Source: Sphingomonadales bacterium
Lineage (GTDB): Bacteria > Bacteroidota > Bacteroidia > Flavobacteriales_D > Crocinitomicaceae
Assembly (NCBI GenBank): GCA_016872115.1
Contig: VHBC01000004.1
Span: 1-64,000 of the forward strand
Direction of reading: 5' to 3'
DNA: 64,000 bases
In this document: positions 1-64,000 of the stretch, piece by piece
Numbering within the stretch: position 1 is the stretch's first letter
How the letters are laid out: each line of letters starts with the position of its first letter
Notes under the pieces: model-generated
What the model saw: the letters and a program-made list of their open reading frames with translations, nothing else
Told to the model about the DNA's origin: nothing
Database searches by the model: none
Position numbers and translations under genes: made by a program

Positions 1-1110
1 CTCACCATAGACTGGTATTTGCCAGGCACCAACTCGGGCGGGCCCGTGCGTTCGGTGGCTAACCTGGTGGCTGCCATGCCCAATACCCATTTTTATATCA
101 TTACCCGCAATACCGATTATTGCAGTACCGCGCCTTATGCCGGTATTCAGCCTAATACTTGGATTCAAGTAGCTACGAATGTGAGGGTTTGTTATTTGGC
201 GAAAAGTCAGATTACCAAAAAGAATATCCAATCCTTGATTCTAGCATCGGGTGCGCATACGCTCTATATCAGTGGTGTTTATTCCAAAGCTTTTTCGCAA
301 TGGCCGGTGTCTATCGGTAAGGCGCTAAAGCTCAAAACAGTGGTGGCAGCTCGCGGCATGCTCAGCCCACATGCGTTGGTCGTGAAGCTCCTCAAAAAAT
401 ATTTGTTTTTGAGCCTCATGCGCTGGCTCAATGCCTATGGCCATGTGCATTTTCATGCCACCTCTGAACAAGAAGCCACCGATATCAAAAAAGTATTGGG
501 CACCAACACCAATGTGAAGGTTGTATCCAATTTAGGTCGAAACGAAGAAACCAAACCCCGTCCAATTGCCAAAGCACCACAATCTTTAAAATTGGTTTCT
601 ATAGGGCGCATTGCCCCCGAGAAAGGAACACTTCAAGGCCTCAAAGCACTTCAAGATGTAGCCGGCGAAGTAACATTCGATTTATTTGGTATGGCCTACA
701 ACGCTACTTATTGGCAAGAATGCCAACAGGTCATTGCCGGTTTGCCGCCAAATATTGAAGTTCGTTACCACGGGCCCTGCCCCTCAGAAGAAGTTGCCGA
801 AAAAATAGCTGCTGCCCACGCTTTGCTTCTACCCAGCGAAGGCGAAAACTACGGCCACGCCATCGTAGAGAGCCTGGCCCAAGGCCGCCCCGTACTCATT
901 TCCAAACACACGCCTTGGCAAAACTTAGCAGCTCAAAAAGCAGGTTGGGATGTCAAGGCAACTGAATTACCAAGTGCCATTCAAAGTCTAATTGATATGG
1001 ATCAACAATCGTATGAAAGTTGGTCAGAGGGCGCTAAAAAATACCATCAAATGGTGATAGAAGAACAAGAAAATACGATTCAAGCATACCAAACTTTATT
1101 TACCCCATGA
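1..1110 (+). CDS. Glycosyltransferase family 4 (GT-B), 5' end outside window
   Basis: Retaining GT-B glycosyltransferase that would transfer a sugar from a nucleotide donor to a lipid-linked glycan in the cytoplasm. The reading frame is open from base 1, so the start lies upstream; the first in-frame TTG at 19 is not a credible start because the preceding codons already encode family sequence (DWYLPGTNSGGPVRSV, typical of GT4 N-termini). The C-terminal donor-binding half has the SIGRIAPEKG strand-loop and the E-x7-E region EGENYGHAIVES followed by GRPVLIS. The acceptor and sugar cannot be told from sequence. It overlaps the next gene by 4 bases (ATGA), so it belongs to the same transcript as the carbamoyltransferase and the second glycosyltransferase. 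Family assignment is firm; specificity is unknown. Confidence 0.9.
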   Translation, partial: LTIDWYLPGTNSGGPVRSVANLVAAMPNTHFYIITRNTDYCSTAPYAGIQPNTWIQVATNVRVCYLAKSQITKKNIQSLILASGAHTLYISGVYSKAFSQWPVSIGKALKLKTVVAARGMLSPHALVVKLLKKYLFLSLMRWLNAYGHVHFHATSEQEATDIKKVLGTNTNVKVVSNLGRNEETKPRPIAKAPQSLKLVSIGRIAPEKGTLQGLKALQDVAGEVTFDLFGMAYNATYWQECQQVIAGLPPNIEVRYHGPCPSEEVAEKIAAAHALLLPSEGENYGHAIVESLAQGRPVLISKHTPWQNLAAQKAGWDVKATELPSAIQSLIDMDQQSYESWSEGAKKYHQMVIEEQENTIQAYQTLFTP

Positions 1111-2792
1111 TCATCCTAGGAATCAACGCCTACCACGCCGATGCTTCGGCAGCCATTTTAGTTAACGGTAAGCTCATTGCCGCCACAGAAGAAGAGCGGT
1201 TTACGCGTACCAAGCACTGGGCGGGTTTTCCGCAGCAGGCCATTGATTTTTGCTTGAAAGAGGCTGGTGTTACCATAGACCAAGTGGATTACATCTGCGT
1301 TGGCCGCGACCCAAAGGCAAAGTTCAAGAAGAAGCTGAAATTTATGCTGCAGTCGCCGTTGGGGGTGCTCAAGTATGCCATTAAGCGCTTGGGCAATGCG
1401 CAGCAAATTACGGGTATTTCCAAAGACATGCAGCTCGTAGAGCACCACCGCAGTCATTTGGCGTCGGCGTTTTATCCGTCGCCTTTTGAAGAGGCCGCTA
1501 TTTTGTCTATCGATGGTGCTGGTGATTTTACCACAACTATGCTCGCAAGAGGCAAGGGCACGCATATTGAGGTGTTGGAGGATATCGATTTCCCGCATTC
1601 AGTGGGGGTGTTTTATTCGGCCATGACGCAGTTGTTGGGCTTTCCGTACTACGGCGACGAATACAAAGTCATGGGCCTAGCACCTTACGGCGAGCCTAAA
1701 TATGTAGATGCGCTGCGCGATGTCGTGAGGCTCATACCTGGCGGTTTGTTTGAGCTCAATTTGAGTTATTTTCAGTCGCCTCACAAAGGCTATGTGCATT
1801 ATTCCGCTGATTTTCTTCCATTGGTAAAGCCCTTGTTTAATGCCAAAATGGAAGCCAAGTTCGGCAAAGTGCGCAGCAAAGAACAAGAACTTACCCAATA
1901 CCACAAAGATTTGGCTGCCTCTGTGCAGCGCTACACTGAAGAAATTATTTTTCATGTGCTTACTTACTTGCACCAAAAAACGGGCCTTACCAAAGTGTGT
2001 ATTGCCGGTGGGGTGGCGCAAAATAGTGTGGCCAATGGCAAAATTACGCGCAACACACCCTTTACCGAAGTGTATATTCCGAGTGCTGGCCACGACGCCG
2101 GCATTTCTATGGGCAGCGCCTATTGGGTGCACCACATGGTGGCTAAACAGCAGCGCAGTGAAGCGGTATTCAATGCCAACACAGGCGCGCTTTTTTCCAA
2201 TAAATTCATCAAGGCAGAATGCGAACGCCTAGACCTAAGCTACCGCGAGTTACCCGATGCCGAACTGTACCCCGAAATTGTGCAGTGTCTTACCAATGGT
2301 GGGGTAGTGGGGTGGTTTAACGGCCGTGCCGAATTTGGGCCCCGCGCACTTGGTGGCCGCTCTATCATTGCCGACCCGCGCCGCACCGACGCCAAGGAAA
2401 TCCTGAACCTCAAAATCAAGCGCCGCGAAAGCTTCAGGCCCTTTGCCCCGAGTATCCTCAAAGAAAAAGTAAATGAATGGTTTGAGCTAGACGAACCTGT
2501 GCCGTTCATGGAAAAGGTATTTCCGATCAGAAAAGAAAAACAGTCAGAAATACCTGCCGTTACCCACGCCGACGGTTCTGGCCGCCTACAAAGCGTCGCC
2601 GCAGCGCTATCGCCGCGTTACCACGCGCTGATCTCTGAGTTTGAGCGCCAAACGGGTGTCCCGATTTTGCTCAATACGTCTTTCAATGAAAACGAACCTA
2701 TTGTCAATGCACCCATCGAGGCCATCAATTGCTACTTGCGCACCAATATGGATATGTTGGTGATGGAAAATGTGGTGTTATCTAGAAAATAA
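1107..2792 (+). CDS. Carbamoyltransferase (NodU/CmcH family)
   Basis: 561 aa, usual length for the family. The N-terminal kinase-like (YrdC/Kae1-related) part begins GINAYHADASAAILVNGK and has EEERFTRTKHW; an HHRSHLASAFYPS segment supplies the conserved metal-binding histidines; the C-terminal domain has FGPRALGGRSIIADPR and LLNTSFNENEPIV. Family members carbamoylate hydroxyl groups of sugars (NodU), cephems or antibiotics using carbamoyl phosphate and ATP. Placed between two glycosyltransferases in a polysaccharide locus, it most likely decorates a sugar of the exported glycan; that role is inference. The ATG overlaps the upstream stop and its own TAA shares one base with the next ATG. Confidence 0.92.
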   Translation: MIILGINAYHADASAAILVNGKLIAATEEERFTRTKHWAGFPQQAIDFCLKEAGVTIDQVDYICVGRDPKAKFKKKLKFMLQSPLGVLKYAIKRLGNAQQITGISKDMQLVEHHRSHLASAFYPSPFEEAAILSIDGAGDFTTTMLARGKGTHIEVLEDIDFPHSVGVFYSAMTQLLGFPYYGDEYKVMGLAPYGEPKYVDALRDVVRLIPGGLFELNLSYFQSPHKGYVHYSADFLPLVKPLFNAKMEAKFGKVRSKEQELTQYHKDLAASVQRYTEEIIFHVLTYLHQKTGLTKVCIAGGVAQNSVANGKITRNTPFTEVYIPSAGHDAGISMGSAYWVHHMVAKQQRSEAVFNANTGALFSNKFIKAECERLDLSYRELPDAELYPEIVQCLTNGGVVGWFNGRAEFGPRALGGRSIIADPRRTDAKEILNLKIKRRESFRPFAPSILKEKVNEWFELDEPVPFMEKVFPIRKEKQSEIPAVTHADGSGRLQSVAAALSPRYHALISEFERQTGVPILLNTSFNENEPIVNAPIEAINCYLRTNMDMLVMENVVLSRK

Positions 2793-3532
2793 TGCTCTCC
2801 ATCCTCACCGTTACCTATAATTCCCTGCACACGCTCAAAGACTCCTATACCAGTCTTTGTGCGCAAACCTATGCCCAATGGGAGTGGGTGGTGCAAGACG
2901 GTGGTTCTAGCGACGGTACAGTGGCTTGGTTGGAGAACCTTTCAGATGAGCGCATCAGTATGGTTTCTGAAAAAGACAGCGGTATTTACGACGCGCTCAA
3001 TAAGGCCGTGCGCAGGGCCAAGGGCGAGTGGATTGGTTTGTTGCATTCCGATGACCTGTACCCGAACAACGACGCGTTGCAAGAGGTGGTAGCAGCCATG
3101 GAAGGCCATGATGCTATTTATGGTGATCTCAAGTACGTGCAGGCTGCCGATGTATCTAAAGTCTTGCGCCATTGGCGAAGTGGGACTTTTTCCCCCACCG
3201 CATTGCAAAAAGGCTGGATGCCGCCGCACCCGACCGTATTTTTGAGAAAAGAAATTTACACGCAGGTAGGGGAGTTTGATACCCAGTTTAAAATTGCAGC
3301 CGATTACGATTTCATGCTCAGGGTGCTGCAGTTACCCCAACTAAAAATAGACTATTTGCCTCAAGTACTGATGCTCATGCGCCAAGGTGGGGCGAGTTCG
3401 AAAGTCGGCAATTTGCTGGCCAAAAGCAAGGAGGACCTGCGTGTTTTAAAGAAGAACCGAATTCCGAAGCGCCATTTGGTCTTAATTCGTAAAATTGCAG
3501 TAAAATTCAAGCAATTCATTTTTCAAAGTTAA
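2792..3532 (+). CDS. Glycosyltransferase family 2 (GT-A)
   Basis: 246 aa. N-terminal GT-A fold starts LSILTVTYNSLHTLKDSY, followed by VQDGGSSDGTVAWL and the nucleotide-binding acidic motif HSDDLYPNND near residue 86-95. DYDFMLRVL further on matches the family's acceptor-side helix. The protein is short and ends in basic residues (KFKQF), without predicted membrane helices, so it should act at the cytoplasmic face of the inner membrane. Inverting transferases of this type build repeat units of capsules and O-antigens. The start ATG shares a base with the carbamoyltransferase stop (TAATG). Donor and acceptor cannot be inferred. Confidence 0.92.
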   Translation: MLSILTVTYNSLHTLKDSYTSLCAQTYAQWEWVVQDGGSSDGTVAWLENLSDERISMVSEKDSGIYDALNKAVRRAKGEWIGLLHSDDLYPNNDALQEVVAAMEGHDAIYGDLKYVQAADVSKVLRHWRSGTFSPTALQKGWMPPHPTVFLRKEIYTQVGEFDTQFKIAADYDFMLRVLQLPQLKIDYLPQVLMLMRQGGASSKVGNLLAKSKEDLRVLKKNRIPKRHLVLIRKIAVKFKQFIFQS

Positions 3533-3534
3533 TT

Positions 3535-4002
3535 ATGTCGAACGTCAATCATTTGTTAGAAAAATTCAATGTCGTCGCCTCCGACCTCACCCGCCCTTGG
3601 GGAGGTTTTTATGTCATCGATGAAACTCAGGCACAGCTGTTCTCGGACACCTTTTTTGATGGCCTCGATGTGGCTACCCTTACCATTGGCGGCAAACTGA
3701 GCCCCAAAATTTTGTTGGTTTCGGCACAGCAACGTCTCTCTTGGCAGTACCACAACCGCCGCGCAGAAATTTGGCGTGTGCTAGAAGGCCCAGTGGGCGT
3801 GGTGCGCAGCCATACCGACGAAGAAGGCGAGCTGGTGGTGCACCAAGCTGGCGAATTCATTAAGCTGGCCCAAGGCGAGCGCCACCGCCTTATAGGCATA
3901 GACACCCCAGCCATTATTGCCGAAATTTGGCAGCATACGGATGCAGCGCAGCCTTCCGATGAGTCGGATATTGTGCGCGTTCAAGATGATTTTGGTCGTT
4001 AA
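3535..4002 (+). CDS. Mannose-6-phosphate isomerase-like cupin
   Basis: 155 aa single-domain cupin. It begins with the type I/II phosphomannose isomerase-like motif RPWGGFYVID, then SWQYHNRRAEIWRVLEG (first cupin motif with metal-binding His and Glu) and GERHRLIG (second motif His). This resembles the C-terminal cupin of bifunctional phosphomannose isomerases and would interconvert mannose 6-phosphate and fructose 6-phosphate in the cytoplasm. The next gene is glucose-6-phosphate isomerase, so the two together would connect glucose 6-phosphate to mannose 6-phosphate for GDP-mannose formation. It starts 2 bases after the glycosyltransferase stop. Catalysis by such short cupins is less certain than the fold; it could be a sugar-binding or sensory variant. 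Confidence 0.75.
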   Translation: MSNVNHLLEKFNVVASDLTRPWGGFYVIDETQAQLFSDTFFDGLDVATLTIGGKLSPKILLVSAQQRLSWQYHNRRAEIWRVLEGPVGVVRSHTDEEGELVVHQAGEFIKLAQGERHRLIGIDTPAIIAEIWQHTDAAQPSDESDIVRVQDDFGR

Positions 4003-4012
4003 ATAATTTTAT

Positions 4013-5602
4013 ATGCCCCTTCCTACCATTAACCCCACACAAACGGCCGCTTGGCAAAAGTTACAGGCGCATTTCGAGCAAATGAAGTCCGCCCAAATGC
4101 AGGATTTATTTGCCGCCGATGCCCAAAGAACAGCGAAATTTCATATCGAGTGGGAAGATTTCTTATTCGATTACTCTAAAAATATCGTTTCGGAAGAAAC
4201 ATTGGCGTTGTTGCAAGACTTGGCAACCGAGGTTGAATTAAAAAGCGCTATTGAACAATACTTTGGCGGGGGCCTCATTAACCAAACCGAAAACCGCGCG
4301 GTGCTGCATACGGCTTTGCGCAGCAAGCAAACGGCGCCAATTTTGGTCGATGGCCAGGATATCTTACCCGAAATTGCAGCGGTCAAGGCCAAAATGCGTG
4401 CATTTGCCAACAGCATTATTTCGGGTGCGCACACAGGCTATACCGGCAAGGCCATAGAGACCGTGGTAAACATTGGTATTGGCGGCTCTGACCTCGGGCC
4501 AGCAATGCTTGCCGAAGCGCTCAAGTACTACACAAACCACCTGCGTGTTCATTTTATCTCGAATATCGATGGCGACCACGTCCAGGAGTTGCTCAAAACC
4601 CTAGACCCCGAAACCACGCTTTTTGTAATTGTTTCAAAAACCTTCACCACCCAAGAAACGCTCACCAACGCGCAAACGATCCGCGCTTGGTTTTTGCAAC
4701 ATGCGAGCCAGCCAGATGTTGCCAAGCATTTTGTGGCGGTGTCTACCAACTTGCAAAAAGTACAGGACTTTGGCATTGCCCCAGAAAATATCTTCCCAAT
4801 GTGGGACTGGGTTGGCGGCCGCTTCTCTTTGTGGAGTGCAGTTGGGCTGTCTATTTGCTTGGCTGTGGGCCCCGACCACTTTGAGGAGCTACTCAACGGC
4901 GCATATCAAATGGATACGTATTTCAAGACCGCACCTTTTGAGCAAAACATGCCAGTCGTAATGGCGCTTTTGAGCATTTGGTACAACAACTTTTTTGGTG
5001 CCGAAACCGAGGCAATGATTCCTTATAACCAGTACTTGCAAAAACTGGTGCCCTACTTGCAGCAAGGGATCATGGAGTCTAACGGCAAGCGCGTGGGCCG
5101 CGATGGCCAGCCCGTGAGCCATCAAACCGGAACCATTGTTTGGGGAGAGCCAGGCACCAACTCGCAGCATGCATTTTTTCAGCTAATCCATCAAGGAACC
5201 AAACTGATCCCCACAGATTTTATTGGCTTCAAGCAGTCTTTGTATGGCAATAAAGAACACCACGACAAACTGATGTCCAACTTCTTCGCCCAAACCGAAG
5301 CGCTGCTCATGGGCCGCCCAGAAGCACCGGGGCTGTCGCCATTTAAGGTATTTACGGGCAACAAACCCACCAATACCTTGCTCATTGACAAACTTACACC
5401 AACAAGTCTAGGTGCACTGATAGCACTCTACGAACACAAACTTTTTGTGCAAGGCATTATATGGAATATCTTTAGCTATGACCAATGGGGCGTAGAGCTC
5501 GGCAAAGAATTGGCCAATTCTATACTCAAAGATATCGAGGCGGCGCAAATGGCCCCACACGATGCGTCTACTACCTTTTTGTTAAAGAAGTTTCTCTCCT
5601 AA
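4013..5602 (+). CDS. pgi: Glucose-6-phosphate isomerase
   Basis: 529 aa, near the usual bacterial length of about 550. It interconverts glucose 6-phosphate and fructose 6-phosphate (glycolysis/gluconeogenesis). Visible signatures are the two SIS-type phosphate-binding regions: [37 protein letters not shown], then [16 protein letters not shown] (PGI signature) and [15 protein letters not shown] containing the catalytic His; QWGVELGK near the C-terminus holds the catalytic Lys region. It lies inside a polysaccharide operon, 10 bases after the cupin, suggesting supply of hexose phosphates for nucleotide sugars, although it may also be the only pgi of the cell. Confidence 0.97.
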
Positions 5603-5616
5603 AAAGAAACCCAAAC

Positions 5617-6972
5617 ATGTATAAACTACTTTTATTTTTACTGCTTGTGCCTATTGCACTTGCAGCACAACCGGTTTTAAAGGTGAGCCGAGAAGCGCTT
5701 TTTACGTATTCAAAATACGACGACGCGTTTTTTGTCTTGGATGATTCTACGCATTACTTCACCTACAAGCCCAAACAGGTGCGTTGGCAAAAACATGCAA
5801 TGCATGTGGTGCTCAACGATGGCTATACTTTTGCAGAGTTGAAAAGTCGTTTTCATCCACTGGCTATTGGCAAAGGACATTATTTGTTGGTCCAAGATGG
5901 CAGCGGCATGGTCTATGAGCTCAAGCACGATACCCTTAAACGCATTGATCATAGTTTTGACCAAAAAAACCAATTTGGCAGTGCGCTTTATTCCCATAAC
6001 AAACGCGTTTATATGTTTGGCGGCTATGGTTTGTTTGAGGCGAAAAACACGCATACTTATTTTGATATCGCCACCAAAGAATGGTATCAAGTACACCGGA
6101 ATTCTTACGATTGCCCAGCAAAGCGCTCAACGCCCTACTTTATTCAGCAAAATGCAGCGCTATATGTCATGGGTGGGGTAGAGAAATATTTCAACAAGAA
6201 TAAAATCTACAAAGATATCTGGCACTACAATCCTGCCAATAAAAAATGGGAATTGCTCGGTGAGCTCAACCCTGAATTTATGCAGCGCACCCGCATTAGG
6301 GGTTTTGTACAAAACAAAGATTATAAAATCTTTACTTTCAGCAACAAATTGACCATAGTTGATGTGGTGAACAACAAATACTACAGCTATTTATCGGGTA
6401 GGTATTTTCCAATACGCCGTTTGGTTCCTGATGCGCATTTAAATTACATTTTGCTAGCCACGCATATCACCAATGACGGTAGGTTCTCTTATTTAAAAGT
6501 GAAGCAAAAAGAAGACATCCTTGATGGTAGGCCTACAGAATATTATCTTTACAAGCCCATTTCGCTCTTCAAGCAGGTACCTATCGAAACCTACTTATGG
6601 ATTTCTGTTTTGCTCAATCTCTTCTTCTTTTTCTTGTTGTTTTATATCCGACGCATTACCAAAACCGCTTGGTATAAACCAAAAAATCCGGTACTCGAAC
6701 GCAAAGAATTTACCGATGTAGAGTGGGTGGTCTTGCTACTCATCAAAGAAACCCAAGAACTCGAACTTTCTGCGCTCAATAGTTATTTTGACCAGCCTGG
6801 CTTGTCTTACGAAACGCTTAAGAAGCGCCGAGAAAGTTTTATTAAGGCCTTGCGCATCAAATTGGCGCTTATAACACGCCGCGATGTCGAAAGCTTATTG
6901 CCCGAAAGCAAGCATCCGCTAGACAAACGCATGAAAGTCATACGTTGGAACAACGAGCTGGAAATCAGGTAA
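5617..6972 (+). CDS. Kelch-propeller membrane protein with cytoplasmic C-terminal domain
   Basis: 451 aa from the ATG at 5617; this start is chosen because it opens with a signal peptide (MYKLLLFLLLVPIALAAQ), whereas longer readings run back into pgi. Residues about 20-320 contain Kelch-type blades (RVYMFGGYGLFE with a following W-Y strand; LYVMGGVEKYF, KDIWHYNPANKKWELLG), expected outside the inner membrane. One transmembrane helix lies at about 324-345 (YLWISVLLNLFFFFLLFYI) followed by positive residues. The last about 105 residues are cytoplasmic, helical and basic (VEWVVLLLIKE, SYETLKKRRESFIKALRIKL) and look like a winged-helix or output domain, but I do not recognise a named family. It may sense a glycan or envelope state and signal inward. 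Function unknown. Confidence 0.8.
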   Translation: MYKLLLFLLLVPIALAAQPVLKVSREALFTYSKYDDAFFVLDDSTHYFTYKPKQVRWQKHAMHVVLNDGYTFAELKSRFHPLAIGKGHYLLVQDGSGMVYELKHDTLKRIDHSFDQKNQFGSALYSHNKRVYMFGGYGLFEAKNTHTYFDIATKEWYQVHRNSYDCPAKRSTPYFIQQNAALYVMGGVEKYFNKNKIYKDIWHYNPANKKWELLGELNPEFMQRTRIRGFVQNKDYKIFTFSNKLTIVDVVNNKYYSYLSGRYFPIRRLVPDAHLNYILLATHITNDGRFSYLKVKQKEDILDGRPTEYYLYKPISLFKQVPIETYLWISVLLNLFFFFLLFYIRRITKTAWYKPKNPVLERKEFTDVEWVVLLLIKETQELELSALNSYFDQPGLSYETLKKRRESFIKALRIKLALITRRDVESLLPESKHPLDKRMKVIRWNNELEIR

Positions 6973-7042
6973 GAAGAATAAGAGAACTTGTTGTTCACTA
7001 TAAAAAATAGAGTAAAACACTGCCCCTTTAGGCAACTATTCC

Positions 7043-7050
7043 AAACTTTG
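7043..7050 (+). promoter_or_regulatory. Candidate -7 box of the WecA-like gene
   Basis: AAACTTTG matches the Bacteroidota -7 consensus TAnnTTTG at 7 of 8 positions, 14 bases upstream of the ATG at 7065, in the 92-base gap after the Kelch gene. No clear -33 TTG at the usual distance was found. Confidence 0.35.
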
Positions 7051-7064
7051 TAAATCAATAAATT

Positions 7065-8144
7065 ATGCGTGCGCTAGACCTCTACAAAATATTAATATTC
7101 TTCACTTTTTTCACTGCAGGCTTTGTCGTTACCTATTTCTTGACGCCGGTAATCATTCAAGTCGTGAAGGTCAAGCGCCTCTACGAAAAGCTCTCTGAGC
7201 GCAGTTCGCACTCGGTGCATGTGCCTAGTTTCGGGGGCGTTACATTTTATGTTGTTTTTATAATTGCCATTAGCATTGCCGAGCAGTTTTTTATGATCGG
7301 ACGGGCCGTTTATTTAGTGCCAACAGCTACCATCATATTTATGATAGGGCTCAAAGACGACCTCACCGGCATTTCGCCCTCCAATAAAATCATGGCCCAG
7401 ATCATTGCCACCACCCTCTTGTTTTTATCTACCGACTTTCAAATCATGGACCTGCATGGCTTTTTTGGCTTGCACCATACGTCGCCCATCATCGTGGTGC
7501 CGCTTTCTTATGCCGTGGTCATTTTCTTTACCAATGCTTTCAACCTTATTGACGGCATCGACGGCTTGGCCTCATCTTTAGCGGTCTTTTATTTTGCGGT
7601 CTTCGCTTGTATTTTCGGTATTTTAAAAGATTGGGCGTTTGTCAGTGTTTGTGTATGTTTGGTGGGTGTTTTTATTGCATTTTTGCGCTATAACTTGTCC
7701 TCAGACAAAAAGATTTTCATGGGCGATACCGGCAGTTTGTTTATTGGTTTCATATTGGTGGCTTTTGTGGTCCACCTGATGGCCTCCGATTTCAGCGGCA
7801 AACTCAAACTTAAAGATGCCAATTTTGGCGTGTTTTTAATTGCCTTGCTTTTTGTACCTATTTTAGATTCTATTCGTGTATTCATCGCCCGAAGCATAGA
7901 CGGGCGCTCTCCCTTTTCGCCAGACCGCAACCATATCCACCACCTCCTGATGGACCGCTTCAACCTAAACCATCGCCAAACCACTGCGTGCATCTTAATA
8001 CTCAATATTTGTGTCTGTTTGCTCTTTTGGGCGGCAAGCTATTATTTGCCCCATTCATGGGCTGGTATGGCTTTATTGGTATTCAGTATTCTTTTTTCGC
8101 TGTACTTACGCAACCTGCGCTTGCAAGTTCGAGTCAAGCAATAG
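7065..8144 (+). CDS. Undecaprenyl-phosphate sugar-1-phosphate transferase (MraY/WecA family)
   Basis: 359 aa polytopic inner-membrane enzyme with about 10-11 hydrophobic segments. It transfers a sugar 1-phosphate (GlcNAc-1-P in WecA) from a UDP-sugar to undecaprenyl phosphate, starting repeat-unit synthesis. Family motifs are visible: SVHVPSFGGVTFY (near residue 50), GLKDDLTGISPSNK (the Asp-Asp pair), NAFNLIDGIDGLASS, FMGDTGSLFIGF, and the late histidine motif RNHIHHLLMDR. The HIHH motif and position next to Wza/Wzc genes favour a WecA/TagO-type role over the peptidoglycan enzyme MraY, which would sit in the dcw cluster. It begins a sub-operon (WecA-Wza-Wzc). Sugar specificity is not evident. 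Confidence 0.92.
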   Translation: MRALDLYKILIFFTFFTAGFVVTYFLTPVIIQVVKVKRLYEKLSERSSHSVHVPSFGGVTFYVVFIIAISIAEQFFMIGRAVYLVPTATIIFMIGLKDDLTGISPSNKIMAQIIATTLLFLSTDFQIMDLHGFFGLHHTSPIIVVPLSYAVVIFFTNAFNLIDGIDGLASSLAVFYFAVFACIFGILKDWAFVSVCVCLVGVFIAFLRYNLSSDKKIFMGDTGSLFIGFILVAFVVHLMASDFSGKLKLKDANFGVFLIALLFVPILDSIRVFIARSIDGRSPFSPDRNHIHHLLMDRFNLNHRQTTACILILNICVCLLFWAASYYLPHSWAGMALLVFSILFSLYLRNLRLQVRVKQ

Positions 8145-8194
8145 GTTAGGCACTTGCAAATTTTTAGCTTAACTTTACCACGCTTTTCAAATTT

Positions 8195-9010
8195 ATGATT
8201 TCACATCAAACGCCTTTGCGCTCCTTGCTTTTCATTTGCTCTTTAGGAGTACTGCTTTTTTCTTGTAAGACCCGAGAAAAACTCGTCTACTTACAAAAAG
8301 GCGAGAGCCAAACCAAAGTTCAAGCAGACTACCAAGTGGTACTGCGCACCGACGACCAACTCAACATCATGGTAGGCGGCTCCGATATGGAAAGCTTGGC
8401 GCCGTTTCAATTCTTTTATGCTGCCAATGCCCAAGGCGACGGCGGTGGTGGCCTAATGCAAAATCAGCAAATGATGACCGGCGGCGGTATTTCTTATGTC
8501 ATCGACATCAACGGCAACATCAACTTTCCGGTGCTGGGTTTTGTGCAACTAGCTGGCCTTACGCGCTTGCAGGCGGTGGAATTTTTACAGAAAGAGCTAC
8601 AAGCTTATGTCCAGGATGTGGTCGTCAACATCCAGCTCATGAACTTCAAGTATTCCGTGCTTGGGCAAGTAAGAACTCCGGGAGTTCAAAGTGTACCGGT
8701 GGGCACCGAGCGCCTCACCATTCTAGAGGCTATTGCCAAAGCCGGCGACCTTCAAATTACAGGACTACGCAACAACGTATTGTTGGTCAGAGAAACCAAC
8801 GGCCAGCGCATAGAATACCGCCTAGACCTCACCAGCAAAGACCTCTATGAATCTCCTGCCTATTACATTCGTCAAAACGATGTCATTTACGTAGAGCCCA
8901 ACTTTACCGCAAACTTCCAAGGAACAAATTTCCAGACCTTCACCCAATTGGGCACCACGGCCATTTCCATCTTTTTATCGCTCTATACCATCATTTCCCT
9001 CACCAAGTAA
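8195..9010 (+). CDS. Polysaccharide export lipoprotein (Wza-like)
   Basis: 271 aa. The N-terminus is a lipoprotein signal (SLGVLLFSC, lipobox Cys at about residue 24), so the protein should be anchored to the outer membrane by its lipidated end. A Poly_export domain follows (YQVVLRTDDQLNIMVGG), then a SLBB-type segment (YSVLGQVRTPGVQSVPVGTERLTILEAIAKAGDL). The C-terminal stretch (TFTQLGTTAISIFLSLYTIISL) is hydrophobic and amphipathic, as in Wza-type translocons where it forms the outer-membrane helical barrel. It would form the exit channel for the glycan. The stop overlaps the Wzc-like start by one base. A TAACTTTA box at 8170-8177 is a possible -7 element 17 bases before the ATG. Confidence 0.93.
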   Translation: MISHQTPLRSLLFICSLGVLLFSCKTREKLVYLQKGESQTKVQADYQVVLRTDDQLNIMVGGSDMESLAPFQFFYAANAQGDGGGGLMQNQQMMTGGGISYVIDINGNINFPVLGFVQLAGLTRLQAVEFLQKELQAYVQDVVVNIQLMNFKYSVLGQVRTPGVQSVPVGTERLTILEAIAKAGDLQITGLRNNVLLVRETNGQRIEYRLDLTSKDLYESPAYYIRQNDVIYVEPNFTANFQGTNFQTFTQLGTTAISIFLSLYTIISLTK

Positions 9011-11517
9011 TGACCGAAGACCTCCAACAACAACTCCAACAGCAAGAAGCGCCCGAACCCAAGATCAACGTTCGGGAACTCATCGACCGCTACCTCCACT
9101 ACTGGTTGTGGTTTGTGATTGGCGTGGGCATCTCCGTGTTCATTGCTTACACCATGCTGCGCTACTCCACCAATATTTATCAAAGTAGTGCCACTATCCT
9201 TATTCAAAAAGCCAAAGAAAACGATGTGCTCAGTGGTCTCAACGCCAACACCGGCTTCAGTTTGTTTCCGGAGCGCTTGGCCATCGGCAACGAGATTGCC
9301 CTTTTTAAAACACCCACTATTTTGCGCGGTGTGGCGGCGCGTCTAGAGCTTAATAAGACCTACAAAATGGTCGGCCAAAACGCCGGCATCAAAAAATCCG
9401 AAATGTGGGGCAATAACCCTATTGCTTTGCGCGCGGTGGGTCCAGACTCTCTTTTGTATGGCGTTGGCGCAGAATTCGAACTCACGGTACTCTCTGGTGG
9501 CCGCTATGAGCTCTACATGAATGAAACCGAATACCTCGGTAAACACAATTTCAATACACCTATCTCAACAACTATCGGCACCATCAGCATTGACAAAACC
9601 AGTAGTTTTGGTGGTGTAGCCGTCGGCAATCAGTTTATTATCTCGCTGACGCCACTCGAACAAGTTGCGCAGGGCCTCAATGGGGCTATTACCATAGACC
9701 GCGCCGACAAAACCTCTGATCTCATTGCCATCAGCATCCAAGGGCCGGTCATTGAGAAAAACAACGCCATCATCAGGGCGCTTATCGAAGAGCACCGCCA
9801 GGAAAAAATCGACGACCAAAACGAGGTAGCACGCAATACCACCAACTTTATCAATGACCGCATGGCCTATTTGGCCAAAGAGTTGGGCGAAGTCGAGAAA
9901 GACGCTGAGTCTTTTAAGCAACAGCACGAGCTCGTAGACGTCATGACCGACGGAAGCAGCTTTGTCTCGAAACGCGATGCAGCCGAGGCCAAAATCATTG
10001 AGACCTCTGTTCAGCTCAAACTAACTGAATACCTCCAAGACTATCTTGCCAAACACAACACGAACACCACCCTTTTGCCCTCAAACCTTGGTTTTGAAGA
10101 CGTTACAGTGGTGGCCATCACCACCCAATACAACAAACTTATCTTAGACCGCGAGCGCTTGCTCAAAAACTCCAAGCCCAACAACCCGCAGGTCTTGCGC
10201 ATGGAAGAACAACTCCAAGGCTTGCGCACCACCATGGAAGACGGCCTCAAGGCCAATAAATCGCGCTTGCGCATTATCCTCAATTCCCTAGACGAACAGC
10301 AGCGCCTTTACGAAGGCAAAGTCGCTTCTGTTCCGGCTTTTGAGCGCCAATTCCGCGACATCGAGCGCCAACAAAAAATCAAAGAAACGCTTTACATCTT
10401 CTTGCTCCAAAAGCGCGAAGAAAACGAAATCTCTACCGCGGCTTCTATTGGCAACACCAAAATTATTGTTGAGCCCTCCTCTAATGTTGCGCCAGTATCA
10501 CCCAACCGCAGTAAGTACTATATTTTTGCGGTAGCGCTGGGCTTGCTTATTCCGTTTGGCATCATCTACCTCAAGTATTTGCTCGATAGCAAAGTCCACG
10601 GCATCCACGATCTTATTAAGTTTAAGTTGCCAGCCATTGGCGAGATCCCAAAAGGCGACGACGACCAACGCGCGGTAGTGGCTACCAAAAATGCGCGCTC
10701 GCATATTGCCGAGGCTTTCCGAATGGTACGCTCCAATATGAATTTCTTGCTGGAAAACACAGCGGGTGCCAAAACCATCATGCTGACCTCCTCTATAGCC
10801 GGCGAGGGCAAGACTTTCATCTCTATCAATTTAGGGCACACCCTCTCGCATTCCGACAAAAAAGTGGTGGTCATTGGTTTGGATTTACGCGCACCCAAAA
10901 TTGCGCGCTACCTCGATATCGCCAAAATGGTTGGGGTCTCAAATTATATTATCAACGAAGCGCTTACTTTTGACGACATCTTACTCCATGACCCGGCCAA
11001 CACCAATATGCACTATATTTTGTCGGGTGATATCCCGCCAAACCCTTCAGAACTCTTGCTCAGGGAACGCCTTGTTGAGCTGATCAATATAGCCAAAGCA
11101 CGCTTCGACTACGTGATCATCGATACGGCTCCAGTAGCGCTTGTTGCCGACTCCTTGCACCTCTCTGTTCATGCTGACCTGACTATCTATGTGGCGCGTG
11201 CCGAACACCTCGACCGCCGCATGCTCAGCATTCCTGCTGGCCTTTACCACGACAAAAAAATCCCGAATTTGGCTATGCTGATCAATGCCACCGATGTCAT
11301 GGGCAAAGGTTATGGCTACGGCTACGGTTCGGGCTACGGCTACGGTTATGGCTATGGTTATGGCTACGGCTATGGCTACGGCCAGCAGTACGGTGCGGGC
11401 TATGGCTCAGAATACTTCGACAAACCGAAAAAGAAGAAATCAAAATTAGTGCGCTTCTTAGAAAAAGCGTTCCCGTTTGTGCCCACCGTGCGCAAGCGCT
11501 TGGGTAAGAAAAAGTAA
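9010..11517 (+). CDS. Wzc-like polysaccharide co-polymerase and tyrosine autokinase
   Basis: 835 aa fused type (chain-length domain plus kinase). An N-terminal Wzz domain is bounded by membrane helices at about 33-52 and 497-517, with a long coiled-coil periplasmic portion between. The cytoplasmic BY-kinase has Walker A SIAGEGKT (about 597-604), Walker A' VVVIGLDLRAP (about 619-629; the usual first Asp is Gly here, the second Asp is kept) and Walker B YVIIDTAP (about 700). The C-terminal tail at about 767-799 is a run of Gly-Tyr repeats, the expected autophosphorylation cluster, followed by a Lys-rich end. It would set chain length and drive export together with the Wza-like protein. Homologues cycle between phosphorylated and dephosphorylated states; no phosphatase gene is visible here. 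Confidence 0.95.
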   Translation: MTEDLQQQLQQQEAPEPKINVRELIDRYLHYWLWFVIGVGISVFIAYTMLRYSTNIYQSSATILIQKAKENDVLSGLNANTGFSLFPERLAIGNEIALFKTPTILRGVAARLELNKTYKMVGQNAGIKKSEMWGNNPIALRAVGPDSLLYGVGAEFELTVLSGGRYELYMNETEYLGKHNFNTPISTTIGTISIDKTSSFGGVAVGNQFIISLTPLEQVAQGLNGAITIDRADKTSDLIAISIQGPVIEKNNAIIRALIEEHRQEKIDDQNEVARNTTNFINDRMAYLAKELGEVEKDAESFKQQHELVDVMTDGSSFVSKRDAAEAKIIETSVQLKLTEYLQDYLAKHNTNTTLLPSNLGFEDVTVVAITTQYNKLILDRERLLKNSKPNNPQVLRMEEQLQGLRTTMEDGLKANKSRLRIILNSLDEQQRLYEGKVASVPAFERQFRDIERQQKIKETLYIFLLQKREENEISTAASIGNTKIIVEPSSNVAPVSPNRSKYYIFAVALGLLIPFGIIYLKYLLDSKVHGIHDLIKFKLPAIGEIPKGDDDQRAVVATKNARSHIAEAFRMVRSNMNFLLENTAGAKTIMLTSSIAGEGKTFISINLGHTLSHSDKKVVVIGLDLRAPKIARYLDIAKMVGVSNYIINEALTFDDILLHDPANTNMHYILSGDIPPNPSELLLRERLVELINIAKARFDYVIIDTAPVALVADSLHLSVHADLTIYVARAEHLDRRMLSIPAGLYHDKKIPNLAMLINATDVMGKGYGYGYGSGYGYGYGYGYGYGYGYGQQYGAGYGSEYFDKPKKKKSKLVRFLEKAFPFVPTVRKRLGKKK
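11308..11406 (+). repeat. Hexanucleotide tandem repeat encoding Gly-Tyr tail
   Basis: About 16 imperfect copies of GGYTAY (alternating GGC/GGT with TAC/TAT) encode the Tyr-rich C-terminus of the kinase. Third-base variation between copies shows that the peptide rather than the DNA is under selection, although a 6-base unit could still change copy number by slippage without breaking the frame. Confidence 0.9.
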
Positions 11518-11543
11518 ACGCCCCTATTTTTTGCAATAAATTC

Positions 11544-11570
11544 AAAACCTCACTTCGGTGGGGTTTTTTT
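11544..11570 (+). terminator. Rho-independent terminator after the Wzc-like gene
   Basis: A 10-bp stem (11544-11553 with 11558-11567, one T-G pair) closed by a TTCG tetraloop, with a run of T at 11564-11570. It lies 26 bases after the kinase stop and marks the end of the polysaccharide transcript. Confidence 0.9.
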
Positions 11571-11597
11571 GTTTGGGATAAAATGTATTTTTACGTT

Positions 11598-12353
11598 ATG
11601 AAAGTTCGGCTTCCGTTTCTCCTTTTTTACACATGCGCATCAAATCTTTTCGCCCAGGTCTCAGGCGCTGAACCCGTGGCCTTACCTGTGGTTGGTGTGC
11701 ACTACGGCGGCGCGTTAAGTGGTGGCGATTTGGCGGCGCGCTATGGGTATTTCAATCGGGTGGGCCTGACCGCCGGCTACAAACTGAAAAACAACTGGAG
11801 TTTTGGTGTAGAGTCTGACTTTTGGTTCTCAGACAACGTGCGCCTCACGGGTTTGTTTGATCATTTGGTAGACGCCTCGGGCAACATCACCAATGACCTC
11901 GGTATGCCCGCCTCTGTGTTGGTGTATCCGCGCGGTGTGCATGCCAATGCCTATGTAGGGCGTTTGTTCCCCATCAACCAAACCAACCGCAACAGCGGCA
12001 TTCTTGTGCAACTCAGTGGCGGCTATATGCTGCACCGTTTGCGCATCGAAACCAACGACAACGTGGTGCCACAGCTAGAACTCGACTACAAAAAAGGTTA
12101 CGACCGCCTCACGTCGGGCCTCAACCTCCAACAATTTGTGGGCTACTCTTTTCTCAACAACCGTGGTTCGGCAAACTTTTATGCGGGGCTCTATTTTCAG
12201 CAAGGCTACACCTACAATCGCCGCACCATCAATTTTGACCAGCCCGATATCCCTGTTTCTACCGCCCGCCGCCTCGACCTCCAAACCGGCTTCAGGGTAG
12301 GTTGGTACATCCCATTTTATTCGGCAGAACCCCGAGAGTATTATTATAATTGA
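11598..12353 (+). CDS. Outer-membrane beta-barrel protein, unknown role
   Basis: 251 aa from the ATG at 11598, chosen because it opens directly with a signal peptide (MKVRLPFLLFYTCASNLFAQ); an ATG at 11583 in the same frame is also possible. The mature part alternates hydrophobic and aromatic strands with Gly and Asn turns (VGLTAGYKLKNNWSFGVESDFWF, GFRVGWYIPFY near the end) and reads as a small 8- to 10-stranded barrel. A TATTTTTA box at 11586-11593, 4 bases before the ATG, fits the -7 consensus at 7 of 8 positions, so the gene may have its own promoter just after the terminator. The stop overlaps the ATG of the Kdo transferase, so both envelope genes are co-transcribed. Confidence 0.75.
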   Translation: MKVRLPFLLFYTCASNLFAQVSGAEPVALPVVGVHYGGALSGGDLAARYGYFNRVGLTAGYKLKNNWSFGVESDFWFSDNVRLTGLFDHLVDASGNITNDLGMPASVLVYPRGVHANAYVGRLFPINQTNRNSGILVQLSGGYMLHRLRIETNDNVVPQLELDYKKGYDRLTSGLNLQQFVGYSFLNNRGSANFYAGLYFQQGYTYNRRTINFDQPDIPVSTARRLDLQTGFRVGWYIPFYSAEPREYYYN

Positions 12354-13582
12354 TGGCTTTTCTTTATTCTTTTTCCATCGTTTGTTACCAATTACTTTTG
12401 AAATTGGTGGCTTTGTGGCACCCGAAAGCCAAGCTCATGGTTGCAGGTCAAAAAGAAACATTTGCGCTCATTGCGAAACTTTCAAAAACAACCCATAAAA
12501 GATTTTGGTTTCATTGTGCCTCCTTGGGTGAGTACGACATGGCGCTGCCGCTTATCGAGGCTTGTGTGGCCGCTGACCCCCAGCTAGAAGTCGTAGTTAG
12601 TTTTTATTCGCCTTCAGGTATGCAGTATTTTCACAAGCGGGGTTTTGTACCGCACGCGGTGTTTTATCTGCCTGCCGATTTGCCTGCCACTATGCAGCGC
12701 CTCGTCGAGGAAGTAGGAGCGTCTCGGCTTTACTTATTGAAATATGAATTTTGGCCCAATTTATTGCGTGCAGCGCAAGTAGCAAGACTTAATATTTATT
12801 CGGTTTCCACTTTGTTGCGACCATCGCAAGTCTATTTGAAGTGGTATGGTGGGTTTTTTAGAAAGGCCCTCGGTAGGGTGTCTTATTTTGGTGTTCAAAA
12901 TGAAAAGACGCAACAATTGTTGCTAACAGCTGGGATAGCACAAGCAAAAATAGAGGTGCTCGGTGATTTGCGCTTCAATAGGGTGCTTGCTGCAAAAGCG
13001 AAAGCCCAAAGCAACCCTGTTATCGCACAATTTGCGCAAGGTAACGAGCTCTTGATTTTAGGCAGTAGTTGGCCCCAAGAAGAAGATTTGTTGCTGGGTT
13101 TGTTCAAAGAAATGGCGCCCAACGAGACCAAAAACCTCAAAATCTTGATCGCTCCGCACGATCTTTCCAAAAGCCATTTGGAACAAATGAAAGCCAAATT
13201 TCCGGAGGCACTTTTTTACACGGAGCTGCACGAAGGTGGAATTCCGGATGCACAAGTGCTCATTTTGGACACGATTGGGCACTTGAGTGCAGCCTATCAA
13301 TACGGGAGTGTCGCTTTTGTTGGCGGGGGCTTTAGTGGTAGTTTACATAATATTTTAGAGCCGGCAAGCTTCGGATTGCCGCTTGTTTTTGGCCCAAAGC
13401 ACCAAAAGTTCCCAGAGGCACAGGCCTTTCTTGATTTAGGTTTTGCAAAAGAGGTGGATAGTCCACAAAGATTAAATGCAGCGCTTCAATTCTTTTTGAA
13501 AGATAAAAAAGACTTAAAGGAAGAAATTGAAAAACATGTTTTCAAAATCCAGGTTAAATTGCCCTTAAAACTTGTCAATTGA
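12353..13582 (+). CDS. waaA: 3-deoxy-D-manno-octulosonic acid transferase
   Basis: 409 aa from the ATG at 12353, which overlaps the preceding TGA. It transfers Kdo from CMP-Kdo to lipid A precursor at the inner membrane. The N-terminal membrane anchor (FLYSFSIVCYQLLLKLVALW) is followed by the glycosyltransferase-30 domain with WFHCASLGEYDMALPLIEA, the KYEFWPNLLRAAQ motif (family signature YEFWPN), and the GT-B C-half LILGSSWPQEEDLLL, VGGGFSGSLHNILEPASFGLPLVFG. The length matches Bacteroidota homologues. It is convergent with purF; the stops are 7 bases apart. Confidence 0.95.
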   Translation: MAFLYSFSIVCYQLLLKLVALWHPKAKLMVAGQKETFALIAKLSKTTHKRFWFHCASLGEYDMALPLIEACVAADPQLEVVVSFYSPSGMQYFHKRGFVPHAVFYLPADLPATMQRLVEEVGASRLYLLKYEFWPNLLRAAQVARLNIYSVSTLLRPSQVYLKWYGGFFRKALGRVSYFGVQNEKTQQLLLTAGIAQAKIEVLGDLRFNRVLAAKAKAQSNPVIAQFAQGNELLILGSSWPQEEDLLLGLFKEMAPNETKNLKILIAPHDLSKSHLEQMKAKFPEALFYTELHEGGIPDAQVLILDTIGHLSAAYQYGSVAFVGGGFSGSLHNILEPASFGLPLVFGPKHQKFPEAQAFLDLGFAKEVDSPQRLNAALQFFLKDKKDLKEEIEKHVFKIQVKLPLKLVN

Positions 13583-13589
13583 AAAGCTA

Positions 13590-15491
13590 TTAATACGCTC
13601 TTTCGTTGCGTTTTTCCATCCAGTTGATGAACGCGCGGTTGACTACTTTGTTGCCGCCAGGGGTAGGGTAGTTGCCGGTAAAGTACCAGTCTCCGGTATG
13701 GCCTGGGCAGGCAATATGTAGGTTCTCGACACTTTGATAGATGATTTCGACCTTAGCTTGCATGCCTTTTGGTGTCAGCATTTTGGCGATTTGTGCCGAG
13801 ATTTGTTGGTCTGTGAAGGGTTCGTAGATGCGTTGCACTACGTTTTTGACTTGTTCTTTTGGTAAGTGCACTTGTTCGAGCGCCGCTTTGTAGACATCGT
13901 CTATGATTTGTGCTTGGCCGGTTTCACGCAAAAGTGCAATGGCTGCCTCGAAGGCAATGAAATCGCCCATTTTGGCCATGTCGATGCCGTAGCAATCTGG
14001 GTAGCGAATCTGAGGTGCAGAGGAGACCACTACAATTTTTTTAGGGCCAAGTCGGTCTAAAATGCGCAAAATGCTTTGTCGGAGTGTGGTGCCGCGCACA
14101 ATGCTGTCGTCAATGACAATGAGGTTGTCGGTGCCGCGGCGTACAGAGCCGTAGGTGATGTCGTAGACATGCGCAACGAGGTCGTCGCGGGAGTCGTCTT
14201 GGGTGATGAAAGTCCGCAATTTGGCATCTTTAACGGCGATTTTTTCGGTGCGGGCCCTGCGTTTGACAATTTGGGCAATTGCCTCGGTGCTGGCACCGGC
14301 GCCAAGTGCTTGGATTTGTTTGATTTTATCTTGGTTGAGCGCTTCCTCAAGGCCTTTGATGAGGCCGTAAAAAGAAACCTCGGCGGTGTTCGGAATAAAT
14401 GAAAAGACGCTGTTGTCGTAGTCGTGGCCAACACTTTCTAAGACGTCTTTTACGATGAGGCGCCCTAATGCTTTGCGTTCTTTGTAAATATCGGCATCTG
14501 AGCCGCGCGAGAAATAAATGCGTTCAAAAGAGCACTGCGTTAGTTGACGCGGTTTATTGATCAGGGTTTCTTTGACTTGGCCGTTTTTCTCGATGATGAG
14601 GGCATGGCCAGGCTGAAGCTCTTTGATGTCTTCCACTTTAAGGTTGAAAGCGGTTTGAATGACAGGGCGCTCTGAGGCCACTGCGCAAATCTCGTCGTCT
14701 TCGTACCAGAAAGCGGGCCGAATGCCGCTTGGGTCTCGGAGTACAAAAGCACTGCCGTGGCCCATGAGGCCTGCCATGGCGTAGCCGCCATCCCAGCGCT
14801 CAGAGGCTTTTTTGAGAATTTGGTCGATTTTGAGTTCGTCTTGGATACGGGAGTAGATATCGGTTTTGGCATAGCCCAGCGCTTTGTAGCGTTCGTAAAG
14901 TTCTTCGTTTTCGACATCCAAAAAATGACCTATTTTTTCCATGACCGTAACGGTGTCGGATTTTTCTTTGGGATGCTGCCCGATTTCGACCAATACGTCG
15001 AAGAGTTCATCGACGTTGGTGAGGTTGAAGTTACCAGCAACTACCAAATTGCGGGTCATCCAGTTGGACTGACGCAAAAACGGATGACAACTTTCTATGG
15101 AATTGCGTCCGTATGTCCCGTAGCGGAGGTGACCTAAAAATACCTCGCCGGTGAAGCCAACGTTTTTTTTAAGGTAAGCGACGTCCTTGAGATGTGCGGG
15201 GTTTTCGACGTAGATGGCCTTGAACTTGGTGTTGATTTGGTCAAAAATATCTTGCGTGGGATTCTTTTTAACCGAACGGGTGCGTGAGATATAGCGCTCA
15301 CCGGGTTGCATATCGAGTTTGATGTTGGCAATGCCCGCACCGTCTTGGCCTCGGTTGTGCTGTTTTTCCATAAGGAGGTGCATCTTGTTGAGGCCCCAAA
15401 GTACAGATCCGTATTTGTCGAGGTAGTAGTCTAGTGGTTTTTTGAGCCTTAAAAGGGCGATGCCACACTCGTGTTTAATCGGATCACTCAT
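13590..15491 (-). CDS. purF: Amidophosphoribosyltransferase
   Basis: 633 aa, the long Bacteroidota-type enzyme (about 470-500 aa elsewhere). It makes 5-phosphoribosylamine from PRPP and glutamine, the first step of purine synthesis. The N-terminal Ntn glutaminase domain starts SDPIKHECGIALL; Cys9 would be the nucleophile after a short leader is removed. RPAFWYEDD and the phosphoribosyltransferase motif VIDDSIVRGTTLRQSI mark the PRPP-binding half. The C-terminal extension (HIACPGHTGDWYFTGNYPTPGG) is conserved in the long form. Single gene; a TACCTTTG -7 box lies 17 bases upstream, in a divergent promoter region shared with the HYC_CC_PP gene. Confidence 0.95.
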   Translation of the reverse strand: MSDPIKHECGIALLRLKKPLDYYLDKYGSVLWGLNKMHLLMEKQHNRGQDGAGIANIKLDMQPGERYISRTRSVKKNPTQDIFDQINTKFKAIYVENPAHLKDVAYLKKNVGFTGEVFLGHLRYGTYGRNSIESCHPFLRQSNWMTRNLVVAGNFNLTNVDELFDVLVEIGQHPKEKSDTVTVMEKIGHFLDVENEELYERYKALGYAKTDIYSRIQDELKIDQILKKASERWDGGYAMAGLMGHGSAFVLRDPSGIRPAFWYEDDEICAVASERPVIQTAFNLKVEDIKELQPGHALIIEKNGQVKETLINKPRQLTQCSFERIYFSRGSDADIYKERKALGRLIVKDVLESVGHDYDNSVFSFIPNTAEVSFYGLIKGLEEALNQDKIKQIQALGAGASTEAIAQIVKRRARTEKIAVKDAKLRTFITQDDSRDDLVAHVYDITYGSVRRGTDNLIVIDDSIVRGTTLRQSILRILDRLGPKKIVVVSSAPQIRYPDCYGIDMAKMGDFIAFEAAIALLRETGQAQIIDDVYKAALEQVHLPKEQVKNVVQRIYEPFTDQQISAQIAKMLTPKGMQAKVEIIYQSVENLHIACPGHTGDWYFTGNYPTPGGNKVVNRAFINWMEKRNERAY

Positions 15492-15508
15492 GGAAATTTA
15501 TTTGGTAG

Positions 15509-15516
15509 CAAAGGTA
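15509..15516 (-). promoter_or_regulatory. -7 box of purF
   Basis: TACCTTTG on the minus strand matches TAnnTTTG exactly, 17 bases before the purF ATG. The 46-base space between purF and the divergent HYC_CC_PP gene must hold both promoters. Confidence 0.55.
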
Positions 15517-15528
15517 ATTCTTTATTCG

Positions 15529-15536
15529 TAATTTTG
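15529..15536 (+). promoter_or_regulatory. -7 box abutting the HYC_CC_PP start codon
   Basis: TAATTTTG matches TAnnTTTG exactly and ends one base before the ATG at 15538. If it is used, transcription would begin at or inside the first codons, so either the mRNA is leaderless or the true start is further in. Confidence 0.5.
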
Positions 15537-15537
15537 T

Positions 15538-15966
15538 ATGGTGAAAAGCCTGATTGTTACTTTTCTGATTCTCCTGCAACTCGCATTGCAAATAGGTGTC
15601 CCTATTCACAAGCACTTCTGTGAAATGGATGGTTCTTTTGCGTCTGTTTTCATCAAGGTAGACCACCAATGCGATGCGCCACACACCGATCTTCCACCAT
15701 GTTGTCAGGAAGAACAAGCTAAAGACGACTGCTGCTCTGATGAAATACAGGTCGTCAAAACAAACTTAGATCAAATCAATTCATCATCGGAGGATTTCTT
15801 CTCAGAGATGAATCCTTTTATTGCCGACTTACCCAATGTTTTCGATTTCAAATATGTCGTTACCACCCCAACGCCTCAATGGCACGGTAAGCATTACAAG
15901 CGCCCACCTCCGCTGTGGCGATCCGGTCGGCAAATCCACACCTTACACCAGACTTGGCAAATATGA
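15538..15966 (+). CDS. HYC_CC_PP-type small secreted protein
   Basis: 142 aa with an N-terminal hydrophobic segment (residues 4-20). It carries the features of the Bacteroidota HYC_CC_PP family: a His/Cys cluster HKHFCEMDG (24-32), two Cys pairs at 55-56 and 65-66 (PPCCQEE, DDCCSDE), and a late proline triplet (KRPPPLW, 123-125). These proteins typically precede a TonB-dependent receptor, as here (receptor ATG 46 bases downstream). The paired Cys and His suggest metal binding or redox activity in the periplasm; direct function is unknown. With the receptor and the HMA protein it forms a three-gene unit, probably for copper or a similar soft metal (inference). Confidence 0.8.
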   Translation: MVKSLIVTFLILLQLALQIGVPIHKHFCEMDGSFASVFIKVDHQCDAPHTDLPPCCQEEQAKDDCCSDEIQVVKTNLDQINSSSEDFFSEMNPFIADLPNVFDFKYVVTTPTPQWHGKHYKRPPPLWRSGRQIHTLHQTWQI

Positions 15967-16012
15967 TTGCGCATTCAATGCATCAATTGAATGTTTAATC
16001 CATATATTGTCT

Positions 16013-18190
16013 ATGAAATACTTTTTGTTTTTGGGAAGTTTATTCATGCTTTCCACGCTTCAAGCCCAAATCAAGGGCGTGGTGCAAGGGGCAGACTCTC
16101 TGCAAACCAAACCACTTAAAAATGTTAAAATTACGCTGCTGCGTGCCGAGACCACTGTTTATTCCAACGAAGACGGCACCTTTGAAATCCTTTTGGGAAA
16201 GCAAAGCCCTGACACCTTATTGTTTGTAGCCAAGGGCTATCGCTCGGACCGCTTAGTGGTGACCCGCTCGGACCGTTTTGCTGCGCTCAATGTAGTGCTG
16301 GTTTCGGGGCAGTTGGTTCAGGATATTGTTGTAGCAGGTGCTAAAAATGCACACGGAATTTCCAAAATGAAGACGTTGCATGTCGAGGAGCTCACAAGTG
16401 CCGAATTCAGAAAAGCCGCTTGTTGTAATTTATCCGAATCTTTTGAAACCAATGCCACTGTAGATGTCAGTATGTCTGATGCTGTTTCTGGAGCAAAAAA
16501 AATACAATTGTTGGGGCTCGATGCCGCTTACACGCAATTGCAATTTGAAAATATCCCTATTTTGCGTGGCCTCGAGAGCACCCATGGCATCAGCGTTATT
16601 CCGGGCACTTGGCTAGAGTCCATACAAATTACCAAAGGCACTGGTTCGGTGGTGAATGGCTATGAATCCATGGCGGGTTTGTTGAATTTTGAATTTAAGA
16701 AACCCAAAGACCTCCCGCGCATGGGGCTCAATGTATATCAAAACCGCTTTGGCCGCTCCGAGCTCAATTTGCAGGGTGGCCAGCGGCTCTCTGAGCGCTG
16801 GCACATGGGCTTGTTTGCCTCGGGCGCAGCCATTTACGGCCAACAAGACCACAACCAGGACGGTTTTAGGGACCAGGCGCTGTCCAATACGATTAATTTA
16901 CTGCAGCGTTTCAGTTACCAAGGCCCCAAAATGGAGGCGCAATTCGGTTTACAGGCCTACACCGATGACAAAACAGGTGGTCAGCTCACTTTTAGTAAAC
17001 AAACACCTGAAGGATACGGGATGACCTTGAATAGCCAACACCTCTCGGTTTTTTCAAAAACCGGTTTTTTTGGCAAAAAACCCGCCCAAAGTTTGGGAAT
17101 CATCACGCAACTGAAAGCCCAAGATGTGAACGGCTTTTATGGCCTCCGCAACTTTCAGGGCAAAGAACGACGCCTTTACATCAATGCCATTTATGACGAC
17201 ATCATTGGTAATTCAGACCATAAAATCAAGGCGGGAGCAAGTTTTTTGGCGCTGCGGATCTTGCAATATGCTGGTCAGCCTTCGGGCGCAGCACAGCTGG
17301 GGCTGACGCGTACTGAGATCGTACCGGGCGTATTTGCCGAGTATACCTACTCGGGCAACCGCCTCTCGGCGGTTGTAGGTGCGCGCTATGACCAACACAA
17401 CCTGGCTGGCGGCCAATTTTCACCACGCGCGCACCTCAAATACGCCCTCAGCCCCCAACTCGACCTCAGACTTACAGCGGGTCGCGCTTGGCGCATGCCC
17501 AATTTTGTCGTTGACAACCTGTCTTTGCTAGCGAGTTCAAAAACATGGATAGCGAATCAGACCTTGCAGCCAGAAATCTCCTGGAATATAGGCGCCTCGT
17601 TGGTGCAGGGTTTCAGTTTCAAAAAACGCAAAGGAACCATCAGTATAGATGCCTACCATACGCGTTTTACGCAACAACTTGTCGCCGACCGCGATTCGAT
17701 TTTCGATATGGTCATTTTTAAAAACCTAGCCGATCATTCAGTTGCCACCGTGATTCAGACCGAATTTGCCTATGAAGTTTTGCGCGGCTTTGATGTGCGC
17801 TTGGCCTATAAATTTCAAGACGTGCGCGCGCTGTACAACGGCCAGCTTCAAAATCAAGTTTTGTTGCCGCGCCAACGCTATTTTGCAAATTTGGCGTATC
17901 AGACCCGCAACAAACATTGGCAATACGACCTTACGTATTCGCGCTACAGCGCTGTTCGTTTGCCGCATCATGGCCACAGCATACCATGGGCGCTGCTCAA
18001 TGCGCAACTTACACGGAACTTCAAGCAGCTCGAATGTTACCTCGGTGGTGAAAACCTTCTCAACTTTACGCAGCATGCGCCAATTATAGATGCAAGCAAT
18101 CCATTTGGATCTTCTTTTGACGCCACTCAAATTTGGGCGCCAATTATGGGTTGGAATGCGTACTTTGGCTTGCGCTATACGTTCAAATAA
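16013..18190 (+). CDS. TonB-dependent receptor with carboxypeptidase-like N-terminal domain
   Basis: 725 aa. The start at 16013 is chosen because it opens with a signal peptide (MKYFLFLGSLFMLSTLQAQ); the frame is open further upstream but overlaps the HYC_CC_PP gene. Order: signal peptide; CarboxypepD_reg-like domain (IKGVVQGADSL to about 100); plug domain with a Cys pair at about 137-138 (KAACCNLSESF) and SIQITKGTGSVVNGYESMAGLLNFE; then a 22-strand barrel ending in an aromatic residue (YFGLRYTFK), as required for BAM insertion. It would import a ligand across the outer membrane using TonB energy. The flanking Cys-rich and HMA genes point to a metal or metallophore. The plug ACCNL Cys pair recurs in receptors next to HMA genes as far as I recall (not checked). 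Confidence 0.9.
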   Translation: MKYFLFLGSLFMLSTLQAQIKGVVQGADSLQTKPLKNVKITLLRAETTVYSNEDGTFEILLGKQSPDTLLFVAKGYRSDRLVVTRSDRFAALNVVLVSGQLVQDIVVAGAKNAHGISKMKTLHVEELTSAEFRKAACCNLSESFETNATVDVSMSDAVSGAKKIQLLGLDAAYTQLQFENIPILRGLESTHGISVIPGTWLESIQITKGTGSVVNGYESMAGLLNFEFKKPKDLPRMGLNVYQNRFGRSELNLQGGQRLSERWHMGLFASGAAIYGQQDHNQDGFRDQALSNTINLLQRFSYQGPKMEAQFGLQAYTDDKTGGQLTFSKQTPEGYGMTLNSQHLSVFSKTGFFGKKPAQSLGIITQLKAQDVNGFYGLRNFQGKERRLYINAIYDDIIGNSDHKIKAGASFLALRILQYAGQPSGAAQLGLTRTEIVPGVFAEYTYSGNRLSAVVGARYDQHNLAGGQFSPRAHLKYALSPQLDLRLTAGRAWRMPNFVVDNLSLLASSKTWIANQTLQPEISWNIGASLVQGFSFKKRKGTISIDAYHTRFTQQLVADRDSIFDMVIFKNLADHSVATVIQTEFAYEVLRGFDVRLAYKFQDVRALYNGQLQNQVLLPRQRYFANLAYQTRNKHWQYDLTYSRYSAVRLPHHGHSIPWALLNAQLTRNFKQLECYLGGENLLNFTQHAPIIDASNPFGSSFDATQIWAPIMGWNAYFGLRYTFK

Positions 18191-18219
18191 TTTGAATAAT
18201 GAATCAAAATCTATTAAAA

Positions 18220-18546
18220 ATGAAAAATATCATCTTACTCTTTTTACTCTCCCTAAGTGCCACCTTTTATGCGCAAAAAGCTTCGGTCATTTCTATTCAA
18301 TCTAACGCCCAATGCGGCGATTGCCAAGAACGTATAGAAACAGCACTCAATCAAAGCAAAGGCGTAATCTACGCCGAACTCAATATGGAAACCAAGGTGG
18401 TGGAAATTAAATACAATCGCAAGAAAACGGATGTTGCTACGCTCAAAAAAGTGCTAAACGCAATCGGCTACGACGCCGATGACCAAAAGGCAGATGCAAC
18501 AGCTCAAAAGGCATTGCCACTTTGCTGTCAGCCAGGGGGTCATTGA
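18220..18546 (+). CDS. Secreted heavy-metal-associated (HMA) domain protein
   Basis: 108 aa from the ATG at 18220, preferred because it opens with a signal peptide (MKNIILLFLLSLSATFYAQ); an in-frame ATG at 18199 would add seven residues. The mature protein is a ferredoxin-like HMA fold: strand ASVISIQS, the metal loop QCGDCQERIE with Cys32 and Cys35 (CxxC), helix ALNQSKGV, strand VVEIKYNRKK and the typical ALKKVLNAIGYDAD helix. A second Cys pair (CC, 102-103) and a final His sit in a C-terminal tail and may add ligands. Cu(I) or Zn binding is expected. Periplasmic location, behind a TonB receptor, suggests it receives the imported metal. Its last 7 bases overlap the convergent gene. Confidence 0.85.
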   Translation: MKNIILLFLLSLSATFYAQKASVISIQSNAQCGDCQERIETALNQSKGVIYAELNMETKVVEIKYNRKKTDVATLKKVLNAIGYDADDQKADATAQKALPLCCQPGGH

Positions 18547-19169
18547 TTAGATTCGCCTAAATGACGGTTGCCAAAGGCATAGCCCAAACTGACGCCGGCA
18601 CTCGGGAAAACTCCGAAATTGCGCAGCAAGTTGAGTTGTGTTGAGGCGCTTGCCAATAAACCAAAACGGGTGTAGTAGCTCAGCTTTACACCAGCTGTAG
18701 CGTTGTAGCGCAGGCGCTGATCTTCTGCCGGATTGTTACTCATGACAAGTCCTAGACCCAAAGGATTGACAAAGCCAGATAAGTCGAATCGGTAAGCTAC
18801 TGGGTAATGATATGCCACGCCCTCCGGAATTAGTGCCGTGAGCAAGCCAACAGCCAACGAACCAAAAAAGTCGCTGATGGTATATGAATTTTGCGTCAAA
18901 AAACTTGTCACAGGTCCAACGGCATAGAGGCTCATGGGCAAATGAAGATAGCCTTCGTAGTCACTGAGACCACAAATTTGATAGTTGTACAAAACACTCC
19001 AATGGGAATTGATATGCAATTCCCCATTTAGACCCAATACAGGGGTAAATTGTTTTTGATATAAATTGGTGCCAAGAACCACGTTAAGGTCTAATTTGGA
19101 ATAATCTGATTGCCCAAAAACGCAACATGGCAAACTCATTATGAAATAGAAAAGAAATTTTTTAATCAT
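18540..19169 (-). CDS. Predicted outer-membrane protein, unknown
   Basis: 209 aa with a signal peptide (MIKKFLFYFIMSLPCCVFGQ) followed by alternating strand-like segments (KLDLNVVLGTNLYQKQFTPVLGLNGELHIN, GVKLSYYTRFGLLASAST, SAGVSLGYAFGNR), as expected for a small beta-barrel. No family recognised. Its ATG overlaps the stop of the upstream DUF3078 gene (TAATG), so the two are translationally coupled. It converges with the HMA gene. Confidence 0.65.
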   Translation of the reverse strand: MIKKFLFYFIMSLPCCVFGQSDYSKLDLNVVLGTNLYQKQFTPVLGLNGELHINSHWSVLYNYQICGLSDYEGYLHLPMSLYAVGPVTSFLTQNSYTISDFFGSLAVGLLTALIPEGVAYHYPVAYRFDLSGFVNPLGLGLVMSNNPAEDQRLRYNATAGVKLSYYTRFGLLASASTQLNLLRNFGVFPSAGVSLGYAFGNRHLGESNQ

Positions 19170-20062
19170 TACCTTTCGATTTTATAAGACAAGCCGATGC
19201 CAATAACCGATTTGAATTGGGTGCGAGGCCCAATATTGCCATTGGCATCGGTGATTTTGATATCGTCGTCGTAAATAAGGTTCCATTGGGCCGATGCTGA
19301 AACCAACGAATTGACCCGAAAAAGCAAAAGCAATTCAGCGTTGACATCGATGTTTTGCGGGTTGTTCAGGTAGTTGCTAAACAACTCTAGTTTGGATTTC
19401 ATTTCAATGTTTTTGGCCAAGGGCCGATTGAACTTCATTTTAAGGTAGGCGCCATATTCCTGGCGATATCGCATTCCGGGCTCTACTCCAAAAGAACCTT
19501 TGGCACTCAATGAGTCGTCGAGTACAAAAGTTGATTTGATCGCAATAGACGAAAAGAAAAAGTTAAAGTTATCCGATTTTCTAAAATCGGCGCCAAGCGC
19601 TAGATTGAGGTAGCCGGGCGCCATGAATCTAGAAACAGGGATAGAATCGTTAGGGTAGGCGTAGCCATTGATGCTTTGGGTGCGGAACGTAGACGCAAAA
19701 GTCAGGAAGAATCCTTTGGAAAGCTGCATACCAAAAGTGCTAGACAATTCCAGGCGGTCGTCGGTTTTTTGGGCACCAATTCCTTTGTTGTCAAAGTACT
19801 TGATGCCGCCCAGCGCAAAACTGACGTCGTTGGTCCATTTGATGTTTTCACGGGTGTAGTATGCGGAGGCATTTGCTGAGCCGATTATGGAGATGTTGTT
19901 GCGCCCACCGGCGTTCCAATTGACAAAAGAGGTTTGGGTCCCGCTCAAGGAATACAAAGATTTGAACTTCCAATAAGAGGTAGAATCTTGGGCCCAAGCA
20001 AAATGCTGTAGCAAGAGGCCAAACAATAGTGTCAAAAATGTGTTCCTTTGTAATCCAAACAT
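19169..20062 (-). CDS. DUF3078 outer-membrane protein
   Basis: 297 aa from the ATG at 20062. The signal peptide ends QHFAWAQD; the mature protein has the DUF3078 signature (SLYSLSGTQTSFVNWNAGGRNNISIIG, then TNDVSFALGGIKY and KTDDRLELSS). These are Bacteroidota outer-membrane barrels of unknown function. The start is preferred over a GTG- or ATG-type start further out because it opens the signal peptide and is preceded by a TATTTTTG -7 box at 20078-20071, 8 bases upstream. That box overlaps the start codon of the divergent DUF3089 gene. Confidence 0.85.
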   Translation of the reverse strand: MFGLQRNTFLTLLFGLLLQHFAWAQDSTSYWKFKSLYSLSGTQTSFVNWNAGGRNNISIIGSANASAYYTRENIKWTNDVSFALGGIKYFDNKGIGAQKTDDRLELSSTFGMQLSKGFFLTFASTFRTQSINGYAYPNDSIPVSRFMAPGYLNLALGADFRKSDNFNFFFSSIAIKSTFVLDDSLSAKGSFGVEPGMRYRQEYGAYLKMKFNRPLAKNIEMKSKLELFSNYLNNPQNIDVNAELLLLFRVNSLVSASAQWNLIYDDDIKITDANGNIGPRTQFKSVIGIGLSYKIER

Positions 20063-20070
20063 TTCGTTAG

Positions 20071-20078
20071 CAAAAATA
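20071..20078 (-). promoter_or_regulatory. -7 box of the DUF3078 gene
   Basis: TATTTTTG (minus strand) is an exact TAnnTTTG match, 8 bases before the ATG at 20062 and immediately before the start codon (20079) of the divergent gene, so the promoter core lies within a 16-base intergenic space. Confidence 0.5.
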
Positions 20079-21050
20079 ATGCGTTTTCTAAGCTTTCTCT
20101 TCGTGTATCTACCGATTCTTTCAACATTCATTTATGCACAAAATCCGATAGATTATCGTTTATCAACGAATTGGGCCGCCTTACCTAATCAATTGCCAGC
20201 AGGTATAGCTAAACGCTGTACCGACACAAGTCTGTGGGCAAAAGCAGATGTATTCTATGTATATCCAACACTTAATATTGAAAATACCGATAAACGTTGG
20301 AATGTGCCCCTCGACGACAGCAAGCAACTCAAAAAGATCATAGAATCCGCACTGCCTTATCAAGGCAGCGCCTTTGTAGAAGCAGGAAGGTTTTATTGCC
20401 CGTTGTACCGATCTGCACATGTACGCTCTTATTATGTTTCTGATCCAGTTGGTAAGGCCGCACTTGAATTGGCCTATGCCGACGTGCGAGCTGCTTTTTT
20501 GTATTACCTCGAACACCACAACAACGGCCGCCCCATTATTTTGGCAGGTCACAGCCAAGGCAGTACACATTGCGGCTTGCTGCTCCAAGAGTTTTTTGAC
20601 GGCAAATCATTGCAAAAACAATTGGTCATTGCTTACCTTCCCGGTATTGGTATTCTTCCTTCCGACCTGAAGCAAATCCCATTACTCACTACGCCAACGC
20701 AAACCGGAGGCTATGTAACTTGGAATACGTTTAAAAAACGCATCGATAAAAAAGCTTATGAAATGTGGTATAAGGGCAAGGCGGTCGTCAATCCTGTAAC
20801 TTGGACGCTCGCTAAAGAAGCGCCAAAGGATGCGCATAAGGGATTGCTCTATTTCGATGAAAAAATATACACTGGGCTTTTCCAAACGCATTTAATTGAC
20901 GGTGCAATTTGGATAGACAGGTTCCGGGGCAAGTTTGTTTTGATGACCCTCATGATGCGAAATTACCATATCGGGGATATTAATTTGTTTTGGCAAGATA
21001 TTAGAGAGAATGCGAAATTACGCGTTCAAAATTTCCCTGAAAATAAGTAA
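20079..21050 (+). CDS. DUF3089 alpha/beta-hydrolase-like secreted protein
   Basis: 323 aa from the ATG at 20079. The N-terminus is a signal peptide (MRFLSFLFVYLPILSTFIYAQ). The mature protein has the DUF3089 pattern: ADVFYVYPTLNI, then EAGRFYCPLYRSAHVRSYY, and the nucleophile elbow ILAGHSQGSTHCGLLL (Ser in GHSQG). The fold is related to alpha/beta hydrolases; substrates are not established. It is divergent from the DUF3078 gene (16-base gap) and its stop codon overlaps the -7 box of gcvP. A weaker box, TTCCTTTG at 20043-20050, lies inside the DUF3078 signal-peptide coding region. Confidence 0.85.
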   Translation: MRFLSFLFVYLPILSTFIYAQNPIDYRLSTNWAALPNQLPAGIAKRCTDTSLWAKADVFYVYPTLNIENTDKRWNVPLDDSKQLKKIIESALPYQGSAFVEAGRFYCPLYRSAHVRSYYVSDPVGKAALELAYADVRAAFLYYLEHHNNGRPIILAGHSQGSTHCGLLLQEFFDGKSLQKQLVIAYLPGIGILPSDLKQIPLLTTPTQTGGYVTWNTFKKRIDKKAYEMWYKGKAVVNPVTWTLAKEAPKDAHKGLLYFDEKIYTGLFQTHLIDGAIWIDRFRGKFVLMTLMMRNYHIGDINLFWQDIRENAKLRVQNFPENK

Positions 21051-21055
21051 CTTTG
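21048..21055 (+). promoter_or_regulatory. -7 box of gcvP overlapping the upstream stop codon
   Basis: TAACTTTG is an exact TAnnTTTG match whose first three bases are the TAA stop of the DUF3089 gene; 23 bases separate it from the gcvP ATG at 21079. Confidence 0.55.
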
Positions 21056-21078
21056 TAGACCCAAAATCGACAACAAAT

Positions 21079-23913
21079 ATGACACCTTTTGAAAGACGCC
21101 ATATCGGCCCAGGAGTAACCGAAGAAAAAGCAATGTTGGCAGCAGTAGGCGTAGATTCACTCGCTACGCTCGTCGACCGCACTATTCCTGCTCAAATTCG
21201 CCTTAACAGAGAATTGCGCATCGACGGCGCCCTATCAGAACAGGCTTATTTAGAGCATATTAATGCTCTTGGCGCTCAAAACAAAGTGAATAAATCTTTC
21301 ATCGGTTTGGGTTACCACGAAACCATCGTGCCGTCGGTTATTTTGCGCAATGTTCTAGAAAATCCCGGATGGTACACTGCTTACACGCCTTATCAGGCAG
21401 AAATTGCCCAGGGTCGCCTAGAAGCTTTGCTTAACTTCCAAACAATGGTCATTGAGCTCACCGGCATGACCATCGCTAATGCGTCGCTGCTCGACGAAGC
21501 TACTGCCGCAGCAGAGGCCCTTATTATGTTCTATAACTCGCGTAGTCGAGCCGATATCCAAGCGGGTCGTAACAAATTTTTTGTCGATCAAAATGCTTTG
21601 CCTCAAAGTATCGATGTCATGACCGGTCGCGCCTTAAATTTAGGTATTGAGCTCGTTGTTGGCGACGTCGCTACTTTTGCGCCAGACGCTGCTTATTTCG
21701 GTGTTTTTGTACAATACCCAAATGCCAAAGGTCACATCCAAGACTGGAGTGCCGCCATTGCCAGCTGGAAAGCTGCTGGCATTCAAGTTGCAGTCGGCGC
21801 CGATTTACTCTCACTTGTACTCTTGAAATCTCCAGGTAGTATGGGCGCTGACGTTGTGGTGGGCTCTGCCCAGCGTTTTGGGGTGCCAATGGGCTACGGC
21901 GGTCCACACGCCGCTTTCTTTGCTACCAAAGAAGACTACAAACGCAACTTGCCTGGCCGCATTATCGGGGTTTCCAAAGACGCCGATGATAACCAAGCCT
22001 TGCGCATGGCTTTGCAAACCCGCGAACAACACATCAAACGCGACAAAGCCACCTCCAATATTTGTACTGCTCAGGCGCTATTGGCGGTTATGGCCTCTAT
22101 GTATGCAGTTTATCATGGCCCAGATGGCATTCGCAGTATTGCTACATACGTTCATCAGTTGGCAAGTTGTGCAGCCGCTGGCCTACAAAAAGCAGGTATT
22201 TCCATCGGTTCGGCTCACTTTTTTGACACCGTTCACGTCCAAGGTGTAGACTGCGCAACTATTCGCAGCAAGGCAGAAGCTGCCGGCCTGAATTTCCATT
22301 ACATTTCTGACAATGAACTTAGCATTTCATTCGGTGAACCGCATACAACTGTAGATTTGCAGGCTGTTTTAGCCGTTTTTGGTGCGGAAGCTCAAAACGC
22401 CCAAACATCAATTCCTAGTGCACTACAACGCACCGAACCTGTACTTTCGCACCCTGTTTTCAATTCTTATCATTCTGAGTCGCGCATGATGCGCTACCTC
22501 AAGCGTTTGGAGAACAAAGACCTTTCTTTGGTACACTCCATGATTCCGCTTGGTTCTTGCACCATGAAACTCAATGCAGCCTCTGAAATGATGGCCGTAA
22601 CGAACCCGCAGTTTGCCAACATGCACCCGTTTGCACCCCTAGACCAAGCTGCTGGTTACCACGCCATGTTTACGCAATTAGCCAAAGATCTTTGCGAGGC
22701 CACAGGTTTTGCAGCAGTCTCGTTGCAACCCAACTCTGGTGCACAAGGCGAATACGCTGGTCTAATGGTCATCAAAGCTTACCATGAGTCCAGAGGTGAT
22801 TTCCAACGCAAAAAAATGATCATTCCGTCGTCTGCGCACGGCACTAATCCTGCTTCTGCCGTCATGGCAGGTTTCGAAGTTGTGGTAACGGGCTGTGACG
22901 AAAACGGTAACATCGACATCGAAGAATTGCGCACTGTGGCCATTGAACTCAATGATGTTCTAGCAGGCATCATGGTGACGTATCCATCTACGCACGGTGT
23001 TTATGAAGAGGGCATCATCGAAATCACCAGCATCATTCACGCCAACGGCGGTCAGGTCTACATGGATGGCGCCAACATGAACGCCCAAGTTGGTCTTACC
23101 AACCCTGGTAATATCGGTGCCGACGTCTGTCACCTCAACTTGCACAAAACCTTTGCTATTCCACACGGTGGCGGTGGCCCAGGAATGGGCCCAATTGGCG
23201 TGGTTGCACACTTAGCACCGTTCTTACCGAGTAATCCGCTCGTCAAAACTGGCGGAGAGCAACCGATTCACGCCATTTCTGCCGCGCCTTATGGTTCTGC
23301 CCTTATCTTGACAATTTCTTACGCCTATATCAAAATGCTCGGCGCCGAAGGCTTACGCCGCTCTACCGAATTGGCCATTTTGAACGCCAATTACATTGCC
23401 GCACGCCTCAAAGGCCACTACGATATTCTATATACCGGAGCGAACGGAACTGTAGCCCACGAAATGATTCTCGATTGTCGCGACTTCAAGAAAAATGCAG
23501 ATGTAGAAGTAGCCGACATGGCCAAGCGCCTCATTGACTTCGGTTTCCATGCGCCAACGGTCTCTTTCCCAGTGGCTGGCACCCTTATGATTGAGCCAAC
23601 CGAATCCGAAGACAAAGAAGAACTCGATCGTTTTTGCGATGCCATGATCAAAATCCGCGAAGAAATTCGCGAAATTGAAAATGGCCATGCCGATAAAGTC
23701 AATAATTTACTCAAAAATGCACCGCATACTGCGGATTGTATTATCAATAAAAATTGGACTTACCCATATGCGCCGCAAGAGGCAGCTTATCCGCTGCCTT
23801 ATTTACTTGATGCGAAATATTGGGCTCCAGTTCGCCGCGTAGACAACGCCTACGGCGATCGCAATTTAGTATGTAGCTGTCCAAGTGTAGAAAGCTATGC
23901 AAACGTTCAATAA
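21079..23913 (+). CDS. gcvP: Glycine dehydrogenase (decarboxylating), P-protein
   Basis: 944 aa, the full-length fused form (both GcvPA- and GcvPB-like halves). It decarboxylates glycine using PLP and passes the aminomethyl group to lipoyl-GcvH. The start MTPFERRHIGPG is typical; upstream in-frame codons belong to the previous gene. Visible: YTPYQAEIAQGRLEALLNFQ, SQPNSGAQGEYAGL-type loop (LQPNSGAQGEY), HGTNPASAVMAG, and the PLP lysine at about 690 in NLHKTFAIPHGGGGPGMGP. No gcvT or gcvH is in the window, which is common in Bacteroidota. No glycine-riboswitch-like leader is present (24 bases of leader). Confidence 0.97.
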   Translation: MTPFERRHIGPGVTEEKAMLAAVGVDSLATLVDRTIPAQIRLNRELRIDGALSEQAYLEHINALGAQNKVNKSFIGLGYHETIVPSVILRNVLENPGWYTAYTPYQAEIAQGRLEALLNFQTMVIELTGMTIANASLLDEATAAAEALIMFYNSRSRADIQAGRNKFFVDQNALPQSIDVMTGRALNLGIELVVGDVATFAPDAAYFGVFVQYPNAKGHIQDWSAAIASWKAAGIQVAVGADLLSLVLLKSPGSMGADVVVGSAQRFGVPMGYGGPHAAFFATKEDYKRNLPGRIIGVSKDADDNQALRMALQTREQHIKRDKATSNICTAQALLAVMASMYAVYHGPDGIRSIATYVHQLASCAAAGLQKAGISIGSAHFFDTVHVQGVDCATIRSKAEAAGLNFHYISDNELSISFGEPHTTVDLQAVLAVFGAEAQNAQTSIPSALQRTEPVLSHPVFNSYHSESRMMRYLKRLENKDLSLVHSMIPLGSCTMKLNAASEMMAVTNPQFANMHPFAPLDQAAGYHAMFTQLAKDLCEATGFAAVSLQPNSGAQGEYAGLMVIKAYHESRGDFQRKKMIIPSSAHGTNPASAVMAGFEVVVTGCDENGNIDIEELRTVAIELNDVLAGIMVTYPSTHGVYEEGIIEITSIIHANGGQVYMDGANMNAQVGLTNPGNIGADVCHLNLHKTFAIPHGGGGPGMGPIGVVAHLAPFLPSNPLVKTGGEQPIHAISAAPYGSALILTISYAYIKMLGAEGLRRSTELAILNANYIAARLKGHYDILYTGANGTVAHEMILDCRDFKKNADVEVADMAKRLIDFGFHAPTVSFPVAGTLMIEPTESEDKEELDRFCDAMIKIREEIREIENGHADKVNNLLKNAPHTADCIINKNWTYPYAPQEAAYPLPYLLDAKYWAPVRRVDNAYGDRNLVCSCPSVESYANVQ

Positions 23914-23916
23914 CAA

Positions 23917-24633
23917 ATGAAATTAGATATTCTTGCTTTTGGTGCCCACCCCGACGACGTTGAACTCTCTGTGGCGGGCACCTTATTGCACTACGCTCAT
24001 CAAGGCAAGCATATCGGTATTATTGACCTTACCGAAGGCGAACTTGGCACCAGGGGCAGTGTTGAAAGCCGTTACGAAGAAGCGAGCGCTGCAGCTCAAA
24101 TTCTTGGTATTCAGTACCGCACCAACCTGCGCTTACCCGATGGTTTCTTCGAAAACAACCAAGCAGCCAAACTTAAAATCATCGAGCAGGTCCGCTTGCA
24201 CAAACCAGAAATAGTGCTAGCCAATGCCCTCCATGACCGCCATCCAGACCATGCCAGAGCCGGCCAGCTTGTTGCTGAAGCTTGTTTTCTAGCGGGTTTG
24301 CGCAAAATTCATACGACGCATCAAGGCCAAGAACAAACTGCTTACCGTCCTCGCTTAGTGTTGCATTACATCCAAGATTACCATCAGATTCCTTCTTTTG
24401 TACAGGACGTCAGCCCTTATGTGAATCAAAAAATTGAAGCCATCAAAGCCTACAAAACACAGTTTTTTGATCCAAACTCCGCCGAACCAAACACGCCTAT
24501 CTCTGGTGAGTTCTTCTTCGACTTTTTAAAAGGCCGAATGCTCGAAATGGGCAGGCCAGCTGGCTATAATTATGCCGAGGGTTTCGTGGTCAACCGTTGG
24601 TTTGGTGTTCAAGACATTTTTAAACTAGACTAA
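23917..24633 (+). CDS. bshB1: Bacillithiol biosynthesis deacetylase BshB1
   Basis: 238 aa LmbE/PIG-L-type zinc deacetylase. It hydrolyses N-acetylglucosaminyl-malate to glucosaminyl-malate, the second step of bacillithiol synthesis. The zinc motif AHPDDVELS is near the N-terminus; LTEGELGTRGS and RYEEASAAAQILG are typical of BshB1, and HDRHPDHARAG supplies the third ligand. It implies that the cell makes bacillithiol as its low-molecular-weight thiol. It lies 3 bases after gcvP, on the same transcript, and its 3' end overlaps the convergent VanZ gene by 9 bases. Confidence 0.93.
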   Translation: MKLDILAFGAHPDDVELSVAGTLLHYAHQGKHIGIIDLTEGELGTRGSVESRYEEASAAAQILGIQYRTNLRLPDGFFENNQAAKLKIIEQVRLHKPEIVLANALHDRHPDHARAGQLVAEACFLAGLRKIHTTHQGQEQTAYRPRLVLHYIQDYHQIPSFVQDVSPYVNQKIEAIKAYKTQFFDPNSAEPNTPISGEFFFDFLKGRMLEMGRPAGYNYAEGFVVNRWFGVQDIFKLD

Positions 24634-24978
24634 AAACCGTCTGCGAACATAATAAAAACTTGTTCCGATAGCAACGCCTATTGCATTTGCTACAATATCC
24701 CAGCCCGACACCTCTCTTCCTGGCACAAACCCCTGAAGCCATTCCATCAGTACACCCCATCCAATCAAAAATAAAAGGATAAATGTCGTATGCCATTTGG
24801 ACCTAAATCCAAACACCAAAAATGTATTGAGGCTAAGAATACCATATCCAATAAAATGACCAACCTTATCGTTGAGCTGCACATTGACACCGCCTTGTGG
24901 GCTTTTTAAAGAAAAATAAACAATAACCAATAACTCGAGTGCCAATAGGACGCGCAGTAATTTTTGGATATTACTCAT
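24625..24978 (-). CDS. VanZ-like family protein
   Basis: 117 aa with four hydrophobic segments (LLALELLVIVYFSL, IGYGILSLNTFLVFG, TTFILLFLIGWGVLMEWLQ, VANAIGVAIGTSFYYV). DKVGHFIGYGILS and EWLQGFVPGREVSGWDIVANAIG are the VanZ-family motifs. The role is not established; VanZ itself confers low-level teicoplanin resistance, but short chromosomal homologues are widespread and do not imply resistance. The start overlaps the S9 peptidase end by 8 bases, making it the last gene of the EamA-S9-VanZ operon. Confidence 0.85.
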   Translation of the reverse strand: MSNIQKLLRVLLALELLVIVYFSLKSPQGGVNVQLNDKVGHFIGYGILSLNTFLVFGFRSKWHTTFILLFLIGWGVLMEWLQGFVPGREVSGWDIVANAIGVAIGTSFYYVRRRFLV

Positions 24979-27772
24979 AAAGTAAAGTTTTGTCTTTTAG
25001 GGTGGCGGGCCGCCCTTCGGTCATCCATTTTGGAGCGGGTGCATCCATTAGATAGTGATCGAAAAATTGACGCATGCGTATCGATAAATCGTATTTGTTG
25101 GCCAATTTAGTGAGGTTGTGGTCGTCTTCGTTGTAGTTGAGCATCCAACAAGGCTTTCCAAGTCTGCGCAGCCCATTGTAGAGTTCAATTCCCTGATACC
25201 ACGGTACGGCGCCGTCTTTGTCGTTGGCCATAATCAGCAGCGGTGTTTGTACTTTGGGCAAATGGAACAAAGGTGAATTTTCGATGTATAACTCAGGTTT
25301 TCCCCAAATAGTCGCACCAATTCGGCTTTGTGTGCTCTCGTACTGAAATTGTCTGTTTAGGCCGCTGCCCCAGCGGATGCCGCCATAGGCCGAAAACATA
25401 TTACTCACAGGGGCGCCTGCCATGGCTGCGGCAAAGCGCGGGGTCATCGTAATGAGCATGGCACTTTGGTAACCACCCCAGCTTTGTCCTTGAAGCCCCA
25501 TTCGTTTTTCGTCAACCGGGAAGTTCTTGATGAGGTAGTCTGCAGCACTCATGATGCTGTTATAGGCACCTTGTGCTGGCTTGCCCGGTTTGTAGCGAAT
25601 ATCTGGAATAAAAACCAAGTAGCCGCCGCTCGCGTATTCCGTTGGATTGATGATACTCGCCGAGGGTTTTGGTGCTTGGTAGTTGTGTAGGTTATCCGAA
25701 TTGAGTTCGTAGTAATAGAATAACAACGGATATTTTTTGTTGGGATCGTAGTTTTCAGGTTTGTATAGCAAGCCTTCTAATTGTTGCCCATCGTAGGCCT
25801 TCCATTTTACCGTTTCTACTGTTACCCAATTATAGTTGCTTTGTTGCGGATTGGCCACGGAAAGACGCTGCGCGTTGTCGTAATTGTGGTCAGCGGGGAG
25901 CAACCAAAGGTCAGGGTAGGTACCGACGTTCATTTGTCTGAGCGTAAATGTATTTGCATTTTTAGCTTTATGTACCCCAGCTATTCTTTTTGGAATTTCG
26001 AAAATTAGATTCATTCCATTTGAACCATAGAGATAGAAGATTTCATTTTTATTTGCTTTGCGCAAACCGATAAAATAACCGTCTTGCAAGTCTATAAATG
26101 CGGAGTCGAGGTGGTTGCGTTCAAAGCGCAGTTCGATTTGTTCTAGGGTAGCGCGTTCATTTGTTAGACTTTTCAATGATTTAGTAGCAATGTCATAGCG
26201 CCAAATATCAAATTGAGACTGAAAACAAACTTCTTTAGCATTTTTTGTAAAGCCTAAAAAACCTACAGGCCCGGCCTCCATGGGTTGCCCATTGAGGTCC
26301 TCTTGCCAAACGATGTCTTTTCGACTGCAATTCATACAGGTATGCTGTTGCTTTTCGATGTCGAGCAGCATCCATTTTTGGCCCTCAGCAAGGTAATATG
26401 CGAAGTAGCGACCATCGGCAGAAAGTTCGCTTGCAGTTGACCACCCTTTGCCCAACAGTACAGTTTTGCCGCTCTGCAAATCAATGCGGTAATAATCGCT
26501 TTTGGAAGGTGCTTTCCATTGGGCTTCAATTAAGTACGGTTCCGGATTGCGTGCGATGAGAAAAGGTGCCTTCATTTGCTTGTCGATATTGACGCGCAAA
26601 GTATCGTTTTCAAGCGCCATCAAGCGTTCGGTCTGTAAGTGATAAACGTGTAAGGTGCCCCTTTTGAGGTCTTGGTCTTTTTTGAGGAGTTGTTGCGGTT
26701 GAATTTCTAAATCTAGGTAGTGCCAGATGTCTAAATTCACTTTTTCGCGTTCTAGTAAAGTGTCTTTTAGTACTTTTTCGCGTGGTACGGTTGCAAAATA
26801 GAGCAGCTGGCTGTCATCGCTAAAAGTTGGTTTGCGGCCAGATGCAAGTGCTTGGTTCCTGCCGTCTGAACTCAGGTCAAAATCTGTGGAGTCTCCGAAA
26901 TTGGAGGTTTTCAGAAGCGCTAAGTCAAAAAGCGTCAGTTGTAAATTTTTGATCTTTGCGGTATCGGAACTGTATAAAAAAACAAGTTGTTGGTTGTTTG
27001 GGCTCCAGGTAAGGTCAGATATCAAGGGTTGGGCTTCAAATTCCTTGAGTAATTTGAGATCAGCAGTTTGGTAGATGCGCACTTGCATTGAATCTAATTT
27101 CACCTTGCGCTGTTTGACAACTGCAATTTTAGAACCATCAGGGCTTAAGGCAAGTTGGGTAATGCTGTCCACGTATGGAAAATTATTTTGACCAGCGGTA
27201 TACACCACCAAACGGTTGCCTTCCGTTTTGAATGGATTGGTTTTTGGCGCAGGCGCAGGTTTTCTCCAAAAGCAGTATTTCTCCCATTTTTTGGGCTCAA
27301 CTTTTTCTATTTTGTTTGGTGTTGCTTCCTGCAAGAAAGCCAAAACAGGTGCTTCTTCTGCTTGTTGTACTTGTTTGAGTTTATCGAACTTGAAAAGGGT
27401 GTCTTGGTCCAAATGGTAAATGAATAAGGAATCTTTGGGCCATTTCTTTTTATCGACTTTGTCGAGTTCAAGCTTGCGCAAGCTGTCGTAGTCGGGGCTG
27501 AGTTTCCAAGCAACATAGCTCTCGTCATTGGCGAGCAATGCACCACTAGCACGTTCAATAGAGTCGTGTTTTTGAGTGGCTACATAGTAGAAATGCAAGA
27601 CAGGGTTTGCTCTTAATACGGTGAGTTCGTAGCTTATAATTTCGCCATTTCTCGAAATTTGTTCTTTTTCAAGTCGTTTCCAGGTGTCATACGCTTTGAA
27701 GTCGAGTGCTGGTTTTTGTGCAAGTAATGTCGTGCAATTAGCAAGTAAAAAAAGGAGGGTAAAATATTTCAT
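24971..27772 (-). CDS. Secreted S9-family prolyl oligopeptidase-like peptidase
   Basis: 933 aa with signal peptide (MKYFTLLFLLANCTTLLAQ). An N-terminal seven-bladed beta-propeller region (repeats such as QLALSPDGSKIAVVKQ, LTWSPNNQQLVFLYS, SDDSQLLYFATVP) precedes the C-terminal alpha/beta-hydrolase domain. Catalytic triad visible: Ser in GLQGQSWGGYQSAM, Asp in MANDKDGAVPWYQG, His in NEDDHNLTKLAN. The enzyme would act in the periplasm or outside, cleaving peptides with a free N-terminus (DPP/acylaminoacyl-peptidase-like). The ATG overlaps the EamA stop by 4 bases. Confidence 0.93.
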   Translation of the reverse strand: MKYFTLLFLLANCTTLLAQKPALDFKAYDTWKRLEKEQISRNGEIISYELTVLRANPVLHFYYVATQKHDSIERASGALLANDESYVAWKLSPDYDSLRKLELDKVDKKKWPKDSLFIYHLDQDTLFKFDKLKQVQQAEEAPVLAFLQEATPNKIEKVEPKKWEKYCFWRKPAPAPKTNPFKTEGNRLVVYTAGQNNFPYVDSITQLALSPDGSKIAVVKQRKVKLDSMQVRIYQTADLKLLKEFEAQPLISDLTWSPNNQQLVFLYSSDTAKIKNLQLTLFDLALLKTSNFGDSTDFDLSSDGRNQALASGRKPTFSDDSQLLYFATVPREKVLKDTLLEREKVNLDIWHYLDLEIQPQQLLKKDQDLKRGTLHVYHLQTERLMALENDTLRVNIDKQMKAPFLIARNPEPYLIEAQWKAPSKSDYYRIDLQSGKTVLLGKGWSTASELSADGRYFAYYLAEGQKWMLLDIEKQQHTCMNCSRKDIVWQEDLNGQPMEAGPVGFLGFTKNAKEVCFQSQFDIWRYDIATKSLKSLTNERATLEQIELRFERNHLDSAFIDLQDGYFIGLRKANKNEIFYLYGSNGMNLIFEIPKRIAGVHKAKNANTFTLRQMNVGTYPDLWLLPADHNYDNAQRLSVANPQQSNYNWVTVETVKWKAYDGQQLEGLLYKPENYDPNKKYPLLFYYYELNSDNLHNYQAPKPSASIINPTEYASGGYLVFIPDIRYKPGKPAQGAYNSIMSAADYLIKNFPVDEKRMGLQGQSWGGYQSAMLITMTPRFAAAMAGAPVSNMFSAYGGIRWGSGLNRQFQYESTQSRIGATIWGKPELYIENSPLFHLPKVQTPLLIMANDKDGAVPWYQGIELYNGLRRLGKPCWMLNYNEDDHNLTKLANKYDLSIRMRQFFDHYLMDAPAPKWMTEGRPATLKDKTLLYE

Positions 27773-28686
27773 CTTTTTGTTTTGTGAAAAGAAACCAAAT
27801 AAACACCGGTAAAAATAAAGAACATATATAAAAGCCGTTCGACTGTTATCGTATGGGTATAGTTATCGGCCCAGCCCAATGCTGCAAATAAGACGGTAAA
27901 AAGAATCACCATAATGGGTTGGGTGTAAATATAGGCCGCAGAAACGGTGGCGCTGACATATTTGAGCCCAAAGATGGTCAGTAAATAAGTCAGGAAAGTG
28001 ACGCCTACAATGACGTAAATAATTTTATACCAAACACTTGACGGAAAGACCGAAAAATCTACTTGAGCTAGTTGGTTCCAAGTAGGAGGGAAGAGCAATA
28101 AAAGTAAAAAGCCAATACTAAAAACGTAGGTGATTACTTGTAGCGGACTGTATTTTAGCAAAAGTGGTTTAGAGAGTACCAAATAAAATGCATAACTGAG
28201 CGCATTGATCAATAAAAATAAATCGCCCAATGAGGATGTACCGGCCGTGTGGCCTGAACTTAGTGTGAGCAGTATAGCACCGATTGCCCCTATCAATACC
28301 CCAATGCCATTGGTGGCATTCAATTTATCCTTGGAAAACAATACTGCCAAAATAAAAACCATCAACGGATTGAGTGCCATAATGATGCCTGCGTTGAGTG
28401 CAGACGATAAATTGAGTCCATGAAAAAAGAAAAGCTGATTAATGGCTACCCCAAAAAGGCCGGCTGCCGCAAAGCGCCAATAATCGGAGCGGTCAACGGG
28501 CTTCCGTTTTTGAAAGAGCAAAAGCAACCAAAACAAAGCTACAGCACCGCTGACGCGCAATAAAATAAAGGTGGTGGGGTCTAAATACTGCGGCATTACG
28601 CCTTTGGCCAAGACGTGGTTGGCACCGTAAAGCAGATTGACGACGAGCAGGGCGATATGCGCCTGGATTATTTGCGTTTTTGACAC
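27769..28686 (-). CDS. EamA-family (DMT) transporter
   Basis: 305 aa if started at the GTG at 28686; ten hydrophobic segments in two EamA repeats (ALLVVNLLYGANHVLAKG; YAFYLVLSKPLLLKYSPLQ). Inner-membrane metabolite exporter of unknown substrate. The GTG is preferred over an ATG at 28734 because a TACCTTTA box (28698-28691) ends 4 bases before it, the extra N-terminal residues are polar and unlike the family, and the longer form would run into recF. It heads the EamA-S9-VanZ operon and is divergent from recF. Confidence 0.85.
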   Translation of the reverse strand: MSKTQIIQAHIALLVVNLLYGANHVLAKGVMPQYLDPTTFILLRVSGAVALFWLLLLFQKRKPVDRSDYWRFAAAGLFGVAINQLFFFHGLNLSSALNAGIIMALNPLMVFILAVLFSKDKLNATNGIGVLIGAIGAILLTLSSGHTAGTSSLGDLFLLINALSYAFYLVLSKPLLLKYSPLQVITYVFSIGFLLLLLFPPTWNQLAQVDFSVFPSSVWYKIIYVIVGVTFLTYLLTIFGLKYVSATVSAAYIYTQPIMVILFTVLFAALGWADNYTHTITVERLLYMFFIFTGVYLVSFHKTKR

Positions 28687-28707
28687 AGCGTAAAGGTAGT
28701 TATTCTG

Positions 28708-28715
28708 TATCTTTG
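28708..28715 (+). promoter_or_regulatory. -7 box of recF
   Basis: TATCTTTG is an exact TAnnTTTG match, 4 bases before a GTG at 28720. Together with the minus-strand TACCTTTA at 28698-28691 it forms a compact divergent promoter pair. Confidence 0.55.
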
Positions 28716-28719
28716 TTTG

Positions 28720-29823
28720 GTGCATTTGGTCCACCTACATTTAGTCAATTACAAGAATTACCCCGACCTCGAGCTCGACTTCGTGCCGGGCATCAACGGC
28801 ATTGTAGGTGCAAATGGCGCTGGAAAAACAAATATCCTAGACGCGGTGTACCACCTCAGTATGTGCAAGAGCTACCTGAATGCCAATGACCGCCATAACT
28901 TACGCTTCGAGCAGTCCTTTTTTTCAATTGTTGGTCAATGGCAACTCGATCAAAAACAACACGATGTTCAAGTCGCTTACAAAGCAGGTGTCAAAAAGCA
29001 AGTCAAATGGAACAAAAAAGCCTATGATAAGCTCACTACACATATTGGCAAGCTTCCAGTTGTATTCATCTCACCCTACGACGGCGACCTTATCGCAGAA
29101 GGCTCTGAATTGCGCCGCAAATGGATGGACGGCATTTTATCGCAACTCGACAAAAGATACCTCGACGAAATACAGCGCTACGCCCGCTTGCTTGAGCAAC
29201 GCCATGCGCTGTTGCGCAACATGCACGAACACCGCTTGTTTGATCCTGACGCCATTGAAGTTTGGGATGCCCAACTGATTCCCTGCGGCCAATACATTTA
29301 TGCGCAGCGCAAGGCATTTTTGGCCGAATTCATCCCGGTATTCAAGCGTTTTTATACCGAAATTGGCCAAAATGCGGAAGAAGTTGACATCAGCTACCGC
29401 TCCCAACTTGCCGATGCAGATTTTGCTACACTTTTACAAGAATCATCTAAAAAAGATGCCTTCACGCAATACACCAACGTCGGCGTACACAAAGACGACC
29501 TCTTATTCAGCATCAAAGGGCATCCTGTCAAAAAATTTGGCTCGCAGGGTCAGCAAAAATCATTTATAATTGCGCTGCGCCTTTCTCAGTTCGATTGGCT
29601 CAAACAGCATACAGGTCAAAAACCCGTTTTGCTTTTGGACGATATTTTTGATAAACTAGACAACCAACGCGTGGAGCGCCTCATTGCACTAGTGAGCGCA
29701 GATTACTTTGGTCAGGTGCTTATTACAGATACCGACCCTAACCGGATGAAAGCCTTATTTGCGCAGCTACCCGGCCAGACTCAACTTTTGCAAATTACCA
29801 ACCAACAAGCCCTGCCACTATGA
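28720..29823 (+). CDS. recF: DNA replication and repair protein RecF
   Basis: 367 aa SMC-like ATPase that helps load RecA at gaps through RecFOR. The N-terminal LVNYKNYPDLEL is followed by Walker A GANGAGKTN, the signature region KKFGSQGQQKSFIIALRLSQ and Walker B PVLLLDDIFDKLDNQR. No ATG fits; GTG at 28720 gives nine residues before NYKNY, as in relatives, and lies 4 bases after a -7 box; TTG at 28717 or 28726 are alternatives. The neighbour downstream is DUF721 (overlap 4 bases), the usual Bacteroidota arrangement. Confidence 0.95.
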   Translation: MHLVHLHLVNYKNYPDLELDFVPGINGIVGANGAGKTNILDAVYHLSMCKSYLNANDRHNLRFEQSFFSIVGQWQLDQKQHDVQVAYKAGVKKQVKWNKKAYDKLTTHIGKLPVVFISPYDGDLIAEGSELRRKWMDGILSQLDKRYLDEIQRYARLLEQRHALLRNMHEHRLFDPDAIEVWDAQLIPCGQYIYAQRKAFLAEFIPVFKRFYTEIGQNAEEVDISYRSQLADADFATLLQESSKKDAFTQYTNVGVHKDDLLFSIKGHPVKKFGSQGQQKSFIIALRLSQFDWLKQHTGQKPVLLLDDIFDKLDNQRVERLIALVSADYFGQVLITDTDPNRMKALFAQLPGQTQLLQITNQQALPL

Positions 29824-30125
29824 GTACAGACAATAAAAGACAAAACGAAGAGCAGCCGCTAGGTGCGCTTGTCGGTAAAATTTTGAAAGCTTACGGCCTC
29901 CAAGACAAAATGAAGTCCTTTGATCTCATTGCCGCTTGGCCCGAACTAATGGGCCCTGCTGTTGCACAGCGAACCACAGACATCCGCATCGAAAACAACA
30001 TCCTTTATCTCAAAATTGACTCGAGTGTCATGCGCGACGAACTCTTTCATGGCAAACAAATCATCATTGAGCGCTGCAATCAGTTTGCCGGTGAAGCGCT
30101 CATCCGAGACATCTGGTTCAATTAA
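29820..30125 (+). CDS. DUF721 (DciA-like) protein
   Basis: 101 aa. Core motif EDQPLG-like start (EQPLGALVGKILKAYGL), AWPELMGPAVAQRTTDIRIENNILYLKIDSSVMRDEL, which is the DUF721/DciA fold. DciA acts in loading the replicative helicase in bacteria lacking DnaC/DnaI; the short Bacteroidota forms next to recF have not been assigned that role to my knowledge. Translationally coupled to recF through ATGA. Confidence 0.85.
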   Translation: MSTDNKRQNEEQPLGALVGKILKAYGLQDKMKSFDLIAAWPELMGPAVAQRTTDIRIENNILYLKIDSSVMRDELFHGKQIIIERCNQFAGEALIRDIWFN

Positions 30126-30130
30126 GTTTT

Positions 30131-30138
30131 TAACTTTG
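30131..30138 (+). promoter_or_regulatory. -7 box of pruA
   Basis: TAACTTTG, an exact TAnnTTTG match in the 34-base gap after DUF721, 21 bases before the ATG at 30160. Confidence 0.55.
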
Positions 30139-30159
30139 TCATATTAATTCATCATTCCT

Positions 30160-31788
30160 ATGTCAAACGCATTTTTTAAGGTCCCTGTTGCCATCAACGA
30201 ACCCGTCAAATCTTACGCACCTGGTTCGCCAGAGCGCGCTTCGCTTTTAACCAAATACCACCAATTCAAGGACCGCAGCCCTATCGATGTACCTATGTAT
30301 ATCGGTGCTCAAAAAGTAACGACTTCCAACAAGAAGCCCCTCACCATGCCCCACGATCACCAGCACGTATTGGGTCATTACAATCAAGGCGATGCCTCGC
30401 ATGTGGCGGCGGCAATTGACGCCGCTTTGGCCGCAAAATCCGCATGGTCTGCGCTCCCATGGCAAGACCGCGCAGCGGTTTTCTTGCGCGCTGCAGATTT
30501 GCTTGCCGGCCCCTTCCGTGACCGCATGAACGCTGCCACCATGTTAGCACAGTCCAAAAATGTGTTTCAGACCGAAATCGACGCTGCCTGCGAACTCATC
30601 GATTTTTTCCGTTTCAATGTCCAATACATGACCCAAATCTACAAGGAGCAGCCCGAGTCTTTACCTGGTATGTGGAATCGCTTGGAATACCGTCCGCTGG
30701 AGGGTTTTGTTTTTGCACTCACACCTTTTAATTTTACCTCTATTGCTGCCAATTTATCTGCTGCCCCCGCCATGATGGGCAATGTGGTGGTTTGGAAACC
30801 GGCCGAAACCCAAATTTACTCTGCACAAGTTATCATGGAGCTTTTTGAAGCTGCTGGCTTGCCGGCTGGAGTCATCAACATGGTAACCGTGAGCGGTCAG
30901 GTTGCAGGCGATGTCATTTTTTCACACAAAGAATTTGCTGGCATCCATTTTACAGGTTCCACAGATGTATTTCGTCAGCTTTGGAAAAACATCGCTCAAA
31001 ACATCGAAAATTACCGTTCATATCCGCGTATTGTCGGCGAAACCGGCGGCAAAGATTTCGTTATGGTTCACAACAGCGCAAACCCTGCAGAGGTAGCTAC
31101 TGCGCTTTCTCGTGGTGCTTTTGAATTCCAAGGCCAAAAGTGCTCGGCAGCCTCACGTGCCTATGTACCAGAAAGTCTTTGGCCTGCGGTTAAAGAGATT
31201 TTGATCGCACAAGTGAGTTCTTTCAAACAAGGCACCCCAGAAGACACCTCCAATTTTATCAATGCCGTGATCAGTGAGCGCGCTTTTGATAGAATTGCCG
31301 CTTACATCGATTACGTTAAAGCGCAGTCAGATGCCCAAATCATTACCGGCGGCACCTACGACAAATCCGTGGGGTATTACATTGCACCTACCACGGTGGT
31401 CACCACCAATCCAAAATTCCGCACCTTGGTTGAAGAAATTTTTGGCCCTGTGCTCACCATTTACGTTTATCCAGATGCACAATACGCAGAAACGCTAGGG
31501 CTCGTAGACCAAACTTCTGAGTACGCCCTAACAGGTTCAATTATTGCCACAGATCGCTACGCCATACAACTTGCCAATGAAAAGTTAATGAACGCAGCCG
31601 GTAATTTCTACATCAACGACAAACCTACGGGTGCAGTCGTTGGGCAGCAACCATTCGGAGGCGCACGCGGTTCGGGTACCAACGACAAAGCAGGTGCCGC
31701 CATGAACCTCATGCGTTGGGTTTCGGCTCGCACCATCAAAGAAACGTTTGTGCCACCAGCTGATTACCGTTATCCATTCTTAGGTTGA
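30160..31788 (+). CDS. pruA: L-glutamate gamma-semialdehyde dehydrogenase
   Basis: 542 aa aldehyde dehydrogenase of the 1-pyrroline-5-carboxylate type. It oxidises glutamate semialdehyde to glutamate with NAD in proline catabolism. Visible: FALTPFNFTSIAANL, VVWKPAETQIYSA, FTGSTDVFRQLW, the catalytic Glu in VGETGGKDFVMVH, catalytic Cys in EFQGQKCSAASRAYVP, and EEIFGPVLTIYVY. The length agrees with eukaryote-like P5CDH (about 540 aa) found in Bacteroidota. No proline dehydrogenase gene is visible in the window. Confidence 0.95.
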   Translation: MSNAFFKVPVAINEPVKSYAPGSPERASLLTKYHQFKDRSPIDVPMYIGAQKVTTSNKKPLTMPHDHQHVLGHYNQGDASHVAAAIDAALAAKSAWSALPWQDRAAVFLRAADLLAGPFRDRMNAATMLAQSKNVFQTEIDAACELIDFFRFNVQYMTQIYKEQPESLPGMWNRLEYRPLEGFVFALTPFNFTSIAANLSAAPAMMGNVVVWKPAETQIYSAQVIMELFEAAGLPAGVINMVTVSGQVAGDVIFSHKEFAGIHFTGSTDVFRQLWKNIAQNIENYRSYPRIVGETGGKDFVMVHNSANPAEVATALSRGAFEFQGQKCSAASRAYVPESLWPAVKEILIAQVSSFKQGTPEDTSNFINAVISERAFDRIAAYIDYVKAQSDAQIITGGTYDKSVGYYIAPTTVVTTNPKFRTLVEEIFGPVLTIYVYPDAQYAETLGLVDQTSEYALTGSIIATDRYAIQLANEKLMNAAGNFYINDKPTGAVVGQQPFGGARGSGTNDKAGAAMNLMRWVSARTIKETFVPPADYRYPFLG

Positions 31789-31799
31789 TTAAAGTTCAT

Positions 31800-32516
31800 A
31801 TGCGTTCGGGACTACTCATTTGCTTTTTGACCCTCACTTCTTTCATGGTTAAAGCGCAATGGTGTTGGTCTTTACAGGCCGAGGTTGGCGCCAACAAACA
31901 AGAAATTCAAAGTGCCTACCAGCTGGCTCAACAGCCTTTTGATCCACAAGCTTTTTGGCGGGCTACTGCAGGCGGCGAACTCCAAGTCGGATACACCGTT
32001 GCCAAAGTGCTGACGGCTTATAGCGGTTTGGGATATGCCCACCAAAACTTAGCGTATCAAAGCACAGAGTGGGCCACTAACGACGCCGGCACTTCGTTTT
32101 TGTTGCTTTGCAACAAAACGGCAAACGGTGAATTACTCACCTTGCCGCTTGGGCTCGATCTCAAAATACTGAGCGTACACTTTGGAGGTGGCATGCAATA
32201 CCGTTATCGGGTTCAGGGATCCATGCAAAAAGATTTTTATGCTTTTTATCCGGGCGCACCATCCACCAATTTACTCAGTACCGAAATTGGTCCCAATACC
32301 CAAGCTAAATTTGATATGGGCTATTTTGCTTATTTTCAATGGAACCCTATCAAAAGATTGGGTATCAGAGCGAGCGCCTATAGAGGTTTTCGTGACTTAA
32401 GTAACGGCGTTGAAGTAGGTGCCTACAACGAATGGCAGCAGCTTTTCAATCAAGAGTCTTTTAGCATCAAGAACTTACAATTCAATATTGGGCTAAACTT
32501 TCGTTTATCCGAATAA
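31800..32516 (+). CDS. Secreted protein, probable outer-membrane barrel
   Basis: 238 aa from the ATG at 31800, which opens a signal peptide (MRSGLLICFLTLTSFMVKAQ). An in-frame TTG at 31785 overlapping pruA is less likely. The mature protein has strand-like segments with Gly/aromatic patterns (WRATAGGELQVGYTVAKVLTAYSGLGYAHQ, FGGGMQYRYRVQGS, FNIGLNFRLSE at the C-terminus with a barrel-type end). No family recognised. It starts 11 bases after pruA, so it may share its transcript. Confidence 0.65.
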   Translation: MRSGLLICFLTLTSFMVKAQWCWSLQAEVGANKQEIQSAYQLAQQPFDPQAFWRATAGGELQVGYTVAKVLTAYSGLGYAHQNLAYQSTEWATNDAGTSFLLLCNKTANGELLTLPLGLDLKILSVHFGGGMQYRYRVQGSMQKDFYAFYPGAPSTNLLSTEIGPNTQAKFDMGYFAYFQWNPIKRLGIRASAYRGFRDLSNGVEVGAYNEWQQLFNQESFSIKNLQFNIGLNFRLSE

Positions 32517-32526
32517 TTTGTCTGTC

Positions 32527-32727
32527 ATGAAGTACTTTTTAATTGTGTGTTTATTTGGTTTGCTATCGTCATTAGCCAAGCCAAAACCTACCGATTCGAA
32601 ATTTGATCTGCAAGTTACTGTCAGGACCGCAATATCAATATCAAAATGGTGTATTAAAGACTGTTTTGAATTCGGTCTAAAATTTCCTCAATTTGATAGA
32701 GGAGCGGTCTTCCGTCGTTCTCGATGA
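32527..32727 (+). CDS. Short possible secreted peptide or gene remnant
   Basis: 66 codons starting 10 bases after the previous stop. The first 20 residues look like a signal peptide (MKYFLIVCLFGLLSSLAK) and the next few (KPKPTDSKFDLQV) like a mature N-terminus, but the rest runs antisense into the last 74 bases of coaE and has no recognisable features. It reads like the surviving 5' end of a longer exported protein whose remainder has been lost at the junction with coaE. Real expression is doubtful. Confidence 0.25.
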   Translation: MKYFLIVCLFGLLSSLAKPKPTDSKFDLQVTVRTAISISKWCIKDCFEFGLKFPQFDRGAVFRRSR

Positions 32728-33235
32728 CATACGGTGTGAGCACTTTTTTTTGGTCATCTGTCCATTGCTGTGCTATTCTATCGCGTATTTCTTTTGGTGT
32801 GAGGAAATCTCTTTTAACGACTCTTTGAATGCGCAATTCCTCGGGTGCAACCACCAAGATAGTCGCCGCGAACTGTTGATAGGTGCCGGTTTCAAATAAG
32901 ATGGCGGCCTCATTGAAAACCATACTTGTGGGCTGTTGGCTTGCCCATTGTTGAAATGCTTCCCGCACCAATGGATGCACAAACCCAGAAACTTGGTTTT
33001 TCAAATCGGGCTCTGCAAAGAGCCTTTGGGCCAAATAGGCTGTCTGAAATACACCGTTTTCATACACATTTTCACCAATGAGTGCCCTCATTTTTTCTTT
33101 GAGCCCTGCATGTGTTTGGTATAATTTTTTGGCCTCGCTATCCGAATAAAAAACAGGATAGCCCATGTGTTCGAGTACCTTGGCAATACTTGTTTTGCCC
33201 GCACCTATCCCCCCGGTGAGTCCAATATGAATCAT
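32654..33235 (-). CDS. coaE: Dephospho-CoA kinase
   Basis: 193 aa. Last step of CoA synthesis: phosphorylates dephospho-CoA at the ribose 3'-OH. P-loop GLTGGIGAGKTSIAKVLEHMG at the N-terminus, SDSEAKKLY, and HPLVREAFQQW plus the lid helix RVVKRDFLTPKEIRDRIAQQW. Length is normal. A TTTCTTTG box (33257-33250; 7 of 8 matches) lies 14 bases upstream, back to back with the methyltransferase promoter. Confidence 0.96.
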   Translation of the reverse strand: MIHIGLTGGIGAGKTSIAKVLEHMGYPVFYSDSEAKKLYQTHAGLKEKMRALIGENVYENGVFQTAYLAQRLFAEPDLKNQVSGFVHPLVREAFQQWASQQPTSMVFNEAAILFETGTYQQFAATILVVAPEELRIQRVVKRDFLTPKEIRDRIAQQWTDDQKKVLTPYVIENDGRPLLYQIEEILDRIQNSL

Positions 33236-33261
33236 GCCCCGAATTTAGGCAAAGAAAATTG

Positions 33262-33269
33262 TAAATTTG
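33262..33269 (+). promoter_or_regulatory. -7 box of the methyltransferase gene
   Basis: TAAATTTG is an exact TAnnTTTG match and ends 4 bases before the ATG at 33274, so the transcript would have almost no 5' leader. Confidence 0.55.
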
Positions 33270-33273
33270 CAGC

Positions 33274-34029
33274 ATGTCTCAAAAAGAATGGTTTGCAAGC
33301 TGGTTTGACTCACCTTATTATCATTTGTTGTATCAACACCGCGATGACAACGAAGCCAAACAGTTTATTGGCCACCTTATTGAGGTACTTCATTTGCCTC
33401 AAGGAGTAAAAGTGCTCGATTTAGCTTGTGGCAAAGGGCGCCATTCCATCACGCTTGCTCAAATGGGCTATAACGTAACAGGTGCTGACCTTGCGGCAAA
33501 CAGCATTGCAAGTGCCGAGCAAACCAGTGCAGCCTTACCGCTTGATGAGCTCCGTTTTTTGGTACACGATATGCGTCAGCCCATACCGGGCGCAACATTC
33601 AAAGCCGTTTTTAATTTATTTACCAGTTTTGGTTATTTTGATACCCTTCAAGAAAATCAAGCGGTATGCGCAGCAATTGCACAAATGCTTGAGCCAAACG
33701 GCTTATTAATCATAGATTTTTTGAATGCCAATAAAGTCATTTCCAACCTAGTCAAGGAAGATACGGTCCAAAGAAACGACGTTTCCTTTTCTATTGAAAG
33801 ATGGCACGACGACACGCATATTTACAAAAAAATAAAGATATCAGATCTAGACAACAACGCCGAGATTGGCACTTTTGTAGAACGCGTACAAGCGTTGCGT
33901 TTGGCTGATTTCCAAGCCCTTTTGGCAAATCATTTTGATGTAGTGTCTTCTTATGGTTCTTATGACTTAGCGCCATTTGATGCCGCCTCTAGCGACCGTC
34001 TCATTTTAATTGCAAAAAAGAAAGCATGA
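33274..34029 (+). CDS. Class I SAM-dependent methyltransferase
   Basis: 251 aa. The SAM-binding motif I is VLDLACGKGRHSITLAQMGYNVTGADLA (residues about 45-72), with motif II NLFTSFGYFDTLQEN and LIIDFLNANKV after it. The N-terminal WFASWFDSPYYHLLYQHRDD is a recurrent start of a Bacteroidota methyltransferase group (Methyltransf_25/31). The substrate is unknown. The ATG lies 38 bases from the divergent coaE ATG. Its stop overlaps the ZIP transporter ATG by 4 bases. Confidence 0.88.
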   Translation: MSQKEWFASWFDSPYYHLLYQHRDDNEAKQFIGHLIEVLHLPQGVKVLDLACGKGRHSITLAQMGYNVTGADLAANSIASAEQTSAALPLDELRFLVHDMRQPIPGATFKAVFNLFTSFGYFDTLQENQAVCAAIAQMLEPNGLLIIDFLNANKVISNLVKEDTVQRNDVSFSIERWHDDTHIYKKIKISDLDNNAEIGTFVERVQALRLADFQALLANHFDVVSSYGSYDLAPFDAASSDRLILIAKKKA

Positions 34030-34790
34030 ATTTTTATATCATAGAATTGGTTTTGTTACTATCGGTCGTGGTTGGTGGTGTTTTGGTGAGCACACTCAAT
34101 GCGACCAATAAGAATCAGTATATCAAGCTTGCATTGGCTTTTAGCGGTGGGTTTTTATTAGCCGTTATTTTTCAGCATTTACTGCCTGAACTTTATGGCG
34201 CGCATAATGGGCCTGCGTATGACCACAACTTGGCTCTCCCGGTTTTGGAGGTTGGCGTTTACATCTTGCTTGGCTTTTTAGTGCAGCTTGTTTTGGAGTA
34301 TTTTTCTGGTGGTATTGAACACGGACATGTGCATGTGCACCAAGGCCAAGCAATGCCCTGGACGCTATTCATTTCGCTTTCAGTGCATTCGGTAATCGAA
34401 GGTATTCCCTTAGGCAATATGTTACAATTGGGGCTTGACAACCAAACAATCCCTTACAATGCAAGTTTTTTTTGGGGAATTGTTTTTCATCAAATTCCAG
34501 TTGCAATTGCACTCATGACGCTCTTGTTAGCGACTCGTCTGAATCGTAGACAAGCCTGGCTGATCTTATTGACCTTTGGCCTCATGACACCTATTGGTGT
34601 ATTTTTGGGCCTCGGCATTACGACCGAACAACTCGGATTGAATGTAAATGTGATATTAGCGATAGTGGTAGGTATGTTCTTACATATCTCTACCACTATA
34701 ATTTTTGAAACAGCCGAGAATCATAAATTCAATTTACTCAAGCTCTTGAGTATTCTAGTGGGTGTTGGCCTGGCTACAGGAATTTTCTGA
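34026..34790 (+). CDS. ZIP-family metal transporter
   Basis: 254 aa with eight hydrophobic helices. A His-rich cytoplasmic loop EHGHVHVHQG lies between helices 3 and 4, and the conserved metal-transport helices contain SVHSVIEGIPLGN (HSxxEG) and FHQIPVAIALM. It would carry Zn(II) or a related divalent cation into the cytoplasm. Coupled to the upstream methyltransferase (ATGA). It converges with the DUF3127 gene, 2 bases between stops. Confidence 0.92.
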   Translation: MNFYIIELVLLLSVVVGGVLVSTLNATNKNQYIKLALAFSGGFLLAVIFQHLLPELYGAHNGPAYDHNLALPVLEVGVYILLGFLVQLVLEYFSGGIEHGHVHVHQGQAMPWTLFISLSVHSVIEGIPLGNMLQLGLDNQTIPYNASFFWGIVFHQIPVAIALMTLLLATRLNRRQAWLILLTFGLMTPIGVFLGLGITTEQLGLNVNVILAIVVGMFLHISTTIIFETAENHKFNLLKLLSILVGVGLATGIF

Positions 34791-34792
34791 AA

Positions 34793-35191
34793 TTAGAACG
34801 GTAAATCGTCGTCTTCCTCAGTTGCTGCTGCTGCACCAACTCCAGGCAAAGGCTCTGTGCCCATATTCATGGCTGAGGGGCCGCTAGCAGGCATCCCCAT
34901 TGGTTGGCTTTGGCCTTGTTTTTCAATGCGCCATGCTTCGATGGTATTGAAATATTTGACTTCACCTTGTGGGCTGGTCCATTCGCGGCCACGTAAATTA
35001 AATGAAACTTCTACGTTATCATTTGCTTGAAATTGATCGAGCAAATTGCATTTGTCTTGGGTGGCTTGAAAGAGAATGTCTTGAGGATACATAGAGGTTG
35101 TATCAGTTACAACAAATTCTCTTTTTTGAAATTTGTCAGAGATGCGTTGGGTATCTTGAATGACTTTGATGGTTCCGGTAAATTTAAACAT
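34793..35191 (-). CDS. DUF3127 protein (OB-fold-like, SSB-type acidic tail)
   Basis: 132 aa. The N-terminal 90 residues match the DUF3127 pattern (FKFTGTIKVIQDTQRIS, KREFVVTD, VEVSFNLRGREW, YFNTIEAWRIEK), an OB-like strand order similar to single-stranded-DNA-binding proteins. A Gly/Pro/Met-rich linker follows and the protein ends EEDDDLPF, which closely resembles the C-terminal tip (DDDIPF) that SSB uses to recruit repair and replication partners. A role in binding single-stranded DNA or competing for SSB partners is inference. Confidence 0.85.
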   Translation of the reverse strand: MFKFTGTIKVIQDTQRISDKFQKREFVVTDTTSMYPQDILFQATQDKCNLLDQFQANDNVEVSFNLRGREWTSPQGEVKYFNTIEAWRIEKQGQSQPMGMPASGPSAMNMGTEPLPGVGAAAATEEDDDLPF

Positions 35192-35216
35192 GGACGGTTA
35201 TTTAGTGATTAGTTGT

Positions 35217-36110
35217 TTAGTTATTGAAGCAAAGTAGCGTAAGCCAGGCTTCTTCGAGTTGGTTGGCGGCGAGTAGTTCTTGCGCACGCTTGTGTAAGGC
35301 TTGCTCTAAGGCTACTGCGTCGTGTTCAAGATCTAAAAAAAGCGAGGAAAGTTCTAGAAGTTTGTATTCGTTGACATCGGTTTCGTTAGGCAGCGCTTCG
35401 ATACCAGCGAGTTGGCCAAGGTTATTGGCACTGAGGATTTGACTGTTTTTGATGTCTTGAGGAAGCGCATCATAGCCAATACCGCAAGTGGTGATTGGTT
35501 TTTTGATTTCAAACATGGATTGGTTGTTGGCACGGCAATACCAATCACCGCCCATGCGGGCGACTAAATCGATTTTGTGTTGGTCGATTAGGCCGTTTTC
35601 GGTGAGTAGGTTTTCTTGGATGTGCAGTTGAACGACCTCGCAAATGATGAGGTTGCCTGCTCCGCCGTCTTGGCCCAACTCGATGATTTGCTGGATTTTG
35701 CATTCGAACTGAACCGGTGCTTCGGCTACTCTGAAGGGTTTGACTTTTTCAGAAGCTAGGGCGGTAAAGCCCGCTTTGACAAATTCATTGACGCCAGGGG
35801 CATAAGGAGAGCTTGCAAGACTCATTTGGTGTACCATAGGGTAGTTTACGACGTTGATCACGACTTCTGGGACGGCTTTGGCGTTGTTGAAGGTGTCTTT
35901 GCTTTGGCCAGTGCGCCCGGATCTTGCTGGCGAAAACACCAAAATCGGAGGGTTGGCACTAAAAACATTGAAAAAACTAAAGGGTGCTAAATTGGCGCGC
36001 CCGTCTGCATCTAGTGTAGATGCAAATGCAATTGGACGCGGGCCAACCGCACCGAGTAATAATTGGTGCAAGCGCTGGACAGTTAGTTCTTTGGGATCAA
36101 GGCTCAACAT
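35217..36110 (-). CDS. Flavin reductase-like FMN-binding split-barrel protein
   Basis: 297 aa. The flavin-reductase-like domain occupies about 1-200: LLLGAVGPRPIAFASTLDADGRANLAPFSFFNVFSANPP is the signature region, and FSPARSGRTGQSKDTFNNA and EFVVNVV-like strands follow. It would bind FMN and reduce a flavin or small substrate with NAD(P)H. The C-terminal 90 residues are helical with no recognised domain. A perfect TAACTTTG -7 box lies 7 bases upstream. Confidence 0.85.
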   Translation of the reverse strand: MLSLDPKELTVQRLHQLLLGAVGPRPIAFASTLDADGRANLAPFSFFNVFSANPPILVFSPARSGRTGQSKDTFNNAKAVPEVVINVVNYPMVHQMSLASSPYAPGVNEFVKAGFTALASEKVKPFRVAEAPVQFECKIQQIIELGQDGGAGNLIICEVVQLHIQENLLTENGLIDQHKIDLVARMGGDWYCRANNQSMFEIKKPITTCGIGYDALPQDIKNSQILSANNLGQLAGIEALPNETDVNEYKLLELSSLFLDLEHDAVALEQALHKRAQELLAANQLEEAWLTLLCFNN

Positions 36111-36117
36111 ATGCTTT

Positions 36118-36125
36118 CAAAGTTA
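36118..36125 (-). promoter_or_regulatory. -7 box of the flavin reductase-like gene
   Basis: TAACTTTG on the minus strand, exact TAnnTTTG match, 7 bases before the ATG at 36110. The divergent MORN-type gene starts 24 bases further on. Confidence 0.5.
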
Positions 36126-36148
36126 GCCAAAATTCGTAAATTGGACAC

Positions 36149-36988
36149 GTGATTTTACGGACTTCTATTTGCGTTTTATTGATTTTTTTGACTGTCGTAG
36201 TAAATGCGCAAAACAAGCGCAATGCTGCAGGCCAACGTCATGGCAAATGGGTGTTTACTGGCAAAGATTTTCCGCAGCGTAATTTGCCAAAAACACAAAA
36301 AGTAGAGGAAGGCTACTACGTCAATGGCCGAAAAGAAGGCGTTTGGACCAAATTCTATTCAGACGGCCGTGTTCAACTTAAAGGCACCTACAGTAATAAT
36401 AGACCCGAAGGCCCCTACACGCGCTATTTTTCGAACGGACAAATTGCAGAACAAGGTGATTTTCAACAAAATGGTTACAAAGGTTTGCTTCTGCGCTACC
36501 ACGAAAACGGCAATTTAGCATACCGCGCCAATTTCAACAATCAAGGCCAAGAAAGTGGAAAAGTGACTTATTACCATACAAATGGAAAGGTAGCACTTAC
36601 ATACACTGTAAAAAATGGCAAGGTTCAAGGCGAGGTCTCTCGATACAACACCAACGGACAGTTGCTCAGTTCTTTTGACATTACCTCAAGTGGCGCTGTG
36701 GGTCCGGTTCATAAAGCAGATCCCCAAACCCCTCAGCTCAAAGCACCAACGCCGGTCAATGCGAATGTATATCCACCGCGTTTATCGAACCCCAAAACCA
36801 AAGGGCTTCGCTTTGTGCCTAACGGATACAACAAAGTATATAACGATAACGACGAAATCTGGATGGATGGCGAATTCAAGAATGGCCAACTTTATGACGG
36901 AAAAGTATATGATTATGACCAAGATGGCATTTTACAGAAGGTCCGCATCTTTAAATTAGGGAAGTATCATTCAGATGGCCAACTCTAA
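36149..36988 (+). CDS. Secreted MORN/YwqK-type repeat protein
   Basis: 279 aa started at a GTG; the first 20 residues are a signal peptide (ILRTSICVLLIFLTVVVNAQ). Six or more repeats of about 23 residues follow, each of the form YxNGRKEGxWxxFYSDGxxxxKGxY (e.g. VNGRKEGVWTKFYSDG, FSNGQIAEQGDF, HENGNLAYRANF, HTNGKVALTY). A C-terminal part has a further half repeat (WMDGEFKNGQLYDGKVYDYDQDG). Automated naming often calls these 'toxin-antitoxin YwqK antitoxin'; no toxin partner is present and an envelope or adhesive role is more likely. A TAAATTGG box at 36137-36144 (7 of 8) precedes the GTG. Confidence 0.8.
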   Translation: MILRTSICVLLIFLTVVVNAQNKRNAAGQRHGKWVFTGKDFPQRNLPKTQKVEEGYYVNGRKEGVWTKFYSDGRVQLKGTYSNNRPEGPYTRYFSNGQIAEQGDFQQNGYKGLLLRYHENGNLAYRANFNNQGQESGKVTYYHTNGKVALTYTVKNGKVQGEVSRYNTNGQLLSSFDITSSGAVGPVHKADPQTPQLKAPTPVNANVYPPRLSNPKTKGLRFVPNGYNKVYNDNDEIWMDGEFKNGQLYDGKVYDYDQDGILQKVRIFKLGKYHSDGQL

Positions 36989-37003
36989 TCGCCGATATTT
37001 ACT

Positions 37004-37011
37004 TAATTTTG
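37004..37011 (+). promoter_or_regulatory. -7 box of fabD
   Basis: TAATTTTG, exact TAnnTTTG match, 16 bases before the ATG at 37028. Confidence 0.5.
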
Positions 37012-37027
37012 TTCCCAAATTAGCACT

Positions 37028-37909
37028 ATGAAAGCATACGTTTTTCCGGGTCAAGGCGCCCAATTTTCTGGAATGGGTAAAGATCTCTACGAAAATTCTG
37101 AACTTGCCCGCAACTTATTTGCACAGGCAAACGACATTCTCGGTTTCAATATACAAAGCATTATGTTTGAGGGCACTGAAGACCAACTCAAACAAACCAA
37201 TGTAACGCAGCCCGCCATCTTTTTACACAGCACCATTTTAGCTGCTTGTTTAGGTGAGTCCTTCGCTCCAGCCATGGTAGCCGGTCATTCTTTAGGTGAA
37301 TTTTCTGCATTAGTGGCCAACAAAACGCTCTCTTTTGAAGACGGCTTGCGCTTGGTTGCTAAAAGAGCAGCAGCTATGCAGAAAGCTTGTGAACTAGCTC
37401 CTAGCACCATGGCAGCAATTTTGGGCCTCGAAGACGACGACGTTGAGCGCATTTGCGCTCAAATTGATGGCGTTGTTGTGCCTGCTAACTACAATTGCCC
37501 CGGGCAGCTTGTTATTTCAGGCGCTCTTGAGGCTATTGACTCGGCGTGTGCTCAATTAACAGCTGCTGGCGCAAAACGCGCTCTTGTTTTACAAGTAGGA
37601 GGTGCATTTCATTCACCATTAATGGAGCCAGCCCGCGAAGAATTGGCAGCAGCCATCGAGGCAACTCATTTTGCCACGCCTATTTGTCCTGTCTATCAAA
37701 ATGTCAATGCCCAAGCCGTTACCGACCCTGCCCACATCAAAGCAAATTTGGTTACGCAACTTACCGGTGCAGTGCGTTGGACTCAAATCATGGAAAATAT
37801 GTTAGCCGATGGCTGTTCAGAGGTCATTGAAGTAGGCCCAGGTAAAGTTTTACAGGGCTTATTTAAAAAGGTAGACCGAGAAATCTCAACAAGTAGCGCT
37901 GCCATTTAA
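37028..37909 (+). CDS. fabD: Malonyl-CoA:ACP transacylase
   Basis: 293 aa. Transfers malonyl from CoA to acyl carrier protein for fatty-acid synthesis. Motifs: FPGQGAQFSGMGKDLY at the start; the active-site Ser in VAGHSLGEFSALVA; KRAAAMQKACE; catalytic His in GGAFHSPLMEPAR; and EVGPGKVLQGL near the end. Length is usual. Not adjacent to other fab genes here. Stop at 37909; a weak GTGGA/TCCAC hairpin follows but lacks a T-run. Confidence 0.96.
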   Translation: MKAYVFPGQGAQFSGMGKDLYENSELARNLFAQANDILGFNIQSIMFEGTEDQLKQTNVTQPAIFLHSTILAACLGESFAPAMVAGHSLGEFSALVANKTLSFEDGLRLVAKRAAAMQKACELAPSTMAAILGLEDDDVERICAQIDGVVVPANYNCPGQLVISGALEAIDSACAQLTAAGAKRALVLQVGGAFHSPLMEPAREELAAAIEATHFATPICPVYQNVNAQAVTDPAHIKANLVTQLTGAVRWTQIMENMLADGCSEVIEVGPGKVLQGLFKKVDREISTSSAAI

Positions 37910-37956
37910 TTTTTTTTGTGGAATTCATCCACTACGGCCATCTGTAAAGAAAACAT

Positions 37957-38697
37957 ATGCTTATGAGAAACTTGATGATGGTGTGGATGCTCTTGATGGC
38001 AGTAAACACAGTAGCCCAATCTGGTACCGGCGATGTCGTGGGTACTTTTGTAAATTTTGCAACCCAGACTCCAGTTGTTGGTGCCAAAGCCATCATCAGA
38101 GAAAACGGCCGCGTATATCTGGCGCTTTCCAATGAGGAAGGGCGTTTTCGTATCGTCGGCTTGCCGGCAGGCACGTATCAAGTTGTGGGTTATTTTCAAA
38201 AAGACAGCACTGAAAAAGTGGTCGTTGAAGTGCCTGTAGAGGCTTATGGCAATGCAGGAATTATATACTTTCAAGGAAAAACCCAAGACACCAAAGCGGT
38301 CCGGGTAGGTGGTGGACGCTACGAACAAGCGCGCATCCGTATTGGAGAAACACCCGTAACGACACTCACAGCAAAGGAAATTAAAAACCGTCCCGATAAG
38401 TTTAGTGTGGTAGATATGGTTGCAAATTCCAACTCTGATATCAAAAAAGATGAAGATGGTGGCCTGATGTTTCGCGGCGCGCGCAAAGGAGATATGATTT
38501 ATGTGCTAGATGGCATTAAGTCCAATGAAGTGTTCAATGTACCAAGTTGCGCTATAGGTCGGGTGACCGTTTACACCGGTGGTTTGCCTGCCAAATATGG
38601 CGACACACTCGGCGGAGCGGTTATATTAGAGACTAAAAGTTACTTTGACCTTTACCGCGAGTGGGAAATCAATCAGCCAGAGCCTGGTCAGCAATAA
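37957..38697 (+). CDS. Secreted carboxypeptidase-like plus TonB-plug protein lacking a barrel
   Basis: 246 aa with signal peptide (MRNLMMVWMLLMAVNTVAQ; ATG at 37957 or 37963). A CarboxypepD_reg-like domain (VVGTFVNFATQTPVVGAKAII, GRFRIVGLPAGTYQVVGYF) is followed by a TonB-receptor plug (SVVDMVANSNSDIKKDEDGGLMFRGARKGDMIYVLDGIKS, RVTVYTGGLPAKYGDTLGGAVILETKS). It stops there: no beta-barrel follows and no decayed barrel is visible, because truA begins on the other strand at once. The protein is therefore complete as a plug-only form, soluble in the periplasm. It overlaps truA by 29 bases at the 3' ends. Confidence 0.85.
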   Translation: MLMRNLMMVWMLLMAVNTVAQSGTGDVVGTFVNFATQTPVVGAKAIIRENGRVYLALSNEEGRFRIVGLPAGTYQVVGYFQKDSTEKVVVEVPVEAYGNAGIIYFQGKTQDTKAVRVGGGRYEQARIRIGETPVTTLTAKEIKNRPDKFSVVDMVANSNSDIKKDEDGGLMFRGARKGDMIYVLDGIKSNEVFNVPSCAIGRVTVYTGGLPAKYGDTLGGAVILETKSYFDLYREWEINQPEPGQQ

Positions 38698-39430
38698 AAG
38701 GGTAGGTAATATCCCAAAGAAACAAGCCCTGAGCAGGTACCGATACAAACGCCTCTGAGCGGTCTTGGGCAGCAATTATCCCAGGCAGTTCAGCGGCGTT
38801 GATTTTTTTTAGACCCACCTCTACGAGCGTACCGACAATGGCCCGAACCATGTTGCGTAAAAATCGATTGGCAGTAATTTCAAAATAAATGCCATTTGTA
38901 TCGGCATGCCATTGGGCTGCAAAAACTTCGCAGATATTCGTTTTGACGTCGGTATGCGCTTTCGCAAAAGATGAAAAATCCTGAACGCCAAGTAAATGCT
39001 GTGCGGCTTCATTCATCGCCGAAAGATCGAGCGCTTGTTGGACATTCCAACTTTGTACTTGAAGAAAAGGATTTTTGCGATGGTGAATAAAATATCTATA
39101 TGTTCTGCGCTGTGCGTCAAAGCGGGCATGCGCTTCCGATGAGACCTCCAAAGCGCTGAAAAATGCGATAGCCGGAGGTGTCATTCGATTGAGTTTGAAA
39201 ACGAGTTGATCGGGTTCCCAATTGATTGGAAGATCGGTATGTATAAAGTAGCGATGGGCATGAACCCCTGCATCTGTACGTCCGCAACCTACAACTTCTA
39301 TTTTTTGATTACCATGCAAATTGCTAAGTGCGGTTTCAATTTCACCTTGAACCGAGCGCGCATTGGGCTGTACTTGCCAGCCGTGATAGTCGGAGCCGTT
39401 GTAGGCGAGTTCAATGAAGTAACGCGGCAT
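38669..39430 (-). CDS. truA: tRNA pseudouridine(38-40) synthase
   Basis: 253 aa. Converts uridines 38-40 of the anticodon stem to pseudouridine. The N-terminus RYFIELAYNGSDYHGWQVQPNARSVQGEIE is canonical, with the catalytic Asp in VGCGRTDAGVHAHRYF, and RTYRYFIHHRKNPF and NRFLRNMVRAIVGTLVEVG downstream. It follows the TPR/PD40 gene directly (stop 39431, start 39430). Length normal. Confidence 0.96.
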   Translation of the reverse strand: MPRYFIELAYNGSDYHGWQVQPNARSVQGEIETALSNLHGNQKIEVVGCGRTDAGVHAHRYFIHTDLPINWEPDQLVFKLNRMTPPAIAFFSALEVSSEAHARFDAQRRTYRYFIHHRKNPFLQVQSWNVQQALDLSAMNEAAQHLLGVQDFSSFAKAHTDVKTNICEVFAAQWHADTNGIYFEITANRFLRNMVRAIVGTLVEVGLKKINAAELPGIIAAQDRSEAFVSVPAQGLFLWDITYPFIADQALAD

Positions 39431-40810
39431 TTACTTTAGACCTTCTGTTTGTAAAATACCAATAGGAGCAAAAAATAAATTGTAGCTAAAAAGCCCATCG
39501 ATATCGCTAACGCTGGCCCATGTTGCATACTGTGTGCCGAGCTGTAAATGGGTGTCGTCGAGTGTGGTGTTGATTTTTGCGCCGAGATTAATAGGTGCTG
39601 ACCATTCGGCGCCATTGCGTTTGCACATAAATAAATCATAGCCCCCCATTCCGGCGTGCCCATCTGAAGCAAAAAAGAGGAATTTGCCGTCGGGGGTTAC
39701 ATAAGGCGTGGTTTCTCTTCCTTCTGTATTGATACCTTGCGGCAGGGCCTTGACCTCAGCTTGCCAAATGCCATTGATTTTTTTGGCGCAGTAAATCTCT
39801 GTGGCGTATTTTTCAGAATTACGGTCTGAAACAAAATAAAGTTCTTCCACATAAGTGAATTCATCGATCCAAATGGTGTCGGTTTTCGTTGGGGAGCCGT
39901 CAAAGTAGCTGGTATTTAAGCCGGGAATTTCGGTAATGAGGCGTTTGTCGTCCCAACTTCCCGCTAGTTCGGTACTCAATTCAAATATATCAGAACTTTG
40001 GGTAAGCATCGTTTTGTTTTCACCTTCTTTGGAAGCGGTCGTGTTTAAAGTTCCGAGCGCCATTTTTTGATCTGCCGAAACATAAGAGAGCGCATCGAAG
40101 CCTTCGGTATTCAGGAGTTCATCGTTGGTGTAAATACGCATCCAGAGCGTGTCTGATAACGGGTCTCGTTGGGCCTGATATATATCTTCAAAGAAGCGTT
40201 GGTCGTCGGGGTTGAGGTTGGCGCCTTTTGCATCTGGATTTCGGCTCGTAAAGTATAATGTGAGGCCATCGGCACTGAGTATGGGGCCGTATTCATCGTA
40301 TTTGGTATTGAGCGCACCTCCGAGTAAGATCCGCTGATTGCCAATGCCTTTTTGTTGCTCTTGAAGCGCATAAAGACATTGTTTTTCGAGAAGATCAAAT
40401 CCGAGGGCTTGAAAATTTTTATTGGAGTTGAGCATTTTTTTTGCGCGTTCTATTAGTTGGTTGGCACTTTGAAGTTGGCCCAACGATAATTCTATTTGAA
40501 CGGCCAAATATAGATCGTCGGCGTTAAGGCCAGAACCCAATTGAGTTATGGCTTTTTGCATGTGTTCTTGGGCATAAAAATAGGAGCGCAGATCAAATTC
40601 GGTGTTTGCCAACCAATAGAATGCATTTCCATTGTTGGGGTCAATGGCGACGGCTTGCTTGAGTAACATATACGCATTGCTACTTTGACCTTCATTGAAA
40701 AGCGTGATGGCATTGGCAGTGATGCGTTTGGCTTTGAGTTGGTCTTTTTTTGGGATATCTTGTGCAAAAGACAAAAAAGGAAGAAAGAGAAGAAGGGCTA
40801 TGGCTTTCAT
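39431..40810 (-). CDS. TPR and PD40 (WD40-like propeller) secreted protein
   Basis: 459 aa with signal peptide (MKAIALLLFLPFLSFAQ). Residues about 25-130 form TPR-like helical pairs (AITLFNEGQSSNAYMLLKQAVAIDPNNGNAFYWLANTEF). From about 165 on there are PD40 repeats: YGPILSADGLTLYFTSRNPDAKG, LYFVSDRN, TPYVTPDGKFLFFASDGHAGMGGYDLF. This resembles the OmpA-less part of Bacteroidota OmpA/PD40 proteins such as PorE or PorW-like envelope components, but no peptidoglycan-binding OmpA domain follows. Expected to be periplasmic. Two overlapping boxes (TAGTTTTG at 40843-40836; TTACTTTG nearer) may serve as promoter. Confidence 0.8.
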   Translation of the reverse strand: MKAIALLLFLPFLSFAQDIPKKDQLKAKRITANAITLFNEGQSSNAYMLLKQAVAIDPNNGNAFYWLANTEFDLRSYFYAQEHMQKAITQLGSGLNADDLYLAVQIELSLGQLQSANQLIERAKKMLNSNKNFQALGFDLLEKQCLYALQEQQKGIGNQRILLGGALNTKYDEYGPILSADGLTLYFTSRNPDAKGANLNPDDQRFFEDIYQAQRDPLSDTLWMRIYTNDELLNTEGFDALSYVSADQKMALGTLNTTASKEGENKTMLTQSSDIFELSTELAGSWDDKRLITEIPGLNTSYFDGSPTKTDTIWIDEFTYVEELYFVSDRNSEKYATEIYCAKKINGIWQAEVKALPQGINTEGRETTPYVTPDGKFLFFASDGHAGMGGYDLFMCKRNGAEWSAPINLGAKINTTLDDTHLQLGTQYATWASVSDIDGLFSYNLFFAPIGILQTEGLK

Positions 40811-40853
40811 AATTTAGTATATAGTACAAAGTAAACAAAACTATTAAAATCCA

Positions 40854-40861
40854 TAACTTTG
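40854..40861 (+). promoter_or_regulatory. -7 box of the DUF2233 gene
   Basis: TAACTTTG, exact TAnnTTTG match, 12 bases before the ATG at 40874, in the 63-base divergent gap to the TPR/PD40 gene. Confidence 0.5.
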
Positions 40862-40873
40862 AATAAAGAATAT

Positions 40874-41734
40874 ATGTCTCAGGTCTTGCGTTTTTTTGTT
40901 TGTATTTTAATTTTGCTTTGTATACCATCTTGCTCTTTTGGCCAGCCAAAAGAACAACAAAGTACCCCAGACTACACCAACTGGACAACCCTCACAAAAG
41001 GGATGGAATACCGAGAAATAGATGCGCCGGTCAAATCATTTATTGGCGATTCCAAGTTGTCAATTTTGCGCATGGATCCAGCCATGTTTCGTTTTGATCT
41101 CTTTGCAGCCACCCAATATGATTCTGTTGCCAAAGATCTCTACACTTGGGCAGACACATTTGATTTATTAGTGGCATTTAATGCCGGCATGTATAACCTG
41201 GGCAGGCCCTTGCAAAGCCGGGCTTATCTGCAGTCGGGCAACCACATCAACAACGGAAAACTACTCGAAAATTTCAACCTGATGTTGGCTTTAGGTCCAA
41301 AACCAGGTTCCAATCGTTCCAATATTGAAGTACTCGATTTGACTTGTTCTAATTGGGAACAAGAAAAAAATAACTTTTCAGGCTTTGCGCAAGGCTTGCG
41401 CATGATCGACTGCAATGCCAGCCCCATGAATTGGCAAAAAAAGGTTCAGTCTTGTAGCATGCTCGTTGCTGCTGAGGATGAAAAAGGTTGGTTTTACCTC
41501 ATTTTTACGCGCTCACCCTACACGCACAACCAAATGATTGGTTTCCTCAAGCAAATGCCGGGCGGTATCCACGATGCCATCTACTTAGAAGGAGGGCCAG
41601 AAACCAGTCTGCTCATCGATGTCAATGGGCATTGCATCGAAAAAGTGGGTTCCTGGGTCTCGACTACCTGGGAACGCGACGACAACAACCATTTTTGGCG
41701 TTTACCGAATGTTGTTGGTATTCGAAAACAGTAG
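40874..41734 (+). CDS. Phosphodiester glycosidase-like (DUF2233/NAGPA) lipoprotein or exported protein
   Basis: 286 aa from the ATG at 40874. N-terminal signal sequence FFVCILILLCIPSCSFGQ with a Cys at about 20 that could be lipidated. The domain is DUF2233/NAGPA-like: YREIDAPVKSFIGDSKLSILRMDPAMFRFDLFAAT, DLLVAFNAGMY, and the conserved EGGPETSLLIDVNG; EIWRLPNVVGI-like ending. The eukaryotic relative removes GlcNAc from mannose 6-phosphate; bacterial members are thought to cleave phosphodiester-linked sugars. Substrate is unknown. It is followed by a terminator-like hairpin. Confidence 0.85.
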   Translation: MSQVLRFFVCILILLCIPSCSFGQPKEQQSTPDYTNWTTLTKGMEYREIDAPVKSFIGDSKLSILRMDPAMFRFDLFAATQYDSVAKDLYTWADTFDLLVAFNAGMYNLGRPLQSRAYLQSGNHINNGKLLENFNLMLALGPKPGSNRSNIEVLDLTCSNWEQEKNNFSGFAQGLRMIDCNASPMNWQKKVQSCSMLVAAEDEKGWFYLIFTRSPYTHNQMIGFLKQMPGGIHDAIYLEGGPETSLLIDVNGHCIEKVGSWVSTTWERDDNNHFWRLPNVVGIRKQ

Positions 41735-41737
41735 TAA

Positions 41738-41769
41738 GAAAGGACCCTCTAATAGGCAGCCCTTTTTTT
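41738..41769 (+). terminator. Possible terminator after the DUF2233 gene
   Basis: AAAGG (41739-41743) can pair with CCTTT (41761-41765) around an inner CCT/AGG hairpin, followed by seven T. The stem is interrupted, so strength is uncertain. Confidence 0.4.
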
Positions 41770-41822
41770 ATTGGAAAAAATCAGCATATCTTAAAATTTG
41801 TTGTCTTTTCCCTTTTTGAAAA

Positions 41823-42022
41823 GAATGCAGCAACATGGCATTGGCAACGAACTTAAACTTGGCCAACTAACAGTAACAGAACTAACAGATTTGCCTCTTG
41901 AATCTCAATGGCGAATGGTCTGGCCAAAAGGGAAGAAGCACAACGGGGTTGCAGAAGCATTTAAGCAATATCGTTTTGCAGCTACCCGAAGGTGGCGATT
42001 TTTAGCACAGAACTTCATTTGA
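41823..42022 (+). pseudogene. C-terminal remnant of a LysR-type regulator
   Basis: The 358-base space between the DUF2233 and SulP genes holds only this scrap. About 50 codons (from GIGNELKLGQLTVTELTDLP, then ESQWRMVWPKGKKHNGVAEAFKQY) match the end of LysR-type effector-binding domains, where 'LxVxxLPxxxxWxLVxxKGKxLxxxAxAF' closes the protein. No DNA-binding domain and no upstream part of the effector domain remain. The first ATG in frame (41825 region or 41798) is fortuitous. It is AT-richer than the genes before it and belongs to the same patch as SulP and the broken carbonic anhydrase, whose regulator it may once have been. Confidence 0.55.
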
Positions 42023-42092
42023 AACACCAAACTTCAATTAAAGTAAAAACTGTCATAAGAAGCACTGAACCGCCACTTTTGGGTAGGTGCTG

Positions 42093-43484
42093 TTAGTGGC
42101 TGGTTTCCTTCGGCTTTATTTTATTGAAAGCATATTTTACCACAAAATAAATGATTAATGCAGATAATACACCTGTTAAAAAGTCTGTAAGTGGCACCAT
42201 AACTGCTGTATAAAACATCATTGAAAACTCAAATTTTCCGAGACGCTTTATTTCTTTAATCTCTGCGGGTTTTATCATATTGCTTGCTACCCATACTAAT
42301 ATACCGCCAATACATGCCATAGGAACTAATTCCAAATATTGAGCTAAGTAAAATGCCATTACCAGTTTTAAAATGGCTTTAAAATATCCTGCCAACGGGG
42401 TTCTTGCTCCCGATTTAATACTTGTTGCGGTACGTGCCAATGCACCTGTGCAGGGAAATCCTTGCACCAATGGAACAAGAATTTGCACCAATCCTTGCCC
42501 GAAAAATTCTTTGTCAGGATTAAACGGTGTTTTATCGTTTTTAGCTAACCTATCTGCCATTGAAGAACACAAAATACTTTCCACCCCTGAAACAAATACA
42601 ATTGCAAAAACAAAATAGCAGATATCGTAAATTACGCCACCTGTTATTTCAGGCAAAATAGGTAATTGTATTTTGAAAAAATTATTGGGTATAGAACCGT
42701 ATAAGTCTCTTACAAGAATAATATTCTTGTCGGCTAAAACGGTAGCAGATAGCAATGTAGCTGTGCCCATAGCAATTACAGGACCCGGAATAAATATAGA
42801 GATACGCAATAATATTTTTGCCAATGCAAAGGTCAATAAGCCAAGAAAGATAGACCAGGGACTGATAATGTTTAAATTACTGAAAGCCAAAGACAAATTA
42901 TGTAAAAGCCCCCCTTTGATCTCTTCATCTTGACCCAAGAAATCTTTAAAATTTTCAATACCTAAAATATCTTCCAAATTGGTAAGTGCAATTGCACAAG
43001 CTATTCCAATGGTAAACCCAACAATGATAGAGTTAGGAACAAGTTTGGCGTATTTTCCAACACCATATATTCCCATTATCATTAAAATAATTCCGGAGAT
43101 AATGGAAACCAAAACAAGGAAACCATGAGCCGTCTCAAAATTGCCTCCACTTGCAGGGCCATATTTTGCTATCAGTCCTGCTATAACAGGAATAAATGCA
43201 GCAGTTGGTCCATACACCTGATATTTTGAGCCACCAAAGGTTCTTCCAACCACACAGGCTAATGCTCCTGCAATAATTCCATGTTCCGGTCGCATGCCGT
43301 TTGCCATTGCAAAACCCATTGCCATAGGAATGGCAGTTAGTGCAACTATTAGTCCAGCACTTAAATCCTGATAAGTTGTTTTTAACCAGTTTTCTTTGGT
43401 TAAATCTTCCCATCTTGAGTCAAAAAATGTGAAGAATAATTTTAGCCTTCCAAGAGGCGTTGTTGGGAATTTTACTTTGTCCAT
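42093..43484 (-). CDS. SulP-family inorganic anion transporter
   Basis: 463 aa with about 12 hydrophobic helices. SulP signature in the N-terminal half (DLSAGLIVALTAIPMAMGFAMANG), then GSKYQVYGPTAAFIPVIAG and late QGFPCTGALARTATSIKSGARTPLAG. It ends just after the last helix (FVVKYAFNKIKPKETSH), so the C-terminal STAS domain found in sulphate- and bicarbonate-type SulP proteins is missing; forms without STAS are common in this clade. Anion unknown; the neighbouring carbonic anhydrase remnant suggests bicarbonate. Base composition is clearly AT-richer than flanking genes. The reading frame is intact. Confidence 0.92.
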   Translation of the reverse strand: MDKVKFPTTPLGRLKLFFTFFDSRWEDLTKENWLKTTYQDLSAGLIVALTAIPMAMGFAMANGMRPEHGIIAGALACVVGRTFGGSKYQVYGPTAAFIPVIAGLIAKYGPASGGNFETAHGFLVLVSIISGIILMIMGIYGVGKYAKLVPNSIIVGFTIGIACAIALTNLEDILGIENFKDFLGQDEEIKGGLLHNLSLAFSNLNIISPWSIFLGLLTFALAKILLRISIFIPGPVIAMGTATLLSATVLADKNIILVRDLYGSIPNNFFKIQLPILPEITGGVIYDICYFVFAIVFVSGVESILCSSMADRLAKNDKTPFNPDKEFFGQGLVQILVPLVQGFPCTGALARTATSIKSGARTPLAGYFKAILKLVMAFYLAQYLELVPMACIGGILVWVASNMIKPAEIKEIKRLGKFEFSMMFYTAVMVPLTDFLTGVLSALIIYFVVKYAFNKIKPKETSH

Positions 43485-43518
43485 AAGTTATAATATTTTT
43501 AATTAAATTCTTTAGTAA

Positions 43519-44157
43519 TTAAATTGAAGAAGTTTCCTCATAAAAAGTAACCTCGCCAGTTGATAATTCGTGCATACCGCTAATAATACCAATTTCACCA
43601 TTGCTTATCATTTGCGAAAGAATAGCGCTTCGCTCTTTAATAGCTTTCACGGTTCTTTTTACATTAATGGCTGCTACATTTTCTACGAAAATGCCATTTT
43701 TTGAAGAACGGTTTTCGGTGGTTTCTGTTTCATCGTCTACTGCCGGTCTTATTTTAGAAAGTAGGGCAGTTAAATTTCCCATTTCAGCATGGTCGCAGGC
43801 TCCTTTAACTGCACCGCATTTGCTCTGACCTAATACAACAATTATTCTAGCCCCTGCCAATTTGCAGGCAAACTCCATACTGCCGAGAATATCTTCATTC
43901 ACGATGTTTCCAGCTATTCGTACACTAAAAACATCAGCAAGTCCCTGGTCAAAAATAAGCTCAGCAGAAGTTCTGCTATCAATGCAACTTAAAATCACTG
44001 CAAATGGATGTTGACCGTCTGAAGTTTCGTTTGCTTATTGCAACAGGTTGCGATTTGCTTTTAAGTTGTTTACAAAACGTTTGTTGCCCTCTTTGAGCAA
44101 CTCTAAAGCCATATTTGGAGTGATGGCCGCCTGCATTTCTTTTGTTAAGGTCTTCAT
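43519..44157 (-). pseudogene. Beta-carbonic anhydrase broken by a nonsense codon, zinc His replaced
   Basis: Read from the ATG at 44157 the frame encodes a complete beta-carbonic anhydrase of 212 codons, except for a TAA at 44037-44035 (codon 41, after NLLQ). Family sequence continues on both sides: TPNMALELLKEGNKRFVNN before and DGQHPFAVILSCIDSRTSAE after. Zinc Cys58 and the Asp60/Arg62 dyad (SCIDSR) and Cys114 are present, but the HxxC histidine is Gln111 (codon CAG at 43827-43825, GQSKCGAVKGAC where relatives have GHTxCGA). A GTG at 43998 could restart translation but would give a protein lacking the N-terminal dimerisation helices. Two independent lesions make an active enzyme unlikely. 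Confidence 0.85.
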
Positions 44158-44283
44158 ATATAATAGATAATAAGTATTAAAATGGAGTTTTAAATTAATG
44201 ACAGTCTTTAACGCCTAACCGGTTTGGTTACAGAGGGCGATAAAACAAAAATAACCTACCCCAAGAGGCAAGTTAAGACAAGA

Positions 44284-44592
44284 TTAAACTTTAGGAGGGG
44301 GAGATTCTACCGGAACGGTCGGATGCACCAGCTTGAGCAGGGCAGCAATAACGTTTAATTTAGACTGAAATAAAGTTTGAGTAAGTTTGTGTTGTGAAGA
44401 AGCAAATTCTTTGTATTCATCTTCCACATCTTCTTTTTCTCCTTTTTCTGCCGTATCGTTTTCAGCGTTTTCTGAATCGTTGTATTCAATGCTAATGTTT
44501 TCTGAAAACATTTTTTTGATGGAAACATCTATGTTGGTTGCATAAACAACAAATATGAACAGAAGGGTCGATACTAAGTAATGCGCTTTCAT
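44284..44592 (-). CDS. Small exported acidic protein of the AT-rich patch
   Basis: 102 aa from the ATG at 44592, which opens a hydrophobic signal or anchor (MKAHYLVSTLLFIFVVYATNI). The rest has an acidic stretch (NDSENAENDTAEKGEKEDVEDEYKEF) and a C-terminal helix (SQHKLTQTLFQSKLNVIAALLKLV) ending in a Pro-rich tail PTVPVESPPPK. A longer reading from 44646 adds residues unlike a signal peptide. No family is recognised with certainty; similar short proteins occur, as far as I recall, beside metal or anion transport genes on mobile clusters. Function unknown. Confidence 0.6.
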   Translation of the reverse strand: MKAHYLVSTLLFIFVVYATNIDVSIKKMFSENISIEYNDSENAENDTAEKGEKEDVEDEYKEFASSQHKLTQTLFQSKLNVIAALLKLVHPTVPVESPPPKV

Positions 44593-44658
44593 TTGTTTCT
44601 GGCACAAAGGTAGGCAAGAAATTCGAATTGAGTCTATTTGTTGCAAAGAATTTTGGCT

Positions 44659-46065
44659 TTATTGATGGTCTTTCTGCTGTTCCAGAATCCATGATGTAAT
44701 CCAAATGCCGATTTGTGGATCGATAGTTTGCTCGAGCGTGGCGTACTCATTCATATTACAATCTTTGCATTGCTGAAATAAATGATTTGCGCCGTCGAGG
44801 ACTTTAAATGTACTTTTTTCTAAAGAGGCCTTGCTCATGGCGTTTTTGAATCCGTCTTGATTGGTTTCTGCAGGCACTTGAACATCTTTGTTTCCATTGA
44901 TGATCAAAAATGGCAGACTTAATTGTTGGAGATAAAACTTACTTTCAAATGCTAAAAATTGGCGGGCCCAATCGTTATTGAAAAAGGCGGTCATTTGCGC
45001 TTGAACATCTTCTTTTGAAGCGCCATCAATTAATTTTTTGGGAATGCTGTCCCAAACTTGATCAAGCCAGTTCGCATAAATTTTGGTGAATTCAGCTGGC
45101 TTACTCGCTAAGGCAATTTGGGTGCCTTTTTGATACAATTTTTGATTCCAAGTACTTTCCTCCTTTGAATAGCCATTGGCCGCAGGAATCAAGTATTGTT
45201 GATCAATGAGTACCTGCGCACCATTTGTACCTACTGACGCAGCTTCTATAATTCCAGCAATTGCATTGGTATGAACTGCCGCCCTTAGCGCCGTCATGCC
45301 ACCTTCAGAGTGTCCGTAGATATAAATCCGAGCCTCGGGATACGTTTTTTTGAAATACTGAATAATGGCAAGCAAATCATTGGCGAAATCAATTTGTGTG
45401 GCACTCTCGAATTTACCACCTGAGGCCCCAACACCTCTGTCGTCATAGCGAAACGACGCAATGTCATTTCTTGCGAGCTGATCTGCCAATACCCAAAAAG
45501 GGCGGTGACCTAAGATTTCACAATCGCGGTCCTGAGCACCTGAACCAGAAACCATAATAACTATTGGAAAAGCGCTTTTTTTCTCTTTTTCAGGCTTAAA
45601 GAAAGTACCTGCCAATGTTATTTTTTTACTGGTTTTGATTTGCAATTCACTGCTTGAATAAGGAAACGGTGCTTTGGGGTCTTGGGGTTTTCCTTTTACT
45701 TCTTTAGCGACCTGTACGTCTTTGTAAAAAACCGCTGGCCAACTCAAGCCAGATTGTGCCATAGTTCCTACTAAAGAGTCGCCTTGAAGTTTAGCACTGT
45801 AGCTTAGGCCAATCATTTTCCAGTAAAAACGCAGGCTATCTGAGAATAACGCGTAGTCTTCCATGGTTTGCGGCTTAAGCTTGGGCTGATCTGGAATAGA
45901 GACCACAATAGAACCGTCACGGCCAATACCTTCAATTTGAAGATCCATCAAAAGCGATTTACCCGCCACCTGAAAATTACTGTGCCAAGTACCTTGAATT
46001 TGAGCATACGTGATCTGTTGAATGATAAAAAGAATTAATGTAAGTAGAAGGTTGTTGCGTTTCAT
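44659..46065 (-). CDS. Secreted alpha/beta hydrolase
   Basis: 468 aa with signal peptide (LLLTLILFIIQQITYAQ). An N-terminal DUF-like strand region (QGTWHSNFQVAGKSLLMDLQIEG) precedes the hydrolase domain: IVIMVSGSGAQDRDCE (oxyanion strand), SFRYDDRGVGASGGKFESAT, nucleophile elbow IYIYGHSEGGMTALRAA, Asp in LIINGNKDVQVPAETN and His in LDGANHLFQQC. It is thus a complete serine hydrolase, peptidase- or esterase-like (S9/S15-type relatives). Exported to the periplasm. No operon partner on the same strand closer than 64 bases upstream. Confidence 0.88.
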   Translation of the reverse strand: MKRNNLLLTLILFIIQQITYAQIQGTWHSNFQVAGKSLLMDLQIEGIGRDGSIVVSIPDQPKLKPQTMEDYALFSDSLRFYWKMIGLSYSAKLQGDSLVGTMAQSGLSWPAVFYKDVQVAKEVKGKPQDPKAPFPYSSSELQIKTSKKITLAGTFFKPEKEKKSAFPIVIMVSGSGAQDRDCEILGHRPFWVLADQLARNDIASFRYDDRGVGASGGKFESATQIDFANDLLAIIQYFKKTYPEARIYIYGHSEGGMTALRAAVHTNAIAGIIEAASVGTNGAQVLIDQQYLIPAANGYSKEESTWNQKLYQKGTQIALASKPAEFTKIYANWLDQVWDSIPKKLIDGASKEDVQAQMTAFFNNDWARQFLAFESKFYLQQLSLPFLIINGNKDVQVPAETNQDGFKNAMSKASLEKSTFKVLDGANHLFQQCKDCNMNEYATLEQTIDPQIGIWITSWILEQQKDHQ

Positions 46066-46129
46066 ATCTATTTATTTTATCAACTATGAATTTTATCAAT
46101 TCAAACATTCAATCATATAATCCTTAAAT

Positions 46130-47218
46130 CTAATCTTTATATTCTGGAAATAAAGAAAGAATCCCTGCTTCTGAGGCCGCACAAACCCCTCTTTCTGTTA
46201 TCAGGCCTGTAACCAAGCGCGCAGGTGTGACATCAAAACCATAGTTGGCAGCAGGCGTTGTTTCTGGGCAAATCAAGACAGGCTCAATTTTCCCTGTGGC
46301 CGATTTGCCTATGACGTATTTGACCTCGTTTTGCTCGCGTTGCTCGATTGGAATCTCGGTCAGGCCGTCTTTAATGGTCATGTCGAGGGTAGTGGAGGGC
46401 AGTGCCACATAAAAGGGAATGTTATTGTCTTTGGCTGCTAAAGCTTTGAGGTAAGTACCAATTTTGTTGGCGACATCGCCATTGCGTGTGGTGCGGTCGG
46501 TGCCAACAATAACAATATCCACCATGTTGTGTTGCATGAGGTGACCGCCGGTGTTGTCCACGATGAGTGTGTGCTCAACACCATGACGCGTAAGTTCATA
46601 GGCGGTGAGGTTGGCTCCTTGGTTGCGGGGGCGGGTTTCATCAACCCATACGTGCACTTTGATGCCTTTTTGAACGGCTTGGTAAATTGGTGAAGTAATG
46701 GTTCCCCACTGAATACAACCTAACATGCCGGCGTTGCAATGTGTTAAAATATGAACGGGTTCTCCCTTTTTTTGGGCAGCAATGGCTTCGATCAATGGCA
46801 AGCCATGTACGCCAATGAGGCGACAGGTTTCGATATCGGCCTCGACAATTTGCTCGGCTTCTTGCCATGCAGCCTCTAAAAAGTCAGTGGCGTTGTCTAG
46901 GGCGGCACGCATGCGATCGAGGGCCCAAAAAAGATTGACCGCAGTGGGTCTGGAAGCGCGCAATGTACTGAAAGCCTCATCTAAGAAAGAGTCGTCGTGC
47001 CCGTGGTTGATCATTTCTTTGACCGCTAAAAAAATACCGTAAGCAGCTGTTGCCCCAATGAGAGGCGCTCCGCGTACAGTCATATTTCGGATGGCTAAAT
47101 CGGCATCTTTGTATGTTTTTAAAGTGACCACAACGAATTCATGCGGAAGCAACCGTTGGTCAATAATTTCTACATCTTTTTGAGGCGTTGTCCAGATGGT
47201 ACGAAAGGATGGTGACAT
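46130..47218 (-). CDS. mtnA: S-methyl-5-thioribose-1-phosphate isomerase
   Basis: 362 aa. Isomerises 5-methylthioribose 1-phosphate to the ribulose form in methionine salvage. It has the eIF2B-like fold: RNMTVRGAPLIGATAAYGI, catalytic Cys in THCNAGMLGCIQWG, VDETRPRNQGANLTAYEL, and catalytic Asp in VGTDRTTRNGDVANKIGTY. Where relatives have VADRI the sequence is GTDRT, a mild change. It follows metK (SAM synthetase), whose product is the source of methylthioadenosine. A terminator sits in the 49-base gap to metK, so expression probably relies on read-through. Confidence 0.93.
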   Translation of the reverse strand: MSPSFRTIWTTPQKDVEIIDQRLLPHEFVVVTLKTYKDADLAIRNMTVRGAPLIGATAAYGIFLAVKEMINHGHDDSFLDEAFSTLRASRPTAVNLFWALDRMRAALDNATDFLEAAWQEAEQIVEADIETCRLIGVHGLPLIEAIAAQKKGEPVHILTHCNAGMLGCIQWGTITSPIYQAVQKGIKVHVWVDETRPRNQGANLTAYELTRHGVEHTLIVDNTGGHLMQHNMVDIVIVGTDRTTRNGDVANKIGTYLKALAAKDNNIPFYVALPSTTLDMTIKDGLTEIPIEQREQNEVKYVIGKSATGKIEPVLICPETTPAANYGFDVTPARLVTGLITERGVCAASEAGILSLFPEYKD

Positions 47219-47230
47219 AATTTATGGCAA

Positions 47231-47257
47231 TAAAAAAGCCCGCTTAAAACGGGCTTT
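47231..47257 (-). terminator. Terminator or attenuator between metK and mtnA
   Basis: An 8-bp GC-rich stem (AAAGCCCG/CGGGCTTT, 47250-47257 with 47235-47242) with a T-rich run on the minus-strand side. Its end lies 13-16 bases before the mtnA ATG, leaving no space for a separate mtnA promoter downstream. Confidence 0.8.
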
Positions 47258-47267
47258 CTGAGTTTAT

Positions 47268-48524
47268 TTAAAGGCCGAAAGCCGTTTTGACTTGATCTAC
47301 GTAATCTAGTTTTTCCCAAGTGAATAATTCAACTTCTCGACTGACTTTGGTGCCGTCAGGTGCCGTGAAGTGCTTGGTGACCGCTTCATTTTTACGGCCC
47401 ATGTGGCCATAAGCGGCTGTTTCTTGGTAAATGGGGTTACGTAATTTAAGACGTTGCTCGATGAAATACGGACGCATATCGAAAATTTGACCAATTTTTT
47501 GGGCAATGGTGCCGTCGGTAAGGTCTACTTTGGCAGTACCATACGTATTCACGTACAGTCCACAAGGTTCTGCAACGCCAATGGCGTAAGAAACCTGAAC
47601 CAGTACTTCATCACAAAGGCCTGCTGCCACCATATTTTTAGCAATGTGACGAGTAGCATAAGCTGCTGAACGGTCAACTTTTGAAGGATCTTTGCCCGAA
47701 AAAGCACCACCTCCGTGTGCGCCTTTGCCGCCGTAGGTATCTACGATGATTTTGCGACCAGTGAGGCCGGTGTCTCCGTGTGGGCCACCAATTACGAATT
47801 TACCTGTTGGGTTGATATGATAAGTAATGCTGTCGTTGAACAAGGACTGAATGGCTGGGCTCAGTTTGGCCCTTACACGTGGAATGACGATTTCGATAAC
47901 GTCTTTCTTGATTTTGGCAAGCATTTCGGCTTCGGGTGCAAAATCGTCGTGCTGGGTTGAAACCACGATGGTGTCGATGCGCTGCGGAATGTTATCATCT
48001 GAGTACTCAATGGTTACCTGAGACTTTGCGTCTGGTCTTAGATAAGGAATGAGCGCTGCTTCGTTGTTGCGAATCGCCGACATTTCCTCTAGGATTTTGT
48101 GCGCGAGGTCGAGGGCTAAAGGCATGTAGTTGGCCGTTTCTTTGGTGGCATAACCGAACATCATTCCTTGGTCACCAGCGCCTTGGTCTTCTGGGTTAGA
48201 ACGCTCGACTCCTTGATTGATATCGGAAGATTGCTCGTGAATAGCAGATAAAATACCACAAGAGTTGGCATCGAACATGTATTCAGATTTGGTGTAACCT
48301 ATTTGACGGATGGTCTCGCGGGCAATTTTTTGAACGTCGAGGTAGACGGTAGACTTCACTTCGCCGGCCAATACGACCTGACCTGTGGTAACGAGTGTTT
48401 CACAAGCTACCTTAGAGGCAGGGTCAAAAGCCATGAAATTGTCAATCAGGGCGTCTGAGATTTGATCTGAAACTTTATCTGGGTGTCCTTCTGAAACGGA
48501 CTCGGAGGTAAACAAATATGCCAT
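47268..48524 (-). CDS. metK: S-adenosylmethionine synthetase
   Basis: 418 aa. Makes SAM from methionine and ATP. N-terminal [33 protein letters not shown] signature, [21 protein letters not shown], and [19 protein letters not shown] in the C-terminal domain. Length slightly above the common 380-400 as in Bacteroidota. The leader is about 20 bases, so no SAM riboswitch is possible at that spot. Confidence 0.98.
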
Positions 48525-48544
48525 TGAATAATTTGATTAGGGAG

Positions 48545-48552
48545 CAAAGTTA
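48545..48552 (-). promoter_or_regulatory. -7 box of metK
   Basis: TAACTTTG on the minus strand, exact TAnnTTTG match, 20 bases before the metK ATG; it overlaps the stop codon region of the upstream PaaH-like gene (stop at 48550), so metK can be transcribed apart from that operon. Confidence 0.55.
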
Positions 48553-49713
48553 CAAAATAAATTTGCTTTGTTCGTGCGCTTTTCTACGCAGCAAAGCATT
48601 TGGTCTGTAGCGGTCTTCGCCATATTCTGCAAATAGTTTTTCGAGGCGTTCGAGTACCCAACTTGCGCCAAGTTCATCGGCCCAAGCCAATAAACCTTTG
48701 GGGTAGTTGACACCTTTGGTCATGGCCAAATCAATAGCTGCTGGACTGCCTACTTGCATGAGTACTGCATCGGCTGCTTCGTTGATGAGCATCACAAGGA
48801 TGCGTTCAAAAATTTCTTGTCCAAGTACGCTATCTGTGCTTGGTTTTAAAAGCGCGGAGCCTTCAGCATAGTCATAAAAACCACGGCCTGTTTTTCTACC
48901 CAAAAAACCCGCTTCCATATGTCTTTTCTGGGTAAAAGATGGTTTGAAGCGCGGGTCAAAGTAAAAGGCCGCAAAAACGGTTTCTGTGACGGTATAATTG
49001 ATGTCGTTTCCAATGTAATCCATGAGTGTAAAGGGCCCCATTTTAAAGCCGCCCAGTTGGGTCATGGCCCAATCAATTGTTGCAAAATCGGCAATCCCTT
49101 CTTCGTAAATGCGCAACGCCTCGCCGTAAAATGGCCGCGCAACTCTATTGACAATAAATCCAGGGGTGTCTTTGCAGACGACCACAGTTTTGTGCCATCC
49201 GTTAATAAGTCCCTCAATTTGTGCAGTGCATGTTGCTGAGGTCGCTACGCCAGGAATGACCTCAACCAAGGGCATAAGCGTAGCCGGATTAAAGAAATGA
49301 ATACCTAAAAAACGACTAGCATCTTTTAAACAAGCACCAATTGAGGCAATAGATAAAGACGAAGTATTACTTGCTAGTATGCATGTTTGCGAAACAGCTT
49401 GCTCGAGTTGTTCAAATACCTGGTGTTTCACCGCGAGATTTTCTACAATGGCCTCAATCACGAGGTGCGCTTCACTGTGGTCGCTAAGCTGTGTGGAATA
49501 GCTTAAGTTTTGTTGAATTGTTGCGGCGTTCTCTGCAGTGACTTTACCTTTTTGAACCAGCTTTTCTAAGCTAGAATTGATTTGTTGTTCAGCTCTTAGA
49601 AGCTGATCTGGATTGGTATCGGTCAAGACCACACGATGTCCTGCTTGGGCGGCTACTTGCGCTATGCCAGCTCCCATGGTACCGGCACCAACTACGCCAA
49701 TGATGTGTTTCAT
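48550..49713 (-). CDS. 3-hydroxyacyl-CoA dehydrogenase (PaaH-like)
   Basis: 387 aa. NAD-binding Rossmann motif GVVGAGTMGAGIAQVAAQAG, then SNTSSLSIASIGA, FLGIHFFNPATLMPLVEVI (catalytic His) and the 3HCDH C-terminal domain (VVVCKDTPGFIVNRVARPF). The extra C-terminal portion (about residues 295-387) is a second 3HCDH-type helical domain, as in PaaH and FadN-type proteins. Oxidises 3-hydroxyacyl-CoA to 3-oxoacyl-CoA. Directly follows the PaaG-like gene (1 base), so both act in one beta-oxidation-like branch. Confidence 0.9.
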   Translation of the reverse strand: MKHIIGVVGAGTMGAGIAQVAAQAGHRVVLTDTNPDQLLRAEQQINSSLEKLVQKGKVTAENAATIQQNLSYSTQLSDHSEAHLVIEAIVENLAVKHQVFEQLEQAVSQTCILASNTSSLSIASIGACLKDASRFLGIHFFNPATLMPLVEVIPGVATSATCTAQIEGLINGWHKTVVVCKDTPGFIVNRVARPFYGEALRIYEEGIADFATIDWAMTQLGGFKMGPFTLMDYIGNDINYTVTETVFAAFYFDPRFKPSFTQKRHMEAGFLGRKTGRGFYDYAEGSALLKPSTDSVLGQEIFERILVMLINEAADAVLMQVGSPAAIDLAMTKGVNYPKGLLAWADELGASWVLERLEKLFAEYGEDRYRPNALLRRKAHEQSKFIL

Positions 49714-49714
49714 A

Positions 49715-50491
49715 TTAGTTTCCTTTGAATTCGGGTTTTCTTTTCTCTAAAAATGCGGCTACGCCTTCTTTGAAGTCATGTGTTTGACCCGCTTGTGTTT
49801 GCAATTGCTCTTCAAGTTCAAGTTGTTTGTCAAGCGTATTAAACAAGGCAGCGTTGACCGCTTTTTTGGTGAGGCCAAATCCTGTTGTCGGCATTTGGGC
49901 TAGTTGCCCTGCGAGTTGATCGACATAACTTTCAAATGTTTCGTCGGCAATTGCTTTGTAGATCATGTTCATTTTTTCTGCATCCGCAGCGCTGACTTTC
50001 TCAGCGGTGAGCATGAGCGCCAAAGCTTTTTGAACACCGACGAGTCGAGGTAGCATGAAGGTACCTCCTGAGTCTGGAATGAGTCCGATTTTAGAAAAGG
50101 CTTGAATGAAAGAAGCACTTTCTTTGGCGACAACGATATCGCAGGCCAAAGCAATGTTGGCTCCGGCCCCTGCCGCAACGCCGTTAACGGCAGCAATGAC
50201 TGGTTTTTCTAAATGGCGCAATTTGAGTATAATCGGGTTGTAGTGTTCTGCAACGATTTGTTGCAGCGCAGGGCCTTCCGGATCGGTTGCCTCGGCCAAA
50301 TCCTGGCCAGCACAAAAGGCTTTGCCTTCACCGGTGAGCACAACAACTCTAATTGCTGCATCTGTTGCGCAGCGGTCGAGTTCGTTCTGAAGTTGCAGTG
50401 CCATAGTGCGGTTGAACGAATTGAATACATCGGGTCTGTTGAGCGATAGGGTCAGGATCCCATTTTCAAATTGAGAACGAATTTCTTGCAT
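49715..50491 (-). CDS. Enoyl-CoA hydratase/isomerase (PaaG-like)
   Basis: 258 aa crotonase. Motifs: LNRPDVFNSFN, GEGKAFCAGQDLAEA, oxyanion AAVNGVAAGAGANIALACD and SFIQAFSKIGLIPDSGGTFMLPRLVG; the last is the arrangement of PaaG-type 1,2-epoxyphenylacetyl-CoA isomerase. The catalytic Glu of ordinary hydratases is replaced around LIPDSGG by Asp, as in PaaG, favouring an isomerase role. No paaABCDE ring-oxygenase genes are visible in the window, so participation in phenylacetate breakdown is not proven; general beta-oxidation is possible. Lies 3 bases downstream of the WYL regulator. Confidence 0.9.
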   Translation of the reverse strand: MQEIRSQFENGILTLSLNRPDVFNSFNRTMALQLQNELDRCATDAAIRVVVLTGEGKAFCAGQDLAEATDPEGPALQQIVAEHYNPIILKLRHLEKPVIAAVNGVAAGAGANIALACDIVVAKESASFIQAFSKIGLIPDSGGTFMLPRLVGVQKALALMLTAEKVSAADAEKMNMIYKAIADETFESYVDQLAGQLAQMPTTGFGLTKKAVNAALFNTLDKQLELEEQLQTQAGQTHDFKEGVAAFLEKRKPEFKGN

Positions 50492-50494
50492 AGC

Positions 50495-51502
50495 TTAAGA
50501 TTGATAACGGTTGAGCAGCGCTTGGCCGCGTTCTTTTAAAGTGAGGCGTAAACTTTTGGGTTCCAGGACTTCTAGTTCACCAGCATAACCCAATAAGTTT
50601 CGGATAAATTCTTCGGTAACGAGAATCTGGAGTTCAAAAAGACTGTAGTTCGCGTTTTTTTCCAAGCAAAGTTGAGACGAATGAAAGGGTTGCGTTTCGA
50701 TATAACGTGCGGCAACGGGTTCTGCTTTTAAAACAATACGCAATGGTTCGCCTTTAAAAGCAGTGATGCCCACCGCATTTTTGAAATAATGCTTTGCATC
50801 GAAATCGCTTGGTATTTGGGCTGCTTCGTCTAAAATCTGCAGCTCAGACATGCGGTCAAGCGCGAAAGTCACAATATCTTGCTTCTGCGTATCGTAGGAA
50901 ATCAGGTACCAGCGGTTGCGGTATTCTTTGAGAAATAGTGGGCTAACTTTGCGAGGTTTGGCCTGTTGCTGCTGAAAACTCGTGTATAAAAACCAAACGC
51001 GTTTCTTGGCCTGAATACCTTCGAGAAGTGTCGGTAGGTACTCATTGCCCCCCGTTGAAACAGCTGCTTCGAATTGAATGTAATCCGATAGTTCTTGGGT
51101 TTGATCGCCAACGGCAACGCGGTCTACGATCTTATCGATGGCCAGTCCAAATTGTTGGAAAAAAGGAACTTCCCGAAATTGCTGCAATGTAGAGACCGCA
51201 AAGCGAATAGAGGATAGTTCGTCCTCGGAAAGTGGAACGTCATTGATACTGAAATCAGGAGCTTCGTAAAAATAGCCACCATATTTTTTACTGTAACAAA
51301 TAGGGGCGTCGTGCTCAATTTTCATGGTAAAAAGGTCCTTTTCAATTGTGGATGCACAAATATGTGCGCCGTCCTCAGAGCCAAAAAGTGCCTCTTCGCA
51401 AGCGCTGCGGAGCGCTTCTTTAGATGGATAAGGCTTGTATTTGTTGCGCAACATCCGGTCGATGATGCGGTAGCGAATCAGGGCATTTTTGATATGCGGC
51501 AT
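50495..51502 (-). CDS. WYL-domain transcriptional regulator
   Basis: 335 aa. An N-terminal winged helix (KNALIRYRIIDRMLRNKYKPYPSKEALRSAC) is followed by the WYL domain: KVSPLFLKEYRNRWYLISYDTQKQDIVTFALDRMSEL, then a WCX-like C-terminal part (RIVLKAEPVAARYIETQPFH). WYL proteins sense nucleotides or other small ligands and regulate transcription. The gene overlaps the unknown 471-aa gene by one base and is in the MbnP operon, so it may control the operon. The ligand is unknown. Confidence 0.9.
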   Translation of the reverse strand: MPHIKNALIRYRIIDRMLRNKYKPYPSKEALRSACEEALFGSEDGAHICASTIEKDLFTMKIEHDAPICYSKKYGGYFYEAPDFSINDVPLSEDELSSIRFAVSTLQQFREVPFFQQFGLAIDKIVDRVAVGDQTQELSDYIQFEAAVSTGGNEYLPTLLEGIQAKKRVWFLYTSFQQQQAKPRKVSPLFLKEYRNRWYLISYDTQKQDIVTFALDRMSELQILDEAAQIPSDFDAKHYFKNAVGITAFKGEPLRIVLKAEPVAARYIETQPFHSSQLCLEKNANYSLFELQILVTEEFIRNLLGYAGELEVLEPKSLRLTLKERGQALLNRYQS

Positions 51503-52917
51503 TAGTGCTGGTCAACTTTTTGCTTGTAGCCAAAGAGTTCGAAAAATTTAATGGCTTTGACTACTTCATACGGAACGTCATCTTCCCAACTTTGAACATT
51601 GGCTTTGATTTTGCTGAGCACATCGTCGGAGAGAATGTGTAATAGGCTAGTGTCGTATTCTTTGAGCGATGTGATTTTATCGTTGGCTTGCATGTAATTA
51701 AGTAAGCCAATCATTTTATCTGGTAATTTGATGTTCCCTAAATGATACAAGCTGCCATCTTCAACATTGAGCGCAGGATACACATATAGCTTGACATTAT
51801 GACCAAATCCGCGCCCAAAGGCTTCTAGTAAGCCACCCGGCAGGTTGTCGTAGTATTTTTCCTCAAAAATAATGTGCAGGTTGTAGATCCCCATAATGAC
51901 ACCAAGGAGGTTTCCACGAGCAATGGACGACAAATACTCAAGCATTTTGTAATGCTTGAGATAGTTAGAAACCATGACGGTGTAGCCTAGGGAGCCCAAA
52001 AGCTCTGCGCGGTCAAGGAAGTCTTTGTCCGAAATTTTTCCGTCGGCGGTGAGGTCTTTGAGTGTGAGTTCAAATATAACTTCGAGTTGTTCTGGCTTGA
52101 CCCGTTTCTCTTTGGCAAATGCAGCTCTAGCGCGTTCGATCATGTCGATATGCACTTTGGTTACTGGTCTAAAGCGACCGCGCATCAGTAAGATGTTCTT
52201 CTTGTAAAGCGCTGTAGATGGCTGCAATACGTTCTTGGCTAAGTCGAACATGGTGGCATTGGTGATGCCTCTGCGGACTAAATTGAGTGCGATGATGCGG
52301 TTGTCGATATCCTCGAAATCAGGTCCCGAAATGCGCAACATGTCGATTTCCATTCGGTCTGGCGGCAGGCGATGTACAATGCCATCAATGAAGTCATTTA
52401 TGTTTCCGGATTGAAAATAACACGCATATATTAGATTTACACCCAAGATGCCAAGTGCTTCTTGTTGTGCTTTGTGGCTGTTGTCGTGCATTTTGATGTG
52501 CAAAATGACGTCGTTGGGTTTTGTATTGAGCCCCAGTTGAAAACGGATCCCAACCCAACCCTGACCTTGGTTTGTTTTGTGGTAGTTGAGCGATTCTACG
52601 GTATTACAAAAGGCAAAGAAGCGGGCCTCCCGGTTTTTTACCGGAAGGATATCCTGTAGGTGTTTGAATTCGGTCTGAAGCATGGTGAGCAGGCGCTCTT
52701 CGCAGACATAACGCACCGTTTCTCCGTACATGGAGTCCGAAACCTTCATGTCATAGGCTGATTGCGTGTAGGCAATAGTTCCAGTACTACCACCGGCTTT
52801 AAAGAAATTAGCGGCTACTTCTTGGCCTGCACCTATTTCAGCAAAACAACCATAGATATCTTGGGTAAGATTGATTTTTAATGCTTTGTCTTCTGTTGTT
52901 AAACGACTTGCGCTCAT
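51502..52917 (-). CDS. Conserved unknown protein with degenerate nucleotidylyltransferase-like motif
   Basis: 471 aa soluble protein with no signal peptide. I do not recognise a well-defined family. Residues around 245-262 read LLMRGRFRPVTKVHIDMIE, which resembles the GxFxPxHxGH phosphate-binding motif of nucleotidylyltransferases but with Thr/Lys replacing the first His, so automated calls as nicotinate-nucleotide adenylyltransferase are probably not functional evidence. The rest has large alpha/beta segments (VGIRFQLGLNTKPNDVILHIKMHDNS; RMEIDMLRISGPDFEDIDNRIIALNLVRRGI). It sits directly between the MbnH-like and WYL genes (2-base and 1-base spacing), so it is co-expressed with copper-related proteins. 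Confidence 0.8.
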   Translation of the reverse strand: MSASRLTTEDKALKINLTQDIYGCFAEIGAGQEVAANFFKAGGSTGTIAYTQSAYDMKVSDSMYGETVRYVCEERLLTMLQTEFKHLQDILPVKNREARFFAFCNTVESLNYHKTNQGQGWVGIRFQLGLNTKPNDVILHIKMHDNSHKAQQEALGILGVNLIYACYFQSGNINDFIDGIVHRLPPDRMEIDMLRISGPDFEDIDNRIIALNLVRRGITNATMFDLAKNVLQPSTALYKKNILLMRGRFRPVTKVHIDMIERARAAFAKEKRVKPEQLEVIFELTLKDLTADGKISDKDFLDRAELLGSLGYTVMVSNYLKHYKMLEYLSSIARGNLLGVIMGIYNLHIIFEEKYYDNLPGGLLEAFGRGFGHNVKLYVYPALNVEDGSLYHLGNIKLPDKMIGLLNYMQANDKITSLKEYDTSLLHILSDDVLSKIKANVQSWEDDVPYEVVKAIKFFELFGYKQKVDQH

Positions 52918-52919
52918 GG

Positions 52920-53993
52920 TTAATGTGGGTCTTTGAAAGCAGGGTTTGAAATAAAAGAGTAGTCAGTAAGCGTAAGTAAGAATTTTTTTAGATAAATTTT
53001 TTCTTGCGTATTGAGTTGTACGCCACCTTGATTGGCAAATTCTATTAGTGGGTCGATTGTAGGGGAGAGATGCACACCACTTGAGTAGTGTTCAATGACT
53101 TCGTCGAGGGTTTGAAAACGACCATCGTGCATGTAAGGGGCGCTTAAGGCAATGTTGCGTATGGTCGGCACTTTGAATTTGCCGTTGTCTTCAGGATTGC
53201 CAGTAACAGCTCCCCGACCTAAGTCGCTGAAGTTGGCGTCTAGCCCGTTATTGCTGTATTTTTTAACGCGCATCAGCGGACCGTTGTGACAGTGAAAGCA
53301 GTCAGCACCATTTAGGCTTTTAAAGAGATCATAACCAGCCCATTCCTCCACATCCACAGTTTGGAGGATCGTTTGTTCTTGGGAGGTGAGGGTGATGCCA
53401 TTCTCGTATTTGTACATGACATCGAACTTAGATTCTGCAGAAATCATGGTTCGGATAAATTGTGCTATTGCTTTGGCGACTTTTGTAGAGTCAATACCAG
53501 GTTCGCCAAACGCTCTAAGGAACTGGTTGCGATAATTGATATCGAGATTCAGTTTGTAAACGGCGTCGGTCCAACTTTGGTGCATTTCAATTGGATTGGG
53601 AATTGGCTCAAGAATTTGTTGTTCTAGCGTCGCAGCCCGGCCATCCCAGAAAAAGAATTTATCCCAACCGAGGTTGATCAGTGCCATGGAATTGCGGTTG
53701 CCTGCAATGCCATCAATACCTGTCGAGTATTTGTTTGGGTCTGAGAAACTGCTTGTTGGTAAGTGGCAAGAGGCACAACTCATGGAGTCGTTGCCCGATA
53801 GTCTTTTTTCGTAAAAAAGCCAACGCCCCAGCGCAACGCCTTCTTTAGTCATAGGGTTGTCAGAAGGTATTTCCATGTCGGGAAAATGATTGGGAATGGC
53901 CAATACATAGGGTGTCGGCTGAAAGTTTGCCTTGTCTTTTTTGCAAGCACTCAGTGAAAGAAGTAAAATAAGAAAAACAAAAATACTTTTCAT
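52920..53993 (-). CDS. MbnH/MauG-like dihaem cytochrome c peroxidase-family protein
   Basis: 357 aa lipoprotein (LSLSAC lipobox, Cys17). Two CxxCH haem sites: MSCASCH (Cys73, Cys76, His77) and ADCFHCH (Cys232, Cys235, His236). Supporting motifs are GNRNSMALINLGWDKFFFWDGRA and APYMHDGRFQTLDEVI. Family members are peroxidases or, as in MbnH, oxidase enzymes that convert a Trp of the partner MbnP to kynurenine. The partner here is adjacent: this gene starts one base after the MbnP-like stop. Located on the periplasmic side. Confidence 0.92.
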   Translation of the reverse strand: MKSIFVFLILLLSLSACKKDKANFQPTPYVLAIPNHFPDMEIPSDNPMTKEGVALGRWLFYEKRLSGNDSMSCASCHLPTSSFSDPNKYSTGIDGIAGNRNSMALINLGWDKFFFWDGRAATLEQQILEPIPNPIEMHQSWTDAVYKLNLDINYRNQFLRAFGEPGIDSTKVAKAIAQFIRTMISAESKFDVMYKYENGITLTSQEQTILQTVDVEEWAGYDLFKSLNGADCFHCHNGPLMRVKKYSNNGLDANFSDLGRGAVTGNPEDNGKFKVPTIRNIALSAPYMHDGRFQTLDEVIEHYSSGVHLSPTIDPLIEFANQGGVQLNTQEKIYLKKFLLTLTDYSFISNPAFKDPH

Positions 53994-54731
53994 TTAAAAA
54001 GGACTTATCGCGTTCTTGAAGTTAGTGATTACTTTTTGGGTCAATGCTTCTTGTCCGGCAGCTGTATGGGTCAGGTTTTCTGAATTCAAATTGATGCTGT
54101 TTGCACCCTGACCAAGAAAGGCGAGGAGGTCTAATTTGAGTTTGAACTGGTGTGTGTTGTTGCCTATATTGGTCCAATTGATATTATTGAATTGCAGATT
54201 TTGAAGATAGGTATCTGTGCCAATATGAAAACTAAAAGAGAGATCTGGATTGAGGGTTGCATCCGGGATCGTATCTACTTTTCCTTCGATATTCATGAAA
54301 ATATAACCAGGGTTCCAACCCCAATGCATTGGGCCAGCGTTGGAAATATTCAACGGACTATTATTTGGAAAAGCGCTAGGGTCTAAGTGATTTAGACTAC
54401 TGTCTACGCCTAATACGGCACTTATGTTTGAAAATTTGGTGTAGTCGCCTTCTTTTTTAAAAAGCAGGTTACCGGTTTCACGGTAGTCGAGTAAAGCGGC
54501 TTCATGAAGTGCGTTCGAAACGTTCTTAAATAAAGTAAAATAGCACTTGAGCTCGGTAAATTTAATTTGATACCCCTCTTGAGTGGAATAAATGCTATCC
54601 ATGTAAAAGGTTTGGTTGCCAAAAACGGGTTGCATAGCTACCTGAACATAATTTTTTGGCGTTTCTGGCTTGTCTTTATCGCAAGCAGCTATTGCGAGCA
54701 TAACAAAGACGCATAAAAATAGTATTCTCAT
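53994..54731 (-). CDS. MbnP-like copper-binding lipoprotein
   Basis: 245 aa with lipobox MLAIAACDKD (Cys17). The fold is MbnP-like: QVAMQPVFGNQTFYMDSIY, IKFTELKCYFTLFKNV, and the signature PMHWGWNPGYIFMNIEGK (His136, Trp137, Trp139). In characterised MbnP a Trp is converted to kynurenine by MbnH and the protein binds Cu(I). The Trp pair in this motif is the natural candidate. It heads the operon; a TATTTTTG -7 box ends 4 bases before the ATG. Function in copper acquisition is inferred from family knowledge. Confidence 0.88.
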   Translation of the reverse strand: MRILFLCVFVMLAIAACDKDKPETPKNYVQVAMQPVFGNQTFYMDSIYSTQEGYQIKFTELKCYFTLFKNVSNALHEAALLDYRETGNLLFKKEGDYTKFSNISAVLGVDSSLNHLDPSAFPNNSPLNISNAGPMHWGWNPGYIFMNIEGKVDTIPDATLNPDLSFSFHIGTDTYLQNLQFNNINWTNIGNNTHQFKLKLDLLAFLGQGANSINLNSENLTHTAAGQEALTQKVITNFKNAISPF

Positions 54732-54735
54732 CTAA

Positions 54736-54743
54736 CAAAAATA
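54736..54743 (-). promoter_or_regulatory. -7 box of the MbnP operon
   Basis: TATTTTTG on the minus strand, exact TAnnTTTG match, 4 bases before the ATG at 54731. Confidence 0.5.
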
Positions 54744-54800
54744 CGTCAAAACGCTCAAAATGTTCTTAATTTTAGTAAAAGTTCAGTTCAAAAAATACAC

Positions 54801-57800
54801 ATGTCAATAAACACTGCAAAAGCATTACAAATTTACGCCGCATCTGCTGGCAGTGGAAAAACACATCGTCTTGTATTAGAGTACCTTAAAATACTTCTTT
54901 CCGATTCAAATTACCGCCAAAAATTCAGGCATATTGTGGCCATGACTTTCACCAATAAGGCTGCAAATGAAATGAAGGAGCGCATCCTCCAAACACTAAG
55001 TGGGCTAGCTCATCCGCAAACTGCAAATTCAAAAACTTTAGCTCTCAAGGCGGATCTCTTACAAGAAACCGAGCTTACTGAGCAGCAAATTCAACAACGC
55101 GCAGGTGCTGCACTACAAGGCATCCTTCACCACTATGAAGATTTCCATATCTCTACTATAGACAAATTCAACCTCAGGCTCATTCGTTCGTTTAGTCGAG
55201 ACCTCGATTTACCTGCCGATTTTGAAGTGGTACTCAATGAAAATTTGGTATTCGACGAAGTACTCGATTTATTGATTTCACGCCTTGGTCAACCCGATGC
55301 AGAAGAGCTAACCAAATGGATGCTGGCTTATGCCAAAACAAAAGTAGCCGAAGGTGAGTCATGGGATTTTAAAAAATCTTTATTGCAATTTGCAGAAGTA
55401 CTCAGCAAAGAGCGCAATACAACCGAGGTAGCTCAATTGCTTCAAACCACCTATTCTCGCGAGGCTTATGATTCCTTTAAAGAAAATGCTGCAAGGATCA
55501 AAAACGAATTTTTGACACTTTGCGCAAAGGTCCATGCACAGGCCGCTCCGTTCAAAGGAACGCATTTGAAGACTGCCACTGAACAAAAGCGCATCGATGC
55601 CTTCATCGAAGACAAAAACTGGGGCCTTGGCAAGCAAACAGGGCCGTTTTATGCACCGACTTTTTTAAAAGCGCTTCAGGATAACAAATACGACCTACCC
55701 AGAGCAGTCAACGAGGCCCTGCTTGGCTTGTCGACTGCCTATGAGCAGTCGTTTGCTGCCTATTTGCTTCTTGAAACCCAGCGCAAGAATTTTTACAATA
55801 TGGCCTTATTGCAGAATGTAGCGCAGCAAACCAAGGCCCTCATGAGTGCCCAACAACAAATCCGTATTTCTGAATTCAATCAGCTCATCAGTCAATTGGT
55901 TCAGGGCGAACAAGCCCCTTACGTTTATGAGCGTTTGGGTATTCGTTACGAACATTTCTTACTCGATGAATTTCAGGATACATCGCGCCTACAGTGGATC
56001 AATATGATTCCTTTGCTCTTAGAAGCCATTTCTTATGAAAGGCACAATCTCATTGTAGGAGACGCCAAACAAAGTATTTATCGTTTCAATAACGGCTTGG
56101 CCGAGCAATTCGTGGCACTTCCGCGGTTATACAATCCAGAAAACGACCCTCAAATGGCGCTCACTAGCCGTCGTTTTGAACACAGTGGACACAAAAAAAG
56201 CCTTCAAGATAACTACCGTTCTGCCCCTCAAATCGTTCAGTTCAATAATGCGCTGTTCGAGTGTCTTTCCAAAGAACTTCCTCCACAACAACTTGACTTT
56301 TATGCTGATTTGAAGCAAAATCCACAATCTAAGCACCACGGGTATGTCAGAATCGAATCGCTTGTCAATGACCTTCCTGATGAGCTACTTCACGTCAAAT
56401 TACTACAAACTGTAGCGGAAATCTTAAAAGATGATTACAGGCCTTGTGATATCTGTATACTTACAGAAACCAATAAAAAAGGCAACGCAATTGCGGTGGC
56501 ACTCACACAGGCAGGCATGCAAGTTGTTTCTCAAGATTCATTGTTGCTCTATACACACCCTGTTGTCCAGTTGTTTTTAATTTATCTCAAAAAGAGGGCA
56601 AAACCTGCCAATCCAACACTCGGAAAAAGATTCGCAGAGGCCTATTTGCGTGTCAAGGGTAGGTTCGAGGTGGCGTCTTTTATGACGTTTTTTAAAACTT
56701 ACGAGAAAGAAGGAAAATTGGTAAGGTATTTCGACGAAGCTGCTTTTTTTACGCAAGAATTTGGATCTCCAGAGGCACTTTTTATGCCTTATGAACACCT
56801 TTTTGACCTATTGCAAAAAGCGGCAACTTGTTTTCAGATCAATGAAACGCAAGAACCTTACGTGCATCATTTTTTTGATGTCGCTTTCCAATATCAGCTC
56901 AATCGAAATGCCGAATTGCTGCCCTTCTTGGAATATATCGAACAACACAAAGATAAACTCGCACTCCAGATGCCGGAATCTACTGAGGCCATTCGCATCA
57001 TGACCATACACAAAGCCAAAGGGCTTGAATTTCCGGTTGTACTTATTCCCAGTCTAGATTTTCGAACAGAACTCTTCGGTTACAATAAATTTCTGATGAG
57101 GGCAGGTGAGGGTTTAGCCTATGCCTATCCATCGGATAGCATTCCGGAATTCAAAGTATTCAAAGAAAAAGAGTTGGCTGCGATTTTTCTGGATAAACTC
57201 AATTTGTTGTATGTCGCACTGACCCGGCCTGAACGCCGGTTATATATTTGGAACCACCACAAGAAAAAAGGTTTGGGTGAGCAAATTCATCGTCAAATAA
57301 CAGCTTTAACCTTTCTTGAAACTGATCAAGAGCACGTTTATTTTTATGGTTCACCAACACCACTCTTGCTTTCAAAAGAAGAACAAGCCAAGCGCGCCAC
57401 CACCAAGACCAAGTTTTACCACCCAATGGCGCTATCAAACCAGCTTTGGTATCCTTCTTTGGCTTTTAGAACACCACAACTAGAAATTGCGTCCGATCAA
57501 TTTTTTGGTTTGGCATTTCATCGCGTCCTTTCTTTGTGTCCACAACCCACTGCGCTCCCCGCTGCACTTGCCCAAGCCCTTGAGGAAGGTGCAATGGCCC
57601 AAGATCAAATGCAACAAATTCAAGAAGCAGCAGTGCGCTTTTGGTCTCATGTAGAGGCTCAAAATTTGCATTTAGATATTATTGAGGAATTTAATGAGCA
57701 GCGGATAATAGCCCAGCTCAATCAAATTAAGCAACCCGATAAAGTCTGGCGCAAGGCCAATGAATTGATCGTAATTGACTTCAAAACAGGGCTCAGACAA

Positions 57801-57914
57801 GACCAGCACTTAAAGCAAATTTTACAATACGCTCAATTGCTGCATAAGATTTTTGAATTACCAGTTCGTCCAATCCTTTATTACACCCAACTTGATTTAT
57901 TCTTGGAGCTTTAA
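54801..57914 (+). CDS. AddA-like UvrD helicase with C-terminal nuclease domain
   Basis: 1037 aa. SF1 motifs: Walker A YAASAGSGKTHRLVLEYL at the N-terminus, FTNKAANEMKERI, DEFQDTSRLQW (motif II), VGDAKQSIYRFNNGLAE, DNYRSAPQIVQFNN, and MTIHKAKGLEFPVVLIPS, YVALTRPERRLYIW. The C-terminal PD-(D/E)XK-type motif LIVIDFKTGLRQDQHLKQILQYAQ gives the catalytic D-x-K and QxxxY. It would resect double-strand ends with an AddB-like partner, which is not in the window. The 3' end overlaps the convergent gene by 18 bases. A weak TAATTTTA element lies 27 bases upstream. Confidence 0.93.
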   Translation: MSINTAKALQIYAASAGSGKTHRLVLEYLKILLSDSNYRQKFRHIVAMTFTNKAANEMKERILQTLSGLAHPQTANSKTLALKADLLQETELTEQQIQQRAGAALQGILHHYEDFHISTIDKFNLRLIRSFSRDLDLPADFEVVLNENLVFDEVLDLLISRLGQPDAEELTKWMLAYAKTKVAEGESWDFKKSLLQFAEVLSKERNTTEVAQLLQTTYSREAYDSFKENAARIKNEFLTLCAKVHAQAAPFKGTHLKTATEQKRIDAFIEDKNWGLGKQTGPFYAPTFLKALQDNKYDLPRAVNEALLGLSTAYEQSFAAYLLLETQRKNFYNMALLQNVAQQTKALMSAQQQIRISEFNQLISQLVQGEQAPYVYERLGIRYEHFLLDEFQDTSRLQWINMIPLLLEAISYERHNLIVGDAKQSIYRFNNGLAEQFVALPRLYNPENDPQMALTSRRFEHSGHKKSLQDNYRSAPQIVQFNNALFECLSKELPPQQLDFYADLKQNPQSKHHGYVRIESLVNDLPDELLHVKLLQTVAEILKDDYRPCDICILTETNKKGNAIAVALTQAGMQVVSQDSLLLYTHPVVQLFLIYLKKRAKPANPTLGKRFAEAYLRVKGRFEVASFMTFFKTYEKEGKLVRYFDEAAFFTQEFGSPEALFMPYEHLFDLLQKAATCFQINETQEPYVHHFFDVAFQYQLNRNAELLPFLEYIEQHKDKLALQMPESTEAIRIMTIHKAKGLEFPVVLIPSLDFRTELFGYNKFLMRAGEGLAYAYPSDSIPEFKVFKEKELAAIFLDKLNLLYVALTRPERRLYIWNHHKKKGLGEQIHRQITALTFLETDQEHVYFYGSPTPLLLSKEEQAKRATTKTKFYHPMALSNQLWYPSLAFRTPQLEIASDQFFGLAFHRVLSLCPQPTALPAALAQALEEGAMAQDQMQQIQEAAVRFWSHVEAQNLHLDIIEEFNEQRIIAQLNQIKQPDKVWRKANELIVIDFKTGLRQDQHLKQILQYAQLLHKIFELPVRPILYYTQLDLFLEL

Positions 57915-58595
57915 ATCGAGGCCGGCATTTTGGGCCGACATTTTCAAAAAGGTATAAACCAACGGATGCGGAAGATCTCGGGTCGAAGAAATTTGTGGGC
58001 AAAAACTTGTTGCTAAGAAAAAGGGATGGGCTTTCATGGAAATGATCTCAGGGTCTTCAAACTGATTGACCGCCTCTATGTCTATGAACTGACCAACCAA
58101 TTGTTCTAATAGCTGCGGATACATACTAAAACGTGCGGCACTGAGCTCAACAGAACTGCAATTTTCATAGAGTCTCTCCATAAGGCTTGTTCTTGGATTA
58201 ACTTCAATGCGCTCAAAATGAGTGCCTATTACTAGATTTTCAGAGATGAGTTTTTCTCCGAAAGGATTCATGTTATTGGCAGTGATGAGGTGGTCAATGA
58301 ATAATTTAAAGCAATCCCCGGTTAGAAAAATGGGTGCTTTAAGATCTACCAAATGACGAAAAACGCCACTTAAAAAAAAAGGATTGAGGTAAGGGCCAGG
58401 TGCTACCCAGATTCCATCAAATTGGTCAAATGAAGGCCTTTTGTATTGCAAGGCCTCATTGATTTTAATCCAATAATAGTTGAGTTCCAATTCGAGAAAC
58501 TCAGCGGCATGGTCCAAGGAAAGGTTTGTCGCATGATGCGAATTGTAGGTGAAGTTGTAGTCGCCTATAATTGCTATTTTGAGTGCTTCACTCAT
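57897..58595 (-). CDS. CTP-synthase-like glutamine amidotransferase domain with altered active site
   Basis: 232 aa matching the C-terminal amidotransferase domain of CTP synthase alone: KIAIIGDYNFTYNSHH at the start, DGIWVAPGPYLNPF, nucleophile position Cys95 in LTGDCFKLF, and ISMKAHPFFLATSFCPQIS near the end. Where class I amidotransferases have catalytic His and Glu (QFHPE), it has Cys199 and Gln201 (SFCPQ). Without the His-Glu dyad, glutaminase activity is unlikely, though Cys95 remains. Standalone forms of this type exist; role unknown. The stop lies within the uvrD gene on the other strand (18-base overlap). Confidence 0.85.
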   Translation of the reverse strand: MSEALKIAIIGDYNFTYNSHHATNLSLDHAAEFLELELNYYWIKINEALQYKRPSFDQFDGIWVAPGPYLNPFFLSGVFRHLVDLKAPIFLTGDCFKLFIDHLITANNMNPFGEKLISENLVIGTHFERIEVNPRTSLMERLYENCSSVELSAARFSMYPQLLEQLVGQFIDIEAVNQFEDPEIISMKAHPFFLATSFCPQISSTRDLPHPLVYTFLKMSAQNAGLDLKLQE

Positions 58596-58621
58596 GAAAG
58601 GCGTTTGCTACCTACGCTTGT

Positions 58622-59272
58622 TTAGCGTTTGAACCAACCTCTTAGTTTGGCATTGGTGATTTGAATGGATTCTTCTGCGAGTGTTTGCGGATCTACATAC
58701 CAAACCTTACAGCTAAAGGTTGCCTCGTAAAGCGAGTAATCACCACTACCGTCTGAGGCTTGCTTTAAAATAGTGAATGTGGCGGTTTGTCCGGGGTCGG
58801 TTTCACGGGAAATCCAAGGTTTACCTGTGTTGTCTACGTAAGAAACTTGTACACCGTTGATGCTATTGGTGGTAAGTGTGGCTAGGTCTTTGAAAGGAAC
58901 TGGATTTCCGGAGTTGGTCATATGAAAATCATTGAACATTGGAAGAGTTGGTAAATTGCTACCAGTGGCATCCCATTCCAATGATCCAAAAGTGAGCAAA
59001 ATGCTTTGGGGATTGGCCATTGAAGTCATACCGGAAGTGTAAATGACTTTTGACATAATTGGTGCCGTATTGATGATTTGGGTATCCACCGCAAAGCCAA
59101 GGTAGTTGTTCACATTTTGAGTGAGTTCTACTTGCGTACCATTGATATAACCTACAAAACTTGCATTGAGGTCCACCTTGTTACTTGGGGGTGGAATAAC
59201 TTCGTGCTCGATACAGGCAGAGCTGATGAGTAAAAGAAGTGTTGCAAAAAAGGCGAAGCGTGTCAGTTTCAT
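58622..59272 (-). CDS. Lipoprotein of unknown function
   Basis: 216 aa from the ATG of MKLTRFAFF (about 59272; coordinate by codon count). The signal has a lipobox LLLISSAC and the mature part is a beta-rich domain (VDLNASFVGYINGTQVELTQNVN, SYVDNTGKPWISRETDPGQTATFTIL, CKVWYVDPQTLAEES). No family is recognised. Upstream at 59306-59299 is an exact TAAATTTG box. Probable outer-membrane lipoprotein. Confidence 0.6.
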   Translation of the reverse strand: MKLTRFAFFATLLLLISSACIEHEVIPPPSNKVDLNASFVGYINGTQVELTQNVNNYLGFAVDTQIINTAPIMSKVIYTSGMTSMANPQSILLTFGSLEWDATGSNLPTLPMFNDFHMTNSGNPVPFKDLATLTTNSINGVQVSYVDNTGKPWISRETDPGQTATFTILKQASDGSGDYSLYEATFSCKVWYVDPQTLAEESIQITNAKLRGWFKR

Positions 59273-59361
59273 GCGTTTGTATTTAGGTGATAATGAATCA
59301 AATTTAGCTTTATAAACGCAATTGTGCAAAAAAAGATGCCTTTGGGTTCAAAAAAGCGCAC

Positions 59362-59841
59362 TTAGTTTTTGTCAAAAACTTGCAGGAATTCCTGAAGGAT
59401 TTCACGATGTAGTATCACAGCGCCTTTGCAAATGAGCTCATGAACGGTTGCAGCTTTTTGTGAAGAACTTTCTTTTGAGCCGATGTACAATTCAAAAGCC
59501 GTGGTGTGCTTAATCAGCATTTCGATGAAGTTATCAATGTATATCGCGTCAAGCAAAACTTGATTTTTGGTGGTAAACTGGTAGAGCTTCCAAGTTTCGT
59601 TCTCGAGGTGAAACACACACAAGAAGTCTTTACCGATTTGAAGTAGACCTGGTACTTTTTGATAGGCTTTTTCGAGTACAATGTTTGAGAACAAGTCTAT
59701 AAATCCTTGGGCTTTTTCGGGATTTTGGCTCGCTAATTGACGCCATTCTGCGTCGTGGAGTTCATTGAGGATTAAGAATTGTTTGAATTCTGTTTCGAGG
59801 GACAGAAGCTCCTCTTTAGTAAGAACGCGGTATTTTAACAT
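59362..59841 (-). CDS. DUF6495 protein
   Basis: 159 aa. The pattern YRVLTKEELLSLETEFKQFLILNEL, then EWRQLASQNPEKAQGFIDLFSNIVLEKAYQKV and CKGAVILHREILQEFL matches DUF6495, small cytoplasmic proteins restricted to Bacteroidota. Function unknown. The gene starts one base after the gldH stop (59841 shared), in the ricT-gldH-DUF6495 order common in Flavobacteriia. Confidence 0.75.
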   Translation of the reverse strand: MLKYRVLTKEELLSLETEFKQFLILNELHDAEWRQLASQNPEKAQGFIDLFSNIVLEKAYQKVPGLLQIGKDFLCVFHLENETWKLYQFTTKNQVLLDAIYIDNFIEMLIKHTTAFELYIGSKESSSQKAATVHELICKGAVILHREILQEFLQVFDKN

Positions 59842-60308
59842 TATTTGGCTGCGCTAACTCGGACTTCTAAACTAATATCTAGGAGTTCGTCTACCTGTTT
59901 TTCAGTGATAGCTTGCTCGAGTTCAAATTTGTATTTTCCTTTGAATGGAACCTTACGTCGTTTGAAAATAAGTTGATGTTCAACAATGGTTCCAGATTTT
60001 TTACCTATCCAGTTGCCGTTGGGATCAGCCATTTTTATTTCGTAAGGCTCTCTTACACTTTTGCCAAATGGGGGTGTAGTGCGCAAGAAGATCCACAAGT
60101 TGTTGTAGGCGTAATCGGTGGTGCTGCGCAACGTAAAGATGAAGTCATATAGTTGGGTAGTATCTTGGATGTCTACAGTGAAAGTAGGACGCATGGTTTG
60201 AGTCCATTGTTCATCTTTGAAGCGATAGGCTTTAGTGAAAATGGTGTCATTGCTGCAACTCCAAAGCAGTCCAATCAAAATAAGGAAAAGACTAATTTGT
60301 TTGTTCAT
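59841..60308 (-). CDS. gldH: Gliding motility lipoprotein GldH
   Basis: 155 aa from the ATG of MNKQISLFLIL at 60308. Lipobox LIGLLWSC (Cys18). The mature part is GldH-like: AYRFKDEQWTQTMRPTFTVDIQDTTQLYDFIFTLR, NLWIFLRTTPP and KYKFELEQAIT. GldH is required for gliding and for the type IX secretion machinery in Flavobacterium johnsoniae. The longer upstream reading frame runs into ricT and is discarded; the real start overlaps the ricT stop by 17 bases. Presence of GldH supports Flavobacteriia-like phylogeny. Confidence 0.88.
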   Translation of the reverse strand: MNKQISLFLILIGLLWSCSNDTIFTKAYRFKDEQWTQTMRPTFTVDIQDTTQLYDFIFTLRSTTDYAYNNLWIFLRTTPPFGKSVREPYEIKMADPNGNWIGKKSGTIVEHQLIFKRRKVPFKGKYKFELEQAITEKQVDELLDISLEVRVSAAK

Positions 60309-61464
60309 TTTTTGGACCTTCGTTGTTTGGCTTTCGAGGTTTGCGATTGGGCCTTCTTTTTTTATTGTTGATGGAGAAATTTTTCTCAAAACGGGTGAGG
60401 CTATCTTGACCCACAACATTTTGATAACCGATTTCTTCTACTTTTTCTTTGATTTGAGCGAATTCAGCAAGGTCTTTTGGTTTGATGCCTTCTTTGTTGA
60501 GTTTTTTAATTTCTGCCACGCGTTCAGGGCTCAGAGCTACCATTCCGGTTTCACCTTTGTAGGCATACCAAATAATCCGTTTGAAAACGTCGGTTTTCAT
60601 GTGAATTGCATCGCCTTTTTCGGTGAGTAGTTTACCATCAACCTTGGGCATCGATTTGATGGCATCTAGGTACATGTCGAGCTCGTAATTTAGGCAGCAT
60701 TTCAATTTGCCGCATTGGCCAGCCAGCTTTTGAGGATTCAGCGAGAGTTGTTGGTAACGTGCCGCTGAGGTTGATACAGATCTAAAATCAGTAAGCCAAG
60801 TGCTGCAGCAAAGTTCGCGGCCACACGAACCGATTCCACCAAGTCGAGAGGCCTCTTGCCTGGAGCCAATTTGACGCATTTCTATACGTACTTTAAAGCG
60901 ATCGGCCATGTCTTTGATCAGTTGTCTGAAATCGATGCGGCCTTCAGCGGTGTAGTAGAAAGTTGCTTTGCTCAGGTCTGCCTGATACTCGACATCTGAG
61001 ATTTTCATGTCGAGTTTCAGATTTTGGGCAAAAGTGCGCGACTTGGTGAGGAGTTCACGCTCCAACCCTCTGCCTTTGATCCATTTGTCAATCTCTTCTT
61101 GATTGGCAATGTGTAGGATTTTTTTACACTCTAGTGTTTTGAGGTTTGGTGCTTTTTTCTTGACTTGAATGCGCGCGAGTTCTCCGAGAGCAGAAACTAC
61201 GCCGATGTCCCAACCAGGGCTTGTATCGACAGCAACGACGTCGCCGGTTTGCAAGGAGAGTTGGTCCGCATTTCTGAAAAACGCCTTTCGGGCATTTTTA
61301 AAACGTACTTCTACGAGTTCAAAAGTACTTTGGCCTTCAGGTAAGCTGATGTTGGCCAACCAATCAAAAACTTCTAGCTTGTTGCAACCACCGCTACTGC
61401 AAGTACCGTTATTTTTACACCCTTTTGGTGTTCCTCCGCCGCTACTACATGATGCACAACCCAT
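60292..61464 (-). CDS. ricT: PSP1 domain protein, RicT-like
   Basis: 390 aa. The first 40 residues are Cys-rich (MGCASCSSGGGTPKGC, then CSSGGC), typical of Bacteroidota. The PSP1 domain follows with VEVRFKNARKAFFRN, GDVVAVDTSPGWDIG and LAGQCGKLKCCLNYELD; GSCGRELCCSTWL contributes further Cys. In Bacillus RicT is part of an Fe-S-containing complex with RicA and RicF that affects RNase Y and signalling; in Bacteroidota no direct role is known. C-terminal basic tail. A TAACTTTA element at 61487-61480 may be its -7 box. Confidence 0.9.
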   Translation of the reverse strand: MGCASCSSGGGTPKGCKNNGTCSSGGCNKLEVFDWLANISLPEGQSTFELVEVRFKNARKAFFRNADQLSLQTGDVVAVDTSPGWDIGVVSALGELARIQVKKKAPNLKTLECKKILHIANQEEIDKWIKGRGLERELLTKSRTFAQNLKLDMKISDVEYQADLSKATFYYTAEGRIDFRQLIKDMADRFKVRIEMRQIGSRQEASRLGGIGSCGRELCCSTWLTDFRSVSTSAARYQQLSLNPQKLAGQCGKLKCCLNYELDMYLDAIKSMPKVDGKLLTEKGDAIHMKTDVFKRIIWYAYKGETGMVALSPERVAEIKKLNKEGIKPKDLAEFAQIKEKVEEIGYQNVVGQDSLTRFEKNFSINNKKRRPNRKPRKPNNEGPKNEQTN

Positions 61465-61506
61465 TTGTTTTTTTTGTGGTAAAGTTAATAAATAAAGTCG
61501 TTTGAA

Positions 61507-62625
61507 TTACGCCTGATGAATGTAGCGCATTGTTTGAAAACACAGTTGTGTAAATAGAATACGCGGATTGGCATTGCGATCAATTTGGTAGTAGGCTGCG
61601 TCGAGCGCCTGCATGAATTCTCGGATATTATTACCGGAAATAAAAGGCGCAAATTTTTCGAGGAAGGCCTCCTCTTCGGTTGAAACTTTGGTGAGTGCAG
61701 CGCTCATATAATTGGTTAAAATACTCTGGCGCAGCATATGTAAAGCGTACTGAATGAAGAGTTTTTGCCTTTCTTTTCCTATCGTCGCAATTTCATCTGC
61801 CCAGTCCATCATGGCAAGCACTTCTTTTTTGTAGCAGACGCGCATCAATTGAATAAAGTGTTGACGTTGTTGGTCCTGATTTTCGGAGGTTTCAAGGTAT
61901 GCAAGCGCCGCTAACAATGATCCGTCGGCAAATGCCGCTATGGCATCGGCATTGACTTTTGTTTGATTTTTCTGAGACACTAAAAAGCTACTGAGCGCAG
62001 CGCCTTCAATTTTAGGTATGCGAATGAGTTGCGTTCTAGATTGAATGGTAATCATGAGCTTGCTGGCATCTTCGCTAACCAACAAAAAAAGCGTTTGTGC
62101 GGGTGGTTCTTCTAAAATTTTGAGCAGCTTATTGGCACAATTTGCATTCATTTCTTCGGGCTGCCAGATGATCATAACTTTGTAGCCACCTTCGTAACCT
62201 TTCAAGTTTAATTTGCGGATGATCTCTTGGCTTTCTTCGGTGCCAATGATAGGTTTACGGAGTTTGTTGTCAATGCGTTCGGTCCATTGGAATAAATCAA
62301 AATAGGCGCTCTCTTGGATTTGAGCCCGCCAATCTGAAAGAAATAGATCTGCGGTTTTGCCGATACTTTGCACCACAGGAAATACAAAATGAAGGTCAGG
62401 GTGTTGCAATTGCTGGACTTTTTGGCAAGAGGCGCATTGACCACAGCTGTCTTTGTTTTGTCTGTTGTTACAAAACAAATATTGCGCAAATGCCAATGCA
62501 ATTGGCAATCCGCCATGTCCTGCTGGTCCTTGAAATAGTTGAGCGTGGGCTATTTTGCCCGAATCAATTGCTCGAACAAGTTCTTGTTTGAGTGATATTT
62601 GACCAATAATTTGCTGAAACTGCAC
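61507..62625 (-). CDS. holB: DNA polymerase III delta prime subunit
   Basis: 372 aa if started at the GTG at 62625 (VQFQQIIGQISLKQEL), which matches the family start M-QF-x-x-IIGQ; the TTG at 62631 lies inside an exact TACTTTTG -7 box (62636-62629) and cannot be translated from that promoter. Zinc module CNNRQNKDSCGQCASCQKV, LKILEEPPAQTLFLLVSE, and the degenerate P-loop GPAGHGGLP (delta prime does not hydrolyse ATP). Clamp loader component. Upstream of ricT in a likely separate transcript. Confidence 0.93.
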   Translation of the reverse strand: MQFQQIIGQISLKQELVRAIDSGKIAHAQLFQGPAGHGGLPIALAFAQYLFCNNRQNKDSCGQCASCQKVQQLQHPDLHFVFPVVQSIGKTADLFLSDWRAQIQESAYFDLFQWTERIDNKLRKPIIGTEESQEIIRKLNLKGYEGGYKVMIIWQPEEMNANCANKLLKILEEPPAQTLFLLVSEDASKLMITIQSRTQLIRIPKIEGAALSSFLVSQKNQTKVNADAIAAFADGSLLAALAYLETSENQDQQRQHFIQLMRVCYKKEVLAMMDWADEIATIGKERQKLFIQYALHMLRQSILTNYMSAALTKVSTEEEAFLEKFAPFISGNNIREFMQALDAAYYQIDRNANPRILFTQLCFQTMRYIHQA

Positions 62626-62628
62626 GCT

Positions 62629-62636
62629 CAAAAGTA
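62629..62636 (-). promoter_or_regulatory. -7 box of holB
   Basis: TACTTTTG on the minus strand, exact TAnnTTTG match. It overlaps a TTG codon in frame with holB and ends 3 bases before the GTG at 62625, which decides that start. Confidence 0.5.
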
Positions 62637-62651
62637 GCTAAAATGCAGCAA

Positions 62652-63326
62652 TTATTCAGTGTTACCTTTTAACAGAAGTACGATTTCTCCTTTGGCTTCA
62701 TGTTGGGTGAAATAGGCTTGTAACTCGGCTAATGTGCCTCTGTGATACGTTTCGAATTTTTTAGAAATTTCTCTAACTACGCATGCCTCCCGTGTGGGAT
62801 CTAGCCATTCACACATTTGGGTCAAGGTTTTTGATATGCGGTGCGGAGATTCGTATAATATGATGGTTCTAGTTTCTGTGACAAGCGCTTGAATGCGTGT
62901 TTGCCTGCCTTTTTTGTGCGGTAAAAAGCCTTCAAATACAAATTTATCGCAAGGAAATCCTGAGGCCACCAATGCTGGAACAAAAGCAGTAGGACCCGGC
63001 AAACATTCGACTTCGATTCCTGCTTGAATGCAAGCGCGAACCAATAGGAATCCGGGATCTGAGATTCCGGGTGTGCCTGCGTCAGAAACGAGCACACAAC
63101 TGTCGTGTTGTTGAATGAGCTCAATGGTTTTTTCTAAAAAACGGTGCTCGTTGTGCGCATGAAAAGCGAGGACTTTCTTTTTGAGCTCAAAGTGATTTAA
63201 AAGTTTGTGCGTAACGCGTGTGTCTTCTGCAAACAGTAGGGGTGTTTCTTCTAAGATTCGAAGCGCTCGGAGGGTGATGTCTTCGAGATTGCCAATCGGG
63301 GTCGGGACGAGTATAAGTCTAGGCAT
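62652..63326 (-). CDS. rsmI: 16S rRNA (cytidine(1402)-2'-O)-methyltransferase
   Basis: 224 aa tetrapyrrole-methylase-fold enzyme that 2'-O-methylates C1402 of 16S rRNA using SAM. Motifs: LVPTPIGNLEDITLRAL, AEDTRVTHKLL, LVSDAGTPGISDPG, ECLPGPTAFVPALVASGFP and FEGFLPHKKGRQTRI. It starts 3 bases after the radA stop, so they are co-transcribed. Slightly short at the C-terminus, as in Bacteroidota relatives. Confidence 0.95.
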   Translation of the reverse strand: MPRLILVPTPIGNLEDITLRALRILEETPLLFAEDTRVTHKLLNHFELKKKVLAFHAHNEHRFLEKTIELIQQHDSCVLVSDAGTPGISDPGFLLVRACIQAGIEVECLPGPTAFVPALVASGFPCDKFVFEGFLPHKKGRQTRIQALVTETRTIILYESPHRISKTLTQMCEWLDPTREACVVREISKKFETYHRGTLAELQAYFTQHEAKGEIVLLLKGNTE

Positions 63327-63329
63327 GAT

Positions 63330-64000
63330 TTAAGCAAATACAGCGCGCACCACTTCTTCGATTTTGGTACACGGAACGATTTCAATTTGTTGTTTGTGAC
63401 CTTTAAGGCCTTTTGAGTATTTAGACACAATGATTTTTTTGTATCCGAGCTTCTCGAGTTCTCCGAGCCTTTGTTCGAGTCTGTTGACTGGCCTGAGTTC
63501 ACCGCTAAGGCCAATCTCGGCAGCAAATGAAATGGTTTTATCAATGGCTATATCGGCATTGGAAGATAATATCGCCATTGCGACAGCTAAATCAATGGCG
63601 GGGTCATCTACTTTGATGCCACCGGCTATGTTCAAGAAAACATCTTTTGCTGCAAGTCGAAAGCCACAGCGTTTTTCGAGCACTGCCAACAGCATATTGA
63701 GTCTTTTGACATCAAAACCTGTTGAAGATCGCTGCGGTGTGCCGTAGGCTGCTGAAGAAACGAGCGCCTGCACCTCAATGAGTAATGGGCGAATGCCATC
63801 GACCATGGAGGCAACTGCAACCCCACTCAAGGCATCGGCACCGATAGAAACAAGGACTTCTGACGGATTGGCAACTGGCAAGAGACCATTGCCCTGCATG
63901 CTGTAGATTCCGAGTTCGTTGGTCGAGCCAAAGCGGTTTTTGATACTGCGCAATAAGCGGTAAATGTGATGGCGATCGCCTTCGAATTGCAAAACCGCAT
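63330..64000 (-). CDS. radA: DNA repair protein RadA, C-terminal part (5' end outside window)
   Basis: The last 223 codons of RadA. The frame is open to the right edge, so the zinc finger and Walker A lie beyond it. Visible: AVLQFEGDRHHIYRLLRS, the RadA-specific KNRFGSTNELGIYSM, then the Lon-protease-like domain (LVSIGADALSGVAVASM, VEVQALVSSAAYGTPQR-type, NIAGGIKVDDPAIDLAVAMAILSS, FAAEIGLSGELRPV). RadA drives branch migration in recombination. First member of a radA-rsmI transcript. Confidence 0.95.
   Translation of the reverse strand, partial: AVLQFEGDRHHIYRLLRSIKNRFGSTNELGIYSMQGNGLLPVANPSEVLVSIGADALSGVAVASMVDGIRPLLIEVQALVSSAAYGTPQRSSTGFDVKRLNMLLAVLEKRCGFRLAAKDVFLNIAGGIKVDDPAIDLAVAMAILSSNADIAIDKTISFAAEIGLSGELRPVNRLEQRLGELEKLGYKKIIVSKYSKGLKGHKQQIEIVPCTKIEEVVRAVFA

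Follow-up and report, generated by a model that had tools for sequence, protein, structure and literature searches.

The window analysed here, a stretch of 64,000 nucleotides from a member of the Crocinitomicaceae, carries a pair of adjoining genes that encode an MbnP-fold lipoprotein of 245 amino acids (53994..54731, minus strand) and a di-haem MauG/MbnH-type lipoprotein of 357 amino acids (52920..53993, minus strand). The stop codon of MbnP (53994-53996) is directly followed by the ATG of MbnH (53991-53993), leaving a gap of 0 nt, and retranslation places the codons of the M-H-W-G-W motif of MbnP (residues 135-139) at 54315..54329 on the same strand. Four genes lie 3' of MbnH with gaps of -1 to 3 nt. 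In order, they encode a 471-amino acid protein (51502..52917, minus strand), a WYL/WCX-domain regulator (50495..51502, minus strand; PF13280, E 1.9e-18 and PF25583, E 3.5e-9), a PaaG-like and a PaaH-like enzyme. Upstream of MbnP is a divergent gene for a RecB/AddA-like helicase (54801..57914, plus strand; UvrD-helicase, E 4e-30), which served as a synteny control. A first-pass annotation of this DNA had given the coordinates, strand and residue numbering of the pair (MbnP of 245 residues with H136-W137-G138-W139, MbnH of 357 residues) exactly, and had the lack of a gap between the two genes and the order of the four downstream genes right as well. It is plausible that the pair and the downstream genes share one transcript. 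A scan of positions 47000-55200 returned 11 promoter-like sites against 11.8 expected, with models that omit Bacteroidota promoter types, and 17 terminator-like sites against 9.2 expected.

In a Pfam profile search, the window MbnP matches PF20243 with 79.9 bits (cut-off 27; E 2.9e-22). It scores 35.9 bits against the equivalog TIGR04052, below the cut-off of 140, as do four other Bacteroidota MbnPs (37.8-49.1 bits). Its N-terminus, like that of MbnH, looks by eye like a lipobox ending in Cys17, and the precursor contains three Cys, the lipobox Cys among them. A search of the PDB with the single MbnP sequence gave chance-like matches only. An AlphaFold2 model built from a 44-row alignment has a mean pLDDT of 94.4, and in a Foldseek comparison of this model with the PDB the top places are taken by six chains of 7l6g (E 5e-8 to 4.6e-7; next best 0.17), deposited as 'MbnP from Methylosinus trichosporium'. 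VIA-align superimposes the model on 7l6g with a Z score of 16.7, against 4.4 for the next fold, and an rmsd of 2.9 A over 196 residues. Since 7l6g ranks first by both methods, the model indicates that the window protein is a divergent yet genuine MbnP. The deposited name of 7l6g mentions a four-Cys motif, which is lacking in the window MbnP. A profile alignment to 7l6g, weak at E 0.068, sets W137 against the first Trp of its M-A-W-N-W sequence and H169 against its His.

Kynurenine copper proteins have been studied in methanotrophs. There, the characterised MbnH oxidises a Trp of MbnP to kynurenine, and the characterised MbnP is reported to bind Cu(I). The window MbnH belongs to the CCP_MauG family (Pfam, E 1.3e-53). 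Its best NCBIfam model is TIGR04039, 'MbnH family di-heme enzyme', at 247.9 bits (under the cut-off of 362.85), followed by TIGR03791 at 157.9 bits (cut-off 443.85). With scores far under the cut-offs of TIGR04052 and TIGR04039, the pair falls outside the characterised subfamily. The closest solved relative of the enzyme is 6e1c, 'Di-heme enzyme' (E 3.7e-50), which we take to be the MbnH of Methylosinus trichosporium OB3b; solved peroxidases also match, with E values down to 8.1e-39. The two CxxCH haem motifs (C73-C76-H77 and C232-C235-H236), together with W116 and Y303, are invariant in a 23-row alignment. W116 presumably occupies the position of the bridging Trp of MauG/MbnH, and Y303 what we take to be that of the axial Tyr of the MauG-type second haem. 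Y303 aligns with a Tyr of 6e1c, and the ranges of the alignment to MauG (query to 305, MauG chain to 296) would put it opposite residue 294 if the alignment is gap-free. Among 95 class-level MbnH-like sequences, some of them cut off at locus or contig ends, both haem motifs are found in 91, a Tyr at 303 in 85 and a Trp at 116 in 74, the latter being absent in 21. The first-pass description of an MbnP-like lipoprotein followed by a di-haem MauG/MbnH-type protein is thus borne out by PF20243, CCP_MauG and the fold match to 7l6g.

The association of the two genes extends well beyond this locus. At E <= 0.001, the host genome contains two genes each of the PF20243 and CCP_MauG families, which are paired one to one, so that their adjacency exceeds what chance would give. 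Matches to PF20243 that pass its cut-off occur in 137 of 150 genomes sampled from the host's order, in up to 6 copies, and in 48 of 70 sampled from the class. MbnH adjoins MbnP in 56 of 60 order-level loci, a set biased to high-scoring matches; of the four misses, L136 and L149 lie at contig ends, L150 is a wrong-frame open reading frame and L192 lacks both WxW and MbnH. At class level, where the set was not selected by score, an MbnH gene lies no more than 400 bp from MbnP, in the same orientation, in 80 of 105 matches. These are 105 of the 107 matches in the 70 genomes; one match cut at a contig end and one that is the second half of a split gene were left out. The neighbourhood survey proposed in the first-pass annotation therefore finds the two genes co-conserved. 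The named relatives are metagenome-assembled genomes.

The first-pass annotation had also remarked on the lack of methanobactin genes. As to MbnB, this holds, as a search with PF05114 (MbnB/TglH/ChrH) found no match in the host genome (stated completeness 99.99%). It is no surprise, however: with PF20243 in 137 of the 150 order-level genomes, and with the pair described as conserved far beyond methanobactin producers in the available part of a 2013 paper (PMC3621798), a pair lacking methanobactin genes is ordinary. Among the papers listed in a literature search of mostly open-access journals, none dealt with MbnP-MbnH in Bacteroidota.

W137, the first Trp of the WxW in the motif M135-H136-W137-G138-W139, is the predicted site of kynurenine formation. 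It is invariant across the 44-row MbnP alignment. Residue counts were taken from 104 usable class-level rows, one contig-end row having been dropped. In 86 MbnPs the locus also contains an MbnH; of these, the first Trp is present in 86, the second Trp in 70, H169 in 80, M135 in 74 and H136 in 23. Among the 18 without MbnH in the fetched flank, a Trp stands at the first column in 17, and the second Trp, H169 and M135 are each found in 12; in three of the 17 rows with that Trp (L301, L305 and L306) it directly follows Met. The counts show no association between the first Trp and the presence of MbnH (86/86 vs 17/18; Fisher p 0.17). The constancy of the first Trp is as expected for an oxidised residue, but since it is usual without a visible MbnH too, it supports rather than proves a role as the oxidation target. 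As both the first Trp and H169 are often kept in the absence of MbnH, neither residue marks linkage to MbnH specifically. The first-pass emphasis on an HWGW motif was misplaced: position 136 varies, so that HWGW fails as a family signature, and His136 is a sub-lineage trait, whereas the first Trp is the constant feature.

Twelve MbnPs (L267, L270, L272, L275, L280, L284, L289, L290, L297, L300, L302 and L311) have M-x-W-P-[DEQT] instead of MxWxW and have lost the second Trp; each of the twelve has a same-strand MbnH match at most 400 bp away.

The candidate metal ligands of the window MbnP are H169, M135, H115 and H136. H169, although absent in six of the 86 MbnH-linked proteins, is commoner with MbnH than without it (80/86 vs 12/18; Fisher p 0.0057). 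Five of the six losses among the MbnH-less rows belong to one clade (SH-aLRT 100), however, and the association is therefore close to a single event. H115, in an NHxDP sequence, and H136 covary: of 105 sequences, 21 have both, 74 have neither and 5 and 5 have one or the other (Fisher p 5e-13, uncorrected for descent). On a quick tree of 104 rows, which has weak branches and was built with the trait columns left in, the H115/H136 label is clustered, requiring 8 changes against 19.4 when shuffled. The covariation may thus mostly reflect lineage. All 21 sequences with both His fall in one half of this tree, where the window MbnP and the sequence from the same genus sit together on a long branch (1.65).

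The clade just mentioned (L301, L305, L306, L312 and L314; SH-aLRT 100), in which no MbnH is found in the fetched flank, has Lys or Gln in place of H169 in all five members. The Trp directly follows Met in four of them; L314 has a displaced second Trp.

The window pair resembles the MbnP-MbnH pair of OB3b in the fold of MbnP (Z 16.7), in the adjoining di-haem MauG-like enzyme and in the presence of an MxWxW motif followed by an HxG His. It differs from it in that the host genome lacks an MbnB homologue, both window proteins score under the equivalog cut-offs, and the window MbnP is a lipoprotein without the four-Cys motif. It also has the central His of MHW and the His of NHxDP, both of which occur in a subset of Bacteroidia homologues as well. 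Another parallel, reflected in the second-ranking TIGR03791 match, is provided by MauG and methylamine dehydrogenase, a di-haem enzyme there oxidising a Trp of a partner protein. That partner is an enzyme. The product of MauG is a Trp cross-link (TTQ) rather than kynurenine, according to the available portion of PMC3912023.

A parallel in function also exists with CorA-CorB and MopE-SACCP, where a kynurenine-bearing Cu(I) protein is encoded beside a di-haem peroxidase-like gene (available parts of PMC3912023 and PMC3621798). The sequence of MbnP is described as not markedly similar to MopE or CorA (PMC3621798, in the part available), and neither appears among the MbnP sequence and fold matches listed, which excludes no relationship. 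The copper site of CorA comprises two His, a water and a kynurenine, the last, at 2.9 A, being a second-sphere ligand; in Methylomicrobium alcaliphilum, knock-out of the di-haem partner was suggested to leave the CorA homologue still copper-bound (both from the available portion of PMC3912023). Together, the second-sphere position of the kynurenine and the knock-out result argue against a simple transfer of the CorA mechanism.

The gene that follows MbnH encodes a protein with no Pfam or NCBIfam match, and none of the comparisons made marks it as a copper protein. Its model (pLDDT 90.1) contains, by Foldseek and VIA, a CinA-C/PncC-like domain at residues ~4-174 (best Z 16.2) and an NMN/NaMN-adenylyltransferase-like domain at residues ~239-465 (best Z 16.7). 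The catalytic motifs of these folds are ESCTGG in CinA-C/PncC and HxGH in NadD/NMNAT; at the corresponding positions of a 27-orthologue alignment, the window protein reads EIGAGQ and TKVH. Thus, while both domains are like those of CinA-C/PncC NMN deamidase and NadD/NMNAT in fold, the catalytic motifs are altered, catalysis is doubtful, and the 471-residue protein may be no active enzyme. Of 198 genomes sampled from the phylum, 36 encode it.

Neighbouring genes give few clues to metal handling. No copper gene is recognised among six scanned neighbours of the window pair; two of the six match no family. Among 123 same-strand neighbours at class level, of up to 700 amino acids and in some cases cut by locus ends, are 10 YHYH proteins, 11 with a T9SS tail, 3 with an HMA domain (all 3 matching CopZ in NCBIfam) and 3 Metal_resist proteins. 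Visible metal context accompanies a minority of pairs, and at the window none is recognised. A copper role at the window locus is predicted from family membership.

It is nevertheless probable, in our view, that MbnH oxidises W137 to kynurenine and so gives rise to a lipid-anchored, Cu(I)-binding MbnP. In the proposed mechanism, both proteins would be exported and probably lipid-anchored. MbnH, as a MauG-type di-haem enzyme, would use H2O2 to oxidise W137, and the modified MbnP would bind one Cu(I) at the cell envelope, probably through H169 and M135, with H115 and H136 perhaps serving as extra ligands in the window lineage. The fold, family membership and adjacency of the pair and the conservation of the target Trp and the haem motifs are observed directly; oxidation of W137 and Cu(I) binding we infer from the characterised homologue and, in so far as the available sources describe them, from CorA and MopE. 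A physiological role in copper handling is our guess. Alternatively, MbnH might be a detoxifying di-haem cytochrome c peroxidase, with MbnP a passive electron donor or accessory whose Trp is left unoxidised. Membership of CCP_MauG and the matches to solved peroxidases (E down to 8.1e-39) fit such a role, which we nonetheless consider unlikely, as 6e1c matches better (E 3.7e-50), 85 of the 95 MbnH-like sequences have the Tyr at 303, each MbnH of the host genome is paired with an MbnP, and the first Trp is present in all 86 linked MbnPs. Modification of the Trp by the pair might also serve something other than copper, such as binding of another metal or formation of a quinone-like redox cofactor. 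MauG makes a Trp-derived cofactor, and the candidate ligand set varies by lineage, H115 and H136 being present or absent. Against this, the fold is that of the deposited MbnP, 7l6g, a reported Cu(I) binder, and a few related loci have HMA (3/123, CopZ being among the NCBIfam matches) or Metal_resist (3/123) neighbours, which makes a non-copper function a distinctly improbable one.

The pair could in principle work with the 471-residue protein, for example by coupling copper status to the metabolism of pyridine nucleotides. The 471-residue gene lies downstream of MbnP, in the same orientation and at most 1.5 kb away, in 43 of the 57 family genomes that contain both genes, and within 3 kb in 3 more. 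The trio is present in 19 of 20 fetched loci of the genus, with gaps of -4 to 9 nt, and in 12 of 20 fetched loci from the rest of the family, which had been picked by the 471-residue gene; it is kept even where RecB (L117), or RecB and WYL (L131), no longer adjoin it. However, the RecB-like gene, on the opposite side of MbnP, is kept in 10 of those 12 non-genus loci with the trio (WYL adjoins the 471-residue gene in 7), and the gap between MbnH and the 471-residue gene widens to 31-192 nt beyond the genus. A close MbnP orthologue (E <= 1e-20) is missing in 35 of 92 family genomes that have the 471-residue gene. Outside the family, no MbnH was found within 1.5 kb of this gene in any of 28 loci, drawn from 34 such genomes with a match. 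In L108, a locus of the genus, the 471-residue gene is gone from between MbnH and WYL by tblastn, while the pair, WYL and the remaining order are kept. The pair and the 471-residue protein are, moreover, predicted by eye to reside in different compartments. Given the synteny that includes the RecB-like gene, the order in L108 and the 0/28 count, adjacency alone does not make the 471-residue, WYL, PaaG and PaaH genes members of a copper system. An operon acting as a functional unit is unproven, and we regard a joint function with the 471-residue protein as very improbable. The 471-residue gene and those after it are neighbours of the pair that may be co-transcribed with it. The first-pass interpretation therefore survives in part: an MbnP-MbnH-type pair with a conserved predicted Trp target (86/86) and co-conserved genes stands, whereas a copper operon that takes in the downstream genes does not. 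What had been called an operon of undescribed composition is a CinA/PncC- and NMN-adenylyltransferase-like protein, a WYL regulator and acyl-CoA enzymes, in an order kept within the family as local synteny that extends to the RecB-like helicase.

If the pair, as we favour, works like its relatives in oxidising W137 and binding Cu(I), protein-bound kynurenine would be a copper-site component widespread in Bacteroidota, beyond the methanotrophs. More broadly and much more tentatively, the MbnP-MbnH kynurenine copper proteins could constitute a near-universal, little-studied and methanobactin-independent system of the order. Such a system would have diversified in its copper site (the covarying NHxDP and MHWxW His pair), in delivery (as a lipoprotein or as T9SS cargo) and in partners (a YHYH protein or two MbnHs), with one copy tied in the window's family to a PncC/NMNAT-like protein; this, on present indications, is a doubtful but possible generalisation. 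The window copy by itself is one ordinary member, and the wider diversity of MbnP-MbnH in Bacteroidota is the more interesting. Natural variants in which the second Trp is lost, the extra His pair is present or the partner enzyme is absent offer material with which to test what the enzyme needs and how copper is ligated.

Further arrangements were seen among the related loci. The second MbnP of the host genome (L173:9184-10155) reads YWGW at the motif, scores above the cut-off of TIGR04183, the T9SS type A sorting domain, and is followed by an MbnH of its own. In 12 of the 60 order-level loci (L145, L155, L159, L161, L162, L164-L169 and L172), one MbnP is followed by two different MbnH-like genes, the second of which is nearer to the window MbnH, most so in L145 (E 2e-125). 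A T9SS-tailed YHYH protein is encoded after MbnH at L138:10679-12037 and L189:10760-12064, both of the GMYW[ST]WQSGYIN-type loci tested for the gene after MbnH, and at several further order-level loci the gene in that place is about as long. At L183:10246-10851 (plus strand), the MbnP-MbnH pair is followed by a gene for a PnuC-type NMN transporter (PF04973); that a neighbour related to pyridine nucleotides turns up here for a second time, after the 471-residue protein, is probably a coincidence.
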